This document shows positions 1 to 64,000 of a stretch of DNA of 64,000 nucleotides, one piece after another (position 1 is the stretch's first letter; every line of letters starts with the position of its first letter). Position numbers and translations under genes: made by a program. The notes beneath the pieces were generated by a model that worked only from the letters and a program-made list of their open reading frames with translations, was not told where the DNA came from and made no database searches. The DNA lies in NCBI GenBank assembly GCA_021810505.1, contig JAJZIR010000007.1:1-64000 (forward strand). Reading direction: 5' to 3'. The stretch comes from a bacterium (lineage in GTDB: Bacteria > Deinococcota > Deinococci > Deinococcales > Deinococcaceae).

Positions 1-224
1 CCGCCCAAGCTGCGGTGGCGGGCCAACAGCAAGACGCTGGCTCCCCCCTGGGCGGCGGCCACCGCGGCGGTCACTCCCTGGGGGGTGGCGCCGTAGACCA
101 GGACCTGGGGGGAGGTGGCCTGAGCGGCCAGAAGCTGCGGGGCGGCTGTCTGAGAGGCAGCTCGGGGGGAGCGGCAAGCGGCTAGGAGCAGCAGCGGAAG
201 GAGCAGGAACCAGGCGGGCCGCAC
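1..224 (-). CDS. FAD-dependent oxidoreductase, lipoprotein (3' end outside window)
   Basis: The minus strand opens at a GTG (position 224) and stays open to the window edge. It begins with a lipoprotein signal: a few residues, then a Leu-rich stretch ending LLLLAAC, where the Cys would be lipidated. About 20 residues later comes the FAD-binding motif VLVYGATPQGVTAAVAAAQ, a Rossmann beta-alpha-beta turn, followed by GASVLLLARHRSLGG. This is typical of the secreted 'FAD-dependent oxidoreductase' family (PF12831-like). Only about 75 residues are visible, so the substrate cannot be inferred. The gene is divergent from xseA. No Shine-Dalgarno sequence is obvious before the GTG, so the start is a judgement from the signal peptide. 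Confidence 0.7.
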   Translation of the reverse strand, partial: MRPAWFLLLPLLLLAACRSPRAASQTAAPQLLAAQATSPQVLVYGATPQGVTAAVAAAQGGASVLLLARHRSLG

Positions 225-294
225 CGCTGCAGTTAAGCGCAGGGTAGTGAAATCTGGGTGAAAAACACCTGCACTTCTTGCAGCCGCACTCAGC

Positions 295-300
295 TAGACT
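295..300 (+). promoter_or_regulatory. -10 box TAGACT, leaderless start for xseA
   Basis: TAGACT lies exactly 7 nt before the ATG at 308 and no Shine-Dalgarno sequence intervenes. It matches the TANNNT boxes placed 5-7 nt before many other starts in this window, so transcription probably begins at or next to the start codon. Confidence 0.55.
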
Positions 301-307
301 CCGGGAT

Positions 308-1492
308 ATGGATCCGAGTTCGGCGATCCCCCTGCGGGAACTCCTCAAGGCGGTAGGCAGCTCGCTGCGCCAGGCCGTTCCCGGAGCGCTGTGGATCCAG
401 GCCGAAATCTCAGCGCTGCGGGACCACCGGCACCTCTACTTGGAGCTGAGCCAGCTGGAAGGCGGTAAGGAGGTGGCCCGCTGCCGAGCCAACCTGTGGG
501 CGGCAGACCGCTCCCGCGTCGAGGGGAAGTTCTGGGCCGCGACCGGCGGGCCGCTGCAAGAAGGCCAGCAGCTGCAGCTTCTGGCCGAGGTGAACTTGCA
601 CCCCCTGTTCGGCTTCTCCCTGACCATCCGCGACCTAGCGCCCGGCTACACCGTGGGGGAGCGGCTCCTGCAGCTGGCCGAGCTGCGCAGGGAGCTGCGG
701 GAAGAGGGGCTGTGGGGGCGCAACCAGGCTCTCCCCTTTCCCGAGGACTTGCGCAGCGTCGCGGTGATCAGCCCGGAAGGCGCGGCCAGCCTAGGTGACT
801 TCCGCAACACCGCAGCGCCCCTGGAAGCCTTAGGGCTCTGCCGATTCCACTACCACCGCGCCACCTTCCAGGGCAGGGAGGCCGCCGCTTCGGTCCTAGC
901 GGCGCTGGAGGGAGCGCTGACCGGGAAGCTACCGGACGCGGTGGTGATCATTCGCGGCGGCGGGGCGAGCGGCGACCTGGCTTGGCTCAGCCAGATCGAC
1001 CTGGCCCGAGCGGTCTGCCGCAGCCCGGTCCCGGTGCTGACCGGAATCGGGCACGCCCGGGACGACACGCTGCTCGACGAGGTCGCCCACCAGCGCTTCG
1101 ACACCCCTTCCAAGGCCGCGGCCTTTCTCCGGCAGCGCGTCCTGGCCAGTGCACAGCGAGTGGAGCGGGCCTGGCAGCAGGTCAGCTACCTAGCCGGCGG
1201 TGTCCTAGCGGGCTGGGAGGGGTCCTGCGCGACCCTGCGGGGCAGGGTGTACCGATCCGCCGAGCGCAATCTGGAGCGCTGGGAACAGTCCACCTCGGCC
1301 CTGGGCCAGCGGTTGGTGGGCTTGGGGCCCGAACCGACCCTGCGCCGCGGCTACGCGCTGGCCGTCCGCCGAGACGGCCAGGTGCTGCGCAGCGCGGCCG
1401 CGGCGCGCAGCGAGCCCAGCTTCGAGCTGCGCTTCGCCGACGGCCGGCTCCGGGTAGCCCCGCTACCCGGAGCCGAGCCAGGAGAGACATGA
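308..1492 (+). CDS. xseA: Exodeoxyribonuclease VII large subunit
   Basis: 394 residues, shorter than the E. coli protein (about 455). An N-terminal OB-fold region (about residues 10-105; ALWIQAEISALRDHRHLYLEL) is followed by the conserved XseA core: VAVISPEGAASLGDF, VVIIRGGGASGDLAWL and the GIGHARDDTLLDEVA stretch. The enzyme degrades single-stranded DNA to oligonucleotides together with XseB and acts in the cytoplasm in DNA repair. The ATG at 308 is preferred over an upstream TTG (278) because a TAGACT box sits 7 nt before it. The stop overlaps the xseB start (ATGA). The last codons contain a 9-bp inverted repeat (CCGGGTAGC, 3-nt loop). Confidence 0.93.
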   Translation: MDPSSAIPLRELLKAVGSSLRQAVPGALWIQAEISALRDHRHLYLELSQLEGGKEVARCRANLWAADRSRVEGKFWAATGGPLQEGQQLQLLAEVNLHPLFGFSLTIRDLAPGYTVGERLLQLAELRRELREEGLWGRNQALPFPEDLRSVAVISPEGAASLGDFRNTAAPLEALGLCRFHYHRATFQGREAAASVLAALEGALTGKLPDAVVIIRGGGASGDLAWLSQIDLARAVCRSPVPVLTGIGHARDDTLLDEVAHQRFDTPSKAAAFLRQRVLASAQRVERAWQQVSYLAGGVLAGWEGSCATLRGRVYRSAERNLERWEQSTSALGQRLVGLGPEPTLRRGYALAVRRDGQVLRSAAAARSEPSFELRFADGRLRVAPLPGAEPGET

Positions 1493-1707
1493 GCAGCTTC
1501 AAGCAGGCTTATCAGACCTTAGAGCGCATCGTCTCCGAGCTGGAGTCGGGAGAGGCCGACGTCGACCAGTTGATCCCCTTGCTCGAGGAAGCCGCTAGGG
1601 CGTATCAGTCCTGCCGCGCACAGTTAGAGGCGGTGCGCAAATTGCTGGAAAGCAGCGACCAGTCAGGGGAAGCTCCGGAAGGCGGGGTGAGTCGGGAACC
1701 CATGTAG
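1489..1707 (+). CDS. xseB: Exodeoxyribonuclease VII small subunit
   Basis: 72 residues, the usual size for XseB. It carries the helical core SFKQAYQTLERIVSELESGEADVDQLIPLLEEA, with the usual alternation of acidic and hydrophobic residues. Its ATG overlaps the stop codon of xseA by 4 nt (ATGA), so it is translationally coupled and made in proportion to the large subunit. The last 15 residues are a polar tail. No strong terminator follows; the next promoter is near 1761. Confidence 0.9.
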   Translation: MSSFKQAYQTLERIVSELESGEADVDQLIPLLEEAARAYQSCRAQLEAVRKLLESSDQSGEAPEGGVSREPM

Positions 1708-1760
1708 CCACCGGGTCACGCAGGGGATAAAGTGCCCGGGCTGAGGGCGAGATCTAAGGA

Positions 1761-1766
1761 TACACT
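1761..1766 (+). promoter_or_regulatory. -10 box TACACT upstream of sugar ABC operon
   Basis: TACACT lies about 98 nt before the ATG of the binding-protein gene. No convincing -35 is seen. If used, the transcript would have a leader of about 90 nt ending in an AGGAGG Shine-Dalgarno, unlike the leaderless genes elsewhere in the window. Confidence 0.35.
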
Positions 1767-1863
1767 CATGGATTTGGTCTAGCTTGAGGTAGGCAACAGT
1801 TTGGACCCACCGGTTCGATGGACAGGGGAATCGCCGGGTTCAAAGCTGACCCAGGAGGTTAGC

Positions 1864-3138
1864 ATGAAGCGTACTGCACTGCGTTCCGCTCTGAGTCTGG
1901 GCGGGGGAATCGTTCTGGCCGCGGCTATGTCATCCGGCCTAGCTGCTACCGCCAACATCGTCTGGGCCGCCTCGCCCATCGCCAACGTCGGGCTCAGGGC
2001 CAAGCTGGTCCAGATGTTCGAGGCCACTTACCCGAACATCCACGTCACCATGGTCTCGCAGCCCACCAACACCAACACCAATAGGGCCACCCTGGTCACC
2101 GAGATCTCCTCAGGGTCGAGCACCCCGGACGTGTTCATGGGCGACGTGATCTGGCCGGCCCAGTTCGGCGCGGACGGCTTGGCTCTGCCGCTCAACAAGT
2201 ACCTACCCTCCTCGTTCTTCAGCCGCTTCGCTCCCGGGCTGGTCGCCGGCGCCACCTACAAGGGCTCGGTCTACGGCGCTCCCTTCTTCATGGACGCCGG
2301 CTTCCTGTACTACCGCAAGGACCTGCTGGCCAAGGCGCATCTCCCGGTACCCAAGACCTGGGCGCAGCTGAAGTCGGAGGCCCAGACCCTGCAGTCCAAA
2401 CACATGGTCAAATACGGCTTCGTCTGGGAGGGGAACTCCTACGAGGGCCTGACCTGTAACTGGATGGAGTATCTCACCGACGCCGGCGGCTCGGTCTTCA
2501 ACAAGTCCGGCAGCAAAGCGACCATGGACAGCCCGGCCGCGGTCAAGGCCCTGACCTTCATGAAGAGCCTGATCACCAGCGGGGTCTCGCCCGCCGCCGA
2601 GGTGACCTTCCAGGAGCCGCAGGCGATGAGCACCTTCCAGGCCGGCAACTCCGCCTTCCTGCGCAACTGGGACTACGCCTACGCCGCTTCCCAGAGCAAG
2701 GGCTCCAAGGTGATCGGCAAGGTCGGGGTGGCCCCGCTGCCCACTTTCAACGCCGCGAACTACCCGGGCTACTCCAATATCGGAGGCTGGAACCTCTACA
2801 TCAACCCCCACAGCAAGAACATCAAGGCCGATCTGACCTTCATCAGCTGGATGACCGGCGTGAAGGCCCAGACCACCATGGCCACCTTCGCCTCGGAGAT
2901 CCCCTCCAACTACGCCGTCCAGAAGAACGCCAAGGTGCGGGCGCTCAACCCGGTCCTGCGCATCGTCTCCACGGTCCGCCTGATCGCCAGGCCCTCCCAG
3001 ACCCCGCAGTACCCCAAGATCTCGGCGGCCATCTACCACAACATCAACGCCGCGCTGGCCGGCAGCATGAGCGTCAGCCAGGCGCTCAAGACCGCCAACA
3101 GCCAGATCCAGCAGGCCCTCAACCCCAACGCGCTCTAA
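1864..3138 (+). CDS. ABC transporter sugar-binding protein (family 1)
   Basis: 424 residues. The start ATG is chosen because AGGAGG sits 6 nt upstream and a Sec signal peptide follows at once (MKRTALRSALSLGGGIVL, cleavage near residue 30). The mature protein has the type-B cluster fold of the trehalose/maltose-like binding proteins: MFEATYPNIHVTMV, SSGSSTPDVFMGDVIWPAQF, GAPFFMDAGFLYYRKDLL and STFQAGNSAFLRNWDYAY. It would capture a sugar or oligosaccharide in the periplasm and deliver it to the two permeases immediately downstream. The ligand is not evident; similarity in style is to trehalose/maltose receptors. Downstream it is separated from the permease genes by a perfect GC-rich hairpin. 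Confidence 0.9.
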   Translation: MKRTALRSALSLGGGIVLAAAMSSGLAATANIVWAASPIANVGLRAKLVQMFEATYPNIHVTMVSQPTNTNTNRATLVTEISSGSSTPDVFMGDVIWPAQFGADGLALPLNKYLPSSFFSRFAPGLVAGATYKGSVYGAPFFMDAGFLYYRKDLLAKAHLPVPKTWAQLKSEAQTLQSKHMVKYGFVWEGNSYEGLTCNWMEYLTDAGGSVFNKSGSKATMDSPAAVKALTFMKSLITSGVSPAAEVTFQEPQAMSTFQAGNSAFLRNWDYAYAASQSKGSKVIGKVGVAPLPTFNAANYPGYSNIGGWNLYINPHSKNIKADLTFISWMTGVKAQTTMATFASEIPSNYAVQKNAKVRALNPVLRIVSTVRLIARPSQTPQYPKISAAIYHNINAALAGSMSVSQALKTANSQIQQALNPNAL

Positions 3139-3162
3139 TCCGGGCAGCCAGCCAGTTCTCCT

Positions 3163-3188
3163 CCCCCCGTCTGCCGGCAGACGGGGGG
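3163..3188 (+). promoter_or_regulatory. 26-bp perfect palindrome between binding-protein and permease genes
   Basis: Six C's, GTCTGCC, GGCAGAC and six G's form two 13-bp arms with no spacer, lying 24 nt after the binding-protein stop. There is no T-run after it, so it is less like an intrinsic terminator and more like an RNA-stabilising or attenuating stem that keeps the binding protein more abundant than the permeases. That role is inferred; the second sugar operon has an equivalent stem. Confidence 0.65.
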
Positions 3189-3209
3189 CAGCTGTAAAGG
3201 AGGGTGGGT

Positions 3210-4142
3210 ATGCGAGAGGCGTCCAAACCTGCAAGACCCTTCAGCCTGGAGCGGGGCTACGCGCGGACCGGTTACGGCATGCTGGCACCGGCGCTGATCG
3301 TCATCGCCCTGGTCACCCTGTTCCCGATCCTCTACTCGATCTGGATGAGCTTCAACAAGGTCGCCCTGACCTCCAGCGGGATCCACTACCACTTCAACGG
3401 GCTGGCCAACTACGGGCTGATCTTCCAGTACGGCCCCTTCTGGTACTCGCTGATCTTCACCGTGCTGTACGCCATCATCACCGTAGCGGTGGAGTTGGTC
3501 CTGGGGATGCTGCTGGCGCTGGTGATGAACTACCCGATCCGGGGAAGGGGCGTGGCCATGGCCATCATGCTGATCCCCTGGTCGCTGATCACGGTCATCT
3601 CCGCCGAGATGTGGGGTTACATCTACAACGGCACTTACGGCCTGCTGGACTACCTGTTCATCCACCTAGGGCTGACCAGCCAAAACATCGTCTGGCTGGG
3701 CCACCCCAATCTGGCGATCATGTCGATCATGGTGGCCGACGTCTGGAAGACCACCCCGTTCGTAGCCTTGATCCTGCTGGCCGGGCTGCAGCTGATCTCG
3801 CCGGACCTCTACGAGGCGGCGGCCATCGACGGGGCGACCTCTTGGACCATCTTCTGGAAGATCACCGTCCCGCTGTTGACCAACAGCCTGCTGCTCTCGG
3901 TGCTCTTCCGGATGCTGCAAGCTTTCGGCCTGTTCGACCTACCCTTCGTGCTCACCGGGGGCGGGCCGGGGACCTCGACCAGGTCCATCGCCATGCTGGT
4001 CTGGGACGTGATGTTCCGAGACTTTCAGTTCGGACCAGGAGCCGGGATCGCGGTGCTCACCGTCCTGGTGACCACAGTGATGGCGGTGGTGTTCATCCGC
4101 TCCTTCGGTTCCGACCTGATCGGTGGAGGTAAGAAGTCATGA
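3210..4142 (+). CDS. Sugar ABC transporter permease (CUT1, MalF type)
   Basis: 310 residues with six predicted membrane helices, beginning after a short basic N-terminus (helix 1 MLAPALIVIALVTLFPILYS). The cytoplasmic EAA loop that docks on the ATPase is EAAAIDGATSWTIFWKITVP, near residue 210. The ATG at 3210 is preferred because AAGGAGG ends 6 nt before it; an in-frame GTG at 3204 is too close. The gene overlaps the next permease by ATGA. No ATP-binding subunit gene lies nearby, so a shared MalK-type ATPase encoded elsewhere is probably used, as is common for CUT1 systems. Confidence 0.92.
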   Translation: MREASKPARPFSLERGYARTGYGMLAPALIVIALVTLFPILYSIWMSFNKVALTSSGIHYHFNGLANYGLIFQYGPFWYSLIFTVLYAIITVAVELVLGMLLALVMNYPIRGRGVAMAIMLIPWSLITVISAEMWGYIYNGTYGLLDYLFIHLGLTSQNIVWLGHPNLAIMSIMVADVWKTTPFVALILLAGLQLISPDLYEAAAIDGATSWTIFWKITVPLLTNSLLLSVLFRMLQAFGLFDLPFVLTGGGPGTSTRSIAMLVWDVMFRDFQFGPGAGIAVLTVLVTTVMAVVFIRSFGSDLIGGGKKS

Positions 4143-5014
4143 CCACCAAGCCTGCCGCTGCGGTCCAGACCCGCTCCTCCAAGACCAACTTCCGGCAGCG
4201 CACCGCCTTCCTGCGCTACCTGGTGGTGATCGTGGCCTGCCTGCTGATCATCTTCCCCTTCTACTGGATGGTGATCACCTCGCTGAAGCAGCCGGCTTCC
4301 ATCGGTTCCTGGCCCCCCAAGCTGTGGGGGTTCCACGTCACCTGGAGCAGCTACGCACAGGATTTCATCCACTACACCTTCGGGAATTACATCTTCAATT
4401 CGGTGTTGGTGGCGGTCGTCTCGACGATACTGATCCTGATCCTGGGCAGCCTGGCCGGTTACGCCATCGCCAGGTTGCCGATCCGGGGTAAACCCTTCCT
4501 CTTGATCGCCACCTTGGTGATCTCGCTGTTCCCGGAGATCGCGGTGGTGTCGCCGCTGTACGTGATCTTCCGGCAGCTGCACTGGCTCAACTCCTACCAG
4601 GCACTGATCATCCCCTACACCGCCTTCAACCTCCCCTTCGCCATCTGGATCATGAACAACTACTTCCTAGGGATCCCCAAGGAGCTCGAGGAGTCGGCCC
4701 GGATGGACGGGGCTAGCACCGGGACCATCCTGATCAAGATCATCCTGCCCTTAGCGGTCCCCGGGATGTTCACCGCCGGCATCTTCTCCTTCGTGGCGGC
4801 CTGGACCGAGTTCCTGATGGCGCTCACCTTCAACTCCCAAAACACCATGCGGACCATCCCGGTGGGCATCGCCCTGTTCGGGAGCCAGTTCACCATTCCT
4901 TACGGCAACATCTTCTCGGCCTCGGTGGTGGCGGTGGTCCCCATCATCGTCTTGGTCTTGGTCTTCCAGCGCTGGGTGGTCTCGGGTCTGACCGCGGGGG
5001 CGGTCAAGGGCTAA
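4139..5014 (+). CDS. Sugar ABC transporter permease (CUT1, MalG type)
   Basis: 291 residues, six predicted membrane helices. The first helix (VVIVACLLIIFPFYWMVITS) is followed by the periplasmic loop and the MalG-type EAA loop EESARMDGASTGTILIKIIL near residue 185. It forms the heterodimeric channel with the upstream permease. The start overlaps the preceding stop (ATGA), so the two are translationally coupled. The stop at 5014 is close to the -10 box of the next gene, and no terminator is obvious. Confidence 0.92.
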   Translation: MTTKPAAAVQTRSSKTNFRQRTAFLRYLVVIVACLLIIFPFYWMVITSLKQPASIGSWPPKLWGFHVTWSSYAQDFIHYTFGNYIFNSVLVAVVSTILILILGSLAGYAIARLPIRGKPFLLIATLVISLFPEIAVVSPLYVIFRQLHWLNSYQALIIPYTAFNLPFAIWIMNNYFLGIPKELEESARMDGASTGTILIKIILPLAVPGMFTAGIFSFVAAWTEFLMALTFNSQNTMRTIPVGIALFGSQFTIPYGNIFSASVVAVVPIIVLVLVFQRWVVSGLTAGAVKG

Positions 5015-5017
5015 GGC

Positions 5018-5023
5018 TATACT
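5018..5023 (+). promoter_or_regulatory. -10 box TATACT, leaderless start
   Basis: TATACT is 6 nt before the GTG at 5030 and only 3 nt after the stop of the permease gene. This fixes the GTG as the start of the next gene and suggests independent transcription. Confidence 0.55.
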
Positions 5024-5029
5024 TCCTCC

Positions 5030-6454
5030 GTGCACCGCGGCCTACCCTCCCGACTCCTGCTGTCCCTATTCCTATCCCTGGCTTGGATTCCCTGCGCCGC
5101 GGCGGCGCTCCCTAGGCCGCTCCTGGGGCTATGGGTCGACAGCTTCGGCCCGGGGCTGGACAGCCCAGCCCAGATCCGAGCGCTGGTCACCTCGGCCCAC
5201 CGCCTGGGGATCAACACCTTGTTCGCCGAGGTGGTGCGGCGGGGGGACTGTTTCTGCAACCTGGCCAGCGTCCCGCGCAGCAGCGACCCCTACCTGGCCC
5301 CCGGCTTCGACCCCTTGGCCACCCTGATCGCCGACGCCAAGCCCCTCCACCTGAAGGTGGTGGCCTGGATCAACCTCACGCCGGTCGCCAACGTCCACCT
5401 GCGCGCCCCTCAGGGAGCCAGCCAAGCTTTCAACGCCCACGGCTTGGCCCACCTGGGAGCCGGCAACTGGCTGAGCTACCGCGCGGACGGCGTAGCGCTG
5501 AGCGGCGGCAACTACAATTTGGATCCTGGAAATCCGTCGGCCGAGCGCTACATGGTGCAGCTAGTGCGCAGCATCGCCGCGCACTACCAGGTTGCCGGGG
5601 TGATGCTCGACCACGTCCGCTACCCCAGCGCCACCAGGGGGCGCTACAACGACTGGGGCTACAACGCGGTCGCCCTGGCCCGCTTCCAGCGCGAGGCCGG
5701 TTTCCCCGGCGTGCCCTCGCCGAGCAACCCCAGCTGGCTGCGCTGGAGGCAGTCCCAGGTCACCGAGCTGCTGCGCAGCGCGGCCCTGGCGGTCAAAGAG
5801 GTGCGCCCCAGCGCCTGGGTGAGCACCGCCACGCTGGCCGCTGGGCGGGCCCCGGCTGACTTGGCTGCCTTCCAGAACTCCCCGGTACTGCTGGGAGACC
5901 TGCAGGACTGGCCGCGCTGGTCGGCCCTAGGTCTCAGCGATTTCAACGTCCTCATGGACTACAAACGGGCCCACACCGGGTACCGCAGCTGGATCAGCTT
6001 CCTGAGGTCCAGCGGGCTTCTGGCCAAGACCCTGATCGGCAGCGCGCTCTACCTGAACGCGCCCTCGGCCAATCGCAGCCAGATCCAGCAGGCCCTGGCC
6101 AGCGGCGCCCTGGGCTGGGTGGGGTACTCCTATAGGAGCCCGGGGGGCGCTGGGAGCACCCTGGCCTCCGACCTGAGCGGTCTCCCTGCCAGCGTCCTGG
6201 CCGACCCAGCACCGCTGCGCATCCTGGCCGGCCAGGTGACTCGCGGCGGCCGTCCGGCCGGCTACCTGCCGGTCAGCCTGTGGCAGCACGGCCACCGCAT
6301 CGCCCTGATCCACAGCGATGGCAACGGCAGCTACGCTTTCTTCCAGGTCCCTAGGGGGCCGCTCCAGGTGGTGGTCGGGACGGTCACGCTGTCGGCTTCG
6401 GCCCAGAGCGGCCGAGTGACCCAGCTGCCCAGCGTGCAGCTGAGCGGAAACTGA
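5030..6454 (+). CDS. Secreted GHL10 (DUF187)-type glycoside hydrolase-like protein
   Basis: 474 residues with a Sec signal peptide (LLLSLFLSLAWIPCAAAA). The mature region is the TIM-barrel family GHL10/DUF187: RPLLGLWVDSFGPGL at the first strand, GINTLFAEVVRRGD, HLKVVAWINLTP, and the hallmark VAGVMLDHVRYP near residue 188. The last 80 or so residues (GRPAGYLPVSLWQHGHRIAL, GNGSYAFFQVPRG) look like a small carboxypeptidase-regulatory/Ig-like beta domain. The family is thought to act on cell-envelope or extracellular polysaccharide, but no substrate can be assigned here. It starts right after the sugar operon with its own -10 box. Confidence 0.8.
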   Translation: MHRGLPSRLLLSLFLSLAWIPCAAAALPRPLLGLWVDSFGPGLDSPAQIRALVTSAHRLGINTLFAEVVRRGDCFCNLASVPRSSDPYLAPGFDPLATLIADAKPLHLKVVAWINLTPVANVHLRAPQGASQAFNAHGLAHLGAGNWLSYRADGVALSGGNYNLDPGNPSAERYMVQLVRSIAAHYQVAGVMLDHVRYPSATRGRYNDWGYNAVALARFQREAGFPGVPSPSNPSWLRWRQSQVTELLRSAALAVKEVRPSAWVSTATLAAGRAPADLAAFQNSPVLLGDLQDWPRWSALGLSDFNVLMDYKRAHTGYRSWISFLRSSGLLAKTLIGSALYLNAPSANRSQIQQALASGALGWVGYSYRSPGGAGSTLASDLSGLPASVLADPAPLRILAGQVTRGGRPAGYLPVSLWQHGHRIALIHSDGNGSYAFFQVPRGPLQVVVGTVTLSASAQSGRVTQLPSVQLSGN

Positions 6455-6766
6455 GCGAGGCGCCCACCGAGGGCTCTAGCCGTCCGGTACCCTCTGGTCT
6501 TCCCGGCGCGGGTACTGGACGGCAGCTGCGGGGCGAGCCTGCGCGAACTCGCGCTGGAGACGGTAGCCCGTGCCTCTCGGCGGCGCGGCGTTCAGCGCCC
6601 CGCTATGGAATCTTGCGAGCGCAGCTCGGCCGGGCCGCAGCGGCACCCGCCTGCCGCTCCCGGCATCCCGCCTCGGCCGGCGACGCCTGCGCCCTTTCCG
6701 GGGTGCCGGTGGGCGCAAGACGCCTACGGCACAGGCCAGGGCGCGGTAGGGGCCTAAGATGACCGG
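6455..6766 (+). other. Intergenic region, about 310 bp, no gene recognised
   Basis: GC-rich and without a convincing coding frame; an 80-codon minus-strand frame (6476-6718) is rich in Arg, Pro and Ala and looks like chance. The only clear signal is the TAAGAT box at the right end. Confidence 0.5.
6755..6760 (+). promoter_or_regulatory. -10 box TAAGAT, leaderless start for bshB1-like gene
   Basis: TAAGAT is 6 nt before the GTG at 6767, with no Shine-Dalgarno between. Confidence 0.5.
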
Positions 6767-7483
6767 GTGCCTCTACGACCTATCTGGGGAGCCCCCCCCA
6801 CCTCGCTGCTCTGCCTAGCACCCCACCCCGACGACGCCGAGATCGGTTGCGGCGGCACGCTGGCCCTGATGGCCTCTCAGGGGCAGCGGGTAGGGGTGCT
6901 GGAGCTGACTGCGGGTGAGCTGGGCACGCTGGGGGACCCCGAGACCCGGATAGCCGAAACCCGAGCGGCCGCTCAGGTACTCGGGCTCTCCTGGAGGGGA
7001 AACCTGGGGCTTCCCGACGGCGGCCTGGCGGATCTCCCGGGGGCGGAGCTGGAGCTAGCCCAGGCTCTGCGGGAGCTGCAACCGGGCGTGCTGCTGCTCC
7101 CCCACGCTGAGGACCGTCACCCCGACCACGTCGCGGCGCACCAGCTGGGGCGCCGGGCCGCCCACTTAGCTGGCCTGGCCAAGGCCCCCCTGCAGGGAGC
7201 CCCTTTCCGGGTGCGCCGGCTGCTGTGCTACCCGGGCAACGCACCTGTCCGGGCCGAGCTGCTGGTCGACGTGGGGTCTATGGCCGAGGTCTGGAGGGCG
7301 GCGGTGCTGTGCCACGCCAGCCAGTTTTCTGGCCCGACCGTCTCGGAGACGGTCGGGCCAGAGATCGTCGAGCGGCGCCTAGCCCGGATGATGTACTGGG
7401 GGACCTTCGCTGGGGTGCGCTACGCCGACGCTTTCACCACCCTGGGACCGCTGCTGCTCCGCGCGGAAGCCCTGCTGCCCTGA
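6767..7483 (+). CDS. bshB1: PIG-L family deacetylase, BshB1-like (bacillithiol biosynthesis)
   Basis: 238 residues, the usual length. The zinc-site motif APHPDDAEIGCGG is at residues 18-30, followed by GVLELTAGELGTLGDPETR and NLGLPDG, both characteristic of BshB1. A second metal/active-site motif is HAEDRHPDHVAAHQL, near residue 118. BshB1 removes the acetyl group from GlcNAc-malate during bacillithiol synthesis, and Deinococcota use bacillithiol. Other PIG-L deacetylases are possible, but the GELGTxG motif favours BshB1. Codons for the last 105 residues belong to a 417-bp segment repeated at 8797-9213, and a 35-bp perfect palindrome lies within them. Confidence 0.85.
   Translation: MPLRPIWGAPPTSLLCLAPHPDDAEIGCGGTLALMASQGQRVGVLELTAGELGTLGDPETRIAETRAAAQVLGLSWRGNLGLPDGGLADLPGAELELAQALRELQPGVLLLPHAEDRHPDHVAAHQLGRRAAHLAGLAKAPLQGAPFRVRRLLCYPGNAPVRAELLVDVGSMAEVWRAAVLCHASQFSGPTVSETVGPEIVERRLARMMYWGTFAGVRYADAFTTLGPLLLRAEALLP
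7328..7362. repeat. 35-bp perfect palindrome inside bshB1
   Basis: Two 17-nt arms (TCTGGCCCGACCGTCTC and its complement) surround a single central base. The left copy has G at the centre (7345) and the right copy, at 8958-8992, has C (8975). It encodes SGPTVSETVGPE, and the centre change is synonymous (Ser). Confidence 0.9.
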
Positions 7484-7488
7484 GGCCC

Positions 7489-7583
7489 TCAGCGCCTGCG
7501 GCGGCGCTGCTGGGGGCGGTGATCCCCCCGCCGGCTGCCGCGGAAAAGCTGGGGGCTGACGGCGTCGGAGAGGTCGCCGGGCT
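7489..7583 (-). pseudogene. Duplicated 3' end of rnr
   Basis: These 95 bp are identical to the last 95 bp of the intact rnr gene (9119-9213), including its stop codon. They arose with the 417-bp duplication and have no start of their own. The frame continues into unrelated sequence at 7584. Confidence 0.9.
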
Positions 7584-7677
7584 CTGGACGGGGTTGGTGC
7601 GGGCATCGCCGTCGTCTGGAGGGTGTAGATCATGATGGTGCTCCTCCCCCGCGTGGGTTCTTGGGCGCGACGGGATA

Positions 7678-7689
7678 CCGTCATGACGG
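7678..7689. promoter_or_regulatory. 12-bp palindrome CCGTCATGACGG, probable vapB operator
   Basis: A perfect palindrome centred 15 nt before the -10 box of vapB, where it would cover the -35 region. Ribbon-helix-helix antitoxins commonly repress their own operon through such sites; its use here is inferred. Confidence 0.5.
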
Positions 7690-7697
7690 AATAGTGG

Positions 7698-7703
7698 TAA
7701 ACT
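7698..7703 (+). promoter_or_regulatory. -10 box TAAACT, leaderless start for vapB
   Basis: TAAACT is 6 nt before the ATG at 7710. The imported module therefore carries the same promoter geometry as the host genes. Confidence 0.5.
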
Positions 7704-7709
7704 CAAGTC

Positions 7710-7994
7710 ATGGCAAAGAAAAAGACCACCGTCTACCTCGACTCCGACGTGCTCATGGCGGCGAAGGCTGCTGCGCTCACGTCCAACCAGTCCGAGAGCG
7801 CTGTCATCGAGGCGGCGCTGCGGTCATATCTTCGGAGCGGCCACGGCAATGCAGTGTGGGACAAGCTGGGAGAGCTGCTGGAGCGTGTCGCCTCGACGAG
7901 CAACCTCGACGAGGACGCAGCGCTCGCGCAAGCAGTGACCGAGGTGCGTGCGGTCCGTTGGGAGCGGCGGACACGAACGGTGAGCGGTGGATGA
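7710..7994 (+). CDS. VapB-like ribbon-helix-helix antitoxin
   Basis: 94 residues. The N-terminal half (KKKTTVYLDSDVLMAAKAAA, then SESAVIEAALRSYL) has the beta-strand plus two-helix pattern of ribbon-helix-helix DNA-binding antitoxins. The C-terminal half (VWDKLGELLERVASTSNLDE and the following acidic helix) would wrap the toxin. The stop overlaps the start of the PIN-domain gene by 8 nt, the standard antitoxin-first arrangement. It lies in the 1.2-kb insert between the 417-bp repeats. Expected function is neutralisation of the downstream RNase and autorepression through the palindrome at 7678. Confidence 0.8.
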   Translation: MAKKKTTVYLDSDVLMAAKAAALTSNQSESAVIEAALRSYLRSGHGNAVWDKLGELLERVASTSNLDEDAALAQAVTEVRAVRWERRTRTVSGG

Positions 7995-8417
7995 TCCGCG
8001 TCGGATCGTCTTCGACACGAATGTCTTCGTAGCGGCCGTCACGTCGCGAGAGGGTGTGTCCGCTCGCCTGCTTCTTGCTGCGAAGGCTGGGCGGGTTCAG
8101 TTTGTTGTCTCGCCGTTGCTGATCGACGAGCTGTCGGACGTGCTGGCACGCCCGAAGTTCCGGCGGTATCTGAGCGTCGAGGAGGCGCACGAGTTCGTGG
8201 ATGCGATCCGGGAACTGGTCGTCATCGTGGATGATCCCCCAGAGAGGGACGATCCCATCACTGGTGATCCCGACGACGACTTCCTCGTCCTCCTGGCGGA
8301 GGCGGCGGGTGCTGGCATACTGGTATCGGGGGAGACCCGGACCTCACCGCGGTGAGGCGTCCTGGACTTGTAGTGATGACGCCTCGGGCGTTCCTGGAGG
8401 CCCTGGGCGACGCGTGA
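7987..8417 (+). pseudogene. VapC-like PIN-domain toxin with C-terminal frameshift
   Basis: It begins GTG at 7987, overlapping vapB. The PIN fold is clear: RRIVFDTNVFVAAV (first catalytic Asp), VVSPLLIDELSDVLARPKFRRYL (Glu), and DDPITGDPDDDFLVLLAEA (Asp pair). After GILVSG the frame shifts near 8332 and stops early at 8355. In the shifted frame the missing end is legible (DPDLTAVRRPGLVVMTPRAF) and terminates at 8417, which is the normal family C-terminus. The catalytic carboxylates seen are intact, but the last beta-alpha unit is lost, so activity is doubtful. A single base deletion or two-base insertion explains it; a sequencing error is the alternative. Confidence 0.75.
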
Positions 8418-8474
8418 TCACCGACATCCCGGCAGGGCTCAGCAAGCCCCGCCGGGAGCGGGCCCGGGCGTTAC

Positions 8475-8700
8475 GTCGCCGGGATAGCCGGAGTGCTCTT
8501 CGAGGAGAGTGCCTGGAGCCGGCTGCCGACGATCTCGGTGGTCCGTCGTGTGCTGCCGTCGGTGGTCCGCCACTGGTGGCTCTAGAGCCGACCCTCGATG
8601 TAGGCGAGGCGCCCCTTGCCGAGGTACAGGCGAAGGTGGCGAGCTGGCCCCAGAGGACCACGTCGTGGTCCTCTGGGTGGTTCTTGATGCCGTTCGTGGG
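8475..8700 (-). pseudogene. Single-stranded DNA-binding protein (SSB) remnant
   Basis: On the minus strand, fragments of an SSB OB-fold can be read in order through a frameshift and a stop. These are HDVVLWGQLA (about 8640-8680), then in another frame LYLGKGRLAYIEGRL, a stop, then SHQWRTTDGSTRRTTEIV and GSRLQAL. The spacing and residues (KGR..YIEGRL..W...DG..R..TEIV...LQ.L) are the standard second half of bacterial SSB. The N-terminal third is not recognisable and no start is present. It lies in the foreign insert, opposite in orientation to vapBC, and suggests a plasmid or phage source. The frame breaks are real in the given sequence, so no function is expected. Confidence 0.75.
8651..8675. 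repeat. 25-bp perfect palindrome within the ssb remnant
   Basis: Arms CAGAGGACCACG and CGTGGTCCTCTG flank one central base. It coincides with codons for the PEDHDVVLW stretch of the SSB remnant, so it may be partly a coincidence of codon choice. Confidence 0.6.
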
Positions 8701-8796
8701 GATCGCATTGCCCGCCAGAGTGGGCAAAGGGCGATATGGCGGCTTGTGCTGAAATTTGACGGTGGCACAGTGGCTGTGGGGTGAGGCAACTCAAAC

Positions 8797-9113
8797 TAGC
8801 TGGCCTGGCCAAGGCCCTCCTGCAGGGAGCCCCTTTCCGGGTGCGCCGGCTGCTGTGCTACCCGGGCAACGCACCTGTCCGGGCTGAGCTGCTGGTCGAC
8901 GTGGGGTCTATGGCCGAGGTCTGGAGGGCGGCGGTGCTGTGCCACGCCAGCCAGTTTTCTGGCCCGACCGTCTCCGAGACGGTCGGGCCAGAGATCGTCG
9001 AGCGGCGCCTAGCCCGGATGATGTACTGGGGGACCTTCGCTGGGGTGCGCTACGCCGACGCTTTCACCACCCTGGGACCGCTGCTGCTCCGCGCGGAAGC
9101 CCTGCTGCCCTGA
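8797..9113 (+). pseudogene. Truncated 3' copy of bshB1
   Basis: Encodes the C-terminal 105 residues of the deacetylase (from LAGLAKA to EALLP) without the HPDD zinc motif. One substitution changes Pro to Leu; the other two are synonymous. It has no credible promoter or start and no expected function. Confidence 0.9.
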
Positions 9114-9213
9114 GGCCCTCAGCGCCTGCGGCGGCGCTGCTGGGGGCGGTGATCCCCCCGCCGGCTGCCGCGGAAAAGCTGGGGGCTGACGGCGTCGGAG
9201 AGGTCGCCGGGCT
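8797..9213. repeat. 417-bp direct repeat, right copy
   Basis: Second copy of the bshB1-rnr junction segment, differing from 7167-7583 at three positions. The right copy is continuous with the intact rnr gene and the left copy with the intact bshB1 gene, so both genes survive the insertion. Confidence 0.95.
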
Positions 9214-11890
9214 GAGGAGCCCAGTCGCCGAAGTAGAGCCGCTGGACGGTGACGCTGACCGGCCGCAGGTGCTCGTTCTTGGGCCGCTCCATGGTGACCA
9301 CCCTCCGGGCCTGCGGCGCAGCCGCCTGGGGCTGGGCCCCGGAGTGCTCCCGGCGGGGGTGGCGGGCCGGGTGGTTCCTGGGCTCCTCCGGCCTGGGACC
9401 CCGGGGCTGCGGGCTGGACGCCGGCCGCGGGCCGGCTGGGGCGCCCTGGGTCTGGGCGGGCCGAGCTGTCTGGGTAGCCTGGGCGGGCCGGGCTGTCTGG
9501 GTAGCGGGCTGCCTGGCCGGGGCCGGCTTGCGGTCCCCGGGACGGCGGGCTCTGGGCTTGGGTGTGTCTGCGTTTTTATCCACTGTGGATCCCTCCAGGG
9601 CCAGGTCGATCTGCCTGGCCAGCGGGTTGACTTGGGCGATGACCACCCGGAGCTGGTCTCCTAGGCGGTAGGTGCGGCCGCGGGAACGCCCGCGCAGGAG
9701 CATCGACTCCTCCACGTAAACGTAGTAATCGTCCTGCAGGGCGCTGATGTGCAGCAAACCCTCCACGCCGTTCTCCAAGGCCACGAACAGGCCAAAGCCC
9801 GCCACCCCCGAGACGCGGCCCGAGTAGGCCTCGCTGAGGTGGGCCTGGGCCCACTTGGCCTGGTAGTAGCGGGCCAGGTCGCGCTCGGCGTCGGCAGCGG
9901 CGCGCTCCCGCTCGGAGGTGTGCTCGGCGGCGGCTGGCAGCGCAGCGAACAGGCGCTCGGCCGCGGCCCTGGTCAGCTTGCCGGCCAGGTGCAGCTTGAG
10001 GGCCCGGTGGACCAAGAGGTCCGGATAGCGGCGGATCGGGCTGGTGAAGTGCAGGTATTCGGAGAAGGCCAGGCCGAAGTGGCCGAGGTTGTCCGGGGCG
10101 TAGCGCGCCTGCTTGAGCGAGCGCAGCAGCAGGCGGCTGACCACCGACTCGTGCGGCGTCCCTTGGGCCTGCTTGAGCACGCCCTGGTAGGCGAGGGGGC
10201 TGGGTTGCTCTTCCAAAATCGAGAAGCCGAAACGCTGCATCGCCGCAGCCACGTCCTGGAAGCGCTCCTGGCTGGGCTGCTCGTGCACCCGGAAGAGCGC
10301 CGGTATCCTGTGCTCCAACATGTAGCGGGCGACCGTCCGGTTGGCCAGCAGCATCAGATCCTCGATCAGGCCGCGGGCCGTCTCCTCTCGGATGGGCCTC
10401 AGGTCCAGCTGGCCCCCGGGGCCCACCTCGACCCGGACCTCTCCCAGGTGGAAGTCGAGGCTGCCCTGGTTGAGCCGGTGCTGGTGGAGGCGGGTGGTCA
10501 GCTTGAGCAGCAGGTGGAGGTCTCCCTCCAGCGCCCGCGCCTCAGGGGCCAGGGCCGAGCGCCCCTGGCTGAAATCCTCCACCTGATCGTAGGTCAGCCG
10601 AGCCCGTGAGCGGATCACCGAGGACACGATCCGGCTGCCGACCACCTCGCCGGCCGGCGAGAGCTCGATCAAGGTGCTGAGCGCCAAGCGGTCCTGACCG
10701 GGGACCAGGCTGCCCAAGCCGTTGCTGATCTGCTCAGGCAGCATCGGCAAGACCTTGCCCGGGAGGTAGACGCTGGTGGCGCGCAGGTAGGCCTCGGCGT
10801 CCAGGGCGGATCCCTCGGGGACGAAGTGAGAGACGTCGGCGATGTGCACGCCGACCAGGAAGTGACCGTCCCCTAGGACCTCGATGTGGATGGCGTCGTC
10901 GAAGTCCTTGGCATCTGCGCCGTCCACAGTGAAGACCGCCCGGTCCCGCAGGTCGGTCCGCTTGGGCGAGACCCGCAAGCCCTTGCGGAGCAGCGCGTCC
11001 AGCTCCGGCTGCAGCTCCGGCGGAAACTCGGCGCGCAGGCCGTAGGTCGCGATCACCGCGGCGGTCTCGGTCTCCGGGCTCTCCTGGTCTCCTAAGAGCT
11101 CTTCGACCTCGGCCTCGGCCTCGGCCGAACCGGTCTGCTCCGGCCAGCGCAACCTGGCGATCACCCGGGTGCCGCTCCTAAAGCGCACCCCCTTGCCCAC
11201 CAAGCGCAGCGGGCGGCCGCGGGCCAGGTCGGGGAGCAGCCAGCGCTGGCCGGCCTCTAGGGAGACGGTGCCGACCAGCCGCTCCCGGCCCCGCTTCAGC
11301 ACCGAGACCACCCTGGCCCGCGGCGAGCCGCCGGCCTGCTGGGCCTCTTGCGGCTGGACCAGGACCTGGTCGCCGTCCCAGGCCGAACCGGTGTCCGCGG
11401 GAGCGATGTAGAGGTCCTGGCCACCGCCCAGCGGGATGGCGAAGCCGTAGCCGCTCTGGCCGGAGGAGGCCTGGAAGCGGGCTAGGACCAGGTCGCCGGC
11501 GCGGGCGTAGCGGTCCCCCCCCAAGCCGAGCAGCCACCCCTCCGAGGCCCCAGCGGCGAGCAGGGCCTCCAGCCCTTCCGGGCCGCCGAGCTCGGCCCGC
11601 TCCTCAGGGCTGAGGACCTCCCACAGGGAATCCGCCGAGAACCAGCTGCCTTGGACCCGCGCCAGCAACCGGTCGCGCGGGTCCTCCGGCGCTCTGGGTT
11701 CTGGAGCCCCAAGGTCCTCCGGGCCGGGCCCAGGGGCGCCCTGGGCAGCCAGCCTGGGGAGTGGGCGGCGCTCCGGGAACGACCGCCGGCTCGGCGCGCT
11801 CGGCAGCGAAGGAGCAGTGGGTTTGGAGAGCGCCGTGCCCGGACGGAGCTGAGGCGGCCAAAGGGGGGGAGGTGGGTTCACCATGGGCAC
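9119..11890 (-). CDS. rnr: Ribonuclease R (RNB-domain 3'-5' exoribonuclease)
   Basis: About 923 residues from the first candidate start (GTG 11890; ATG 11884 also possible, no clear Shine-Dalgarno). A Pro-rich N-terminal 70 residues precedes cold-shock/OB domains (SGYGFAIPLGGGQDLYIAP near residue 145). The RNB catalytic core follows (DGADAKDFDDAIH at about 323-335, HFTSPIRRYPDLLVHR further on). An S1 domain (YSGRVSGVAGFGLFVALENG) comes next, then a tail of roughly 165 residues rich in Pro, Arg, Gln and Ala with a repeated ATQTARPAQ unit. It degrades structured RNA. The basic tail is expected to bind RNA or the ribosome, which is inference. It converges with the truncated bshB1 copy, 5 bp apart. 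Confidence 0.93.
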   Translation of the reverse strand: MPMVNPPPPLWPPQLRPGTALSKPTAPSLPSAPSRRSFPERRPLPRLAAQGAPGPGPEDLGAPEPRAPEDPRDRLLARVQGSWFSADSLWEVLSPEERAELGGPEGLEALLAAGASEGWLLGLGGDRYARAGDLVLARFQASSGQSGYGFAIPLGGGQDLYIAPADTGSAWDGDQVLVQPQEAQQAGGSPRARVVSVLKRGRERLVGTVSLEAGQRWLLPDLARGRPLRLVGKGVRFRSGTRVIARLRWPEQTGSAEAEAEVEELLGDQESPETETAAVIATYGLRAEFPPELQPELDALLRKGLRVSPKRTDLRDRAVFTVDGADAKDFDDAIHIEVLGDGHFLVGVHIADVSHFVPEGSALDAEAYLRATSVYLPGKVLPMLPEQISNGLGSLVPGQDRLALSTLIELSPAGEVVGSRIVSSVIRSRARLTYDQVEDFSQGRSALAPEARALEGDLHLLLKLTTRLHQHRLNQGSLDFHLGEVRVEVGPGGQLDLRPIREETARGLIEDLMLLANRTVARYMLEHRIPALFRVHEQPSQERFQDVAAAMQRFGFSILEEQPSPLAYQGVLKQAQGTPHESVVSRLLLRSLKQARYAPDNLGHFGLAFSEYLHFTSPIRRYPDLLVHRALKLHLAGKLTRAAAERLFAALPAAAEHTSERERAAADAERDLARYYQAKWAQAHLSEAYSGRVSGVAGFGLFVALENGVEGLLHISALQDDYYVYVEESMLLRGRSRGRTYRLGDQLRVVIAQVNPLARQIDLALEGSTVDKNADTPKPRARRPGDRKPAPARQPATQTARPAQATQTARPAQTQGAPAGPRPASSPQPRGPRPEEPRNHPARHPRREHSGAQPQAAAPQARRVVTMERPKNEHLRPVSVTVQRLYFGDWAPQPGDLSDAVSPQLFRGSRRGDHRPQQRRRRR

Positions 11891-12022
11891 GCGCCTGGGG
11901 TGGGATCAATCTGCATCGGTCATCCGGTTGTTCTCGTCAAAGTGGCCTCTCCCTAGGCCCCAGCAGCGCCGGGTTGGGGCGTCCTCGCGGCCTCCTGGCG
12001 GACAGGGACCGCGGTTTCCCCC

Positions 12023-12028
12023 AGTGTA
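12023..12028 (-). promoter_or_regulatory. Extended -10 TGCTACACT, probable rnr promoter
   Basis: Read on the minus strand, TGC precedes TACACT, the same extended -10 seen before hxlR and rplM. It would give rnr a leader of about 125 nt and is divergent from the secA promoter 40 bp away. Confidence 0.45.
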
Positions 12029-12068
12029 GCATGCAGCCAGACCAGGGGGCGGGGAACGGGGCAGCGGC

Positions 12069-12074
12069 TATACT
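12069..12074 (+). promoter_or_regulatory. -10 box TATACT, leaderless start for secA
   Basis: TATACT is 7 nt before the ATG at 12082. This supports that ATG over upstream in-frame codons that reach into the rnr promoter region. Confidence 0.55.
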
Positions 12075-12081
12075 TGGAAGC

Positions 12082-14898
<2,817 letters not shown>

Positions 14899-14899
14899 G

Positions 14900-15271
14900 T
14901 CAGCCGGCGTCCGGCTGGCACTGGGCCAGGTGGTTCCTGGCCCAGTGGTCGACTGCGGCCACCACCCCTTGCAGGGCGATCCCGGCCTCGGTGAGCTGGT
15001 AGCTGGTCCTGGGCGGCATGGTCGAGTGCACCCTGCGCAGGACGATTCCCTTGGTCTCCAGGTGTTCTAGGCGCTGGGACAGGGTGACGGCGTTCACCCC
15101 GCCGACCAGCCGGCGCAGCTCGTTGAACCCTGAAGGCCCGGGGAGTAGGGCGCGGATGATGTGCAGAGTCCACTTCTCCTGCAAGAGGTTGATCGCCTGG
15201 TAGACCGGGCAAAACCCGCTCTCGGCAAGGGCCGGGCGCAGATCTGATTCCTGGTCCGAAACCCTAAGCAT
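14900..15271 (-). CDS. HxlR family winged-helix transcriptional regulator
   Basis: 123 residues. CPVYQAINLLQEKWTLHIIRALLPGPSGFNELRR is the HxlR start region, including the conserved Cys near residue 21. It is followed by the recognition helix and wing (VNAVTLSQRLEHLETKGIV, PPRTSYQLTEAGIAL). Members sense redox or electrophile stress or small ligands. It ends 1 bp from the end of secA and faces aroE. A TACACT -10 lies 5 nt before the ATG. The start codon lies inside an imperfect palindrome (CTAAGCATGCCTTAG), a plausible autoregulatory operator. Confidence 0.9.
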   Translation of the reverse strand: MLRVSDQESDLRPALAESGFCPVYQAINLLQEKWTLHIIRALLPGPSGFNELRRLVGGVNAVTLSQRLEHLETKGIVLRRVHSTMPPRTSYQLTEAGIALQGVVAAVDHWARNHLAQCQPDAG

Positions 15272-15276
15272 GCCTT

Positions 15277-15282
15277 AGTGTA
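15277..15282 (-). promoter_or_regulatory. Extended -10 TGCTACACT, leaderless start for HxlR regulator
   Basis: On the minus strand TACACT is 5 nt before the ATG at 15271 and is preceded by TGC. The start-site palindrome at 15263-15277 abuts it, so a bound repressor would block transcription initiation. Confidence 0.5.
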
Positions 15283-15330
15283 GCACGCGGCCATTTCATG
15301 GACCGGTCTGGCCCGAGGGGGCGCGGCTGC

Positions 15331-15336
15331 TAGACT
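15331..15336 (+). promoter_or_regulatory. -10 box TAGACT, leaderless start for aroE
   Basis: TAGACT is preceded by TGC and lies 7 nt before the ATG at 15344. Confidence 0.55.
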
Positions 15337-15343
15337 GGTAGGG

Positions 15344-16216
15344 ATGTGGGCCGCGGGCAGCCAGGAGGGCGGAGGGCGCACCCCACGCGGTGGTTTCGGG
15401 CAGCGCGCCTACCTGTTCGCCCATCCGGTCGGGCACTCCATCTCGCCCGCGCTGCACGCGGCGGCCTTCGTCCACTGCGGCATCCCCGGAAGCTACGCGG
15501 CCGTGGACGTCCCCCCGGAGGACCTCCCGGCGCGGGTCCAGTCGCTGCGGGGGGAGGGCGTCTTGGGGGCCAACCTCAGCTTGCCGCTCAAGGAGCAAGT
15601 CCTGGAATTGGTGGACACCTGCGGCGACGAGGTCCGGGCCATCGGAGCGGCCAACACCGTGGTGCACCGCGGTGGCCGGCTGATCGCCCGGAACACCGAC
15701 GCCTCGGGCCTGCTGGCCGCCCTGGAAGCAGCGGGCTGCTCCGGGGCCGAGCAGGCTCTGGTCATCGGCGCGGGGGGGGCCGCCCGGGCTGCGGCCTACG
15801 CGCTGGCGTCCTGGGGAAGCTGCGTCCACCTGATCAACCGCGGGGAGCAGCGGGCGGTCCGGGTGCGGGAGGAGCTGGGGCTGCGCGGCCTGGCCACCAG
15901 CCGCCCGGAGGAGCTGCCCTGGGCGGAGATCGGCCTGATCGTCCAGGCCACCAGCGCCGGCCTGAACGATCCGGAATCGGCCCCGCTGGAGCTACCGGCG
16001 CTGCCGCAGCGGCCGGTGGTCATGGACATGATCTATCGCCCCAGGTGGACCAAGCTGCTCCGCCAGGCCGCGGCCCAGGGCTGTCCGCTGGTATTCGGCC
16101 TGGAGATGCTGCTGCACCAAGCCGCCGGTTCCTTCGCCCTGTGGACCGGCCTCCAGGTACCTACCGCGGTGCTGCGGGAGGCGGCGCGCGCGGAGCTCGG
16201 GCCCGGTCAGCTGTGA
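15344..16216 (+). CDS. aroE: Shikimate dehydrogenase
   Basis: 290 residues. After about 20 poorly conserved residues comes the substrate-binding stretch AYLFAHPVGHSISPALHAAAF. GANLSLPLKEQVLEL follows with the catalytic Lys, then IGAANTVVH. The NADP-binding loop VIGAGGAARAAAYAL and the late VFGLEMLLHQAAGSFALW complete the family pattern. It reduces 3-dehydroshikimate to shikimate. The other aro genes are elsewhere in the window (aroB-aroQ, aroC-aroK). The end of the gene overlaps the rpoD promoter region. Confidence 0.95.
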   Translation: MWAAGSQEGGGRTPRGGFGQRAYLFAHPVGHSISPALHAAAFVHCGIPGSYAAVDVPPEDLPARVQSLRGEGVLGANLSLPLKEQVLELVDTCGDEVRAIGAANTVVHRGGRLIARNTDASGLLAALEAAGCSGAEQALVIGAGGAARAAAYALASWGSCVHLINRGEQRAVRVREELGLRGLATSRPEELPWAEIGLIVQATSAGLNDPESAPLELPALPQRPVVMDMIYRPRWTKLLRQAAAQGCPLVFGLEMLLHQAAGSFALWTGLQVPTAVLREAARAELGPGQL

Positions 16217-16233
16217 CGGCCTGCCCGGCGTGC

Positions 16234-16239
16234 TAGAAT
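16234..16239 (+). promoter_or_regulatory. Extended -10 TGCTAGAAT upstream of rpoD
   Basis: TAGAAT with TGC before it; TGTGAC lies 16 bp upstream as a weak -35 and overlaps the aroE stop. The leader to rpoD is about 55 nt and the gene has a modest purine-rich Shine-Dalgarno (AAGGGGG). Confidence 0.5.
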
Positions 16240-16301
16240 AGAAGCTTGTCTGCGGCCCAGACGCTAAGGGTCCGCGGCCCAGCAGCCACCAAGGGGGCTA
16301 G

Positions 16302-17564
<1,263 letters not shown>

Positions 17565-17584
17565 GCCTGAACCGGGCAATGAAA

Positions 17585-17611
17585 AGCCGGCTGGGCTCTG
17601 CCCAGCCGGCT
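17585..17611. terminator. Bidirectional terminator between rpoD and rpsI
   Basis: AGCCGGCTGGGC, loop TCT, GCCCAGCCGGCT: a perfect 12-bp stem between the convergent stop codons. On the minus strand the stem is followed by TTTTC, fitting intrinsic termination for rplM-rpsI. Confidence 0.85.
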
Positions 17612-17624
17612 CGCGAGCGAGAGA

Positions 17625-18014
17625 TCAGCGCTTGCTGAACTGCGGGGCCCTGCGGGCCTTCTTGAGGCCGGCTTTCTTGCGCTCGACCATGCGGGCGTCC
17701 CGGGTCAACAGGCCCTTGGGCTTGAGGACGGCGCGGAAGTCGGGATTGGCCTTGAGCAGGGCGCGGGCCACCCCCAGGCGGATGGCATCGGCCTGGCCGC
17801 CCGGACCGCCCCCGGCCACGGTGATGTAGGCGTCGTAGCGCCCCACCGTCCCGGTCTCGCGGAAAGCCTGCACGGCGTTGACCGCTTTGAGGATCCCGCG
17901 GAAATAGGACTGGAATTCGACGCCGTTCACCTGGATGCGGCCCTCGCCCGGGCTCAGGAATACCCTGGCTACCGCGGACTTGCGGCGCCCGGTCCCGTAG
18001 TACTGTTCCTTCAT
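17625..18014 (-). CDS. rpsI: 30S ribosomal protein S9
   Basis: 129 residues, normal length. [21 protein letters not shown] at the N-terminus, then [21 protein letters not shown], and the basic C-terminal tail RRAPQFSKR, whose last residues contact tRNA in the P site. The ATG at 18014 overlaps the rplM stop (ATGA). A longer start 12 nt upstream is in frame but lies inside rplM and lacks better support. Confidence 0.97.
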
Positions 18015-18433
18015 CTCCACTCCCATAGAGCCGGCTGCTGAGCCTGGTGCGGGTGCATACCGCCGGCGTAGACCTTGAGGCGGGTGTGCAGCCGGCGGCC
18101 CAACCGGCCCTTAGGCAGCATGCCGAACACAGCGTGCTCGATGACCCGCTCCGGATGGCGGCTCAGGGCGACGCGGGCGGTCTCGACCTTGAGCCCCCCC
18201 TGGTAGCCGGTGTAGCGGGTGTAGCGCTTGTCGTCCAGCTTGTTGCCGGTAAGGACCACCTTATCGGCATTGATCACGATGACGAAGTCACCCATAGCGA
18301 CGTTGGGGGTGAAGTCAGGGCGGTGCTTCCCACGCAGCAAGGTGGCTAGCAGCGTGGCCAAGCGCCCCAGCGTCTGGCCCTGAGCGTCCACCACCACCCA
18401 ATGGGCCTCGAAGTCCCTAGGAAAATAGGTCAT
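18011..18433 (-). CDS. rplM: 50S ribosomal protein L13
   Basis: 140 residues. The family pattern is continuous: [80 protein letters not shown]. It is an early-assembly 23S rRNA-binding protein, co-transcribed with rpsI as in most bacteria. An in-frame GTG at 18439 has slightly better spacing from AGGAGA and may be the true start, adding two residues. Confidence 0.96.
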
Positions 18434-18517
18434 GTACACGCGAACTCTCCTGAATCCGGGATACCGCTCTGCGATCGGGGAGCAGTCGGAAACCCCTGGC
18501 CCTACCAAGCCTCGGGC

Positions 18518-18523
18518 AGTGTA
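18518..18523 (-). promoter_or_regulatory. Extended -10 TGCTACACT for rplM-rpsI
   Basis: On the minus strand TACACT preceded by TGC gives a leader of about 75 nt before rplM ending in AGGAGA. Such a leader could host autoregulation by L13; no specific fold was recognised. Confidence 0.45.
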
Positions 18524-18548
18524 GCACACCGGCGCCGGAGGGACGAGT

Positions 18549-18977
18549 TCAGAGGCGCTCCAGCAACACCTCCATGGCCAAGCGGTAGCCCAGGGGGCCG
18601 AAGCCGCTGACCTTGCCCAGGCAGACCCCGGCGGTGACCGAGACCTGGCGGAAAGCCTCCCGGGCATCGACGTTGCTGAGGTGGACCTCGACCACCGGAA
18701 GCGGTTGGCCGGCGACGGCATCCCGCAGCGCATAGGAGTAGTGGGTCAGCGCCCCGGGATTGAGCACGATCCCGGTGAAGCCGTGCCCTTCGGCGTCCTG
18801 GATCCACTCGATCAGCTGGCCCTCGAAGTTGCTCTGGCGACAGGTCACATCGGTTCCCAGCTCGGCCGCGTAAGCTTCGCAGAGGCTCTCTAGGTCGCTG
18901 AGGGTCAAGGTGCCGTAGATCTGAGGTTCCCGCTTACCCAGCGCGTTCAGGTTCGGGCCGTTCAGGATCAGGACCAT
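18549..18977 (-). CDS. aroQ: 3-dehydroquinate dehydratase, type II
   Basis: 142 residues. [21 protein letters not shown] includes the catalytic region (the family's active-site Tyr is in IYG). [36 protein letters not shown] with the catalytic His, and [16 protein letters not shown] follow. It dehydrates 3-dehydroquinate to 3-dehydroshikimate. It is downstream of aroB on the same strand, 45 bp apart, so the two consecutive shikimate steps are encoded together. A GTG at 18992 would add five residues (MSEWS) and is less like the family start. Confidence 0.95.
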
Positions 18978-19022
18978 GCTCCATTCTGACACCGCTCGCC
19001 CGGGGAGCCGGCGGATCGCCGC

Positions 19023-20096
19023 TCAGACCAGGCCCAGCTGCGCGGACGAGCGCAGGAAAGCGGCGTAGGTGGAGGCCAGGAGCCCCTGCGGCACGCGCTC
19101 CAGATAGGGCTGGCCGGGGGCCCGGAGCAAGGTAAAGCGCAGACCCTGCAGGTCGGCCTTCTTGTCTCTGGCCATCCAGGGCAGCAGGGGGGCGAGCTCG
19201 GGCGGGCAGAGCAGGGGCGGCCGCAGCCAGCGCAGCAACGCAGCCGTCTCGGAGGCGACACCGCTCCCCCCTAGGGCCTCGGAGAGTAGGGCCATGAAGT
19301 GCAGGCCGAGCGCCACCGCCTGGCCGTGACTGAGCCGGTGCCCCGACCAGGCCTCCAGGGCGTGGCCCAAGGTGTGCCCCAGATTGAGCTGGGCGCGCAG
19401 GCCGCTGCGCTCCTGGGGATCGCGCGCCACCACTCCGGCTTTGAAGGTCACCGAGGCGGTGATGGCCCGCTCCAGCTGCTCGCTGGCCACGTCTTCCGGG
19501 GAGAAGAAGCGCCCGGGCCAAGCCGCCCCGTCGAGCAGGCCGTGTTTGAACATCTCCACCTGGCCGTCCTTGAAGGCGGCCTCCGGCAGGGTGGAGAGGA
19601 GCAGGGGATCGATGTAGACCGCCTCAGGGGGCCAAAAGGCCCCGACCAGGTTCTTTCCCTCGGGGAGGTTGAGGGCGGTCTTGCCCCCGACCGCGGCGTC
19701 GACCATGGCCAGCAGGGTGGTGGGGATCAGGCGGAGAGCCACCCCGCGCAGGTAGGTCGCCGCGACGAAACCAGCCAGGTCGGTGGTGCACCCGCCTCCT
19801 ACCGCCAGGAGCTCGGCGCCGCGCGGCAGCGCCCAGTCGGCTAGGCGGCGCAGCACCTGCTCGTAGACGGCCAGGGTCTTGGCCTGCTCGCCGGCCGGAA
19901 CCGCCAGGCGCTGCTCCAGGGCGGGCAGGGCGGCCGACCAGCTGTCCGGCAGTCCGGCGTCGTAAAGCAGCGCCCCGCGCTCCGGGAGGGGAACACCGGC
20001 GAGCAGGCCCCGGCCGATCAGGACCGAGGTCTTACCGGCGGACAGCTTGGCGGCGGGGGCGAGGCTCCCCGGGCGCAGCTCAGACCGGCTGCTCAT
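19023..20096 (-). CDS. aroB: 3-dehydroquinate synthase
   Basis: 357 residues. The NAD-binding region has GAELLAVGGGCTTDLAGFVAATYLRG-type sequence. PTTLLAMVDAAVGGKTALNLPEGKN and QVEMFKHGLL follow, and the zinc ligands are in NLGHTLGHALE and LSHGQAVALGL. It converts DAHP to 3-dehydroquinate. The start ATG at 20096 overlaps the end of the MFS gene by 17 bp, implying one transcript MFS-aroB-aroQ. Longer in-frame extensions inside the MFS gene are not family-like. Confidence 0.94.
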   Translation of the reverse strand: MSSRSELRPGSLAPAAKLSAGKTSVLIGRGLLAGVPLPERGALLYDAGLPDSWSAALPALEQRLAVPAGEQAKTLAVYEQVLRRLADWALPRGAELLAVGGGCTTDLAGFVAATYLRGVALRLIPTTLLAMVDAAVGGKTALNLPEGKNLVGAFWPPEAVYIDPLLLSTLPEAAFKDGQVEMFKHGLLDGAAWPGRFFSPEDVASEQLERAITASVTFKAGVVARDPQERSGLRAQLNLGHTLGHALEAWSGHRLSHGQAVALGLHFMALLSEALGGSGVASETAALLRWLRPPLLCPPELAPLLPWMARDKKADLQGLRFTLLRAPGQPYLERVPQGLLASTYAAFLRSSAQLGLV

Positions 20097-21318
20097 AGAT
20101 ATCCCGAAAGACCACCCCGCGCAGACCGTAAGCCACCCAACCGGCCTCCATGGCGAACAGGACGGCGGTGATGGTGAAAGGGAGGTGCAGCGAGTAGTTG
20201 GCAATCAGGGCGCCGACCAGCGGGCCGACCGAGAAACCCACCGCCGAGGCGCTGGAGGCGTAGCCGAAAGCCATACCCCGCTGGGGAGCCGGCGTCAGCT
20301 GGGTGAGCAGGGTGTTGGCCGAAGGGATGGTGCCGCCGATGAACAGCCCCATCAGGCCGCGCAGCACGGTGAGCGACCAGACCGAACCGGCGAAGGTCTG
20401 CAGCAGCGAGAACAGCGCGGCGCCGCCGGCGCAGAAGATGATGATGGCCTTGGGACCCAAGCGGTCAGCCAAGCGGCCGGTCACCACCGAGGAGAGGGTA
20501 GCGGTGACCGCGACCACGCCCAGCACCAGGCCGGTCAGGGTGGCCGCGCTGCTCAGGCCGCCGGACAGCTTGGCGATCAGCAGCGGCAGGAAGGGGGCGG
20601 CCATGGAGTTGGCGAACTGGTCGAGCAGGTTCACCACCACCAGCGGAGCGATCCCGCTGCTGCGAAAGCGCAGGCGTTGCTGGCGGGGAGCGCCGCCCGG
20701 AGCTGACCTGGGGGCCGGCCGGGTCCAGGTCTCCTTGACCCCGTAGATCACCAGCAGGCCGGCGACAGCCAGCAGGGCGGCGGTCAGGGTGAAGGTCCAG
20801 CCGTACCCCAGGCTGTCGGCCATGATCCCGCCGATCAAGGGCCCCGCTGCCGCTCCGATAAAGACCGCAGTCTGCATCAGGCCCATGGAGTAGCCCAGCT
20901 TGCGCTCGGGGACCAGGCCGGAGACCAAGGCCACGCTGGCCGAGACCGTCCCGGTGAGCAGCCCCTGGACCAGCCGCAAGACCAGCAGCAACCAGACCGA
21001 GTGGGCTAGGCCCATGACCCCGACGATGAGCGCGCCGGCCAGGGTGGCCCGCACCACCATGGGTTTCCTGCCGTAGCGGTCGGCCAGCATCCCCCAGACC
21101 GGAGCCATCACCGCCATGGCCAAGCCGCTGAGCGTGGCCATCAGCCCGGCCCACAGCGCAGCCTGGCCGACGTTGTGGATCCCGATGTGCTCGACGTAGA
21201 GCGGGAGGAAGGGGAGGACCAAGCTGAAACCGATCTGGCTGATCGCCTGCGAGACCACCATGACCCAGAGTGCCACTGTCCAGGAATCCGCGGGAACCTC
21301 CAGCCGCCAGCGCCTCAC
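20080..21318 (-). CDS. MFS multidrug-type exporter
   Basis: 412 residues, 12 predicted membrane helices. The MFS A-motif is GMLADRYGRKPMVV between helices 2 and 3. A drug-exporter style motif C is seen as VFIGAAAGPLIGGIMADSLG near residue 150. The second half repeats the pattern (TGRLADRLGPKAIII). The GTG start at 21318 is fixed by TATACT 6 nt before it. The substrate is unknown. Its overlap with aroB is probably only operon packing, although a link to aromatic compounds cannot be excluded. Confidence 0.88.
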   Translation of the reverse strand: MRRWRLEVPADSWTVALWVMVVSQAISQIGFSLVLPFLPLYVEHIGIHNVGQAALWAGLMATLSGLAMAVMAPVWGMLADRYGRKPMVVRATLAGALIVGVMGLAHSVWLLLVLRLVQGLLTGTVSASVALVSGLVPERKLGYSMGLMQTAVFIGAAAGPLIGGIMADSLGYGWTFTLTAALLAVAGLLVIYGVKETWTRPAPRSAPGGAPRQQRLRFRSSGIAPLVVVNLLDQFANSMAAPFLPLLIAKLSGGLSSAATLTGLVLGVVAVTATLSSVVTGRLADRLGPKAIIIFCAGGAALFSLLQTFAGSVWSLTVLRGLMGLFIGGTIPSANTLLTQLTPAPQRGMAFGYASSASAVGFSVGPLVGALIANYSLHLPFTITAVLFAMEAGWVAYGLRGVVFRDIYEQPV

Positions 21319-21324
21319 CGGGCG

Positions 21325-21330
21325 AGTATA
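21325..21330 (-). promoter_or_regulatory. -10 box TATACT, leaderless start for MFS-aroB-aroQ
   Basis: On the minus strand TATACT lies 6 nt before the GTG at 21318. It is divergent from the TAGACT box of the next gene 73 bp away. Confidence 0.5.
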
Positions 21331-21402
21331 ACAGCCAGCTGACACAGAGCCTAGAGCAGGAACTTTGTGGGGTGACTAGCCTTCTGGCCGGCGGGAGCCG
21401 CC

Positions 21403-21408
21403 TAGACT
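21403..21408 (+). promoter_or_regulatory. -10 box TAGACT, leaderless start for DsbA-like gene
   Basis: TAGACT, 6 nt before the ATG at 21415. Confidence 0.5.
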
Positions 21409-21414
21409 CAGGGC

Positions 21415-22023
21415 ATGGAAACCACTTCCGTCTACGTCGATTACCTGTGCCCCTTCGCCTGGCGCGGCGCCGAGTTGGCCAAGCTGCTGGGCGGGAAAAG
21501 CAGCTTCCGGCTGCGGCTGTTCAGCCTGGAGAGCGGCAACCACCCGGACAACGCCAAGGACCGCCACCAGCTGAACTGGAAGCTCTGGGAGCAGCCCTTG
21601 GAAGGCAGCCGCTCGCTGCCCCAGTTCCTGGCCGGCCTGTCGGCCAGGCGGCAGGGAGAGGAGGCTTTCTGGAACTACTCGCTGGAGCTGTTCCGGCTGC
21701 GCCACGCCGAGAAGGCCGACTTCAGCGAGCAGACCCTGGCGCTGGCAGCTCAGCGGGCCGGGCTGGACATCGCCCGCTGGGAGTCCGACCGGCGAGACCA
21801 GCAGGGCTTGCGGGCCGAGCTGAAGGCTGAGCTAGAAGACGCCGCCCAGATCGCAGTCTTCGGCACCCCGACTTTCCAGCTACCCGGCGGGGACGCCGCC
21901 TACTTTCGCTTCACCGGCGACCCCAGGACCATGGCCGAGAGCGAGCGGGAGGCCCTCTGGAAGGTCTACGCGGCTGTATTGGCTTCGGGAGCGCACATCG
22001 AGACGGTCAAGCGCCCTAGGTAG
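21415..22023 (+). CDS. DsbA-family (FrnE/HCCA isomerase-like) thioredoxin-fold protein
   Basis: 202 residues, no signal peptide, so cytoplasmic. The N-terminal strand VYVDYLCPFAWRGAELAKLL carries the thioredoxin active-site position as CPFA rather than CxxC, so only one Cys is present. A helical insertion domain follows (residues about 60-145). The cis-Pro loop VFGTPTFQLPGG near 160 is typical. Proteins with this fold act as disulfide isomerases, thiol-dependent nitroreductases or glutathione/bacillithiol transferases. The single Cys argues against classical dithiol chemistry. The bshB1-like gene in the same window makes a bacillithiol partner conceivable. Confidence 0.78.
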   Translation: METTSVYVDYLCPFAWRGAELAKLLGGKSSFRLRLFSLESGNHPDNAKDRHQLNWKLWEQPLEGSRSLPQFLAGLSARRQGEEAFWNYSLELFRLRHAEKADFSEQTLALAAQRAGLDIARWESDRRDQQGLRAELKAELEDAAQIAVFGTPTFQLPGGDAAYFRFTGDPRTMAESEREALWKVYAAVLASGAHIETVKRPR

Positions 22024-22519
22024 GGCTGCGGCCGGTCGCGGGGGGACGCCGCGGAGCCGCAGCTAGGCGGAGAGTGCGGCCGGCGGGGTTGGGCGCGGCC
22101 CCCTGAGGGAGAGCGCGGCCCGAGCTTCCCCCGGCGCAGTCCGGGGGCCGCTCTGCAGGTCGCCGCCGAATCCGGGAAGCGGTTTGGGGCGGCGCTGCCG
22201 GCCTCTCTCGCCAAAATCCGCCCGGTCCCGGCAGAGGGGCGGTAGCGTCCCAGCCGCTCCTTCGGCCTCTGGGCCAGGGAGCCAGGTCCAGCCTCCCTCA
22301 GCGGCCGCGCGCGCTCGGGGTTGGGGCGGCCGCGCGCGCTCGGTCTGGACCCGCTCCGCCGCGGCGGCCAGCAGGCGGGGGACTTGCCCGCAAGATTTCC
22401 CTCAGGTGGGCTCGGCCTGTGTTAGGCTACAGGAACCGACCGATCACCCCGGGTCTGAGCTGGCTGGGGCAACTGGACCGGTAAGGCGCCGCCGGCCCGG
22501 GGCCGGCCGAGGAGGAGTT
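22024..22519. other. Intergenic region, about 500 bp, GC-rich, no gene recognised
   Basis: No frame here resembles a protein. It contains an 18-bp direct repeat (22301 and 22326) and, near the right end, TAGGCT at 22433-22438, which could be the -10 of the next operon. The leader then ends in GAGGAGGAG, 5-6 nt from the ATG at 22520. Confidence 0.5.
22301..22343. repeat. Two 18-bp direct repeats, 25-bp period
   Basis: GCGGCCGCGCGCGCTCGG occurs at 22301-22318 and 22326-22343, separated by GGTTGGG. The function is unknown. It lies about 90 bp upstream of the possible -10 box. Confidence 0.75.
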
Positions 22520-23029
22520 ATGAGAAACAGGTTCAGGTTCCGAGCGCTGGGGTGCGCCGCCGCAGCCGCGGCGCTGGCCTTGGGAGCGGCGCTGGCGCAG
22601 CCGGTGACCCTGGGCTTCTCGGTGGGAATCCCCGGAGACGGAGCGGTCCCCTACGACGCCGCCCTGACCGTGCCGCTGCGGGCGCTGCCCCAGACTTTTC
22701 CGGTCCAGCTATTCGCCCGCTTCGACGTCACCGGTTCCAAGCTGGCCCAGGTCATCCCCTCGGCGGCCGCCTCGCTGCTGCTGGCCCCTCGGAGCGGCTA
22801 CGCCCTGGGCGGGTTGCTGCTCACCCCTTACGCCGGCTTGGGGGAGGTGGAGCTCTCCTACCCAGCCGACGTCACCGCCCCCTCGTGGATGACCCTAGCC
22901 GGCTTCAATCTGATCTGGAACAGCGAGACCTACGTCCACTACGGGATCGACCTCGAGGGCTTCCTCTCCGAGAGCGGGGTGGGCGCCCAGCTCGGCTTGA
23001 TCCTGCAGTTCCCTGGGGGTGAAAAATGA
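22520..23029 (+). CDS. Small secreted, possibly outer-membrane beta protein, unknown function
   Basis: 169 residues. It has a signal peptide of about 27 residues (FRALGCAAAAAALALGAALA). The mature part alternates hydrophobic and polar residues with aromatic strand ends (VTLGFSVGIPGDGAVPYDAA, FPVQLFARFDVTG, NLIWNSETYVHYGIDLEGFL). It ends GVGAQLGLILQFPGGEK, consistent with an eight-strand barrel or beta-sandwich. I do not recognise a named family. A strong GAGGAGGAG ribosome-binding site precedes the ATG. The stop overlaps the next start by ATGA, so it is coupled to the kelch-like lipoprotein. Confidence 0.65.
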   Translation: MRNRFRFRALGCAAAAAALALGAALAQPVTLGFSVGIPGDGAVPYDAALTVPLRALPQTFPVQLFARFDVTGSKLAQVIPSAAASLLLAPRSGYALGGLLLTPYAGLGEVELSYPADVTAPSWMTLAGFNLIWNSETYVHYGIDLEGFLSESGVGAQLGLILQFPGGEK

Positions 23030-24570
23030 AGCGGTTGTGGCTCCTCCCTCTGGCCGCCGGGTTGCTGGCGGGTTGCCAGCAGTCCCTGCTGCCGCTGGGT
23101 GCCAAGCCGGTGATGGGGGCGGGACACATCACCGGCGTCACCTCCAGCCCGACCCCACCGCAGCCCCCTGAGATCGTGCAGTTCGCGGTCAGCCCGCAGG
23201 AACTGCCGCTAGGGGGCAACGACACCCTAACTTGGACCGGCAAGAACGTGGTCTCCTACAGCTTGGCCGTGACCCCCAGCAGCGGGTCGGTATTGAGCCC
23301 CACCGCCATCCCCAGCGCCCAGCTGAAGAGCCAGGCTGCCTCGGGCTCCCTCCAGCTGGGGAGCGCGACCTCGGCGAAGGCCTATCTGCCCTGGAACCCC
23401 AACGCGCTGGAGACCGTCACCTTCACCCTGACCGGCACCGGAGCGCCCGGGACCACCCCAGCGACCAAGACGCTGCAGATCACCGTCCCGGCACTGACCT
23501 TCAAGAGCTTAGTGCCCACCCTGACCGTCTCGCGGGCCGGTGCGGTAGCCAACACGCTGCCGAATGGGCAGGTGCTGATCTCGGGCGGGGTGACGCCCTC
23601 GGCCGCAGATGTAATAGCCTCTACCAAGACAGCCCCACTGTCCAGCACGGGGCCGGACAGTGGGGGGGCGTCCCTGTTCCCTATCTTCGGGGAGGCCATC
23701 TTGCAGTCCTCGGAGCTCTACAGCGGCTCAGGCTTCTCGGCCGCCGCCAACCTGCAGACCCTCAGGGACGGCGCCGCGGAGGCGCCGCTGCCGGGGGGCA
23801 ACTTGTTGGTGGCCGGGGGGATCTCGAGCTTTTTGCTGCCCGTAGCAACGCCCAAGCTCAGCCCTCTGGATACCGCCGAGATCTATGCAGCGAGCAGCGG
23901 GGCGTTCTCCGCCATCAGCGCCACCCTGACCGAGCCCCGCTACGGCGCGGTGGCCGCGCCGTTGCCGGGAGGGGACGTGCTGATCGCCGGAGGAGTCAGC
24001 GCAGCGACGTTTGGTACGACCCTAAGCGTGGCGTTCCTAGCTAGCGCCGAGCTGTTCGTCCCCAACGCTGCCGGGACGGGGGGAAGTTTTCAGGCGCTGA
24101 GCCATTCCATGCAGGCCGCCCGCTTCAACGCGGTGGCCGCGCCGCTGCCGGGAGGGGACGTGCTGATCGCCGGGGGGGAAAACCAGAACGGCTACCTGAG
24201 CAGCGCGGAGCTCTACGATCCGTCCACCCAGACGTTCACCGCGACCGGGTCCATGGCGGTCCCCCGCAGCGGGGCGGTGGCGGTCACCCTGGAAAACGGG
24301 GAGGTTCTGGTCATGGGCGGGCAGTCCACCTCGAAGGTAGGGCTAGCGCTGGACAGCGCCGAGCTGTACAACCCGGTCACGGGCAGCTTCAGCTCCATCG
24401 ACGCCACCTTGCCCACCGCCACGGTGAACGCAGCTGCGGCCCTGCTCGCAGACGGCAACGCCCTGATCGCCGGAGGGCAGAATTACTACCCGGACTTCCT
24501 GCAGTCCCAATCGGAGCTTCCCGCCGCGCAGCTATCCATCTTCAATCTGAACCAGGAAGCGGTTCCCTGA
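23026..24570 (+). CDS. Kelch/galactose-oxidase-like beta-propeller lipoprotein
   Basis: 514 residues. The signal ends LAAGLLAGC, a lipobox. Residues about 45-160 form an Ig-like segment (VQFAVSPQELPLGGNDTLTW). From about 165 there are at least six kelch-type blades, each with GxxLIxGG and an A/SAELY motif: NGQVLISGGV, GGNLLVAGGI, GGDVLIAGGV, GGDVLIAGGE, NGEVLVMGGQ, DGNALIAGGQ. Two blades share nearly identical DNA (AVAAPLPGGDVLIAGG), pointing to recent blade duplication. It is presumably anchored at the envelope and binds a partner or sugar. No catalytic residues are visible. Coupled to the upstream small beta protein. Confidence 0.78.
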   Translation: MKRLWLLPLAAGLLAGCQQSLLPLGAKPVMGAGHITGVTSSPTPPQPPEIVQFAVSPQELPLGGNDTLTWTGKNVVSYSLAVTPSSGSVLSPTAIPSAQLKSQAASGSLQLGSATSAKAYLPWNPNALETVTFTLTGTGAPGTTPATKTLQITVPALTFKSLVPTLTVSRAGAVANTLPNGQVLISGGVTPSAADVIASTKTAPLSSTGPDSGGASLFPIFGEAILQSSELYSGSGFSAAANLQTLRDGAAEAPLPGGNLLVAGGISSFLLPVATPKLSPLDTAEIYAASSGAFSAISATLTEPRYGAVAAPLPGGDVLIAGGVSAATFGTTLSVAFLASAELFVPNAAGTGGSFQALSHSMQAARFNAVAAPLPGGDVLIAGGENQNGYLSSAELYDPSTQTFTATGSMAVPRSGAVAVTLENGEVLVMGGQSTSKVGLALDSAELYNPVTGSFSSIDATLPTATVNAAAALLADGNALIAGGQNYYPDFLQSQSELPAAQLSIFNLNQEAVP

Positions 24571-24604
24571 GACGGCTCTGGCTGCGGGCATGCGTCCCCG
24601 CAGC

Positions 24605-24610
24605 TAAGCT
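24605..24610 (+). promoter_or_regulatory. -10 box TAAGCT, leaderless start for polB-like gene
   Basis: TAAGCT, 6 nt before the ATG at 24617. Confidence 0.5.
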
Positions 24611-24616
24611 GAGGGC

Positions 24617-26854
24617 ATGCGCGCGGGAGATCCCTGGCTCGCCGACCCCTATCCCGGGATCGTCAGCGTCTGGGCCGAGCCTTCGGGGAGAGCTTGGGTC
24701 TGGCGGAGGCTGGAGGGGAGGCTGCGCTGCGAGCTGGCCCACTTCCGGCCCTGGTTGCTGGCCAGCCACCTCCAAGACTTCCCCCAAGGGGAGCTCTCCG
24801 CTGACCCGGAAGCGCCCCTCACCTACCAGGAGCTCGGCGGGCCGGAGGGTTCGCTGCGCTACCTGATCCAGGCCAGGGACGGCCTGGATCTGAGCGCGCT
24901 GCTGGAGAGGGGGATCGCGCGCCGGCTGGGGCGGCGCCTGCGGCTGGGCCAGCTGAGCGACTACTACCAGGTCGGCTGGGTGGAGCAGTACCTGATGCAG
25001 TCCGGGCGGACCTACTACCAGGGGCTGACCTTCCCGGAGCTGCGCCGGCTGCAGCTGGACTTGGAGACCACCGCGCTGGACCCTGGGCAGGGCCGCATCT
25101 TCCTGGCCGCGCTGAGCGACGCGTCCGGCTGGCAGGCCGTTTTGGAAGCGCCCGGTGAGGAGGACGAAGCCGCCCTGATCGCGGGGCTGGTCCGGGCGGT
25201 GCAGCAGAGAGACCCCGATATCATCGAGAACCACAACCTGATGGGCTTCGATCTGCCCTTCCTGGTGGCCCGGGCGGCGCGCTGCCGGGTGCCCCTGGCT
25301 CTGGGCCGCTCCCCTAGGGCCAAGCTGCTGCAGCGGATCCAGTCGGGCCGCAAAGTCCGCTACAGCTTGGCCGGCCGCGAGCTGCTCGATACCCTCGACG
25401 CCACCTACCGGATGGACTTCGTGGTGCGGGCGCTGCCCAGCCACAGCCTCAAGGACGTGGCCCGCTTCTTCGGGGTCGCCCCCGCCGGGCGGGTCTACCT
25501 GGAGGGAGCGCAGGTCCACGCGACCTACCGGAGCGACCCGGAGCTAGTCCGGCGCTACGCGCTGCAGGACGTCCTCGAGGTCGAGCAGGTCTCGAAACGC
25601 CTGCACACCGGCGCTTTCGCTCTGGCCAAGATGGCCCCTAGGCGCTTGGAGCGGGTCGCCTACGCCGGTACCGCCACCGGGATCCTAGAGCCCCTGCTGG
25701 TGCGCGCTTACCTGCAGGCCGGGAAAGCCCTCCCGGCCAAGGCCAGCTCTCCGGGCGGCCTCCCGCACGCCGGCGGCGCGGTCACCCTGTTCGCCTCCGG
25801 CGTGGCCGAACGGGTGGTCAAAGCTGACGTCGCCAGCCTCTACCCCTCGCTGATCCGCAGCCGCCGGTTGGGTCCCAGCTCGGACCGCCTGGGCGCTTTC
25901 GTGGGGCTTGTCGACCAGCTCACCGCCCTGCGGCTCCGCCACAAGGCGCAGGCCCAGCGCCAGGACCTTCCGGCAGAGCAGCGCGGCGAGCACGAGGCCA
26001 TGCAGGCGGCGATCAAGCTGCTGATCAACTCCGCCTACGGCTACCTGGGGGCCGGCGAGCTGGCCTGGTTCGCCGACCGCGCGGCCGCCGACATGATCAC
26101 CAAGCTGGGCCGGGAGACGCTGGAGCAGATCTGCGCGGGGCTGCAGGCCGCGGGTGCCACCCTGATCGAAGCCGATACCGACGGCGTCTACTTCTGCGTC
26201 CCCGCGGAGCTCGGCGAAGCGGGGGAGCGCGCCCTGGTCTCCCAGGTGGGGAGGTCGCTCCCCGAAGGCCTGCAGCTGGAGCTGGACGGGCGCTACGCGG
26301 CCATGTACAGCTACGAGGTCAAGAACTACGCCCTGCTGGGCTACGACGGCCGCCTGACCGTGCGCGGAGGGGCGCTGCGCTCGGCCCGGGCCGAGCGCTT
26401 CGCGGTGGCCTGGCTGCACCGCGCGCTGGGCCAGCTGCTCAGAGGCGACCTGGCGGGCTTGCAGGAGGGCTACCTGCGCGCCCGCAGGGCGCTTAGGGAA
26501 AAGGCTCTGCCCCTAGAAGACCTGGTCCTGCGCACCAGGGTGACCAAGAGTCCCAGCGAATACACGGCCAGCGGCCGGAAAGAAGCGGCCTACCAAGCCC
26601 TGCTGGGGGCCGCTCGGAGCTGGCAGCCCGGCGACCGAGTAGCCATCTACCGCAGCCAGGCTGGCTGGCAGCTCTGGGAGGAGGGCGGTGAGCTGCCCGG
26701 CTACGACCTGGGCCACTACCTGGGCCTGCTGCGCTCCTACGCCGAGCGGCTGCGCAAAGCCTTTCACCCCGACGACTTCGAGCAGATCTTCGGCAGCGGG
26801 CAGGCACCGCTGCTCGGCAGGCCGCTCTCCGAGATCTCCCCGCTGCGGATCTAG
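24617..26854 (+). CDS. B-family DNA polymerase with proofreading exonuclease
   Basis: 745 residues, a little shorter than E. coli Pol II (783). The exonuclease domain has Exo I LQLDLETTALD (about 146-156), Exo II NHNLMGFDLPF (205-215) and Exo III YALQD (about 314-318). The polymerase domain has motif A KADVASLYPS (402-411), motif B KLLINSAYGYLG (467-478) and motif C EADTDGVYF (518-526). The catalytic Asp residues are all present; motif C has EADTDG rather than the common YADTDS. The N-terminal 140 residues are divergent. It probably acts in translesion or repair synthesis; most bacteria outside Proteobacteria lack a PolB. It has its own promoter and no repair neighbours. Confidence 0.92.
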   Translation: MRAGDPWLADPYPGIVSVWAEPSGRAWVWRRLEGRLRCELAHFRPWLLASHLQDFPQGELSADPEAPLTYQELGGPEGSLRYLIQARDGLDLSALLERGIARRLGRRLRLGQLSDYYQVGWVEQYLMQSGRTYYQGLTFPELRRLQLDLETTALDPGQGRIFLAALSDASGWQAVLEAPGEEDEAALIAGLVRAVQQRDPDIIENHNLMGFDLPFLVARAARCRVPLALGRSPRAKLLQRIQSGRKVRYSLAGRELLDTLDATYRMDFVVRALPSHSLKDVARFFGVAPAGRVYLEGAQVHATYRSDPELVRRYALQDVLEVEQVSKRLHTGAFALAKMAPRRLERVAYAGTATGILEPLLVRAYLQAGKALPAKASSPGGLPHAGGAVTLFASGVAERVVKADVASLYPSLIRSRRLGPSSDRLGAFVGLVDQLTALRLRHKAQAQRQDLPAEQRGEHEAMQAAIKLLINSAYGYLGAGELAWFADRAAADMITKLGRETLEQICAGLQAAGATLIEADTDGVYFCVPAELGEAGERALVSQVGRSLPEGLQLELDGRYAAMYSYEVKNYALLGYDGRLTVRGGALRSARAERFAVAWLHRALGQLLRGDLAGLQEGYLRARRALREKALPLEDLVLRTRVTKSPSEYTASGRKEAAYQALLGAARSWQPGDRVAIYRSQAGWQLWEEGGELPGYDLGHYLGLLRSYAERLRKAFHPDDFEQIFGSGQAPLLGRPLSEISPLRI

Positions 26855-27132
26855 CCGCCCGCGGGCCGGTAACCCCCAGAGCACCTCCCCGCTGCGCCCC
26901 GGGTAGCCGGGGGTCAGCGGCCTCAGCCACCTCGGGGCAGGGGCTGGCCAGCGTCCTGAGTCACCCGGACACCATCCGGCCGGCATGTTCCGGGAGCCCA
27001 CCAGGGCCTTGCCGGGACCGCGGGCGGCTATAGAAATCCAAATTACAGTATGAAGATCCGAAATCCTCTTTACTTTGAAATGCATTTCAGACGCACGAGG
27101 CAGCTCTATCGGCTGGCCTTTGGGGTAGGTAA
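26855..27132. other. Intergenic region upstream of lacI-type regulator, AT-rich in part
   Basis: The first 170 bp are GC-rich and featureless. From about 27028 to 27090 the composition drops to AT-rich (TATAGAAATCCAAATTACAG), with several -10-like boxes and a 14-bp perfect palindrome. This is the likely promoter/operator of the sugar regulon below. Confidence 0.5.
27076..27089. promoter_or_regulatory. 14-bp palindrome TGAAATGCATTTCA, probable LacI-family operator
   Basis: A perfect palindrome in the AT-rich promoter region 45-70 bp before the regulator gene. LacI-family proteins bind symmetric sites of about this size, usually with a central CG; here the centre is GC. Autoregulation by the adjacent repressor is inferred. 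Confidence 0.5.
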
Positions 27133-28191
27133 GTGCGATCGGGTGGAGGTGAGCGGGGTTTGGCGGTGCAGCGAGGAGAGGGACAGGTCGGCGAGGGCGC
27201 CCGGATCCGGGACGTGGCCAAAGCCGCCGGCGTCTCCCCGGCCACCGTCTCGCGGGTGCTCAACAACAGCGCTGGGGTAGGTGAAGCGCTGCGCAAGCGG
27301 GTGCTCGGGGCCGTCGAGAGGCTACAGTACCGCCCCAACCCCCACGCCCGGGCGCTGCTCAGCGGCCGCTCCCACACCGCCGGCCTGCTGGTGGCCGAGG
27401 TCGACGGACCTTTCTACGGCCCGCTCTACCGCGGGCTGGAACGGGTGCTCTCCGAGCACCGCTTGCACCTGATCATGGCCAGCGGCAGGCGGCGGCACGA
27501 GGTGGAGTGGGAGGTGGTGAACAGCCTGCTGGGCAGGGGCCTAGACCTGCTGTTCCTGTGGCCGGAGGCGCTCAGCCAAGAGGAGCTGCGCTGGGCTGCC
27601 GCGCAGGGGCCCAAGGTGGTCATCCTGGGCCAGGAGGTGCCCGGCCTGCCCTGCGTGGCCCTGGACCACGCCCACGGCGGCTATCTGGCCACCCGCTACC
27701 TGCTGCAGGCCGGGCACCTTCGGATCGCCCACGTCGCCGGGCCCCAGGGGATGCAGGACGCGGTCAGCCGGCTGGCCGGCTACCAGCGAGCGCTGGCCGA
27801 GCGGGGGTTGGAGGTCGACCCAGAGCTGGTAGCCTACGGAAATTTCCGCGAGAGCGGCGGTTACCGGGCAGCCAGGGAGCTGCTCAGCCGCGGCCGACCC
27901 TTCAGTGCGCTGTTCGCCGCCAACGACCAGATGGCCATCGGGGTCGCGGCCGCTCTGGAAGAGGCGGGGTTGCGCGTCCCGCAGGACGTCTCGCTGATGG
28001 GCTACGACGACATCATCATGGCTCGCTACGTCCGGCCGGCGCTCACCACCATCCGCCAGCCCCTGGAGGAGGTGGGCAAGGCAGCGGCCCTGCGCGCGCT
28101 GCAGGCCCTGGGCTACGCCGCAGGGACCCCGCAGGAGCTGGCCCTGGAGGTGATCGAGCGGTCCTCGGTACGGCCGCTGGACAGCTCCTGA
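27133..28191 (+). CDS. LacI family transcriptional regulator of the sugar operon
   Basis: About 340-352 residues. The HTH and hinge are IRDVAKAAGVSPATVSRVLNN and RKRVLGAVERLQYRPNPHAR. The periplasmic-binding-protein-like domain includes GLLVAEVDGPFYGPLYRGLE, ALDHAHGGYLATRYLLQAG, LFAANDQMAIGVAAALEEAG and VSLMGYDDIIMARYVRPALT. It probably represses the downstream transporter and beta-glucosidase until sugar binds. The start is uncertain: GTG 27133, TTG 27160 and GTG 27166 are in frame, and the HTH begins only about 10 residues after the last. It is followed 71 bp later by the binding-protein gene, likely in one transcript. Confidence 0.9.
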   Translation: MRSGGGERGLAVQRGEGQVGEGARIRDVAKAAGVSPATVSRVLNNSAGVGEALRKRVLGAVERLQYRPNPHARALLSGRSHTAGLLVAEVDGPFYGPLYRGLERVLSEHRLHLIMASGRRRHEVEWEVVNSLLGRGLDLLFLWPEALSQEELRWAAAQGPKVVILGQEVPGLPCVALDHAHGGYLATRYLLQAGHLRIAHVAGPQGMQDAVSRLAGYQRALAERGLEVDPELVAYGNFRESGGYRAARELLSRGRPFSALFAANDQMAIGVAAALEEAGLRVPQDVSLMGYDDIIMARYVRPALTTIRQPLEEVGKAAALRALQALGYAAGTPQELALEVIERSSVRPLDSS

Positions 28192-28262
28192 ACAGCGGTA
28201 CGCGGTCCCCCTGAGCCTCTCGCCGCGGAGCCCGTTTCCGCGAGACCATTTAAGGAGTTGTG

Positions 28263-29528
28263 ATGCGCACCAAACTCGCCCTAGGGTCTGTTGCCAGCCT
28301 GCTGCTGGCCTCCGCCGCTCTGGCCGCGCCCACCCAGATCACCATCTGGATGGTCTCCAACGGCCCGATCGACAACATCTGGAAGGCAGCCACCCAGTCC
28401 TTCGACCACAGCCACCCCAACATCGACGCCCAGATCAAGTTCCTGAGCAACGACGCCTACAAGCAGAAGATCCAGATCGCCCTGCTGGCCCACAACCCGC
28501 CCACGGTGTTCTACGGCTGGGGCGGCGGCTTGATGGCCTCCTACGTCAAGGCCGGCGAGGTCCTCAACCTCACACCGATGCTGAAAAACAGCGGCAGCCG
28601 CTATTTCCCGGCAGTCTTCGACCCGATCCGCCTGAACGGCAGCTATTACGGGATCCCCAACCAGGGCAGCCAGCCGGAGGTGGTCTTCTACAACAAGGCC
28701 ATGTTCACCAAGTACCACCTCAGCGTGCCCAAGACCTACCCCCAGTTCCTCGAGGTCGCCAGCACCCTGCGCGAGCACGGCGTAGCGCCCTTTGCGGTCG
28801 GCGGCCGCGACCAGTGGCCGGAGCTGGAGTGGTTCATGTACTTCGTCGACCGTCTGGGCGGTCCCGCGGTACTCCAAGGGATCGTCGACCACAAGGCGGA
28901 GGCCTGGTCCAACCCGGCCGTCCTCAAGGCCGGGCAGATGATCCAGCAGCTGGTCAAGGCCGGCGACTTCATCAAGGGCTACGCCGGGGTCAGCGCCGAC
29001 GAGAACCAAGACGTGGCGCTGGTCTACGCCGGAAAGGCGGCCATGCTGCTGCAGGGCAGCTGGGTCTACCCCACCTTCCTGAGCAGCGACCCCAGCTTCA
29101 CCAAGCAGGACCTGGGCGAGTTCACCTTCCCCAGCATTCCCGGCGGCAAGGGCAACCCCAACGACTTGATGGGTAACCCCAGCACCTACTTCTACATCGC
29201 GGCCAGCGCCAGCAAAGCCCAGCAGCAGGCGGCCAAAACCTACCTGGCCGACGTGCCCTTCACCAAGACCATGAACAAGCAGCTGCTCTCCGAAGGGGTG
29301 GTCCCGCCGGTCAAAGGCATCGACAGCCAGGTGGCCGGAGCTCCCCACGCCGCCTACCTCTCCTTCATCTACCACATCGCCTCTAAGGCACCGGTCTTCC
29401 AGGAGGGCTGGGATCAGGCCCTCTCGCCCAGCGTGGCTCAGTCGCTGCTGAGCAACCTGAGCGAGATGTTCCTGCTCAAGATGACTCCAGCGCAGTTCGC
29501 GGCGGCGATGAACGCCACCCTGAAGTGA
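28263..29528 (+). CDS. ABC transporter sugar-binding protein (family 1)
   Basis: 421 residues. AAGGAG is 5 nt before the ATG; a signal peptide follows (LALGSVASLLLASAALA). The mature protein begins APTQITIWMVSNGPIDNIW. It has family features ALLAHNPPTVFYGWGGGLMA, YGIPNQGSQPEVVFYNKAMF and KAAMLLQGSWVYPTFL. Context (a GH1 beta-glucosidase at the end of the operon, a LacI regulator before it) suggests uptake of a beta-glucoside such as cellobiose. The next gene is separated by a perfect hairpin. A small 6-bp hairpin lies just upstream (28224-28242). Confidence 0.9.
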   Translation: MRTKLALGSVASLLLASAALAAPTQITIWMVSNGPIDNIWKAATQSFDHSHPNIDAQIKFLSNDAYKQKIQIALLAHNPPTVFYGWGGGLMASYVKAGEVLNLTPMLKNSGSRYFPAVFDPIRLNGSYYGIPNQGSQPEVVFYNKAMFTKYHLSVPKTYPQFLEVASTLREHGVAPFAVGGRDQWPELEWFMYFVDRLGGPAVLQGIVDHKAEAWSNPAVLKAGQMIQQLVKAGDFIKGYAGVSADENQDVALVYAGKAAMLLQGSWVYPTFLSSDPSFTKQDLGEFTFPSIPGGKGNPNDLMGNPSTYFYIAASASKAQQQAAKTYLADVPFTKTMNKQLLSEGVVPPVKGIDSQVAGAPHAAYLSFIYHIASKAPVFQEGWDQALSPSVAQSLLSNLSEMFLLKMTPAQFAAAMNATLK

Positions 29529-29539
29529 GCTAGTCGGCT

Positions 29540-29566
29540 GCCGGGACCGGGACCCCCGGTCCCGGC
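29540..29566 (+). promoter_or_regulatory. 27-bp GC hairpin between binding-protein and permease genes
   Basis: GCCGGGACCGGG, loop ACC, CCCGGTCCCGGC: a perfect 12-bp stem with no T-run, 11 nt after the binding-protein stop. It occupies the same position as the stem at 3163-3188 in the first sugar operon. Confidence 0.65.
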
Positions 29567-29581
29567 GCGCAGGAGTCCCCC

Positions 29582-30472
29582 ATGCACACACGCAACCGCT
29601 CAGGCTTCTGGTACCTCCTGCCCGCCGCCGCCCTGTTCGTCCTGTTCGCCATCGGGCCGATGGCCTACGGCATCTACGTCAGCTTTCTCAAGTGGAACGG
29701 CCTGACCGCGCCGCTGTGGGTGGGCCTGGCCAACTGGGCTCGCTTCTTCCGCGACCCGGTGGCGCTGCACTCGCTCACCTTGACCATCTACGTGATGCTG
29801 CTCAGCTGGGTGGTCCAAACGCCGCTCAGCATGGCCTTGGGAATCTACCTGGCCGGCAAGCAGAAGCACCGCCAAGTGATCGCCGTCGGCTACTTCCTGC
29901 CGCTGCTGTTCTCCTCGGTGGCCATCGCCCTGGTGTGGTCCTCGATCCTCAACCCCAACTTCGGCCTGCTGGACAACCTGCTGAATGCGGTCGGCCTGAG
30001 CTCCCTGGCCCTAGACTGGCTGGGCAGCACCAGGCTGGCCCTGCCGGTCCTGATCGCCATCGTCTCCTGGCAGTACATCCCCTTCCACACCCTGCTCTAC
30101 CAGGCCGGGGCGCAGCAGATCCCGGCCTCCCTCTACGAGGCGGCCCATCTGGATGGGGCCAGCCCGGGGCAGCGCTTCCTGCACATCACCTTGCCGCAGC
30201 TGCGCTACACCCTGGTGACCTCCTCGGTGCTGATCCTGTCGGGGTCGCTCACCTTCTTCGACTTGATCTACATCTTGACCGGGGGTGGGCCCGGGCACGC
30301 CACCCAGGTGCTCACCCTGATGATGTATCAGAAAGCTTTCCAGAGCCAGAACCTGGGGTACGGCAGCATGATCGGCGTGCTCCTGGCGCTGATCGGTTTG
30401 GCGCTGACCCTGGTCACCCTGCGCTTCAGCGGCTTCCGGCGGATGGAGAGCCAAGCCGAAGGGGCAGCGTGA
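29582..30472 (+). CDS. Sugar ABC transporter permease (CUT1, MalF type)
   Basis: 296 residues, six membrane helices, first helix YLLPAAALFVLFAIGPMAYG. The EAA loop is EAAHLDGASPGQRFLHITLP near residue 190, and TGGGPGHATQVL is the conserved segment before the last helices. The start has AGGAG 7 nt upstream. The stop overlaps the next gene's GTG start (GTGA). Confidence 0.92.
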   Translation: MHTRNRSGFWYLLPAAALFVLFAIGPMAYGIYVSFLKWNGLTAPLWVGLANWARFFRDPVALHSLTLTIYVMLLSWVVQTPLSMALGIYLAGKQKHRQVIAVGYFLPLLFSSVAIALVWSSILNPNFGLLDNLLNAVGLSSLALDWLGSTRLALPVLIAIVSWQYIPFHTLLYQAGAQQIPASLYEAAHLDGASPGQRFLHITLPQLRYTLVTSSVLILSGSLTFFDLIYILTGGGPGHATQVLTLMMYQKAFQSQNLGYGSMIGVLLALIGLALTLVTLRFSGFRRMESQAEGAA

Positions 30473-31311
30473 CCGCGGCAAACCGCCGCCAGGCCAGAGA
30501 CCCCTGGACCGGGGTCGCGCTGGTCTTGGGCCTCATCTGGCTGGTGCTCTCCTTCTACCCGGTGCTGTACCTGGTCTTCACCAGCTTCCGCACCCAAGCC
30601 ACCTACATCAGCGGCCAGACCTGGTTCCCGCCGCTGCACCCTACCTTGGCCAACTACGCCAGCGCCTGGGAGGCGGGCTTCGCCAGAGCCTTCCTCAACA
30701 GCGCGGTGGTCTCTTTGGGAGCGCTGATCCTGATCCTGCTGACCGGGCTGATGGCCGCCTACGCCATCACCCGGATGCAGAGCAAGTTCAGCAACGCGGT
30801 CTTCACCCTGCTGCTGGCCGGCCTAGCCATCCCGGCCCAGGCCGCCATCATCCCGCTCTACCTCTGGATCAGCCACATCGGGCTGTACAACACCTATCTG
30901 GCCCTGATCCTGCCCTCGGTGGGCTTCGCCATGCCGCTGACCGTCTTGGTCTTCAGCAACTTCCTCAGAGACATCCCCAGCTCGCTGTTCGACGCCATGA
31001 TGATCGACGGGGCCGGCAGCTCGGGGATCTTCTGGCGGCTGGTGGTGCCGCTGTCCCGCCCGGCGCTCACCGCCATGGGCATCTACAACTTCATCCAGGT
31101 CTGGAACAACTTCCTGTTCCCCTTGGTGCTCACCCAAGGCGGGCACCTCACCGTCTTACCCCTAGCCCTGCAGCACTTCGAGGGGGCCTACACCATGAAC
31201 GTGCCGGGTATCCTGGCAGCCGTGACCCTCTCGGCCATCCCGCTGATCGTCGCTTATATCGTAGGCCGCCGCCAGCTGCTCTCCGGCATCACCGCCGGCT
31301 TCGGGCGCTGA
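30469..31311 (+). CDS. Sugar ABC transporter permease (CUT1, MalG type)
   Basis: 280 residues from a GTG that overlaps the preceding stop by 4 nt. First helix VLGLIWLVLSFYPVLYLVFT; EAA-like loop DAMMIDGAGSSGIFWRLVVP near residue 180. It pairs with the upstream permease. As in the first sugar operon, no ATPase gene is present. It is followed 22 bp later by the beta-glucosidase gene. Confidence 0.92.
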   Translation: MTAANRRQARDPWTGVALVLGLIWLVLSFYPVLYLVFTSFRTQATYISGQTWFPPLHPTLANYASAWEAGFARAFLNSAVVSLGALILILLTGLMAAYAITRMQSKFSNAVFTLLLAGLAIPAQAAIIPLYLWISHIGLYNTYLALILPSVGFAMPLTVLVFSNFLRDIPSSLFDAMMIDGAGSSGIFWRLVVPLSRPALTAMGIYNFIQVWNNFLFPLVLTQGGHLTVLPLALQHFEGAYTMNVPGILAAVTLSAIPLIVAYIVGRRQLLSGITAGFGR

Positions 31312-31333
31312 GCGGCAGCTGCAAGGAGCTAGC

Positions 31334-32662
<1,329 letters not shown>

Positions 32663-32698
32663 AGAGGGCCGGGCGACAAAGCTCCCAGGGACCCACTC

Positions 32699-32719
32699 GC
32701 GGGAAGCTCGCGCTCCCGC
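32699..32719. terminator. Possible terminator between convergent genes
   Basis: GCGGGA and TCCCGC form a 6-bp stem with a 9-nt loop between the GH1 stop and the convergent exporter stop. No T-run is present, so the call is weak. Confidence 0.3.
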
Positions 32720-32722
32720 CGC

Positions 32723-33502
32723 CTAGGAGAACTCGCGCTCCTCTTGGCGGCGGTAGGCCCAGACCGCCAGGAGCAGCAGGGCGGCCGAGTAGGCGGTCAG
32801 CACCAGCACCAGCTCCCCTAAGGGCTGGGTTTTCGCCCCCAGGCTCTGCACGATCAGCTGGGCGTACCAGTAGCCCGGCAGGACCTTGGCCACCCCCTGG
32901 ACGAAGTGGGGCAAGGAGGCCAACGGTACCAACAGGCCGGACAGGAAGGAGATGACCAGGTTGACCAGGTTGATCACCGCCTGCCCGGCGTCGGGGTTGG
33001 CCGCCTGGCCCAGGGCGAAGCCTAAGAAGACGAAAGGCAGGGCGCCCAGGAGCAGCCGGACCGCCAAGTCCAGGAGCTGGCCGAGGGGGAGGTTGAGGCC
33101 GGTGGCCGAAGTGCCGTAAATCACCATGACCGCGATCAGGATCAGGGCGTAGAGCAGGGAGCTGGCCAGCTTGGCCAGCAAGTAGGTCAAGGGGGAGATC
33201 GGGCTAGCCTTGAGCAGCACGTTGGCCCTCTGCAGGCGCTCGTTGGCGATGGCGACCCCGAAGTTGGAGAGCATCACCGAGACGCAGCCGTAGCCGGCGT
33301 AGACCGCCATCAGGTACAGGCCGAGGTTGGCCCCGAGCAGGTGACCTTTGAGGTTGGGCAGGGCGAACAGGGTGTAGAAGATCAGCGGCAGCAGCAGGCT
33401 GAACAGGGTGAAGCCGCGGTTCCTGCGCAGCCGGAGCACCTCGGCCCGGAACTGGGCTCGGAACATCCTGCCGAAGGGGGCGAGACTGGGTCGGTCAAGC
33501 AC
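32723..33502 (-). CDS. ABC-2 type exporter permease
   Basis: 259 residues with six predicted helices; RAEVLRLRRNRGFTLFSLLLPLIFYTLF is the first. NPDAGQAVINLVNLVISFLSGLLVPLASLP is the typical ABC-2 segment near residue 165, followed by LPGYWYAQLI. The GTG at 33502 is chosen because AGGAGG lies 6 nt upstream, within the end of the ATPase gene (8-nt overlap). With the ATPase it forms an exporter of unknown drug, lipid or peptide. Confidence 0.88.
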   Translation of the reverse strand: MLDRPSLAPFGRMFRAQFRAEVLRLRRNRGFTLFSLLLPLIFYTLFALPNLKGHLLGANLGLYLMAVYAGYGCVSVMLSNFGVAIANERLQRANVLLKASPISPLTYLLAKLASSLLYALILIAVMVIYGTSATGLNLPLGQLLDLAVRLLLGALPFVFLGFALGQAANPDAGQAVINLVNLVISFLSGLLVPLASLPHFVQGVAKVLPGYWYAQLIVQSLGAKTQPLGELVLVLTAYSAALLLLAVWAYRRQEEREFS

Positions 33503-34400
33503 GGCTTTCCTCCTGGTTCGTCGCATCGGTGAGGTACAAGAAGGCCTCCTCTAAGCTGCCGCCGGCGACTTCCAGCTCGCGCACCCGGATTCCCTTGGAG
33601 AAGAGCGCCCAGAGCACCTCTTCGGGTTCGGTGGAGACCAGGCTGACCCGGTTGCCGGTCAGCTCCAAGCGCTGGACCGGCAGGCCGGCCAGCTGGGCAG
33701 CGTCCAAGGGGGCGTCGGTGCTGAAGCGCACCTGGCGCAGATTCACCTGGCCCTTGATCTGGCTGGGGGTCCCCTCGGCGATCAGCCGGCCGCGGTCGAT
33801 GATCCCGATGCGGTGGCTCAGCGCGTCGGCCTCCTCCAGGTAGTGGGTGGTCAGCAAGATGGTTCGGCCCTGGTCGGCTAGAGACCGGATCTGCTCCCAG
33901 AAGTGCCGCCTGGTCTCGACGTCCATCCCCACGGTGGGTTCGTCCAGGTAGAGCAGCTCGGGGTTCCCTATCACCGCCAGGGCGAAGTAGAGCCGCTGGC
34001 GCTGGCCGCCGGATAGGCCGCCCACCTTGGAGTTGGCCTTGGACTCCAGGCCGGCGCGGGCGATCGCCTCGGAGACCGGTATGGGGTTTGGGTAGTAGCT
34101 AGCGAAGGTCTCCACCACCTCCCGCACGGTCAGGGTCTGCGGGACCCCGGACTCCTGCAGCATCACCCCGCTGCGCGAGCGGACCCGCCGGTCGTCGGGC
34201 GCGCAACCCAGCACCCGCACCGTCCCAGCGGTCGGGCGCCGGAGGCCCAGCATCAGGCTGACCGAGGTGGTCTTCCCGGCGCCGTTAGGACCCAGGAGGG
34301 AGTACACCTCCCCCCTCCGCACCTGGAGGTCAAGACCTCTGAGCGCTTCGACTTTGCCGAAGCTCTTGCACACGTCCGTCAATTCCACAGCGATATCCAC
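33495..34400 (-). CDS. ABC exporter ATP-binding protein
   Basis: 301 residues. Walker A LLGPNGAGKTTSVSLMLGL near residue 40; signature VGGLSGGQRQRLYFAL and Walker B LLYLDEPTVGMD near 130-160; H-loop TILLTTHYLEEADALS. The C-terminal 90 residues form the regulatory extension seen in drug-exporter (DrrA-like) ATPases. AGGAGG is 5 nt before GTG 34400; a GTG at 34406 overlaps the Shine-Dalgarno and is less likely. Confidence 0.92.
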   Translation of the reverse strand: MDIAVELTDVCKSFGKVEALRGLDLQVRRGEVYSLLGPNGAGKTTSVSLMLGLRRPTAGTVRVLGCAPDDRRVRSRSGVMLQESGVPQTLTVREVVETFASYYPNPIPVSEAIARAGLESKANSKVGGLSGGQRQRLYFALAVIGNPELLYLDEPTVGMDVETRRHFWEQIRSLADQGRTILLTTHYLEEADALSHRIGIIDRGRLIAEGTPSQIKGQVNLRQVRFSTDAPLDAAQLAGLPVQRLELTGNRVSLVSTEPEEVLWALFSKGIRVRELEVAGGSLEEAFLYLTDATNQEESRA

Positions 34401-34516
34401 CAGCACCTCCTGAGCAACTCCCCCAGGGTAGCAGCGAGGTCCCCGCCGCTCCTAGGCGCAGCCGCCACCTTCGGGCCATGACAGCTGTCACTGAATCTGG
34501 CGCAACCCCCTGCGCG

Positions 34517-34522
34517 TAGAAT
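34517..34522 (+). promoter_or_regulatory. -10 box TAGAAT, leaderless start for DinB-like gene
   Basis: TAGAAT, 6 nt before the GTG at 34529. Confidence 0.5.
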
Positions 34523-34528
34523 AGCGCT

Positions 34529-35011
34529 GTGGAAAAAGACACCCGGTTCGTGGAGGGGACACTGGCTATCCTGCACGAGATCGCAGAGGGCGGTCAGCCG
34601 GGGGAGCAGACCTTTTTGTTGGATGGTACTGCAGCAGACGGCAGCGGCAATCACGGGCTACTGGCAACCCTATCCGCACTGAACCCCCAGCAGGCATCCA
34701 GCAGAGGCCCGCTGGGCCTGAGCGTCGCCGCGCACGCAGCGCACGTCGCTTTCTCCGTGGAGGTTCTGATCCGCTGGGTGGGAGGTGACAGGGGACCATT
34801 CGACTGGCCGGATAGTTTTCGGCCCGCAGAGGTCGACGCCGCCGGTTGGCTTGCGCTGCAGCAGCGGCTGACCTCGGCGTACCAGGAGCTGGAGCGGCTA
34901 GCCCGCTCTGCGGCCGATTGGGACCAGGACGCGGTGAGCGGTCTGGTCGCTGCCGTGGCGCACGTGGCCTACCACCTGGGGGCTATCCGGCAGGCCATCA
35001 AGCTGGTCTGA
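34529..35011 (+). CDS. DinB-like (DUF664-type) four-helix protein
   Basis: 160 residues. It starts TRFVEGTLAILHEIAEGG and contains GLSVAAHAAHVAFSVEVLIRWVGG and VAAVAHVAYHLGAIRQAIKLV. The spaced His residues (AAHAAHV and AHVAYHLGAIRQ) match the metal-binding pattern of the DinB/YfiT-like four-helix bundle. These proteins are metal-dependent thiol S-transferases or damage-induced proteins, and in bacillithiol users some act as bacillithiol transferases. Which applies here is not visible. Confidence 0.7.
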   Translation: MEKDTRFVEGTLAILHEIAEGGQPGEQTFLLDGTAADGSGNHGLLATLSALNPQQASSRGPLGLSVAAHAAHVAFSVEVLIRWVGGDRGPFDWPDSFRPAEVDAAGWLALQQRLTSAYQELERLARSAADWDQDAVSGLVAAVAHVAYHLGAIRQAIKLV

Positions 35012-35718
35012 GCACGCCCCTAAGGTGTACGTCCGTGCATCTGGATAGGTCCTGCGCCCACTCGAAGTGCCCACGGCCGCAGCGGGTGTCGGTCAAGGGA
35101 GGACCCGCCGCGCATCCTCTGGACGGATTATCGGTGTCTCCTCGGGTGAGCGCGCGGCCTCCAGAAACCCGGACCTATCGGCGTCACAGACGTAGACTTA
35201 CTTCCGATTCCTGCGGCAACATCTTCAGGGCGAAACGAGAATGTTGGTTCCCACCCATCAACAGGAGCCGTCAGGACGCCAAAGCAAGCTGCAGCAGCAG
35301 CTCGGAGCCCTGCACCCAGGTGAGGGGTACCGGATTGATCCGGTAAAGGAGCCCGGCGACCCCTATCCCGAGCCCCAGAGCGTGTTGGTCGATCCGACCG
35401 GAGCAGCTCGGAAGCTTGTTTGGTAGGCGGCAAGGCTTTCTTGCTCCCTCCAGGCTTGCCGCTGGCTAGCCGCGTAGCGGTGTCCCCGCGCGGGGAGCTT
35501 CGGCAGAGCTTGAGCCAGCACCCGCGGACCCGGCTGGTTGGCGGCGATCGCTGCAGGGCACTGAAAGCGCCAGAATGGAATTGGCCGCAGCCAGCCACCG
35601 CCACCTTCTCGGCCGCAGCCGGTGCGGACTCGACCGACAACCCCTCCACCCTGGCAGGCCCTTGTTGTCTGCCCTAGTCCTTTGTTGTATTTTCCCCATC
35701 ATACTATAGAATGTTAGA
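35012..35718. other. Left flank of accessory island, about 700 bp, no confident gene
   Basis: The composition becomes less GC-biased than in the core genes. A 61-codon plus-strand frame at 35241-35426 (ends EPQSVLVDPTGAARKLVW) looks coding in style but matches no family I know; it may be the tail of a decayed gene. The last 60 bp are AT-rich and hold the promoter of the sulfur operon. Confidence 0.4.
35707..35712 (+). promoter_or_regulatory. -10 box TAGAAT, leaderless start of sulfur operon
   Basis: TATAGAAT ends 6 nt before the ATG at 35719. A second TAGAAT overlaps the start codon itself. There is no Shine-Dalgarno. Confidence 0.55.
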
Positions 35719-36399
35719 ATGAATGCAGTGCGGGAGTTCAAAAACAATCTCTACGAATACTTCGCGCAAATCGGGAAGGCGATCAGCAGTCCCCGGCGGC
35801 TCGAGATCCTTGATTTGCTCTGCCAGGGAAAAAAGAGCGTCGAAGACCTCGCAAAACAGGCGCAGCTCAATGTGAAGAGCACGAGTGCACACTTGAAAGT
35901 GCTGCACGCCGCGCGGCTCGTCGTCCCACAGCGCAGCGGTAAGCGGGTCTACTACGCGGTTGCCGATCCCACCGTGGCGGACTACTGGCTGAAGACGCGA
36001 GCAATGGCAGAGCAGCGCTTTGCCGAGATTGAACACGCCGTGCAATATTTCTTCGAAGGCCGCGCAGCGATGGAACCGCCCGACCGCCAAGCTCTCCTGG
36101 ACGGAGTGCAGCGAGGCGAGATCGTCGTCCTCGACGTGCGCCCCGCATCCGAATACGCACAGGGGCATCTCCCGAACGCGCGATCGCTGCCACTTGCGGA
36201 ACTCGAGCAGCGGCTGGCGGAGTTGCCGCGCAATAAACACATCGCGGCCTACTGCCGCGGGCCCTACTGCGTGCTTTCAGCGGAGGCCGTGCGGACCTTG
36301 CAGCGCCACGGGTTCAAGGCCACACGCCTCAGCGACGGCACCTTGGAGTGGCAGGCCGCAGGCCTCCCCATCGTGCGCGAAATGGCGTGGGAGCGTTAA
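35719..36399 (+). CDS. ArsR-type regulator fused to a rhodanese domain
   Basis: 226 residues in two domains. Residues 1-100 are an ArsR winged helix (SSPRRLEILDLLCQGKKSVE, LNVKSTSAHLKVLHAARLVV, SGKRVYYAV). Residues about 120-220 are a rhodanese (IVVLDVRPASEYAQGHLPNA), with the active-site loop YCRGPYCVLSAEAV supplying the catalytic Cys, then LSDGTLEWQAAGLPI. Such fusions probably sense sulfane sulfur or persulfide through the rhodanese Cys and control sulfur-oxidation genes. It heads the operon with the DsrE-like and SQR-like genes. Codon use is looser than in neighbouring core genes, consistent with acquisition. Confidence 0.92.
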   Translation: MNAVREFKNNLYEYFAQIGKAISSPRRLEILDLLCQGKKSVEDLAKQAQLNVKSTSAHLKVLHAARLVVPQRSGKRVYYAVADPTVADYWLKTRAMAEQRFAEIEHAVQYFFEGRAAMEPPDRQALLDGVQRGEIVVLDVRPASEYAQGHLPNARSLPLAELEQRLAELPRNKHIAAYCRGPYCVLSAEAVRTLQRHGFKATRLSDGTLEWQAAGLPIVREMAWER

Positions 36400-36400
36400 T

Positions 36401-36748
36401 ATGGCAACGCTCTTCATCCTCAACGACCCACCGTATGGAACCGAACGGAGCTACAACGGTCTGCGCCTGGCGTCATCCCTTTTGAAGATTGGGGAGGGAG
36501 TTTCGGTATTCCTCATCGGCGATGCAGCCGCTTGCGCGAAGAGCGGGCAACGCGTTCCGCCGGGTTATTACAACATCGAGGTCATGCTCCACGCTGTGCA
36601 CAGGGCTGGTGGGGCCATCGGTGTTTGCGGGAGCTGTATGGACGCGCGTGGCATCAGCGACGAGAACCTCATCTCGGGTGCGCACCGCAGCTCGATGGAG
36701 GAGTTGGCGCAGTGGACCACACAGGCCGAGAAAGCCTTGGTGTTCTGA
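36401..36748 (+). CDS. DsrE/DsrF-like sulfurtransferase-type protein
   Basis: 115 residues. LFILNDPPYGTERSYNGLRLASSLL and VSVFLIGDAAACAKSGQRVP are the first alpha-beta units of the DsrE fold. The conserved Cys lies in VCGSCMDARGI near residue 78. It probably carries persulfide sulfur between the rhodanese and the oxidoreductase. It starts 1 nt after the upstream stop and ends 2 nt before the next ATG, so the three genes are tightly coupled. Confidence 0.9.
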   Translation: MATLFILNDPPYGTERSYNGLRLASSLLKIGEGVSVFLIGDAAACAKSGQRVPPGYYNIEVMLHAVHRAGGAIGVCGSCMDARGISDENLISGAHRSSMEELAQWTTQAEKALVF

Positions 36749-36750
36749 AG

Positions 36751-37902
36751 ATGGGACGCACTGCTCTAGTGCTCGGCGGCGGTATCGGTGGCATAACGGT
36801 CGCCAACGAGCTGCGGAAACGCCTCAGCCCGCAGGACCGGGTGATCGTCATCGAGCGCAATGGGGAGTACGTTTTCCCGCCCTCGCTCCTGTGGCTTTCG
36901 GTTGGATTGCGCAGCCTACAGCAGATTCAACGTCCCCTGCGCCAGCTGCTGCGGACGGACATCGAACTCGTGCAGGGAAATGTAGAGGCGATCGATCCGG
37001 CCAACCGCACCGTGACAGTGGGCACAGAGCTGATGCGGGCCGATGCGATAGTGATCGCACTCGGCGCAGAGCTCTCAGCAGAAAGTATCCCCGGCTTGGC
37101 GCAGGCCGGCTATAACTTCTACTCCCCTCCAGGATCCGAGCGGCTGAGCAAAGCGCTAGGTAGCTTTACCGGCGGCAAAGTTGTCATCCTCACGGCAAGC
37201 CCGTCGTACAAGTGCCCGGCCGCACCCTACGAAGAAGCCATGCTGATCGAGGACGCGCTGCGGAGGCGCGGCCTGCGCGAGTGCTCGACTGTAGAAGTCC
37301 ACGCTGCGGAGGCGGCGCCTATGCTGACTGCTGGGCCTAAGGTGGCCGCGGCGTTGGTCGAGATGCTGCGTACCAAAGGGATCGCCTACTTCCCTAACCA
37401 CCAGGTCACCTCAGCTGACCCAGTTGCACAGTTACTCAGCTTTGCAGATGGGTCCACAGCGCCGTATGACCTCCTAGCTTTCGTCCCAGTTCACTATCCG
37501 CCACCCTTGTTAGCCGACAGCGGCTTGGGCGGCGACGGGGGATGGATCTCGGTCGACCGCTCTCTGTTGCATACGCAGTTCGCTGACATCTACGCCATCG
37601 GGGATGTGACGAGCATCCCCCTCAAGATGGGCAAACCGCTGCCCAAGGCCGGCATCTTCGCTGGAGCACAGGCTAAAATCCTTGCCCGCAACATTGCAAA
37701 TGCCTGGGCCGGGAGGGCGGCATCCGAGCATTTCGACGGCCGCGGCGCCTGCTTCGTCGAGACCGGAGGCTCCCGTGCCGCTCTCGGCGCAGGGAACTTC
37801 TTCGCGGAACCTACACCTGCAGTTGCGCTGCGCCCACCATCCCAGCTCTGGCACATCGAGAAGGTCCTCCTCGAGAAGAAGTGGTTGCGGCGGTGGCTGT
37901 GA
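36751..37902 (+). CDS. Sulfide:quinone oxidoreductase-like flavoprotein
   Basis: 383 residues. FAD-binding [20 protein letters not shown] at the N-terminus, [18 protein letters not shown], a Cys in [20 protein letters not shown] (about residue 155), and the C-terminal FAD contact [25 protein letters not shown]. This is the SQR/flavocytochrome-c sulfide dehydrogenase fold. Classical SQR uses Cys near residues 160 and 350; the second is plausibly in [11 protein letters not shown]. It would oxidise sulfide to sulfane sulfur at the membrane, with electrons to quinone. The N-terminus overlaps nothing; the start is the ATG 2 nt after the DsrE stop. Confidence 0.88.
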
Positions 37903-37923
37903 CCACAGGCTAGCCCGGCCTCT

Positions 37924-38203
37924 TTGGCGCCGTGATCGCCGAAGATGCGCGCGGCGGTACTGCCGGCGTTGCCGAAGCCCTGCACCGCCACCCTAGCGCC
38001 TTCCAAGCGCAGCCCTCTGCGCTGCATCGCCTCGCTGGCGGTGACGAAAACCCCCCGGCCGGTGGCGTCGCTGCGGCCCATGTTCATGGAGTAGGTGTCC
38101 ATCATCCAGGCCATCACCTGGGGGTTGGTGTTGGCGTCCGGAGCGGGGATATCCTTATCCGGACCGATGAGCAAGCCGATCTCGGTGGTGTAGCGGCGGG
38201 TCA
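37924..38203 (-). pseudogene. Internal fragment of glutamate dehydrogenase (duplicate)
   Basis: 280 bp on the minus strand corresponding to 40692-41028 of the intact gene. There are only about eight substitutions and one 57-bp in-frame deletion. The deletion runs between two GCGGCCCA copies (40841 and 40898) and removes 19 codons ([19 protein letters not shown]). Both ends are abrupt: the left is next to the sulfur operon and the right joins directly to the recombinase remnant at 38203/38204. It lacks start, substrate-domain N-terminus and C-terminus, so it is non-functional. Confidence 0.93.
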
Positions 38204-38692
38204 GCGATCATCGCCCGCTCACCCCAGATCGGCCCGCCGCTGCCGCCGGGCTGGTGGATGACGCGGTAACCGTAAGCGGCCCTGCCGCCGCCGTTCTTGC
38301 CAGCTTCCGCCCGCCCGCGCTGACCTCCGTGTGTCTCGGCGAGGTCCTTGCAGGAGTAAAGCTTCATGTCGGCCCCGCCCCAGGACAAGGTGAGAAACAC
38401 CCGCGAAGCGCAGGTGCTTGAACACGGCGGTCACGTCTTCCTGGTCGCGGCGGACGCGACCCAAAGCTTCGGGCAATACCATACCAAAACGTCCTGTCTG
38501 GGCGCCCGCGAGCAAAGCCTGAATGCCGGGACGGGTCATCGATGGGCCGGAGGCAGCCTGATCGGAGTAAGTTTCCACCACGGCCTAGCTCTCGCGCGCC
38601 GCACGCTCGCGGCACTGGCGCGACTGGTTCCCGCCCCCCACGCCACGCTGGTTTTCGGCGAAATAGCGGGCGTGGGGGGCGACACGGGGCAT
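38204..38692 (-). pseudogene. Serine recombinase (resolvase/invertase family) remnant
   Basis: The minus strand reads MPRVAPHARYFAENQ, a stop, then VVETYSDQAASGPSMTRPG and IQALLAGAQTGRFGMVLPEA, then DQEDVTAVFKHLRFAGVS. After a deletion it continues in another frame: KDLAETHGGQRGRAEAGKNG, GYRVIHQPGG, GERAMIA. This is the large serine-recombinase family common on proteobacterial mobile elements. The catalytic Ser position (normally ARYSS) reads ARYFA, and a stop, a deletion and frameshifts are present. It ends where the glutamate dehydrogenase fragment begins. Confidence 0.85.
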
Positions 38693-38709
38693 GCTGGCTG
38701 GCCCTTCCT

Positions 38710-39269
38710 CTAATCGGTCATTTGCGTTGCCGAACTTTCGTTCCCCGCGATTTCCAGGGCCTTGGCGATGACCCCGAAGGGCAGGATCAGGCTGGGCGGG
38801 CTGCTGTCGAGCAGCTTCATTGCGCCGAAGCGTTCGTACCAGCGCGCCGCCTTGTCATCCTTGGCGTCGATCGCCAGCGCCATCCCGCCGACCTGAGCCG
38901 CCACGGCGAGCGCTCTCGCCCCCGCCGCTAACAGGAGCTCGCCCCCAAGTCCCTGTCTCTGCATCGAAAGCGCCACGGCCAGACGAGCGAGCCGGAACAC
39001 AGCGACCTCATAGCGCCCCAATCCTTTGGTCAGAGCGGCGGGAACTTTTTCGAAAGGATCGAGGCCGGGCTGATGGAGTAGTAGCCGAGAATGATTTTTG
39101 GTGCGGCTACGCCCACCGCGACAAAGGTTTTCGAGCCGCCGCCCCCGTGGTTCTGGCGGGTGTGCCGGCGCAGATAATCATTCAGTTCCTGTGAGTCACA
39201 ACCGAACGCCTTGCGATCATGATCGCGCCTGATGGGTTCTTCCCGCCAATCAAGCACCCTTGTGGCCAA
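38710..39269 (-). pseudogene. TacT-like GNAT acetyltransferase toxin, frameshifted
   Basis: The first part (VLDWREEPIRRDHDRKAFGC, then SQELNDYLRRHTRQNH, VAAPKIILGYYSISPAS) and the second (GRYEVAVFRLARLAVALSMQ, RQGLGGELLLAAGARAL, DKAARWYERFGAMKLL) are consecutive parts of the TacT toxin family. They lie in different frames, joined near 39055 by a one-base change. The acetyl-CoA loop QRQGLGGELL and the catalytic Tyr in RWYERFG are readable. Intact TacT acetylates aminoacyl-tRNA and blocks translation. The start (TTG 39269 or GTG 39257) overlaps the antitoxin stop. As given, it would make only a 79-residue truncated protein. Confidence 0.85.
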
Positions 39270-39557
39270 TTAGCCGCTCTTGGCAACACGGCGGCGCGCG
39301 GCGGCAAGCAGGGCCGGCGTCGGGGCCGGCGGGTTCTCCAGAAGATCGAGCACGCGCAATCCATCCCGCTCCGAGAGCGAGATGGAGATGCGTTCTGTCT
39401 TCCCGACGACATCGCGCGCCGCCGGCAGCACGGTGCGCATGATGAAGCTGGGCACGTCTAACTGCTCATGGGCGGCGGCGTCGGTGAGAAGCTGCTTCTC
39501 GTCCCGCGTGGTGCGCAACTCGATGCGGTCGTCACGGTTAGGTTGTACCTGGGCCAT
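39270..39557 (-). CDS. TacA-like (DUF1778) antitoxin
   Basis: 95 residues. RDDRIELRTTRDEKQLLTDA is the ribbon-helix-helix half, then VPSFIMRTVLPAARDVV. The toxin-wrapping end is RISISLSERDGLRVLDLLEN and PPAPTPALLAAARR. GGAGGGG lies 6 nt before the ATG at 39557. It appears intact while its toxin partner is frameshifted. It is embedded in remnants of a proteobacterial-type mobile element. Confidence 0.85.
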   Translation of the reverse strand: MAQVQPNRDDRIELRTTRDEKQLLTDAAAHEQLDVPSFIMRTVLPAARDVVGKTERISISLSERDGLRVLDLLENPPAPTPALLAAARRRVAKSG

Positions 39558-39575
39558 CGTCATCCCCTCCGCGTA

Positions 39576-39588
39576 CGGATAACATCCG
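39576..39588. promoter_or_regulatory. Inverted repeat CGGATAACATCCG upstream of tacA
   Basis: Five-bp arms with a 3-nt centre, about 18 bp before the antitoxin start. A plausible autoregulatory operator for the TacA antitoxin. Confidence 0.4.
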
Positions 39589-39589
39589 C

Positions 39590-40030
39590 ACTTATTACAC
39601 AGCAAGATGGCGTTTCTTGGTCTGGCTGCTTCGGCACGCTGTCATGGGCGGCGATATGCGCGGCGAAGTCCTCGCGCGCCATGCGGCGGGCCCGTTGCAG
39701 GATGACGGCATCGACCTCACGCAACCTTTCGGGATCAAGGTCGTCCGCGCCGCCATCATCGTTGGCGGCAACGGAACACCCCTCGGGATCGGGCGGGTCA
39801 GCCGGCGCTATGGCTACCCACCAGGCCGCCCGGGTCTTCATCGTCGTTGGCAGCACGCCATCCGACGGGATTGGCGACCCACCAGTTGATGTCGGATGCA
39901 TGCCATCCCGCGCCATTGGCGCTGATCTCGAGCCGGGCAGGGAATGCGCCCTCGGCGATCTTGCGGTAGTCGATTTACAGTTTGACAACCATTCCGTCCA
40001 AGGAACCCACCGAGAAAGCAGCAAGTCCGC
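39590..40030 (-). pseudogene. AlpA-like regulator remnant and short companion frame
   Basis: On the minus strand near 39860-40020 an AlpA-type excisionase/regulator can be read: WLSNCKST, a one-base slip, then YRKIAEGAFPARLEISANGA and GWHASDINWWVANPVGWRAA. Downstream another frame gives DDLDPERLREVDAVILQRAR and MAREDFAAHIAAH, resembling small proteins found next to recombinases on alphaproteobacterial elements. Neither is intact. Together with tacA, tacT and the recombinase, all on one strand, this is the skeleton of a mobile element. Confidence 0.6.
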
Positions 40031-40147
40031 GACAAGATCGACCGCCGCTCGGTAACGGTAGTGTGAACCGCCTCCAGCAAGTGGTTCATAGGCTAGCCAG
40101 CCAGGGCAGCGCTCCGGGGCGGGCAGGGGTCCCCAGCGCGCCGCGGC

Positions 40148-41428
40148 TCAGGGGTAAAGGCCGCGCAGCGCCCGGGCCTCGAGCACTCTGGTGCAGGCCA
40201 CGATGTAGGCGGCGGTCCGGAGGGTGACCCCGTGGCGCTCGGAGACTTCCCAGAGCGCCGTGAAAGCCTCGCGCATCAGGCGATCGAGCCGGGCGTTGAT
40301 CTCGTCCTCGGTCCAGTAGTAGCTGGAGAAGTCCTGGACCCACTCGAAGTAACTCACCGTCACGCCGCCGGCGTTGGCCAGGACGTCCGGAACGACCAGG
40401 GTACCCTGATCGGCCAGGATGTCGTCGGCAGCCGGGGTGGTGGGACCGTTGGCGCCCTCGACCACGATCTTGGCCTGGATCTTCCCGGCGTTCTCGGAGG
40501 TGATCTGCCGCTCCAGCGCCGCTGGGATCAGCACGTCGCAGGGGACCGACCAGAAGTCGGCGCTACCGATCTCGCTTACCCCCGGGGTGGCCCCCAGCTT
40601 GCCTCCGTGCTCGGTAGCCTTGAGGGCCGCCCGGGGGTCGATCCCGTTCTCGGCGTAGATGGTCCCGGTGATGTCCTGAATCGCCACCACCTTGGCGCCG
40701 TGGTCGCTGAAGATGCGCGCGGCGGTGCTGCCGACGTTGCCGAAGCCCTGCACCGCCACCCTAGCGCCTTCCAAGCGCAGCCCCCTGCGCTGCATCGCCT
40801 CGCTGGCGGTGACGAAAACCCCCCGGCCGGTGGCGTCGCTGCGGCCCAAGGAACCCCCTAAGGCCACCGGCTTGCCGGTGACCACCCCGGTGGAGGTGCG
40901 GCCCATGTTCATGGAGTAGGTGTCCATCATCCAGGCCATCACCTGGGGGTTGGTGTTGACGTCCGGAGCGGGAATATCCTTGTCCGGACCGATGAGCAAG
41001 CCGATCTCGGTGGTGTAGCGGCGGGTCAACCGCTCCAGCTCGCCGCTGGACAGGGTGCGCGGATCCACCCGGATGCCGCCCTTGGCGCCGCCGTAGGGCA
41101 GGCCTACCGCCGCGTTCTTGATGGTCATCCAAGCCGAGAGCGCCATCACCTCGGAGAGGTTGACGTCCTGGTGGAAGCGCACCCCGCCCTTGCCCGGACC
41201 CCGGGAGGTGTTGTGGTGGACCCGGTAGCCCTCGAAGTGGGCGACCGAGCCGTCATCCAGATGAATCGGCACGTCCACGATCAGGATCCGCTTGGGGCGC
41301 TTGAGCGATTCGGCCCAGTAAGCCAGGTTGCCCAGGTAGGGGATCACCCGGTCGATCTGCTCCAAAAAGATCTCCCAGGGGCCGAGGTTGTCCTTGCTCA
41401 AGTAGCTGGGTAAGTCGTGATTCTTCAC
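40148..41428 (-). CDS. Glutamate dehydrogenase (second of tandem pair)
   Basis: 426 residues. The substrate domain has [37 protein letters not shown] with the catalytic Lys, and [20 protein letters not shown] with the catalytic Asp. The Rossmann domain has [17 protein letters not shown]. It interconverts glutamate and 2-oxoglutarate plus ammonia. The GTG start at 41428 overlaps the stop of the upstream dehydrogenase (GTGA), so the two are made together. Tandem GdhA/GdhB pairs forming regulated hetero-oligomers are known in Thermus. A 280-bp damaged copy of its middle lies 2.5 kb away. Confidence 0.94.
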
Positions 41429-42684
41429 GGGTAGACTCCTCTCAGGTGGGTAGCTTGGTTGATCCTCTGCATGGCGATGACGTAGGCCGCGGTGCGCAGG
41501 TCGACCCCTAGGCGGTAGGCCTCTCCCAGGACGCTCCCCACCGCCCGCTTCATGTGCGCCTCTAGGGCGCCGCGGATCTCCGCCTCGGTCCAGAAGAAAT
41601 TGCTGGCGTCTTGGACCCACTCGAAGTAGCTCACCGTCACGCCGCCGGCGTTGGCCAAGACGTCCGGAATCACCACCACCCCGCGCTCCTTGAGCAGGTC
41701 GTCGGCCTCGCGGCTCAGCGCCGCGTTGGCTCCCTCCAAGACGAAGCGGGCTCGGACCTGATCGGCGTTGCCGGCGTGGAGCATCTTGCTGTCCACCGCC
41801 GGGAGCAGCACTTCGGCCTCCAGGCCCAGCAGGGCCTCCTGGGGGAGGTGCTCTGCGGGAAAACCCTGCAGCGCGCCGGTCTTCTGCTTGTGCGCCAGCA
41901 CCGCCGGGACATCCAGCCCGGAAGCCGCGTGGAGGCCGGTGCTGGAATCGCTGAGCGCTACGACCTTGGCTCCTAGCTCATGGAAGGCCAGCGCGGCGTG
42001 TCGTCCCAGGTTGCCGAAACCCATGACCGCCACCCTGGCGCCGGCTAGGTCCTGGCCGTACGCCGGCAGGACCCGGGCGGCCGCGTAGGCCGCGCCCCGG
42101 CCGGAAGCCTGCTTGCGGCCCAGAGAACCCCCCAAGGCCACCGGCTTGCCGGTGACCACCCCGGCGTTGGTGGTGCCGCGGTTCTCGCTGTAGGTGTCCA
42201 GGATCCAGGCCATCACCTGCTCGTCGGTACCCAGGTCCGGCGCCAGCACGTCCTTATCCGGGCCGATCAGGTCGAGCAGCTCGCTGGTGTAGCGGCGGGT
42301 CAGCCGCTCCAGCTCGCCCCTGGAGAGCTGCTTGGGGTCGACATCGACCCCGCCCTTGGCCCCGCCGAAGGGCAGGTCCATCACCGCACACTTGACCGTC
42401 ATCAGGGCGGCCAAGGTCTCCACCTCTTCCAGGCTGAGGCCGGGCTTGTAGCGGACCCCGCCCTTGGCCGGGCCCCTGGCGATGGAGTGCACCGTCCGAA
42501 AGCCCCGGAATACCTGCACTGCGCCGCTATCTAAGTCGACCGGCAGGGAGAGGATGACGCTGCGCTTGGGAAAGCGGAAGTAAGCCGCTGAAACGGGATC
42601 GGCGCCGCTGAACTCTAAGGTCCTCTCGACGAAGGCCAAAAAATCCTTCCCGCTGATGCGCTGCGGGTCCGGGGGAGCTTCCAT
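41425..42684 (-). CDS. Glutamate dehydrogenase paralogue (first of tandem pair)
   Basis: 419 residues from the ATG at 42684, which has AGGAGG 6 nt upstream. [40 protein letters not shown] and [19 protein letters not shown] retain the catalytic Lys and Asp. The other paralogue's GGVRFH reads GGVRYK here, so the substrate site differs. NAD-domain [17 protein letters not shown]. By analogy with Thermus one subunit may be mainly regulatory; which one cannot be decided from sequence alone. Confidence 0.92.
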
Positions 42685-42701
42685 GATGGACCTCCTGAAC
42701 G

Positions 42702-42711
42702 AACGTACGTT
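42702..42711. promoter_or_regulatory. Palindrome AACGTACGTT in the gdh leader
   Basis: A perfect 10-bp palindrome between the predicted transcription start and the AGGAGG ribosome-binding site. It could be an operator or the base of a small RNA stem. Confidence 0.35.
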
Positions 42712-42731
42712 ATCTACGCCCACGGGAGGCG

Positions 42732-42737
42732 ATTATA
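42732..42737 (-). promoter_or_regulatory. -10 box TATAAT for the gdh pair
   Basis: A consensus TATAAT on the minus strand, 47 nt before the ATG. The predicted leader of about 40 nt carries AGGAGG, so this operon is leadered. Confidence 0.55.
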
Positions 42738-42918
42738 CTCCCCGGTCGGGTGAGAGGCGTTGCGCTAGGCCGTGAGTAAGTGGCATGTCTTAAAAATCAC
42801 GAGGGGGGATGATCTCCGCTACCTGGAGCGAGAAGCCAGCGGCGCCGGGGAGGGCGCCAGCCCCCCTGCCTCCCACCTATATGCTGCATTTGCCGCAGGC
42901 TGCGGCCCAGGAGGGACC

Positions 42919-44325
42919 ATGGAGACAGAAGCTTCCGCCACCGAGCTGAGCGCGCTGCTGGAACAGGGAAAGATCACCAGCCTGGCGCTGCTGGAGCAGT
43001 ACCTGGCCAGGATCGAGGCCCACAACCCCAAGCTGCACGCGGTGCTGGAGCTGGCCGCAGACGCCAGGGAGCAGGCCGCCAGGCTGGACGCCGAGCGGGC
43101 CCAGGGGCAGGTCCGCTCGGCGCTGCACGGCCTGCCCATCCTGCTCAAGGACAACCTGGACACCGCGGACACCTTGCACACCAGCGCCGGGTCGCTGGCG
43201 CTGGCGGAGCACCGCGCTTCCGCTGACAGCGAGGTAGCCAGACGGCTCCGGGCCGCCGGCCTGCTGATCCTAGGCAAAGCCAACATGACCGAGTGGGCCA
43301 ACTTCATGACTACCGGCATGCCCAACGGCTACAGCTCTAGGGGCGGTCAGACCGTGAACCCCTACAACCCACAGGTCCACACCGGGGGATCGAGCTCGGG
43401 CAGCGCGGTCGCGGTGGCCGCAGACCTGGCGCCGCTGGCGATCGGAACCGAGACCTCCGGGTCCATCCTGAGCCCGGCCAGCCAGAACTGCCTGGTGGGG
43501 GTCAAGCCGACCGTCGGCCTGGTCAGCCGCCGCGGGATCATCCCGATCTCCCACTCCCAAGACACCGCGGGGCCCATCGCCAAGACGGTGCGGGACGCCG
43601 CGGCGCTGCTCTCGGTGATCGCCGGCCCGGATCCAGCCGACCCGGCCACCGCCCGGGCGCTGGAGGGGACCGACTTCACCAGCGCCCTGCGCGCCGACGC
43701 GCTGCCGGGGGTCAGGTTCGGCCTGGTCCGAGGGGTCCTCGCCCGGCTCTCGGAAGATGAGCGCAGCGTCTACCTGGGGGCCGTGGAGACCCTGAAGGGT
43801 CTGGGCGCCGAAGTGATCGAGGTGGACTTCCAAGACCCCGGCGCGCTCCATTCAGGCTTTGAGGTGCTCGTCTACGAGTTCAAGCCCGGCCTCAACCGCT
43901 ACCTGGCCGGGACCGAGGGCCCGCGCAGCATCGCCGAGCTGATGGCCTTCGGCGATGCGGACCCGGAGCGGCGGCTGCGCTACGGCCAGGTTCTGCTCCA
44001 AGCCGCCCAGGGGACCCGGGGGGACCTGAGCGAGGGGGGCTACCGCTACGCCCGGGCCAGGGACCTGAGGATCTGCAAGGAACAGGGCATCGACGCTTTG
44101 CTGTACGGGCAGCAGTTGGAGGCGCTGCTGTTCCCGCAGAACTGGGGCGCCGGGGTGGCCGCCAAGGCGGGGTACCCCAGCGTGACCGTCCCGGCCGGCA
44201 TGGGCGCGAACGGCGTCAGCGTCAACCTGACCTTCACCGGCGACGCCTACAGCGAGATGCGGCTGCTGCAGCTGGCTTACGCCTTCGAGCAGGCCACCCG
44301 GGTGCGCCGGCCTCCGGCGCTCTAG
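42919..44325 (+). CDS. Amidase-signature family hydrolase
   Basis: 468 residues. The amidase-signature Ser-cisSer-Lys triad is visible: Lys in [20 protein letters not shown] (about residue 77), Gly/Ser-rich [20 protein letters not shown], and the nucleophile Ser in [19 protein letters not shown] (about 177). The ATG follows AGGAGGG at the right distance; 49 in-frame upstream codons are unlike the family and are left out. Family members hydrolyse amides, including Glu-tRNA amidotransferase relatives. The lack of GatC/GatB neighbours and divergence after residue 250 favour a stand-alone amidase of unknown substrate. Confidence 0.9.
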
Positions 44326-44350
44326 GGGCCCCCTGGCCGCAAGCCTCTAA

Positions 44351-44368
44351 GTAAGAAAACAGTAAGAA
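44351..44368 (+). promoter_or_regulatory. Tandem GTAAGAA repeats (11-bp period) upstream of first pilin gene
   Basis: GTAAGAA occurs twice, start-to-start 11 bp, ending 10 bp before a CAAGAT -10-like box; CTGGGCA lies between. The identical layout precedes the second pilin gene at 47295. Direct repeats with 11-bp spacing are the binding mode of OmpR/PhoB-family regulators. Confidence 0.65.
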
Positions 44369-44426
44369 GGGGTCTGGGCAAGATGAGGGTTACCAGCGCC
44401 GGAACGCGCGGTAACCAGGGGGACAC

Positions 44427-44888
44427 ATGCGCCGAATGTCTGGAGGCTTCACCCTCATCGAGCTGTTGATCGTCATCGCGATCATCGGGATCCTGGCCGC
44501 CGTGCTGATCCCCAACCTGCTCAACGCCCGCAACCTGGCCATCAAGCGGGCGGCCCAGGCCTACAGCTCCAACGTCGACTTGGTCCTAGCCGCCGCGCTG
44601 AGCGGCAACTCTCAGCTCTCGGTCTCGGACGTCACCGCCAGCAACCTGGGGCTGGGTTCCAGCAAGGGCTGCGGGCCCAAGGGCAACTCGGGGGCGGCGG
44701 TCTCGCAGCTGGTCTTCAGCAGCGTGGCCGCGACCGGCGCCTCGCTGACCACCAACTTCGGCTGGGGCCCGGCCCCGACCGACGTCACCGACTGCACCAT
44801 CTCGACCGACAAGGCTACCGGCGAGATCAGCGTCAGCGTGGTCACCAAAATCGGCCCCAGCATATTCGTCAACGGGGTCAGCCAGTAG
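44427..44888 (+). CDS. Type IV major pilin (PilA-like), copy 1
   Basis: 153 residues. The short leader MRRMSGG is cut by prepilin peptidase before FTLIELLIVIAIIGILAAVL; Glu5 of the mature protein is present. The helix continues to about residue 55 (NLLNARNLAIKRAAQAYSSN). The globular part has two Cys (SSKGCGPKG and DVTDCTIS) that can form the C-terminal disulfide loop. It is assembled into pili for adhesion, motility or DNA uptake by the pilM-Q machinery in this window. AGGGGGA precedes the ATG. Shares its first 50 residues and its C-terminus with copy 2. Confidence 0.95.
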   Translation: MRRMSGGFTLIELLIVIAIIGILAAVLIPNLLNARNLAIKRAAQAYSSNVDLVLAAALSGNSQLSVSDVTASNLGLGSSKGCGPKGNSGAAVSQLVFSSVAATGASLTTNFGWGPAPTDVTDCTISTDKATGEISVSVVTKIGPSIFVNGVSQ

Positions 44889-44950
44889 CGGCGGGGCAAG
44901 CTCGGTGGCTCTTAGAGCCGAGGGGCTGCGGGCGCAGAGCGTACAAGGGT

Positions 44951-45097
44951 TATTCTGGAAATATGCAAGGGCCGCCGCCTCAGTTCGGTCCGCCGCGCGC
45001 GCGGCTGCAAATCCGCCCTCCAGGAAGGCTAGCCGGGGACAGTGCCCTTGGGGAACAGCCGCCCTGCCGAGAGGCGGGAGGTGCGCGTTGGCGCTAG
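44951..45097 (+). other. Possible leaderless small ORF ahead of the HEPN gene
   Basis: TATTCT (44951-44956) lies 6 nt before an ATG at 44963 that opens a 44-codon frame (MQGPPPQFGPPRARL and onwards) ending at 45097, overlapping the HEPN start at 45088. The spacing matches leaderless genes in this window, but the peptide is Pro/Arg-rich and resembles nothing known. It may be a leader peptide or chance; the -10 alone may serve the HEPN gene. Confidence 0.3.
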
Positions 45098-45513
45098 ACA
45101 CCGGACCCTTTGAAAGGGCGATCGCTCGCTTAGCCGAGGGGATCGCTCGCTACCAGCGCGATCCCGCGGACGCACAGATCCGTGACGGCCTCATCCAGAG
45201 GTTCGAGTTCACCTACGACTTGGCCGTCAAGACCTTGCAGCGCTTCCTCGAAATGTCGCTCCCGGCCTTCGGAACAACGCCCTACTTGGACTTCCAAGAC
45301 CTGATCCGGTCGGCCAATGCCCAAGGTCTGCTGCCCGGAGATTGGCCGCTGTGGAGGGGTTACCGGGAGATGCGGAACAGGGCCAGCCATACCTACGACG
45401 AGGACCAAGCTTTGCAGGTAGTAGCCGGTATCCCGGCGTTCCTGTCGGAGGTTAGCTCGCTGCGGGAGCGGATCAGGCACCGCCTGGCTGGGAGCGCGGG
45501 GTGCTCCAGGTAA
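45088..45513 (+). CDS. HEPN-domain toxin-type protein (HI0074-like)
   Basis: 141 residues from a TTG start with GGGAGG 6 nt upstream. RDGLIQRFEFTYDLAVKTLQ and the core WPLWRGYREMRNRASHTYDE contain the Rx4H motif (RNRASH) of minimal HEPN RNases. The family pairs with a minimal nucleotidyltransferase (MNT) that modifies and silences it. The pair is present: the MNT frame begins at 45501, overlapping by 13 nt. Here the HEPN gene is open throughout while MNT is broken. Confidence 0.88.
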   Translation: MALDTGPFERAIARLAEGIARYQRDPADAQIRDGLIQRFEFTYDLAVKTLQRFLEMSLPAFGTTPYLDFQDLIRSANAQGLLPGDWPLWRGYREMRNRASHTYDEDQALQVVAGIPAFLSEVSSLRERIRHRLAGSAGCSR

Positions 45514-45825
45514 ACCCAGGTCAGCGGGAAATCGTCCAGGGCGTCCTGCGGCAGCATGTCCCGCGGGATAGCCTGGGCCTTCGGCTCGCGGGTCCAGGGG
45601 ACCGCGCGGCCTTATTCCGACCTCGACCTGGTCGTGATCGCCGGGACGCCGCTACCGCTCACGGCGCTCGCGGCCCTAGCAGACGACTTTTCCAGGTCGG
45701 ATCTCCCCTGGAAGGTGGACGTCTGGGGTTGGGCAACCACCGGTGAAGCCGGGCTGTCATCGCCCGCGACTAAGGTGGTGCTGCAGGGGAGCAGGGAGGG
45801 CCGCATGGGAGCTGCCGGCGGGTAG
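45501..45825 (+). pseudogene. Minimal nucleotidyltransferase (MNT) antitoxin, frameshifted
   Basis: Consecutive pieces of an MNT protein are readable in different frames. QREIVQGVLRQHVP (frame of 45501) is followed by GIAWAFGSRVQGTARPYSDL and DLVVIAG with the GSR..D.D catalytic motif. Then come DLPWKVDVWGWATT, RAVIARD and KVVLQG, each after another slip. At least three indels are needed (near 45565, 45751 and 45770). The catalytic Gly-Ser and Asp pair survive in the middle frame but no full-length product can be made. The family partner is the HEPN protein just upstream. Confidence 0.82.
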
Positions 45826-46197
45826 CCCCGGTCAGGCGCGGTGGCTCTGGACCGAACCGGGAGCAGCCCGCGGCCGAGACCTCCGCGACCGCCCGCTGGG
45901 ACCGGCGGCGCCGGATTCAGTCGGCCGGGCCGAGAGGGCGCCGCGGCCCTGGGCAACTGCCCTACCCACGGAGCCTTCTGGGCGGCAGCTCGCGCATCCC
46001 AGGCGGCAGCGGCGGTCCCCGGAGCGCGGCCGGGCAGAAAATCCATGGCGGGGGCCGCCCGCGTCCCCGAGGGAGGCGAGCCGGCGCCCGAAGGCCTACC
46101 GCCCCAGGGACCCAGCGAGGCGCCCCGCTCCAGCTACCCAGCCGGGCCGAACATTTTCCCAGCCCCCTGGCCGGTAAGCTTGAACCCGGAGGTGACC
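45826..46197. other. Intergenic region, about 370 bp, no gene recognised
   Basis: GC-rich with no family-like frame on either strand. It follows the broken MNT gene and may be decayed sequence. GGAGG at 46188-46192 serves the next gene. Confidence 0.45.
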
Positions 46198-47298
46198 GTG
46201 ACTCAGCCCAACCCACTCACCAGCTCCCAGCTGGAATCGCTCTGCCGGGGCGTGGCCAGCCGGGCGGCCGCCGCCGACCGCGAGGGGCGCGTCCCCGAGG
46301 CGGACCTAGAGGCGCTCCGGGGATCCGGCTACCTGCTGCTCTCCCTGCCCAGCCGCCTAGGCGGCTTAGGGGCTGACCTGAGCGCCTGCACGCAGGCCCA
46401 GCTCGAGTTGGCCGCGGCCAGCACCTCGACCGCGCTGGTCGCGGCCATGCCGCTGCAGCTCTTCGGCCACGCCGCCGAGGCCGGGTCCTGGAGCGAGCGG
46501 AGCTTAGAAAAGCTGGCCGCGCTGGCCCGGGAAGGAGCCCTGATCAACGCCGCCGCCAGCGAGCCGGATCTGGGCAGCCCCTCGCGCGGCGGCCTGCCGG
46601 ACACCTATCTGGAGCGGACCGGGAGCGGGTTTCGCCTGAGCGGCCAGAAGTCCTGGACCACCGGCGGCCCCAGGCTGACCCACCTGATCGTCCGGGCCCG
46701 CCTGGAGGATCAGGTGGTCAACGCCCTAGTCCCCAACCACCTGCCCGGTATCACCTGGGATCAGGAGTGGCCGGGCAGCCTGGCCCTGCGCGCCTCGGAG
46801 AGCCGCAGCGTCCGCTTTGAAGCGGTGGAGCTGCCGCGGGACGCCCTGGTGGAGCCGGGACCGGGGGGCGGAGAGCGCAACCGCTGGTTCCCGGCCCTGA
46901 TCGCCGCGACCTACTTAGGGACCGGCCTAGGCGCCTACCGGGCCGCGCTGGACTACGCCCGCTCCCGGGTTCCCACCGCGCTGGGACGGCCTATCGCCAC
47001 CCTGCCGGCCATCCAGCGCCAGATCGGGGAGATGGGGATCCGCCTGGAAGCGGCCAAGACCCTGCTGGGCCGGGCCGCAGCCGGCAGCTACCCGGAGGTA
47101 GTGGCCGCCAAGTACCTGGCCACCGAGGCGGCTTTGGGGATCACCGAGCTGGCCCTGAGCGCGGTGGGGGGCGCCGCGGTCAGCCCGGAGCTGCCCTTCG
47201 AGCGCTACTTCCGCGACGCCCGGGGCGGCCGGATGCACCCGCCCTCCGGGGACGCGGCGCTGGAGCTGGTGGGCAAGGAAGCTCTGGGCGCGGTGTAA
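46198..47298 (+). CDS. Acyl-CoA dehydrogenase-family flavoprotein
   Basis: 366 residues from a GTG with GGAGG 5 nt upstream. GYLLLSLPSRLGGLGADLSA, GALINAAASEPDLGSPSRGG, GFRLSGQKSWTTGG (flavin-contacting loop) and LPAIQRQIGEMGIRLEAAKT follow the family order. The terminal helices (SAVGGAAVSPELPFERYFRD and GGRMHPPSGD) resemble the DszC/monooxygenase-like branch. It could oxidise an acyl-CoA or act as a flavin-dependent monooxygenase. Its TAA stop lies inside the first GTAAGAA operator repeat of the second pilin gene. Confidence 0.85.
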   Translation: MTQPNPLTSSQLESLCRGVASRAAAADREGRVPEADLEALRGSGYLLLSLPSRLGGLGADLSACTQAQLELAAASTSTALVAAMPLQLFGHAAEAGSWSERSLEKLAALAREGALINAAASEPDLGSPSRGGLPDTYLERTGSGFRLSGQKSWTTGGPRLTHLIVRARLEDQVVNALVPNHLPGITWDQEWPGSLALRASESRSVRFEAVELPRDALVEPGPGGGERNRWFPALIAATYLGTGLGAYRAALDYARSRVPTALGRPIATLPAIQRQIGEMGIRLEAAKTLLGRAAAGSYPEVVAAKYLATEAALGITELALSAVGGAAVSPELPFERYFRDARGGRMHPPSGDAALELVGKEALGAV

Positions 47299-47312
47299 GA
47301 ACGCTGTAAGAA
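47295..47312 (+). promoter_or_regulatory. Tandem GTAAGAA repeats (11-bp period) upstream of second pilin gene
   Basis: GTAAGAA at 47295 and 47306, 9 bp before CAGAAT (47322-47327), with TGGGCA in between. The first repeat contains the stop codon of the upstream gene. Same architecture as 44351-44368. Confidence 0.65.
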
Positions 47313-47378
47313 AACACTGGGCAGAATAAACCTGCGCGTGGAAGAACTCGGGGACCCCGGGCACCGCAGGAGGATTTC

Positions 47379-47828
47379 ATGAAGAACCGCGTCCAGCAAG
47401 GTTTCACCCTCATCGAGCTGCTGATCGTCATCGCGATCATCGGCATCCTCGCCGCCGTCCTGATCCCCAACCTGCTCAACGCCCGCAACCTGGCCATCAA
47501 GCGCGCCGCCCAGGCCTACAGCTCCAACGTCGACACCGCCCTGACCGCGGCGCTGAGCGGGGACTCCCAGCTGTCGCCCAGCGACTTCTACAACGGCAAC
47601 CTGGCGGGACTTACTACTTCAGGCTGCGGAACCGGCACCAACGGGACCGGCGCGGTCAGCCAGATCACCTTCACTTCCCCCGCCATCACCGCCAACTTCG
47701 GCTGGGGCCCGGCGCCGGCCGATATCAGCAGCTGCATCATCAGCGGTGACACCACCACCGGCACCATCAGCGTCAGCGTGATCACCTCCATCGGCCCCAC
47801 CACCTACGTCAACGGCGTAGCGCAGTAA
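47379..47828 (+). CDS. pilA: Type IV major pilin (PilA-like), copy 2
   Basis: 149 residues. Leader MKNRVQQG, then mature FTLIELLIVIAIIGILAAVL, identical to copy 1 through the N-terminal helix. The globular part differs in the middle (SPSDFYNGNLAGLTTSGCGT) and returns to similarity at ANFGWGPAP and VITSIGPTTYVNGVAQ. Cys pair in TTSGCGTG and ISSCII. Strong Shine-Dalgarno CAGGAGG. A terminator follows directly, so it is monocistronic. Probably the principal pilin given the better ribosome-binding site, which is inference. Confidence 0.95.
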   Translation: MKNRVQQGFTLIELLIVIAIIGILAAVLIPNLLNARNLAIKRAAQAYSSNVDTALTAALSGDSQLSPSDFYNGNLAGLTTSGCGTGTNGTGAVSQITFTSPAITANFGWGPAPADISSCIISGDTTTGTISVSVITSIGPTTYVNGVAQ

Positions 47829-47842
47829 AGCAGTTCCCCGCC

Positions 47843-47868
47843 AGCGGACCCGGTCACCCGGGTCCGCT
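47843..47868. terminator. Terminator between pilin gene and alaS
   Basis: AGCGGACCCGG, loop TCAC, CCGGGTCCGCT: a perfect 11-bp stem followed by GCTCTTT on the plus strand, between convergent genes. Confidence 0.8.
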
Positions 47869-47886
47869 GCTCTTTGGGAAGCGGCC

Positions 47887-50541
47887 TCAGCCCTCTCTGA
47901 GCCGCTCCAGAGCCCGCTCCGGGAAGGTCAGGCCGGCTTGGGCCAGCTCCGGGCGGCCGCCACCCCGGCCGCCGGCGGCCCCGGCCAACAGGGCGGCCAG
48001 CCTGCCGGCGTGGGCACCCCGCCCCACCGCTTCCCGGCTGGCTTTGACCACCAGGCCCCTATCGCCCACTACCGCCGCCAAGTCCGCACCGGAGCGCTCC
48101 AGCAGCCGGTCGGCGGCGCCGCGCAGCGCTTCTCCCTCCAGGGAGACCCTCAGGGCCGCCACCTCGAAGTCGCCGAAGCGGAGCCGCTCCTCCTGGGCCT
48201 GGGCCAGCTCCAACTCGGCGACCCGCTGCCGGGCGCCCTGCAGCTCCCTGCCCTGCTCGGCGAGCTGGCGCTGCAGGGCGCCCAGGCGCTCCTCGACCTG
48301 ACCCCCCAGGGCCTGGGCCAGGTCGCTCAGCCGGGCCAGCTGGGCGCGCAGGTAGCGGGTCGCCGGGGGGCCAGCCAAGGCCTCCAGGCGGCGCACCCCG
48401 GAGGCCAGCGCCTCCTCGCTGACGATCACGAAGGCTCCCAGCTGGCCGGTGCGCCGCAGGTGGGTGCCGCCGCAGAGCTCGCGGCTGATCAGGGTCCGGC
48501 CCAGCCGGCTGGGCCCGGGGATCTCCACCATCCGCACCACTTCCCCGTACTTCTCGCCGAACAGGGCCATGGCCCCCAACGCCTTGGCTTCGGCCTGCGG
48601 CAGCTCCCGCCAGCTGACCTCCGCGTCCAGGGCGGCCCACTCCGAGACCAACTCCTCGGCGGCGGCCAGCTCGGCGCCGCTCAGGGGGGCGGGGTGGGTG
48701 AAGTCGAAGCGCAACCGGGTAGGGGTCACCAAGCTGCCGGCCTGGTGGACGCCCTCTCCCAGCACTTCTCTCAGCGCCGCCTGCAGCAGGTGGGTGGCGG
48801 TGTGGTGGCGCTCAGCGCCGTTCCGGAGCTCCGAGACCTGCACCTCCACCTCCTGGCCCAACTCCAAGCCGCCGGCCAGGACCCTGAGCTCCTGCAGGAT
48901 CAAGCCCTGGCCGCTGCGCCGGGTGGCGAGGACCTCGGCCTCGCCCCCGGGCCAGCGCAAGCTGCCGCTGTCCCCTACCTGGCCGCCCCCTTCGGGGTAG
49001 CAAGGGGTCTGGTCCAGCACGACCTGGCCCAAGACCCCTTCGGGCAACCGCGAGACCTCCTCGCCGGAGACCAGCAGGGCCAGCACCTTGGCCCTGGCCG
49101 AGCGCTGCGCGTAACCCAGAAAGCGGGTCTCCCCTGCCTCCCGGAGCACCCGGTCCAAGACCTCGCTGACCTCACCGAAGAGCTGAGCCTTCCCGAACTT
49201 GCTGCCGGCGCGGGCCCGCTCCTGCTGGGAGCGGAGCGCTTCCTCAAAGGCGGCGCGGTCCACCTCGACCCCCCGCTCGGCAGCCACCTCCTCGGTGAGA
49301 TCCAAGGGAAAGCCGTAGGTGTCGTAGAGGGTGAAGGCCGCTGCGCCGTCCAGGACCGACCCCCTGGGCAGATCGGCCAACCGGGCCTCTAGGCGGGCAG
49401 TCCCGTGCTCCAAGGTGGCCAGGAAGCGCTCCTCTTCGGCGCGCACCGCGCCGGCCACCGCCAGCTGGGCCCGCTCCAGCTCGGGGTAGGCGTCAGCCAA
49501 GGTCTCCACCACCAGCGGCACCAAGCCGAACAGCAGCGGCTCCTTCTGCCCCAGCAGGTAGGCGTGGCGGGAGGCCCGCCGGAGCAGCTTGCGGATCACG
49601 TAGCCCCTCCCGGTGTTGCTGAGGACCACCCCGTCGGCCAGGGCCACCGTCACCGCCCGGATGTGATCGGCGATGACCCGGTGGGACAGGCTCTGCGCCC
49701 CCAAGTAGGGCCGCCCGCTCAGCTCGCAGACCGCCAGGATCAGCGGCTTGAACAGGTCGGTCTCGTAGAGGTCGGGGACGGCCTGCGAGATCGCCGCCGC
49801 CCGGTAGAGCCCCAGGCCGGTGTCGATGTTCTTGTAGGGCAGGGGATTCAGAACGCCCCCGTCGGCGCGGTCGAACTGCGGGAAGACCAGGTTCCAGACC
49901 TCGACGAAGCGGTCCGATTCCCGCGTCCGCGCGTAGTCCTGCCAGGTGTCTGAGCCAAAGGCCGGGCCGCGGTCGTAGAACACCTCGCTGCAGGGACCGC
50001 AGGGGCCGTTGGGGCCCTTGCTGGGGGCGTCGGCCGGCCAGAAGTTCTCGTCGGCCCCGAAGCGCAAAACCCGCTGTTCGGGGAGCCCCAGCTCCTCCAC
50101 CCAGATCTGGTAGGCCTCCTGGTCGTCCTGATAGACGGTGGCGTAGAGCCGCTCGCCCTCCAAGCCCAAGCCGGCTTCCGGAGAGGTGAGGAATTCCCAA
50201 GCCCACAGGACCGCCTCGCGCTTGAAGTAGTCGCCGAAGCTGAAGTTGCCCAGCATCTCGAAGAAGCTGTTGTGGCGGGCGGTGCGGCCGACGTTCTCGA
50301 TGTCGCCGATCCGCAGGCACTTCTGTGCGGTCACCACCCTAGGCCACTCGCCTTGGATACCTGGAAAGCGGGGGGTGGCCCCCAGGAAGTAGGGTTTGAA
50401 CTGGACCATTCCGGCCACGCTGAACAGCAGGGTGGGATCCTTGGGGATCAGCGAATCGGAAGGGTAGCGCAGGTGCCCCCGGGCCGCGAAGAAAGCCAGG
50501 AAGCGCTCGCGGATCTCGGAGGAGCTCAAGGCATGGGGCAT
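47887..50541 (-). CDS. alaS: Alanyl-tRNA synthetase
   Basis: 884 residues, normal length. The catalytic domain starts SSSEIRERFLAFFAARGHLR with KDPTLLFSVAGMVQFKPYFL and HNSFFEMLGNFSFGDYFKRE. The editing domain has HHTATHLLQAALREVLG (zinc site) and RELCGGTHLRRTGQLG. The C-terminal coiled coil plus C-Ala domain follows, with GGRGGGRPELAQAG near the end. It charges tRNA-Ala; a tRNA-Ala gene is at 60724 in this window. The ATG is 6 nt after TATACT on the minus strand. Confidence 0.97.
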   Translation of the reverse strand: MPHALSSSEIRERFLAFFAARGHLRYPSDSLIPKDPTLLFSVAGMVQFKPYFLGATPRFPGIQGEWPRVVTAQKCLRIGDIENVGRTARHNSFFEMLGNFSFGDYFKREAVLWAWEFLTSPEAGLGLEGERLYATVYQDDQEAYQIWVEELGLPEQRVLRFGADENFWPADAPSKGPNGPCGPCSEVFYDRGPAFGSDTWQDYARTRESDRFVEVWNLVFPQFDRADGGVLNPLPYKNIDTGLGLYRAAAISQAVPDLYETDLFKPLILAVCELSGRPYLGAQSLSHRVIADHIRAVTVALADGVVLSNTGRGYVIRKLLRRASRHAYLLGQKEPLLFGLVPLVVETLADAYPELERAQLAVAGAVRAEEERFLATLEHGTARLEARLADLPRGSVLDGAAAFTLYDTYGFPLDLTEEVAAERGVEVDRAAFEEALRSQQERARAGSKFGKAQLFGEVSEVLDRVLREAGETRFLGYAQRSARAKVLALLVSGEEVSRLPEGVLGQVVLDQTPCYPEGGGQVGDSGSLRWPGGEAEVLATRRSGQGLILQELRVLAGGLELGQEVEVQVSELRNGAERHHTATHLLQAALREVLGEGVHQAGSLVTPTRLRFDFTHPAPLSGAELAAAEELVSEWAALDAEVSWRELPQAEAKALGAMALFGEKYGEVVRMVEIPGPSRLGRTLISRELCGGTHLRRTGQLGAFVIVSEEALASGVRRLEALAGPPATRYLRAQLARLSDLAQALGGQVEERLGALQRQLAEQGRELQGARQRVAELELAQAQEERLRFGDFEVAALRVSLEGEALRGAADRLLERSGADLAAVVGDRGLVVKASREAVGRGAHAGRLAALLAGAAGGRGGGRPELAQAGLTFPERALERLREG

Positions 50542-50547
50542 TTCCCC

Positions 50548-50553
50548 AGTATA
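50548..50553 (-). promoter_or_regulatory. -10 box TATACT, leaderless start for alaS
   Basis: On the minus strand TATACT is 6 nt before the ATG at 50541. It lies immediately after the response-regulator stop codon. Confidence 0.55.
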
Positions 50554-50558
50554 GAGGG

Positions 50559-51206
50559 CTATTCCAGCCTGGCGATGCCCTCTCGGATGGCGAACAGCGC
50601 CGCCTGGGTGCGGTTGTTGAGCTGCAGCTTGGCGAAGATCTCGGAGAGCCTATTGCGCACGGTCTTCTCGGAGATATCGAGCTGCATGGCGATGTCTTGG
50701 TTGCTGGAGCCCTGGGCCAATAGCCGAAGGATGGTGGTCTCCCGCTCGTTGAGGTCGTGGTGCTTGCCGCTGGGCAGGGTCTCGCGCTTGTGGCGGAAGT
50801 CGTCCAGAACGCTCTGGGCTAGGTCACCCTCCAGCAGCGCCTCGCCGTCGGCCACCCGGCGGATGGCCTTGAGCAGGGCGGCCGCGTCGGCGTCCTTGAG
50901 CACGTAGCCGCGCGCCCCAGCCTTGACCGCCTCGAAGACGTAGCTGTCCTGCCGGTACATGGTGATGATGATGACTTTGGCCGCCGGGTCGATCTCCAGA
51001 ATGCTCTGGCAGGCCTTGACCCCGTCTACCTCGGGCATCTGGATGTCCATCAGGATCAGGTCCGGACGGGTCTCGGCGGCGTAGCGGATGGCTTCGCGGC
51101 CGTCGGCGGCCTCCCCGATCACCCGGATGTCGCCCTCGCTCTCCAGCAGGCTCTTCATACCCTGGCGGAACAGGGCGTGGTCATCAGCCAGCAGGACGCG
51201 GATCAT
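50559..51206 (-). CDS. NarL/FixJ-family two-component response regulator
   Basis: 215 residues. Receiver domain: [20 protein letters not shown], the phospho-acceptor Asp in [13 protein letters not shown] (about residue 54), Thr in [10 protein letters not shown] and Lys in [10 protein letters not shown]. LuxR-type [23 protein letters not shown] and [20 protein letters not shown]. No histidine kinase gene is adjacent, so it is an orphan here. It ends 5 nt before the alaS -10 box. Confidence 0.95.
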
Positions 51207-51212
51207 GTGTGC

Positions 51213-51218
51213 ATTGTA
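51213..51218 (-). promoter_or_regulatory. -10 box TACAAT, leaderless start for response regulator
   Basis: On the minus strand TACAAT is 6 nt before the ATG at 51206. Confidence 0.5.
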
Positions 51219-51261
51219 GGAACTAGACGTAGGGGATACCTTGCGCTAGGCTACCTTCTGA

Positions 51262-51741
51262 GTGGGCTTTCTGCTGTCTTCCAACATCACCTGGTTCGAC
51301 GGGCTGCTCATCACCCTCTGGGGGGCGCTGGTGGCGTTGGGCTTCCGCAAGGGGCTCTCCGGGCTGGCCTGGGTGCTGGGCCTGCTGCTGATCTGGCCGG
51401 TCATCACCGCTCTGGGCGGGCGCGGAGGCATCCTGGCGCTGCCGATCGGCCTGTTGCTGGGCTTCCTGATCAGCTGGGTAGCCCAGCGCTTTCAGCCCTC
51501 GGAGCTGGAGCTCTGGCAGGCGCTGCTGGGGGCGGTTTCCGGGCTGGTGGTGGGCGGCCTGACCGTGGCCGCCCTAGCGCTCAGCTTCCCCATCCAGCTG
51601 GGCAGCTATCCAGGGGCCGACATGCCCAGCTCCCTTTACGACGCGGTGGGCAACTCGCTGGTCCAGCGCAGCCTGTCCTTCGTGTGGGGCGGCCCGGTAC
51701 TGCTCAAGCGCTACCTGGTCCCCGACCAGGTCAGCCGCTGA
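51262..51741 (+). CDS. Small integral membrane protein, CvpA-like
   Basis: 159 residues, about four hydrophobic segments. WFDGLLITLWGALVALGFRKGLSGLAWVLG has the shape of the CvpA/colicin V production family start. It continues GILALPIGLLLGFLISWVAQ and LLGAVSGLVVGGLTVAALAL, and ends in a polar C-terminus. CvpA-family assignment is tentative. TACCTT or TAGGCT lies just before the GTG start, consistent with a leaderless transcript divergent from the response regulator. Confidence 0.6.
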   Translation: MGFLLSSNITWFDGLLITLWGALVALGFRKGLSGLAWVLGLLLIWPVITALGGRGGILALPIGLLLGFLISWVAQRFQPSELELWQALLGAVSGLVVGGLTVAALALSFPIQLGSYPGADMPSSLYDAVGNSLVQRSLSFVWGGPVLLKRYLVPDQVSR

Positions 51742-51760
51742 GCTTCAGGGGCCCCCTGGG

Positions 51761-52642
51761 CTAGGGCCAGGCATAGACGTAGCGGCGGGGAGGCTGGTAG
51801 CGCCCAGCCTCAGCCGCTGCGACCACCGTCCGGATCTGGCTCAACACCGAGCTGGGCGTCGCGTTCCAGACCCCCACATCCAGCCGGGTGAGCCGCAAGG
51901 GGTCGGCGCCGGGCAAGACCGGCCAGCCCAAGGTGGTGAACAGGTCCTGGTAGCCGGCTTCCCTGGCCAGGCGGAGAAAGGTGCTGGTGTACTGACCGTA
52001 AGGGTCAACCATGGCTAGGACCGGCTGGCCGGTAGCGGCCGTGATCACCCGCCTGGCCCGGCGCAAGTCGCGCAGGACCAGGCGCCGGTAAACCGGCTCG
52101 GGCTCCGGCTGGCCGTCCGGCAGCAGCGGCCGCCCTACCGTGGCCGGAAGCGTCTGGGTGGAGCTGACCGCCACCGCACGGTGCAGGTTATAGGTCTCCG
52201 CGCCGAAGCTGAAAACCCCGCTGGCCTGCATCCTACGCACCTCCTTCCAGGTCAGGTCGTTGGCCAACCGACCCACGTAGGAGGCGATCAGGAACACGGT
52301 GGCCGGAATCCGCTCGCGCCGGAGCAGCGGCAGGGCGTAGCGGTAGATGCCCCGGTAGCCGTTGTCGAAGACCAGCAGCAGCGCCCCCGGGGGAACCGGA
52401 CGCCGCGGCCCCCCCTGGCCTAGGAAAGCGCGCAGCTGGGAAAGGGTGATGAAGCGGAAGCCCTTGTGCAGCAGCAGCTGGATCTGGGCTCTGAAGGTAG
52501 CCGGCGAGACGGTGTCGGTGTACGGGGGGACCACCTTGGCGACGTCGTGGTAAGTGAGCACCACCACCTGGTTGCGGTAGGGGACGGAGGCGGCCAGCGC
52601 CCAGACGAAGAACCAGGGAAGTAACCAGAGGCTACGGGGCAC
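51761..52642 (-). CDS. Polysaccharide deacetylase-fold protein with altered catalytic motifs
   Basis: 293 residues with an N-terminal signal (LWLLPWFFVWALAASVPY). VVVLTYHDVAKVVPPYTDT opens the NodB domain, but the TFDDG motif is LLVFDNGYRGIYRYALPLLR, with the second Asp changed to Asn. The HxxxH metal motif is FSFGAETYNLHRAV, with the first His changed to Glu. Later parts (MVDPYGQYTSTFLRLAREAG, YQDLFTTLGW) are family-like. Canonical members de-N-acetylate poly-GlcNAc or peptidoglycan. Here the metal site may be changed or lost. GTG 52642 has AAGGAGG 5 nt upstream. Confidence 0.82.
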   Translation of the reverse strand: MPRSLWLLPWFFVWALAASVPYRNQVVVLTYHDVAKVVPPYTDTVSPATFRAQIQLLLHKGFRFITLSQLRAFLGQGGPRRPVPPGALLLVFDNGYRGIYRYALPLLRRERIPATVFLIASYVGRLANDLTWKEVRRMQASGVFSFGAETYNLHRAVAVSSTQTLPATVGRPLLPDGQPEPEPVYRRLVLRDLRRARRVITAATGQPVLAMVDPYGQYTSTFLRLAREAGYQDLFTTLGWPVLPGADPLRLTRLDVGVWNATPSSVLSQIRTVVAAAEAGRYQPPRRYVYAWP

Positions 52643-52688
52643 GCCCACCTCCTTGGACTCTTTGTAGCGCGCGGAGATGAGCGCTGGT

Positions 52689-53312
52689 TCAGCGATGCAC
52701 CCCGGGCGGGCGCCCGGCCCGCTCCGCCTGGCGGCGCCAGCGCCACAGCTCGGCGATGATCCGCCTGGCCACCTCCTGGGACTGCCGGCCCTCCGAGGAG
52801 ACCCGCAAGTCGGCCAGGGCGTAGGTTCCGGCCCGCTCGCGCATCAGCCGCTCGATGGTGCCCAGGGGGTCCTCGGTCTGGAGCAGCGGCCGCTCGCTGC
52901 GGCGGGTGCGGGCCAGCACCGTCTCCGGGCGGGCTTCCAAGGCCACCACCGGACCCCTGGCCCGCAGCAGCTGGCGGCAGGCCGGCTGGATGAAGGTCCC
53001 GCCGCCCAAAGCCACCACCAGCAAGTCCGCGCCGGTCACCCGGCGGACCAGCTCCAGCTCCAGCTCCCGGAAAGCCGCCTCACCCTGCTCGGCGAAGATC
53101 TGGGAGACGCTCCGGCCGGTGGCCCGCTCGATCAGCCGGTCGGTGTCCACGAAGTACAGGCCCAGCTGGCGGGCCAGCTCCCAGCCGACCCGGCTCTTGC
53201 CGGTCCCCATGAAACCGGTCAGGGCCACCCAGGAGGTGGGCCTGGGGCGCCGGGGGTTGGGCAGGAAATGCCCGGCTGGAGGCAGCTGCAGCTCAGAGAT
53301 AGCGCCGGGCAT
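52689..53312 (-). CDS. aroK: Shikimate kinase
   Basis: 207 residues; the conserved part starts near residue 27. Walker A VALTGFMGTGKSRVGWELAR, shikimate-binding DTDRLIERATGRSVSQIF, FRELELELV and GGGTFIQPACRQLL, and the lid ERPLLQ. It phosphorylates shikimate. The start overlaps the end of aroC by 20 bp. A shorter start within the first 25 residues is possible but none is better supported. Confidence 0.93.
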   Translation of the reverse strand: MPGAISELQLPPAGHFLPNPRRPRPTSWVALTGFMGTGKSRVGWELARQLGLYFVDTDRLIERATGRSVSQIFAEQGEAAFRELELELVRRVTGADLLVVALGGGTFIQPACRQLLRARGPVVALEARPETVLARTRRSERPLLQTEDPLGTIERLMRERAGTYALADLRVSSEGRQSQEVARRIIAELWRWRRQAERAGRPPGVHR

Positions 53313-54444
53313 AGGTCAGGTCGGCCGCGAAGCGCTCGCGGATTTGCTCCATGCTGTCGCCGCCGAGCTTCTCCAGCAGCGCGTTGGCCAGGGTCCAGGC
53401 CACCACCATCTGGACGATCACCGCGCAGGCCGGGACCGCGGTGGTGTCCGAGCGCTCGATGGCGGCGTCGGCCGGCTGGTGGGTGACGATGTCGACCGCC
53501 GGCAGCGGCCGCATCAGGGTGGCGATCGGCTTCATGGCCGCGCGCAGCAACAACTCCTCGCCGTTGGTCATGCCACCCTCGATGCCGCCGGCGCTGTTGC
53601 TGCTGCGCGCGAAGCCCTGCTCGCCGTAGAGGATGGGGTCGTGGACCTGCTGGCCGGGCAGCCGAGCGGCCTGGAAGCCCAGGCCGATCTCCACGCCTTT
53701 GATCGCCTGCACGCTCATCACCGCCTGGGCCAGCAGGCCGTCCAGCTTGCGGTCCCAGTGCACGTGGCTGCCCAGGCCGATGGGCAGGCCGCGGTAGCGC
53801 ACCTCGACCACCCCGCCCAGGGTGTCGCCGCGCTCCTTGGCGGCGTCGATCTCGGCCACCATGGCCGCGCTGGCCTCGGGATCGGGGCAGGAGACCGGGC
53901 TGTTCCAGATGGCCCCGGGGTCGTCCCAGTCCAGGGAGGCGTGCGAGGTGACACCGCCCAACTCGCGGACCAGGCTGGCGCCGCCGATCCCCAATTCCCC
54001 CAGCAGGGCGTGGGCCACCGCGCCCACCGCCACCCGCGCAGCGGTCTCCCTGGCCGAGGCGCGCTCCAACACGTCGCGCAGATCGGAGAGCCGGTATTTG
54101 ATCCCGCCAGCCAGGTCGGCGTGGCCCGGCCGGGGGCGGCTGACCCGGCGCTTGCGCGGCCCCTCGCTGGGGGAGGGATCCATCACCTCCAGCCAGTTCT
54201 GGTGATCGCGGTTGAGGATGGCCAAAGCCAGCGGCGCGCCGGTGGTGCGGCCCTGGCGGACCCCGGCCAGCAACTGCACCCGGTCGGTCTCGATCTGCAT
54301 CCTGCGGCCGCGGCCGTAGCCGCCCTGGCGGCGGGCCAACCAGATATCGATCTGCTCCGCGCGCAGCGGCAATCCGGCCGGCAGGCCCTCGATGATGGCG
54401 GTGAGCTGGGGACCGTGGGACTCCCCAGCGGTAAGAAATCGCAT
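53293..54444 (-). CDS. aroC: Chorismate synthase
   Basis: 383 residues. MRFLTAGESHGPQLTAIIEG is the first signature, then RRQGGYGRGRRMQIETDRV, PGHADLAGGIKY, RASARETAARVAVGA, and NSAGGIEGGMTNGEELLLRA. It makes chorismate from EPSP using reduced FMN. TAGACT preceded by TGC lies 6 nt before the ATG. It is downstream of pilQ on the same strand and overlaps aroK, giving the order pilM-N-O-W-Q-aroC-aroK. Confidence 0.96.
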   Translation of the reverse strand: MRFLTAGESHGPQLTAIIEGLPAGLPLRAEQIDIWLARRQGGYGRGRRMQIETDRVQLLAGVRQGRTTGAPLALAILNRDHQNWLEVMDPSPSEGPRKRRVSRPRPGHADLAGGIKYRLSDLRDVLERASARETAARVAVGAVAHALLGELGIGGASLVRELGGVTSHASLDWDDPGAIWNSPVSCPDPEASAAMVAEIDAAKERGDTLGGVVEVRYRGLPIGLGSHVHWDRKLDGLLAQAVMSVQAIKGVEIGLGFQAARLPGQQVHDPILYGEQGFARSSNSAGGIEGGMTNGEELLLRAAMKPIATLMRPLPAVDIVTHQPADAAIERSDTTAVPACAVIVQMVVAWTLANALLEKLGGDSMEQIRERFAADLTYARRYL

Positions 54445-54450
54445 GGGCCG

Positions 54451-54456
54451 AGTCTA
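54451..54456 (-). promoter_or_regulatory. Extended -10 TGCTAGACT, leaderless start for aroC-aroK
   Basis: On the minus strand TAGACT is 6 nt before the aroC ATG, in the 39-bp gap after pilQ. The aro genes can therefore be transcribed apart from the pil operon. Confidence 0.55.
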
Positions 54457-54483
54457 GCACTGACCCGGCCGCCGCTCGGCCAG

Positions 54484-56061
54484 CTAGGGCTGGATTGCCG
54501 CCTTCTGGAGCGAGACGGTGTTGGCGCTCACCACCAGAAGCAGCTGGCTGCGGTCGGTGCTGGTCTGGGTGGTGCGGAACAGCGCGCCGATGATCGGGAT
54601 ATTGGAGAGCACCGGGATCCCGTTGGTCGACTTGGTCACGGTGGTGGCCAGCAGGCCGCCCAGCAGAGCGGTCTGGCCCGACTTGAGCAGCAAGGAGGTG
54701 TTGGCCTCGCGGTTGGGGATATTGATGGTGCCGTTGTTGACGATGGGGGTGTCCTTGACGCTGGCGTCGATCTGCATGCTGATGGTGCCGTTGGAGTTCA
54801 CCTGCGGGTTGGTGATCTGCACGATCACGCCGTAGGGCAGGGTTAGGGTGGTGGGCGGGGTCCCGGGCAGGGTCAGGGTCAGATTGCCGCCGGAGTTGAT
54901 GAAGGCCGGGGTGGTCTGGCCGCTGGCCAGGGTCAGGGTGGTGTCATCCACCTGCTTGGAGAGGCCCTGCTGCTCCAGGGCGGTCAGGGTGGCGCCGACA
55001 TTGAAGCCGGTCAGGTTTTGGGTGGCGTCGAAGAGTACGCTCAGGTTTCCCGAGAGCAGCTTGGTCACGAAGTTACCGATACCGGCGCTCCAGTTGAGGC
55101 CCAGGCTCTGGGCCGCGGTCTGGGTGATCTCCTCGATGCGGACCTGGACGTTGATCTCCGGGACCGGCGCGTCCAGCACCGGGATCAACTTGGCGATCTG
55201 CGCCACCTGGGAGGGGGTCCCGCGGACGATCAGGGTGTTGGTGCGGGGGTCGGCGATGATGTCGGGAGCCGGCACCTTGGAGGTCGTTGTAGACGCAGAC
55301 GGCGTCCGGGTCGGGGCGGTGACCGTGGCGGCGGAGACCGCCCCCGGAGCGGTCTGGACCGTCCCGGTGTTGAAGTTTGTAGCGGTCAGGTTGGTCTGCA
55401 GGGTGCCCTGCAGCTCGGCCTTGACCTGCACCGCGCTGGCGTTGGCGAGGTGGAAGATGGCCTGCACGATGGTGGGCCCGCTGGCCGCCTGAGCCTTGGG
55501 GGCCTGGTCCAGCGAGGGCAGCAGGGCCCGCACTTGGGCCTGCTGGGCGGCGGTACCCACCACCGCGATCACCTGGCTGGCGCCGATCTGGTGGATCTTC
55601 AGGCCGGGAATCGCCTCGGAGAGCAGTTTCTCCACGGTGGAGACCCGGTCGACCAAGGTGTAGAAGCGCTGCTCGGTGGCCGGCGGTGACTGGATCCGCA
55701 CCGCGGACTTGGGCTTGGCCGGGGCCAAGGCGGCGATCACCGAGGTGGGGCCGACCACCACGATGCCGTGGGCGTAGAGCCGGTAAGACAGGCCGTTCAA
55801 CCTGAGCAGCAGCTTCCAGACTTCCAAGAAGGGCTTGCCCTGGATCTGGTAGTCCACCGAGACCTTGGGGATCTGCTCGGTGACGACGGTCAGGCCGACG
55901 CTGCGGCCCAGAGCCTGGAGGACGGCGGCCAGGGGAACGGGGCCCTGACCCACCTGGATGGTCACCGGCGCGGTGAACTTCCCGCTGTTGGGGAGGGTGG
56001 CGGAGGAAGCCAGCGCCAACGAGCCGATCAGACCGAGGAACAGCAAACCGCGCTTCACCAT
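54484..56061 (-). CDS. pilQ: Type IV pilus secretin PilQ
   Basis: 525 residues with a signal peptide (LLFLGLIGSLALASS). N0/N1 domains (VSVDYQIQGKPFLEVWKLLL; FYTLVDRVSTVEKLLSEAIP), an N-domain repeat (FHLANASAVQVKAELQG, DPRTNTLIVRGTPSQVAQIA). The secretin core is EINVQVRIEEITQTAAQSLG to EANTSLLLKSGQTALLGGLL and VPVLSNIPIIGALFRTTQTS-type sequence. It forms the outer-membrane channel for pilus extrusion and DNA uptake. Last gene of the pil operon. Shorter than the Thermus protein, with fewer N-terminal repeats. Confidence 0.94.
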   Translation of the reverse strand: MVKRGLLFLGLIGSLALASSATLPNSGKFTAPVTIQVGQGPVPLAAVLQALGRSVGLTVVTEQIPKVSVDYQIQGKPFLEVWKLLLRLNGLSYRLYAHGIVVVGPTSVIAALAPAKPKSAVRIQSPPATEQRFYTLVDRVSTVEKLLSEAIPGLKIHQIGASQVIAVVGTAAQQAQVRALLPSLDQAPKAQAASGPTIVQAIFHLANASAVQVKAELQGTLQTNLTATNFNTGTVQTAPGAVSAATVTAPTRTPSASTTTSKVPAPDIIADPRTNTLIVRGTPSQVAQIAKLIPVLDAPVPEINVQVRIEEITQTAAQSLGLNWSAGIGNFVTKLLSGNLSVLFDATQNLTGFNVGATLTALEQQGLSKQVDDTTLTLASGQTTPAFINSGGNLTLTLPGTPPTTLTLPYGVIVQITNPQVNSNGTISMQIDASVKDTPIVNNGTINIPNREANTSLLLKSGQTALLGGLLATTVTKSTNGIPVLSNIPIIGALFRTTQTSTDRSQLLLVVSANTVSLQKAAIQP

Positions 56062-56068
56062 ATTCAGG

Positions 56069-57157
56069 TCACCGCCTGGCGAGTCTTAGCTCGACGCGTG
56101 AGGTACCGAGCTCGAGGATGACTTGGGTGGAGGTAATCGCCTGCACGACGATCTGCGAGTTGGGCAGGGTCTGGCCCAAGCTGAGGACCAGATCGCCCTG
56201 GGCAGCTGCGAACACCGCGTTGTCGATGGGGCCGAAAACCGCGGCGACGTAGCGGAGCGGGTGCGCTGCCAGGTAAGTCTGCACCGGATTGGCCGGCTTG
56301 ACCGCAGCTGGAGCTGGCTGGGGCTTAGGGGCCGGCTTGGCCTCGGTCTTCACCGGCTGCGCCGGGAAGCCCAGCAGGGCGCCGGCCTGGGCCAGAATGG
56401 TCTGCGTGGAGGTGGTCAGGCGGGGCGGCGGGGTGAGCTGGCTCGCGGGAGCGCTGAGCGCGACCACCGGCGAGACGGTCGGCTGGACCTGGGGGGCCGG
56501 CTGGACCAGGCCCGGCATCAGGTTAGGCACTACCGGCAGCACCCCGGCCGCCGGCTGGCTGGAGACCGGGCCCACCAGCAGCGCAGCGGGGGTCTGCAGC
56601 GGGGCCAGCGCCCCGCGCACTTGGGCGACCGAAACGGCCGGCGAGGGGGTCACGGCGCTGAGCTGGGGGAGCGGCACACCGCTCTGGGGGGACAGCGAAG
56701 CGCTGGCCACACCCGGGAAGGTCTGGGACGGCTGGATCACCACCGGCTTGCTCAGCACCGGCGCCGAGGCGACCGTGGGCGGCGTCACCGCCGCGCTGGT
56801 CGAGCTGGGCGCCCGGGCCGCCGCTGCCGGCAGGGCCGGCAGCGGGGCAAAGGGATCGGGGACCGTCCCGGAGGTGACGCCGGCCACCACCGGGCTGGCC
56901 ACCGGTTGACGCGCTGGGCTGGGGCTGGGCACCACCGCGGAGGCGGTCACCAGGAAGGGGATCGAGATGACCTGCAGCGGCCTCTGCACCTGCACCGAGG
57001 TGGTGGTCGGGCTGGGAGTGCGGGCAGCTACCGGCTGGCTGGCCGGGCGGCTCAGGCCGAAATACCAGACCAGCGCCGCCGCGATCACCAAGATGGCGAT
57101 GAGCAGGTAGCGGGCCTCGCGGGACCTCAGGAAGTTCCCCAAGTTAAACTGCCTCAT
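56069..57157 (-). CDS. Pilus assembly protein in PilP/PilW position
   Basis: 362 residues. One N-terminal membrane helix (YLLIAILVIAAALVWYF) is followed by a long low-complexity periplasmic linker of Pro, Ala, Ser, Thr and Val (about 45-290). A small C-terminal beta domain follows (YVAAVFGPIDNAVFAAAQGD, LVLSLGQTLPNSQIVVQAIT). The order pilM-N-O-X-pilQ matches the Thermus pilM-N-O-W-Q competence operon, and the C-terminal fold resembles PilP-type domains that link the inner-membrane PilN/O complex to the secretin. Assignment is by position and domain layout rather than by recognisable identity. Overlaps pilO by 4 nt. Confidence 0.7.
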   Translation of the reverse strand: MRQFNLGNFLRSREARYLLIAILVIAAALVWYFGLSRPASQPVAARTPSPTTTSVQVQRPLQVISIPFLVTASAVVPSPSPARQPVASPVVAGVTSGTVPDPFAPLPALPAAAARAPSSTSAAVTPPTVASAPVLSKPVVIQPSQTFPGVASASLSPQSGVPLPQLSAVTPSPAVSVAQVRGALAPLQTPAALLVGPVSSQPAAGVLPVVPNLMPGLVQPAPQVQPTVSPVVALSAPASQLTPPPRLTTSTQTILAQAGALLGFPAQPVKTEAKPAPKPQPAPAAVKPANPVQTYLAAHPLRYVAAVFGPIDNAVFAAAQGDLVLSLGQTLPNSQIVVQAITSTQVILELGTSRVELRLARR

Positions 57158-57801
57158 CGCCCACCCGCGCTGGCCGACGCGGCGGTCGGCAGAGAGGTCG
57201 CGGCCGAAGGAGACAGGCGGGGGAGGGTGACGCCGGCCTGCTTGGGGAGAAAGCTGTACGCGCTCAGCGACAGCTGGACCTGGAGCAGCGGCGAAGCCCC
57301 GATGGACTTGCCGCCGGAACCGCCCAGGCTCAGCGAGTTGATCACCGCGAAGCGCTGCATGTGCTGCACCTGGTGCAGCAGCGCGTAGATCGCTTGAAAA
57401 GTGCCTTTGAGCGACAGGCTGATGCCGATCGGCTCCACGCCCCTGGCCACCGAGGTCCCGCCGACGCTCTGGCTGATGTTCTGCAGGACGGCGCCGACCT
57501 GGTTGATCCGGGTGTGGAGGGCGCGCACCAACGGCCCGGACTGGACGGTCAGCGGCAGCGCCTTCAGGAACAGAGCCTCCTGGACTTTGAGCTGCGCGAT
57601 GCTGGCCCGCAGCTGCGGCAGGGAGCGCTCGGCCGCCTCGGCGGTGAGCACCTGGGCCTTCAGCGCGGCCAGCTGGTTCTGGGTCTGGGAGATCTGGTTC
57701 TGCACCGGGGTGTAGAGCAGGTAGTACCAGAGCAGGGCGATCACGACCAAGAGCCCCAAGACCAGCAGGGCGATGTCGCGCTGCCTCAGCCTAGCGAACA
57801 C
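57154..57801 (-). CDS. pilO: Type IV pilus inner-membrane protein PilO
   Basis: 215 residues. A single transmembrane helix (IALLVLGLLVVIALLWYYLL) is followed by a coiled coil (QNQISQTQNQLAALKAQVLT) and a ferredoxin-like domain (GISLSLKGTFQAIYALLHQV, FAVINSLSLGG). It partners PilN in the alignment complex. The start overlaps pilN by 11 nt and the stop overlaps the next gene. Confidence 0.88.
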   Translation of the reverse strand: MFARLRQRDIALLVLGLLVVIALLWYYLLYTPVQNQISQTQNQLAALKAQVLTAEAAERSLPQLRASIAQLKVQEALFLKALPLTVQSGPLVRALHTRINQVGAVLQNISQSVGGTSVARGVEPIGISLSLKGTFQAIYALLHQVQHMQRFAVINSLSLGGSGGKSIGASPLLQVQLSLSAYSFLPKQAGVTLPRLSPSAATSLPTAASASAGGR

Positions 57802-58414
57802 TGGACACCCCGGTCGCCTGGGAAGGCGTCACGTCGTTCATCCCCACCAGCGCGCTGAAACTGTAGCGCCCTCCCTTGCTCCTGGAAGCGCTCTGGAACT
57901 GCACCGAGAAGATCTTGGAATCCTCGAAGGAGTTGAGGAAGCGCACCAGCGCGGCGTTGGTCAGGGCGGTGCCCTGCATGCTGAACTGCTTGGTGACCTT
58001 ATGGCCGTCGAACTGCGACGGGTTGGGGGCCGCGCTGGTGGGTGTCATGCTCAAGTTCTGCAAGGAGATCTCCTGCACCGAACCCCTGGGGATCTGCCGG
58101 GCGAAACGGGCCAGGTCCTCGCTCCAAGGGGACTGCAGGGCGCTGAGCTTTTTCTGGATCCCGGCGATCACCAAGAGGTTCCTCTGCTCGGCCAGCAGGC
58201 GGCTGCGCTCGGCCACGAAGGGCTGCAGGACGTTGAGCTGATTCTGGGTGCTGGTCACCTGCGCCTGCAGCGAGGAGAGCTGGCTGTCGGCGCCCAGCTG
58301 CAAGAAGATCAGCACCAAGAGGACCACCACCGGCAGGGCGATGGCGATCAGCCGCCACCAGCTGGGCTCTTGGCGTTTCCTGAGGTTCTTGGGGAGGAGG
58401 TTGATCCTAATCAA
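57791..58414 (-). CDS. pilN: Type IV pilus inner-membrane protein PilN
   Basis: 207 residues. The diagnostic cytoplasmic N-terminus MIRINLLPKNLRKRQEPSWW binds PilM. It is followed by one membrane helix (LIAIALPVVVLLVLIFLQLG), a coiled coil (LQAQVTSTQNQLNVL) and a ferredoxin-like domain. The start overlaps pilM by 8 nt. Confidence 0.92.
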   Translation of the reverse strand: MIRINLLPKNLRKRQEPSWWRLIAIALPVVVLLVLIFLQLGADSQLSSLQAQVTSTQNQLNVLQPFVAERSRLLAEQRNLLVIAGIQKKLSALQSPWSEDLARFARQIPRGSVQEISLQNLSMTPTSAAPNPSQFDGHKVTKQFSMQGTALTNAALVRFLNSFEDSKIFSVQFQSASRSKGGRYSFSALVGMNDVTPSQATGVSSVR

Positions 58415-59561
58415 GGCGGTCCATCCCCCTCAGGGCCAGCCCGATCGGCACGGCCAAGGCTTCCCCCAGCTGGTTGGCCAGCTCGGTATCTGGGTGGTTG
58501 GGGTCGACGCTCAAGGCCGACAGGGGGTGGGCCAACTCGACTTTCATGCCCAGGGCGTCGCTCAGCGCGCCGGGCAGGCCGCGCAGCTTGGCCCCGCCGC
58601 CGGTGATCAGCATGCGGCTGAGGATCACCTCTCCGGACTGCACCCGGTAGAACTCCAGGCTCCGGCGCACCTCGTTGATCAGGTCGCTGAGCACCGGGCG
58701 GGTGAGCTCGTAGAGCCGGGCCGTGGCGTAGCGCTCCCGATCGGCGTCGAAGTTGAGCAGGTCTTCCTCGCTCTCGGTCTGCGAGGAGACGGTGGCGTAG
58801 CGGGTCTTGACCTCCTCGGCTTCGGCGAAGGAGAGGTTGTAGCCGCGCTGGATAGCGACGGTGAAGTCGTCGGCCGAGACGGTGATGTTGCGGGTCATCA
58901 ACACCCGCTGCCCCCGGACCAGGGTGATCGAGGTTCCGGAAGCGCCGATCTCCAGGATCACCGCCACGTCGCTCTCCGAGGTGAGGTGGGGCTCGGGAGA
59001 CTTCTGGGCCGCGTACACCGCCCGCAACGCCGCGAAGGGCTTGAGGTCGATGATGAGGGGCTCCAAGCCGGCCAGCCGGATGGCCTCGACCTGCCGGGCG
59101 ATCACCTCCTGGGGGGCGGCGGCGATGACGATCTCGATAGGGCTGTCCTGCGGCAGTCCGGCCGGTTCGTCGAGCAGGTCGTAGTCCAACACCACCTCAT
59201 CGATCGGATAGGGGATGTAGCGCTCCGCCTCCCAGCGTACCGCACCGTCCAGATCCTTGCGGTCTACCCTGGGGACCGAGATGTTGCGGGTGATGGCCGA
59301 CTGGTTGGGCAGAGCGGTGACCACGAAGCGGGCCTTGATGTGCTGGGCGGTGAGGAGGTTGCGGATCTCCTGGGCGACCAGCTGCGGCTCCACCAAGGCG
59401 CCCTCTTTCACGCTCCCAGGCGGCGTAGGTGCAGAGACCGAGCGGACCAAGGCAGGAGGGGACCCCGGCCGGAGCTCGACCACCTTGATCATGCTGGTAC
59501 CGATCTCCAAGCCGATCGTACTGACCCGCTGGTTGAGAAGTCTCTTGAGGGCGTTCTGCAT
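58407..59561 (-). CDS. pilM: Type IV pilus assembly ATPase-like protein PilM
   Basis: 384 residues. Actin-like fold: STIGLEIGTSMIKVVELRPG (phosphate 1), VAVILEIGASGTSITLVRGQ (phosphate 2) and SRMLITGGGAKLRGLPGALS (adenosine motif). WEAERYIPYPIDEVVLDYDL is the conserved PilM region near residue 110. It sits in the cytoplasm and binds the N-terminus of PilN. ATG 59561 has GGAGG 4 nt upstream. An open frame extending 250 codons further upstream crosses the tRNA-Ser gene and is not real. Confidence 0.94.
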   Translation of the reverse strand: MQNALKRLLNQRVSTIGLEIGTSMIKVVELRPGSPPALVRSVSAPTPPGSVKEGALVEPQLVAQEIRNLLTAQHIKARFVVTALPNQSAITRNISVPRVDRKDLDGAVRWEAERYIPYPIDEVVLDYDLLDEPAGLPQDSPIEIVIAAAPQEVIARQVEAIRLAGLEPLIIDLKPFAALRAVYAAQKSPEPHLTSESDVAVILEIGASGTSITLVRGQRVLMTRNITVSADDFTVAIQRGYNLSFAEAEEVKTRYATVSSQTESEEDLLNFDADRERYATARLYELTRPVLSDLINEVRRSLEFYRVQSGEVILSRMLITGGGAKLRGLPGALSDALGMKVELAHPLSALSVDPNHPDTELANQLGEALAVPIGLALRGMDRLD

Positions 59562-59587
59562 GAAGCCTCCGGGGATGCTCTTCGGCA

Positions 59588-59593
59588 ATTCTA
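59588..59593 (-). promoter_or_regulatory. -10 box TAGAAT for the pil operon
   Basis: On the minus strand TAGAAT lies 26 nt before pilM; the short leader carries a GGAGG ribosome-binding site. A good -35 at normal spacing is not seen. Confidence 0.45.
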
Positions 59594-59659
59594 ATACAAG
59601 AAGCAGAGGGCGTGCGCAACTTGCTCTCTGAGATCCTACCGGAGGAACTAAGCTCGCGT

Positions 59660-59750
<91 letters not shown>

Positions 59751-59831
59751 CAGCGGCCCCCCCAGGCTACATGAGCTGGGCGGGCTTTGCAAGGTGGCCG
59801 CCGGCCACCCCAGCGCAGGGAGAGGCCGTGG

Positions 59832-59837
59832 TAGAGT
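59832..59837 (+). promoter_or_regulatory. -10 box TAGAGT, leaderless start
   Basis: TAGAGT, 6 nt before the ATG at 59844. Confidence 0.5.
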
Positions 59838-59843
59838 GCGGCC

Positions 59844-60683
59844 ATGTGGAGGCGCCCGCGCCAGATCGGCCGCTTCGCGGTCACCTCGCTGACTGACGGC
59901 TGCTTCGCCCTGGACGGCGGGGCGATGTTCGGCACCGTCCCCAAGACGGTGTGGGAGCCGCTCACCGGCAGCGACGCCCAGAACCGGATCCCCCTGCGCA
60001 TCAACCCGCTGCTCCTCGAGGTGGACGGCCTGCGGATTCTGGTGGAGACCGGTTTCCACGACGGCGGCGACCGGTCCTGGCAGGAGCGCTTCGCGGTCCG
60101 CAGGGAGGAGACGCTGCTGGGCGGCCTGGCTGAGCTGGGGATCGCGCCGGCGGACATCGACCTGATCGTGCACACCCACCTGCACTTCGACCATGCCGGC
60201 GGCAACACCCAGGCGGGGCAGCGCCGCTTCCCCAAGGCCAGGCACTTGGTCCAGCGCCAGGAGCTGTACGACGCCAACCACCCCCACGAGCGCAGCCGGG
60301 CCTCTTACCTGCAAGAAGACCTGGAGCCGGTGGAGCGAGCCGGGGCTTTCGAGCTGCTAGACGGCGAAGCCGAGATCCTGCCCGGTCTCAGGGTGGTGCC
60401 GTTGCCGGGGCACACCCTGGGCCAACAGGGGGTCTTCTTGGAGTCCGAAGGGCAGCAGCTGGTCTACGTGGCGGACTTGCTGCCCACTGCGGCCCACGCC
60501 CATCTGCCCTACATCATGGGGTACGACCTCTACCCGGTCACCACCCTGGAGGTGCGCAGGCGCTGGTTCGCGGACTGGCTGGAGCAGGGCGCGCTGCTGG
60601 CCCTGCCCCACGACCCCGAGGTGGCCTTCGCCCAGTTAGAGCTAGACCCCAAGGGCCGCTACCGGCTACGGCGAGAGGGCTGA
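59844..60683 (+). CDS. Metallo-beta-lactamase-fold hydrolase
   Basis: 279 residues. The HxHxDH motif is [20 protein letters not shown] (about residue 112), with further metal ligands in [18 protein letters not shown] and [13 protein letters not shown]. The long N-terminal segment and [20 protein letters not shown] style resemble the AttM/N-acyl homoserine lactonase-like or quinone/lactone hydrolase branch. The substrate is unknown. No signal peptide; cytoplasmic. It is followed by the tRNA-Ala gene. Confidence 0.88.
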
Positions 60684-60684
60684 C

Positions 60685-60714
60685 TTGCGGCCGGACGCGC
60701 CGGGGTGCTAGACT
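60685..60714 (+). promoter_or_regulatory. Promoter of tRNA-Ala: TTGCGG, 18 bp, TGCTAGACT
   Basis: TTGCGG (60685-60690) and TAGACT (60709-60714, preceded by TGC) are 18 bp apart and 9 nt before the tRNA. Unlike most protein genes here, a recognisable -35 is present. Confidence 0.6.
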
Positions 60715-60723
60715 CCCCTGCGC

Positions 60724-60800
<77 letters not shown>

Positions 60801-60968
60801 GCCGCCGCGCGCGGGCTTCTAGCTGCGGCGCGGGGAAGTGTCAGGAGAGAGCGGAGAGAAAGCGGAAGTACGGGGTGAAACCCGCCGGCGCTTCCTGGCC
60901 GGGAGGGCGGCAGCGCCGTTGCCCGCGGCCTCCTGGCTCCTTCCGGAAGGGCAGCGCGGTACAGGGAG

Positions 60969-61667
60969 CTAGGGCAGGCGCAGGCCCAGCGCAGCGCGCA
61001 AGCCCCGGGCGCCCTCCGGCGTCACGCTGACCGCCCGGCTGTCGAGGTGCCGCTGCACCCAGTCCAGTTCAAAGCAGCGCCGGCAGATCGCTGCGCCGAG
61101 CGGGCCGGATAGGTGATAGCGGCGCTCGCTCCAGTCGGTACAGGTCCTAGAGACTGGATGGCGCTCCAGAGCCCTGGTATCCAGCCCAAAATCGGCTAGA
61201 AGCGAGAGGCCGCTCGGCGTAAGGTGCGCGATATCCTCCGCGACCCACAGCGCAGCTCGCTCGGCCAGCGCGTCCAAGATAGCCACGCCCAGGCGGCCGG
61301 CGAGGTGGTCGTAGCAGGTCCGGCCAGCTCGCAGGGCGGGGTCGACGCGGGATACCGGACGGCCCGCGCCCTGAGCTGCCACCAGGGCCAGCGCCTCTAG
61401 CAGCGCAGCTACCTCGGGCGAGGCTATGCGGTGATAGCGGTGCCGCCCGCTGCGCGAGACCGCCAGAAGTCCAGCCTCGCGCAGCTGGCGCAGGTGTTCG
61501 CTGGCGCTGGCTGCACCGATGCCGGCGCAGGCTGCGAGCTCGCCGCAGGGCAGGGCGCGGCCGTCGCCGAGCGCCCGCAGCATGGCGGCGCGAGCAGGAT
61601 CACCGACCAGGGCAGCGATCCGGGCGATGTCCAGGTCGCAGGTCTGGGAGGGATCGGAAGGGTCCAC
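60969..61667 (-). CDS. ArsR-family transcriptional regulator with C-terminal sensor domain
   Basis: 232 residues. Winged helix: IAALVGDPARAAMLRALGDG, ALPCGELAACAGIGAASASE, HLRQLREAGLLAVSRSGRHR. A C-terminal extension of about 120 residues (RAGRTCYDHLAGRLGVAILD; HLSGPLGAAICRRCFELDWV) carries several Cys and His and probably senses a ligand or metal. Such long ArsR proteins often control a divergent exporter, and an MFS gene starts 82 bp away on the other strand. GTG 61667 is 6 nt after TAAGGT. Confidence 0.88.
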   Translation of the reverse strand: MDPSDPSQTCDLDIARIAALVGDPARAAMLRALGDGRALPCGELAACAGIGAASASEHLRQLREAGLLAVSRSGRHRYHRIASPEVAALLEALALVAAQGAGRPVSRVDPALRAGRTCYDHLAGRLGVAILDALAERAALWVAEDIAHLTPSGLSLLADFGLDTRALERHPVSRTCTDWSERRYHLSGPLGAAICRRCFELDWVQRHLDSRAVSVTPEGARGLRAALGLRLP

Positions 61668-61673
61668 CGAGAC

Positions 61674-61679
61674 ACCTTA
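61674..61679 (-). promoter_or_regulatory. -10 box TAAGGT, leaderless start for ArsR gene
   Basis: On the minus strand TAAGGT is 6 nt before the GTG at 61667. The 82-bp divergent region also holds near-symmetric TTTCGCCGCCCGCCGAAA and a CCCGGGG/CCCCGGG pair, either of which could be the regulator's operator. Confidence 0.45.
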
Positions 61680-61749
61680 CGCCGGTCACCCGCCGCGCAT
61701 TTCGCCGCCCGCCGAAACCCGGGGGCCAGGCCCCGGGCAAGGTGGTGGT

Positions 61750-63081
61750 ATGCCCAGGCCCAACTACCCTCCGCCCGCCACCGCCGGCCACCGCGGGGCC
61801 CTTCTCCTGCTCTGCTCCGCCGTCCTGATCGCGCAGATAGATACCTCGGTGGTCAACCTGGCGGTCCACGCCATCGGCACCAGCTTGCACGCCCCGCTGC
61901 CGGCGTTGCAGTGGGTACTGGACAGCTACAACTTGAGCTACGCAGCGCTGCTGATGACCGGTGGCACCCTGGCTGACCTGCTCGGTAGGCGCCGCACGCT
62001 GCGCGCAGGCGCGGCGGTGTTCCTGCTCGGCTCGCTGCTCGCCGGTCTCAGCCCCAGCATCGGCTGGCTGATCGCCGGCCGGGTGCTCGCTGGGATCGGG
62101 GCGGCGCTGCTGTTGTCCGCAAGCCTGGCGCTGATCCCCGCCATCTGGGACGCGCCGCAGGCCCGGGCGCAGGCCACCGGCGTGTGGGCGGGAACCAACG
62201 GCGCGGCGGTGGCGATCGGCCCTACGCTGGGGGGCTGGTTGATCCAGTCGGCCGGCTGGCACAGCGCCTTCTTGCTGACGGTACCGATCAGCGCGGCGCT
62301 GTGGGTTGGGGCGCCGCGCGCCCTCCCCGAATCGCTGGGTGGCCAGCGCCGCCTGGACCTGAAGGGGCAGATCTTCGCCGGCTTGGCGCTGACCAGCCTG
62401 GCCGGCGCGGCCATCGTGCCCCGCTACGCTCCTCTGGGCCTCGCCGCGGCGCTGCTCAGCGCCTGGCTCTTCCTGCGGAGCGAGCAGCGGGCGGGGAGCG
62501 GGGCGATGATCCCGGTAGCCCTGCTGCGCAGCCGCCAGCTCAGGTCCGCGAGCGGCGTCGCCATGGCCATGACCTTCGGCATGTACGGGGTGCTCTTCCT
62601 CCTGCCGCTGACCTGGCAGCGACTAGGCACCTTGGACGTGGCGCAGGTGGGCCTGGCCCTGCTGCCGATGTCCTTGACCTTTGTGGCCCTCTCGCACCGC
62701 TCGGGGGCCTGGAGCGGGCGCTTGGGGAGGCGGCAGCTGATCTGGGAAGGGATGGCGCTGATCGGGAGCGGCATCCTGCTGCTCGCCTTCAGCCGCTCCG
62801 GGCGGCTCCTCGGAGAAGACGCTCTGGGCTTGGTCCTGACCGGCGCCGGCATGGCCCTCAGCACCGGCCCCTTGTTGGACGTGGCGGTATCCGCCGCGGA
62901 GCCCGCGAGGTCCGGAACGGTTTCCGGCGTGATCAACACCGCGCGCATGGTCGGTGCCTCTCTGGGGGTGGCGGTGCTCGGCAGCTTGTACGCCGTCCAA
63001 GGCTTCGGCGCGGCCATGGGGGCAGCGGCGGTGGTAGCGCTGGCCGGAAGCCTGCTGGCCTGGTCCACCTTACCGGCCTGA
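61750..63081 (+). CDS. MFS exporter, DHA2-like (EmrB/QacA type)
   Basis: 443 residues. The N-terminal helix motif is LIAQIDTSVVNLAVHAIGTS. Motif A is TLADLLGRRRTLRAGAAVFL, motif C is GVWAGTNGAAVAIGPTLGGW, and further helices include LLPLTWQRLGTLDVAQVGLA. It is probably a 12-14 helix drug exporter driven by proton motive force. Codons upstream of ATG 61750 in the same frame run into the regulator gene and are not used. It is likely controlled by the divergent ArsR protein. Confidence 0.9.
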   Translation: MPRPNYPPPATAGHRGALLLLCSAVLIAQIDTSVVNLAVHAIGTSLHAPLPALQWVLDSYNLSYAALLMTGGTLADLLGRRRTLRAGAAVFLLGSLLAGLSPSIGWLIAGRVLAGIGAALLLSASLALIPAIWDAPQARAQATGVWAGTNGAAVAIGPTLGGWLIQSAGWHSAFLLTVPISAALWVGAPRALPESLGGQRRLDLKGQIFAGLALTSLAGAAIVPRYAPLGLAAALLSAWLFLRSEQRAGSGAMIPVALLRSRQLRSASGVAMAMTFGMYGVLFLLPLTWQRLGTLDVAQVGLALLPMSLTFVALSHRSGAWSGRLGRRQLIWEGMALIGSGILLLAFSRSGRLLGEDALGLVLTGAGMALSTGPLLDVAVSAAEPARSGTVSGVINTARMVGASLGVAVLGSLYAVQGFGAAMGAAAVVALAGSLLAWSTLPA

Positions 63082-63222
63082 GGGCCACCCCTGACCGCGC
63101 CGCCCCGGCCCGGCTGCTCGGCCAGGTAGCCCCGCCCGGGCTGACACTGGGGTAGGCCCCGCTCGAGCCGCCGCCGGGCCCAGACCCGCTCGGCCGCGCA
63201 GCTTCTTGGCGGCCGCTGGCAG

Positions 63223-63969
63223 CTAGGAGTAGCTGAACACCTCCAAGCCCGCTTCCCTGAGCATCCCGGCCAGCTGGACGCAGGCCTCCGGAGCGGCTCT
63301 CAGGCCGCTGTGGGCCGGGGCCCGGTCGATGGAGTAGATCTCGGTAAGCCGCGGCCTAGCCCGCTTCAGGATCTCCACCATCCCCAGCAGGTCGGCTTCG
63401 GAGGTGTTGGAGATGGGGCCACCGAAGAGGCAGCACTGCACGCAGACCCGGCTACCCAAGCGCTCCAGCAGGGCGGTGAGCCGCGCCAAGCTCCAGGGAA
63501 CGGTCGGCCGGGCCACCTGCTGGAAAGTCTGCTCGGTCCCGGCGTCCAGCTTGATCTCGATCTGCTCGGTCCTAGCCAGGACCTGCTCGGCCAGCGGGGG
63601 ATCCGCCAGGCGGATGCCGTTGGTGAGCAGCACCCGCTTAGCGGCCGGCGCGTAGCGGTCCCGGAGCTGTCCGACCCGGTCTAGGATCTCCACCAGCTGG
63701 GGGTGCAGGGTGGGCTCGCCGTTACCGGCCAGCGTGATCGCGTCCACCTGGGGATCTCGCCGCAGAGCTTCCTCCAGCGCCGCAGCCAGCTCCTGCGCTC
63801 CCGGCATCCCTCCCCCGCTGCCGCTGCCAGCTCTGGTCCAGCCGCACTCGCAGTAGGGGCAGTCGTAGCTGCAGACCTTGCGGGCGACCGGGAGCAGGTT
63901 GAGGCCCAGACTCCGCCCCAACCGGCGCGAGCGCACCGGCCCGTAGACCGCCGTAGACCACAGGAACAC
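63223..63969 (-). CDS. Radical SAM protein, COG0731-like
   Basis: 248 residues. AVYGPVRSRRLGRSLGLNLL, then the iron-sulfur motif KVCSYDCPYCECGW (Cys at about 33, 37 and 40), ITLAGNGEPTLHPQLVEILD, LLTNGIRLADP and EIKLDAGTEQTF. The set matches the COG0731 Fe-S oxidoreductase group related to the TYW1 core. The reaction is unknown. GTG 63969 follows a G-rich stretch; the sequence ends 31 bp upstream so the promoter is only partly visible. Confidence 0.86.
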   Translation of the reverse strand: MFLWSTAVYGPVRSRRLGRSLGLNLLPVARKVCSYDCPYCECGWTRAGSGSGGGMPGAQELAAALEEALRRDPQVDAITLAGNGEPTLHPQLVEILDRVGQLRDRYAPAAKRVLLTNGIRLADPPLAEQVLARTEQIEIKLDAGTEQTFQQVARPTVPWSLARLTALLERLGSRVCVQCCLFGGPISNTSEADLLGMVEILKRARPRLTEIYSIDRAPAHSGLRAAPEACVQLAGMLREAGLEVFSYS

Positions 63970-64000
63970 TTGACCCCCTAGGGGCGACCACCGGCCCCGC

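Follow-up and report, generated by a model that had tools for sequence, protein, structure and literature searches.

In non-competent Escherichia coli, linear DNA that has homology at one end is mostly recircularised and integrates by a single crossover, which leaves duplications of 109-950 bp (PMC3240628). Homology-facilitated illegitimate recombination (HFIR) inserts about 1 kb of foreign DNA by one homologous and one illegitimate joint, leaving 3-10 bp of microhomology and usually replacing and deleting host DNA (PMC3240628). In pneumococcus, merodiploids produced by transformation carry duplications of 100-900 kb that arise by repeat-mediated unequal crossing-over (PMC3784515). As for the possible cargo of such events, VapBC modules consist of an RHH-type antitoxin gene overlapping a PIN-domain gene.

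Here, we describe a locus in the genome of an uncultured bacterium of the Deinococcota (G000; 2.31 Mb, 26 contigs, completeness 97.9%) where foreign DNA is inserted between two copies of a chromosomal gene junction. Like the E. coli integrants, it combines a foreign insert with a direct target duplication of the same size range, in a bacterium that is probably not competent. In E. coli, however, homology was engineered on the incoming plasmid, while here neither the source of homology nor a circle was found. A foreign insertion of about 1 kb with an illegitimate joint is shared with HFIR, but the host DNA is duplicated rather than lost, and there are two illegitimate joints. Similarly to the pneumococcal merodiploids, a tandem duplication is coupled to foreign DNA, although it is far from 100-900 kb and the host has no detectable competence genes. 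Finally, the antitoxin and PIN genes of the insert overlap as in VapBC modules, but the PIN gene is frameshifted and the Pfam scores of the antitoxin are below the cut-offs.

The analysed stretch (the window) covers the initial 64 kb of contig C26, whose length is 123,879 bp. SecA encoded on this contig scores 1196 bits against the protein of PDB entry 2ipc, that of Thermus thermophilus, and at most 745 bits against the other SecA proteins; together with the bacillithiol-type bshB1, this suggests that the host belongs to Deinococcota. The comparison set contained three genomes from the same family, with the genus represented by G000 alone.

Duplicated junction of bshB1 and rnr

The segments 7167-7583 and 8797-9213 are 99.28% identical over 417 bp, and the 1213 bp between them (7584-8796) form the insert. 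Both the duplication with its three differences and the length of the insert agree to the base with the preliminary description of the locus. Chance cannot account for a match of 417 bp. The copies differ at 7188 C/8818 T, 7255 C/8885 T, and 7345 G/8975 C, and the last 238 bp are the same in both. Within the window and ∼353 kb sampled elsewhere in the genome, we found no second pair of separated, near-identical copies like this one. The sampled ∼353 kb hold no other insert with a duplication, and no further example was found in ∼18% of the genome.

The repeat is the common 3' junction of two convergent genes, bshB1 and rnr. On the forward strand, the bshB1-like gene encodes a PIG-L deacetylase of 238 aa (6767-7483; PF02585, E 5e-26), and its 3' 317 bp fall within the left copy. 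On the reverse strand, rnr encodes RNase R (9119-11890; PF00773, E 8e-107), and its 3' 95 bp fall within the right copy. The deacetylase aligns over the full length with 11 relatives, and RNase R is 55% identical to that of the same-family genome G001 over residues 39-908. Hence, both genes are intact, bshB1 owing its 3' end to the left copy and rnr to the right one, as had been suggested. In the right copy, bshB1 remains only as an N-terminally truncated ORF of 110 aa (8781-9113). None of the relatives examined has rnr within 1.5 kb of bshB1; in G001, the two genes are on separate contigs (C9 for bshB1, C3 for rnr).

The T at 8818 replaces proline by leucine in the truncated right copy. As relatives carry Pro, Ala, or Asp at this position, the left copy is ancestral at this site, and the leucine fits the free drift expected of a truncated bshB1 fragment. 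The remaining two of the three differences are silent in bshB1. We also observed a 35-nt palindrome in bshB1 (7328-7362 and 8958-8992, coding for SGPTVSETVGPE), perfect except for the single centre base. At the centre, one copy has G where the other has C, and the two palindromes are therefore exact reverse complements, a pattern expected from either a single substitution or the inversion of a hairpin.

Repeats were also seen at other places. In the window, 37924-42479 and 44444-47827 contain further diverged direct repeats with the identity of 68-80%, probably paralogous genes. On contig C7 (L115), a small gene is present in two 231-bp tandem copies that are 100% identical (9419-9649 and 9659-9889); its product has a signal-peptide-like start and three units LPSNDGWITIE, and resembles a secreted repeat peptide or a pheromone precursor.

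The duplication could also have been created by the assembler. The chromosome would then be uninterrupted (A-B-C, with B the junction), the insert and B would form a separate circle, and a short-read assembler would have walked this loop once. On contig C2, a 10-N scaffold gap splits a tandem repeat (L110, 1305-1753), pointing to a SPAdes-type short-read assembly, and as the final 238 bp of the copies are identical, the path could presumably be fixed by read pairs only. An intact chromosome with a separate circle would yield the same graph. However, each junction has to be present in actual molecules under either scenario, the copies are phased by their three differences, and the 1630-bp circle would have no replication gene, all of which makes such an artefact improbable.

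Composition and origin of the insert

The insert has Actinomycetes homology from 7583/7584 onwards; it starts within a donor gene, referred to below as gene X, and runs into vapB, vapC, and ssb. The close relatives of the PIN protein come from Actinomycetes metagenome bins (84% for JA1.bin20, 71% for TL1-2.bin40, and others). At the DNA level, the best match is again JA1.bin20 (L026/L097), with 84.8% identity over 7671-8679, compared with 67-87% for parts of the block in at least 10 further genomes of the same order. Altogether, a single order of Actinomycetes supplied at least 11 genomes with the vapB-vapC-ssb block, those named being metagenome bins. Relative to L097, the insert has two internal deletions of ∼43 and ∼170 bp. 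Homology to this actinobacterial block identifies 7584-8704 as foreign, which agrees with the origin proposed earlier. The GC content of the insert is 64.8% versus 68.4% in the window and by itself is not an outlier, while the tetranucleotide profile is within the most deviant ∼2% of windows.

The first element of the insert is a 5' piece of gene X on the reverse strand (7584-7640), which lacks a few internal bases when compared with L097; this head of the insert aligns to L097, L075, L077, and L078. Gene X has no match in Pfam (donor L026:4208-4571). Since the donor homology begins inside a gene, the left end of the fragment appears to be arbitrary.

It is followed on the forward strand by an open vapB-like gene of a ribbon-helix-helix antitoxin (7710-7994; 94 aa, 88% identity to L026), whose Pfam matches (RHH, VapB, CcdA) are all under the curated cut-offs, and by a vapC-like gene of a PIN-domain toxin (7987-8355; PF13470, E 5e-19), encoding 122 aa against 142 aa in the homologue. 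Compared with L026 and L097, vapC is frameshifted near the C-terminus, at SGDPDL of the homologues, and has no intact frame with all acidic PIN residues. The frame past this point is still open and homologue-like, and hence the lesion looks young. Before the frameshift, dN/dS relative to L097 is ∼0.29 (0.076/0.261), which indicates that the gene was under purifying selection in its former setting. Thus, the VapBC-like pair noted in the preliminary description is present, but because of the frameshift in vapC it is probably no working toxin-antitoxin module. By the same reading of the gene, a toxin-antitoxin role in retaining the insert is now unlikely.

The ssb remnant (8439-8704, reverse strand) is frameshifted and lacks the N-terminus. 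It had been recognised before and is real: it matches DNA of L077 and L078 at 82% up to 8704, and of L097 up to 8679, and the corresponding donor ORF belongs to PF00436 (SSB). The remnant contains a near-perfect 29-nt palindrome (8649-8677, with the CCAGAGGACCACGTCGTGGTCCTCTGG core), the right half of which is absent from the donor loci.

For the 92 bp at the right end of the insert (8705-8796), the source was not found. There was no match in plasmids or the host's own class, and nothing above chance level in viral contigs and 298 genomes of the donor order. The predicted fold of this tail is no better than that of shuffled sequences, and the idea that it derives from the end of an IS21 element found no support. 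A search of Rfam yielded no match.

In the donors, genes encoding ArdC, a MerR regulator, and IS21 proteins lie near some copies of the block, which suggests that it is part of the mobile or variable gene content of these bacteria. L077 and L078 have gene X and ssb without vapBC, whereas in L097 and L075 vapBC lies between the same two genes, and so vapBC may move as a cassette among these loci. The names of the donor bins resemble those of bins from acid mine drainage. A survey of acid mine drainage sites reports both Actinobacteriota and Deinococcota (PMC9734747). Together, the bin names and the survey suggest acid mine drainage as a possible habitat of the donors.

Mobile elements, circles, and competence

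We searched for traces of a mobile element in the insert. There are no terminal inverted repeats at 7584/8796, the end-to-end inverted match being reached by 97% of shuffles, and no gene for an integrase, a transposase, or another recombinase or mobility function is found in the insert. Together with the arbitrary left end and the length of the duplication, this argues against insertion of a transposon or an IS, and bears out the initial view that the duplication is not a transposon target duplication.

A decayed transposon, an integron cassette, or an integrative element that left a long duplication of att or of the target might be suspected for other reasons. Neither host gene is disrupted, much as when an integrase rebuilds a 3' end; the donors have gene X and ssb either with or without vapBC in between, and so the pair may itself be a cassette there; and IS21 genes are found near one donor copy (L135). 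Still, an element of this kind is hardly credible: inverted repeats and a recombinase are lacking, and the left end interrupts gene X of the donors. Usual target or att duplications are, moreover, far shorter than 417 bp.

Long direct repeats of the target with both genes complete are precisely what one crossover would leave behind. A Campbell-type integration would involve a 1630-bp circle, comprised of the 417-bp junction from the host or a sister strain and the foreign fragment, and one RecA-dependent crossover in the junction. RecA is present in G000, E. coli provides the precedent with duplications of a similar length (PMC3240628), and all three differences between the copies would be explained at once if the copy on the circle came from another strain. 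Against it, the DNA introduced in the E. coli experiment had been designed to carry the homology. A circular or plasmid form with vapBC, ssb, and the junction, anticipated in the preliminary description, was not found among 72,556 plasmids, 50,697 phages, and viral contigs, which is weak evidence of absence; the viral contigs had no match to VapC or to either of the two junctions. In addition, this route is less economical, as a crossover and a free host fragment come on top of the two illegitimate joins. We consider it a serious possibility, though not the leading one.

Natural transformation could also have delivered the fragment, either by HFIR or by forming a merodiploid. ComEC was detected in 19 of 20 further genomes, and the one without it is 58% complete; counted over well-sampled relatives, 18 of 19 have the gene. 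Nearly all of the relatives searched thus carry it. In contrast, neither ComEC nor DprA was detected in G000 at its completeness of 97.9%, which makes transformation unlikely and a lineage-specific loss of natural competence probable. The outcome does not fit either, since HFIR usually removes host DNA that here is doubled, and merodiploid duplications (PMC3784515) are hundreds of kilobases long. Overall, a transformation origin is highly unlikely.

Proposed joining of overlapping ends around foreign DNA

Only two junctions are new at this locus, 7583/7584 and 8796/8797, and no target sequence is lost. It was produced by two illegitimate joins, and both end-joining and a single-crossover circle fit. 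The earlier proposal, which named a circle integrating by one crossover and a duplication left by break repair, fares accordingly: both alternatives are compatible with the data, and neither is singled out. The sequence cannot decide between the two, but we slightly favour end-joining, as it is more economical, requiring two joins rather than two joins and a crossover.

We tentatively suggest that the structure arose by joining of sister ends around a captured actinobacterial fragment. A piece of actinobacterial mobile-element DNA, consisting of the start of gene X, vapBC, and part of ssb, would have entered a Deinococcota cell. One copy of the chromosome would have been broken at 7583 and the sister copy at 7167, yielding ends that overlap in the bshB1-rnr junction, and the fragment would have been joined between both ends without sequence specificity. 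Such a single repair event, with only two end joins, would give A-B-insert-B-C with no gene lost. The Pro-to-Leu change in the truncated copy of bshB1 would have followed later, while vapC could have acquired its frameshift at some point before or after the capture. We infer the sister-copy origin of the ends, and that they were end-joined rather than brought on a circle.

At the left join, no overlap between host and donor sequences is visible, with the donors only ∼80% alike there, and thus the join looks blunt or near-blunt. Ku, by which a product of bacterial non-homologous end joining would be recognised, had no match in G000; classical bacterial end-joining is therefore absent, and an alternative route has to be assumed. 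Further points count against end-joining. The right join is unreadable, as the source of 8705-8796 was not found, and there is no second example in the sampled part of the genome. In its full form, that is, a bacterium with neither Ku nor competence genes joining overlapping sister ends around a foreign filler with no gene lost, the scenario is rather unlikely.

Implications

The event is real, the DNA is foreign, and the event is of a known kind in a new place; the trace is clean but mechanistically ordinary. It is a well-preserved natural case of foreign DNA in a chromosome across phyla, with neither a mobile-element enzyme nor gene loss, and deletion between the repeats is expected to erase such traces. 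Scraps of actinobacterial vapBC-ssb DNA thus reach Deinococcota that probably lost natural transformation, and because of this loss another entry route is needed. If the joining of sister ends around the fragment is true, it would constitute a route of horizontal transfer by gain without loss, perhaps aided by the multi-copy genomes of Deinococcota.
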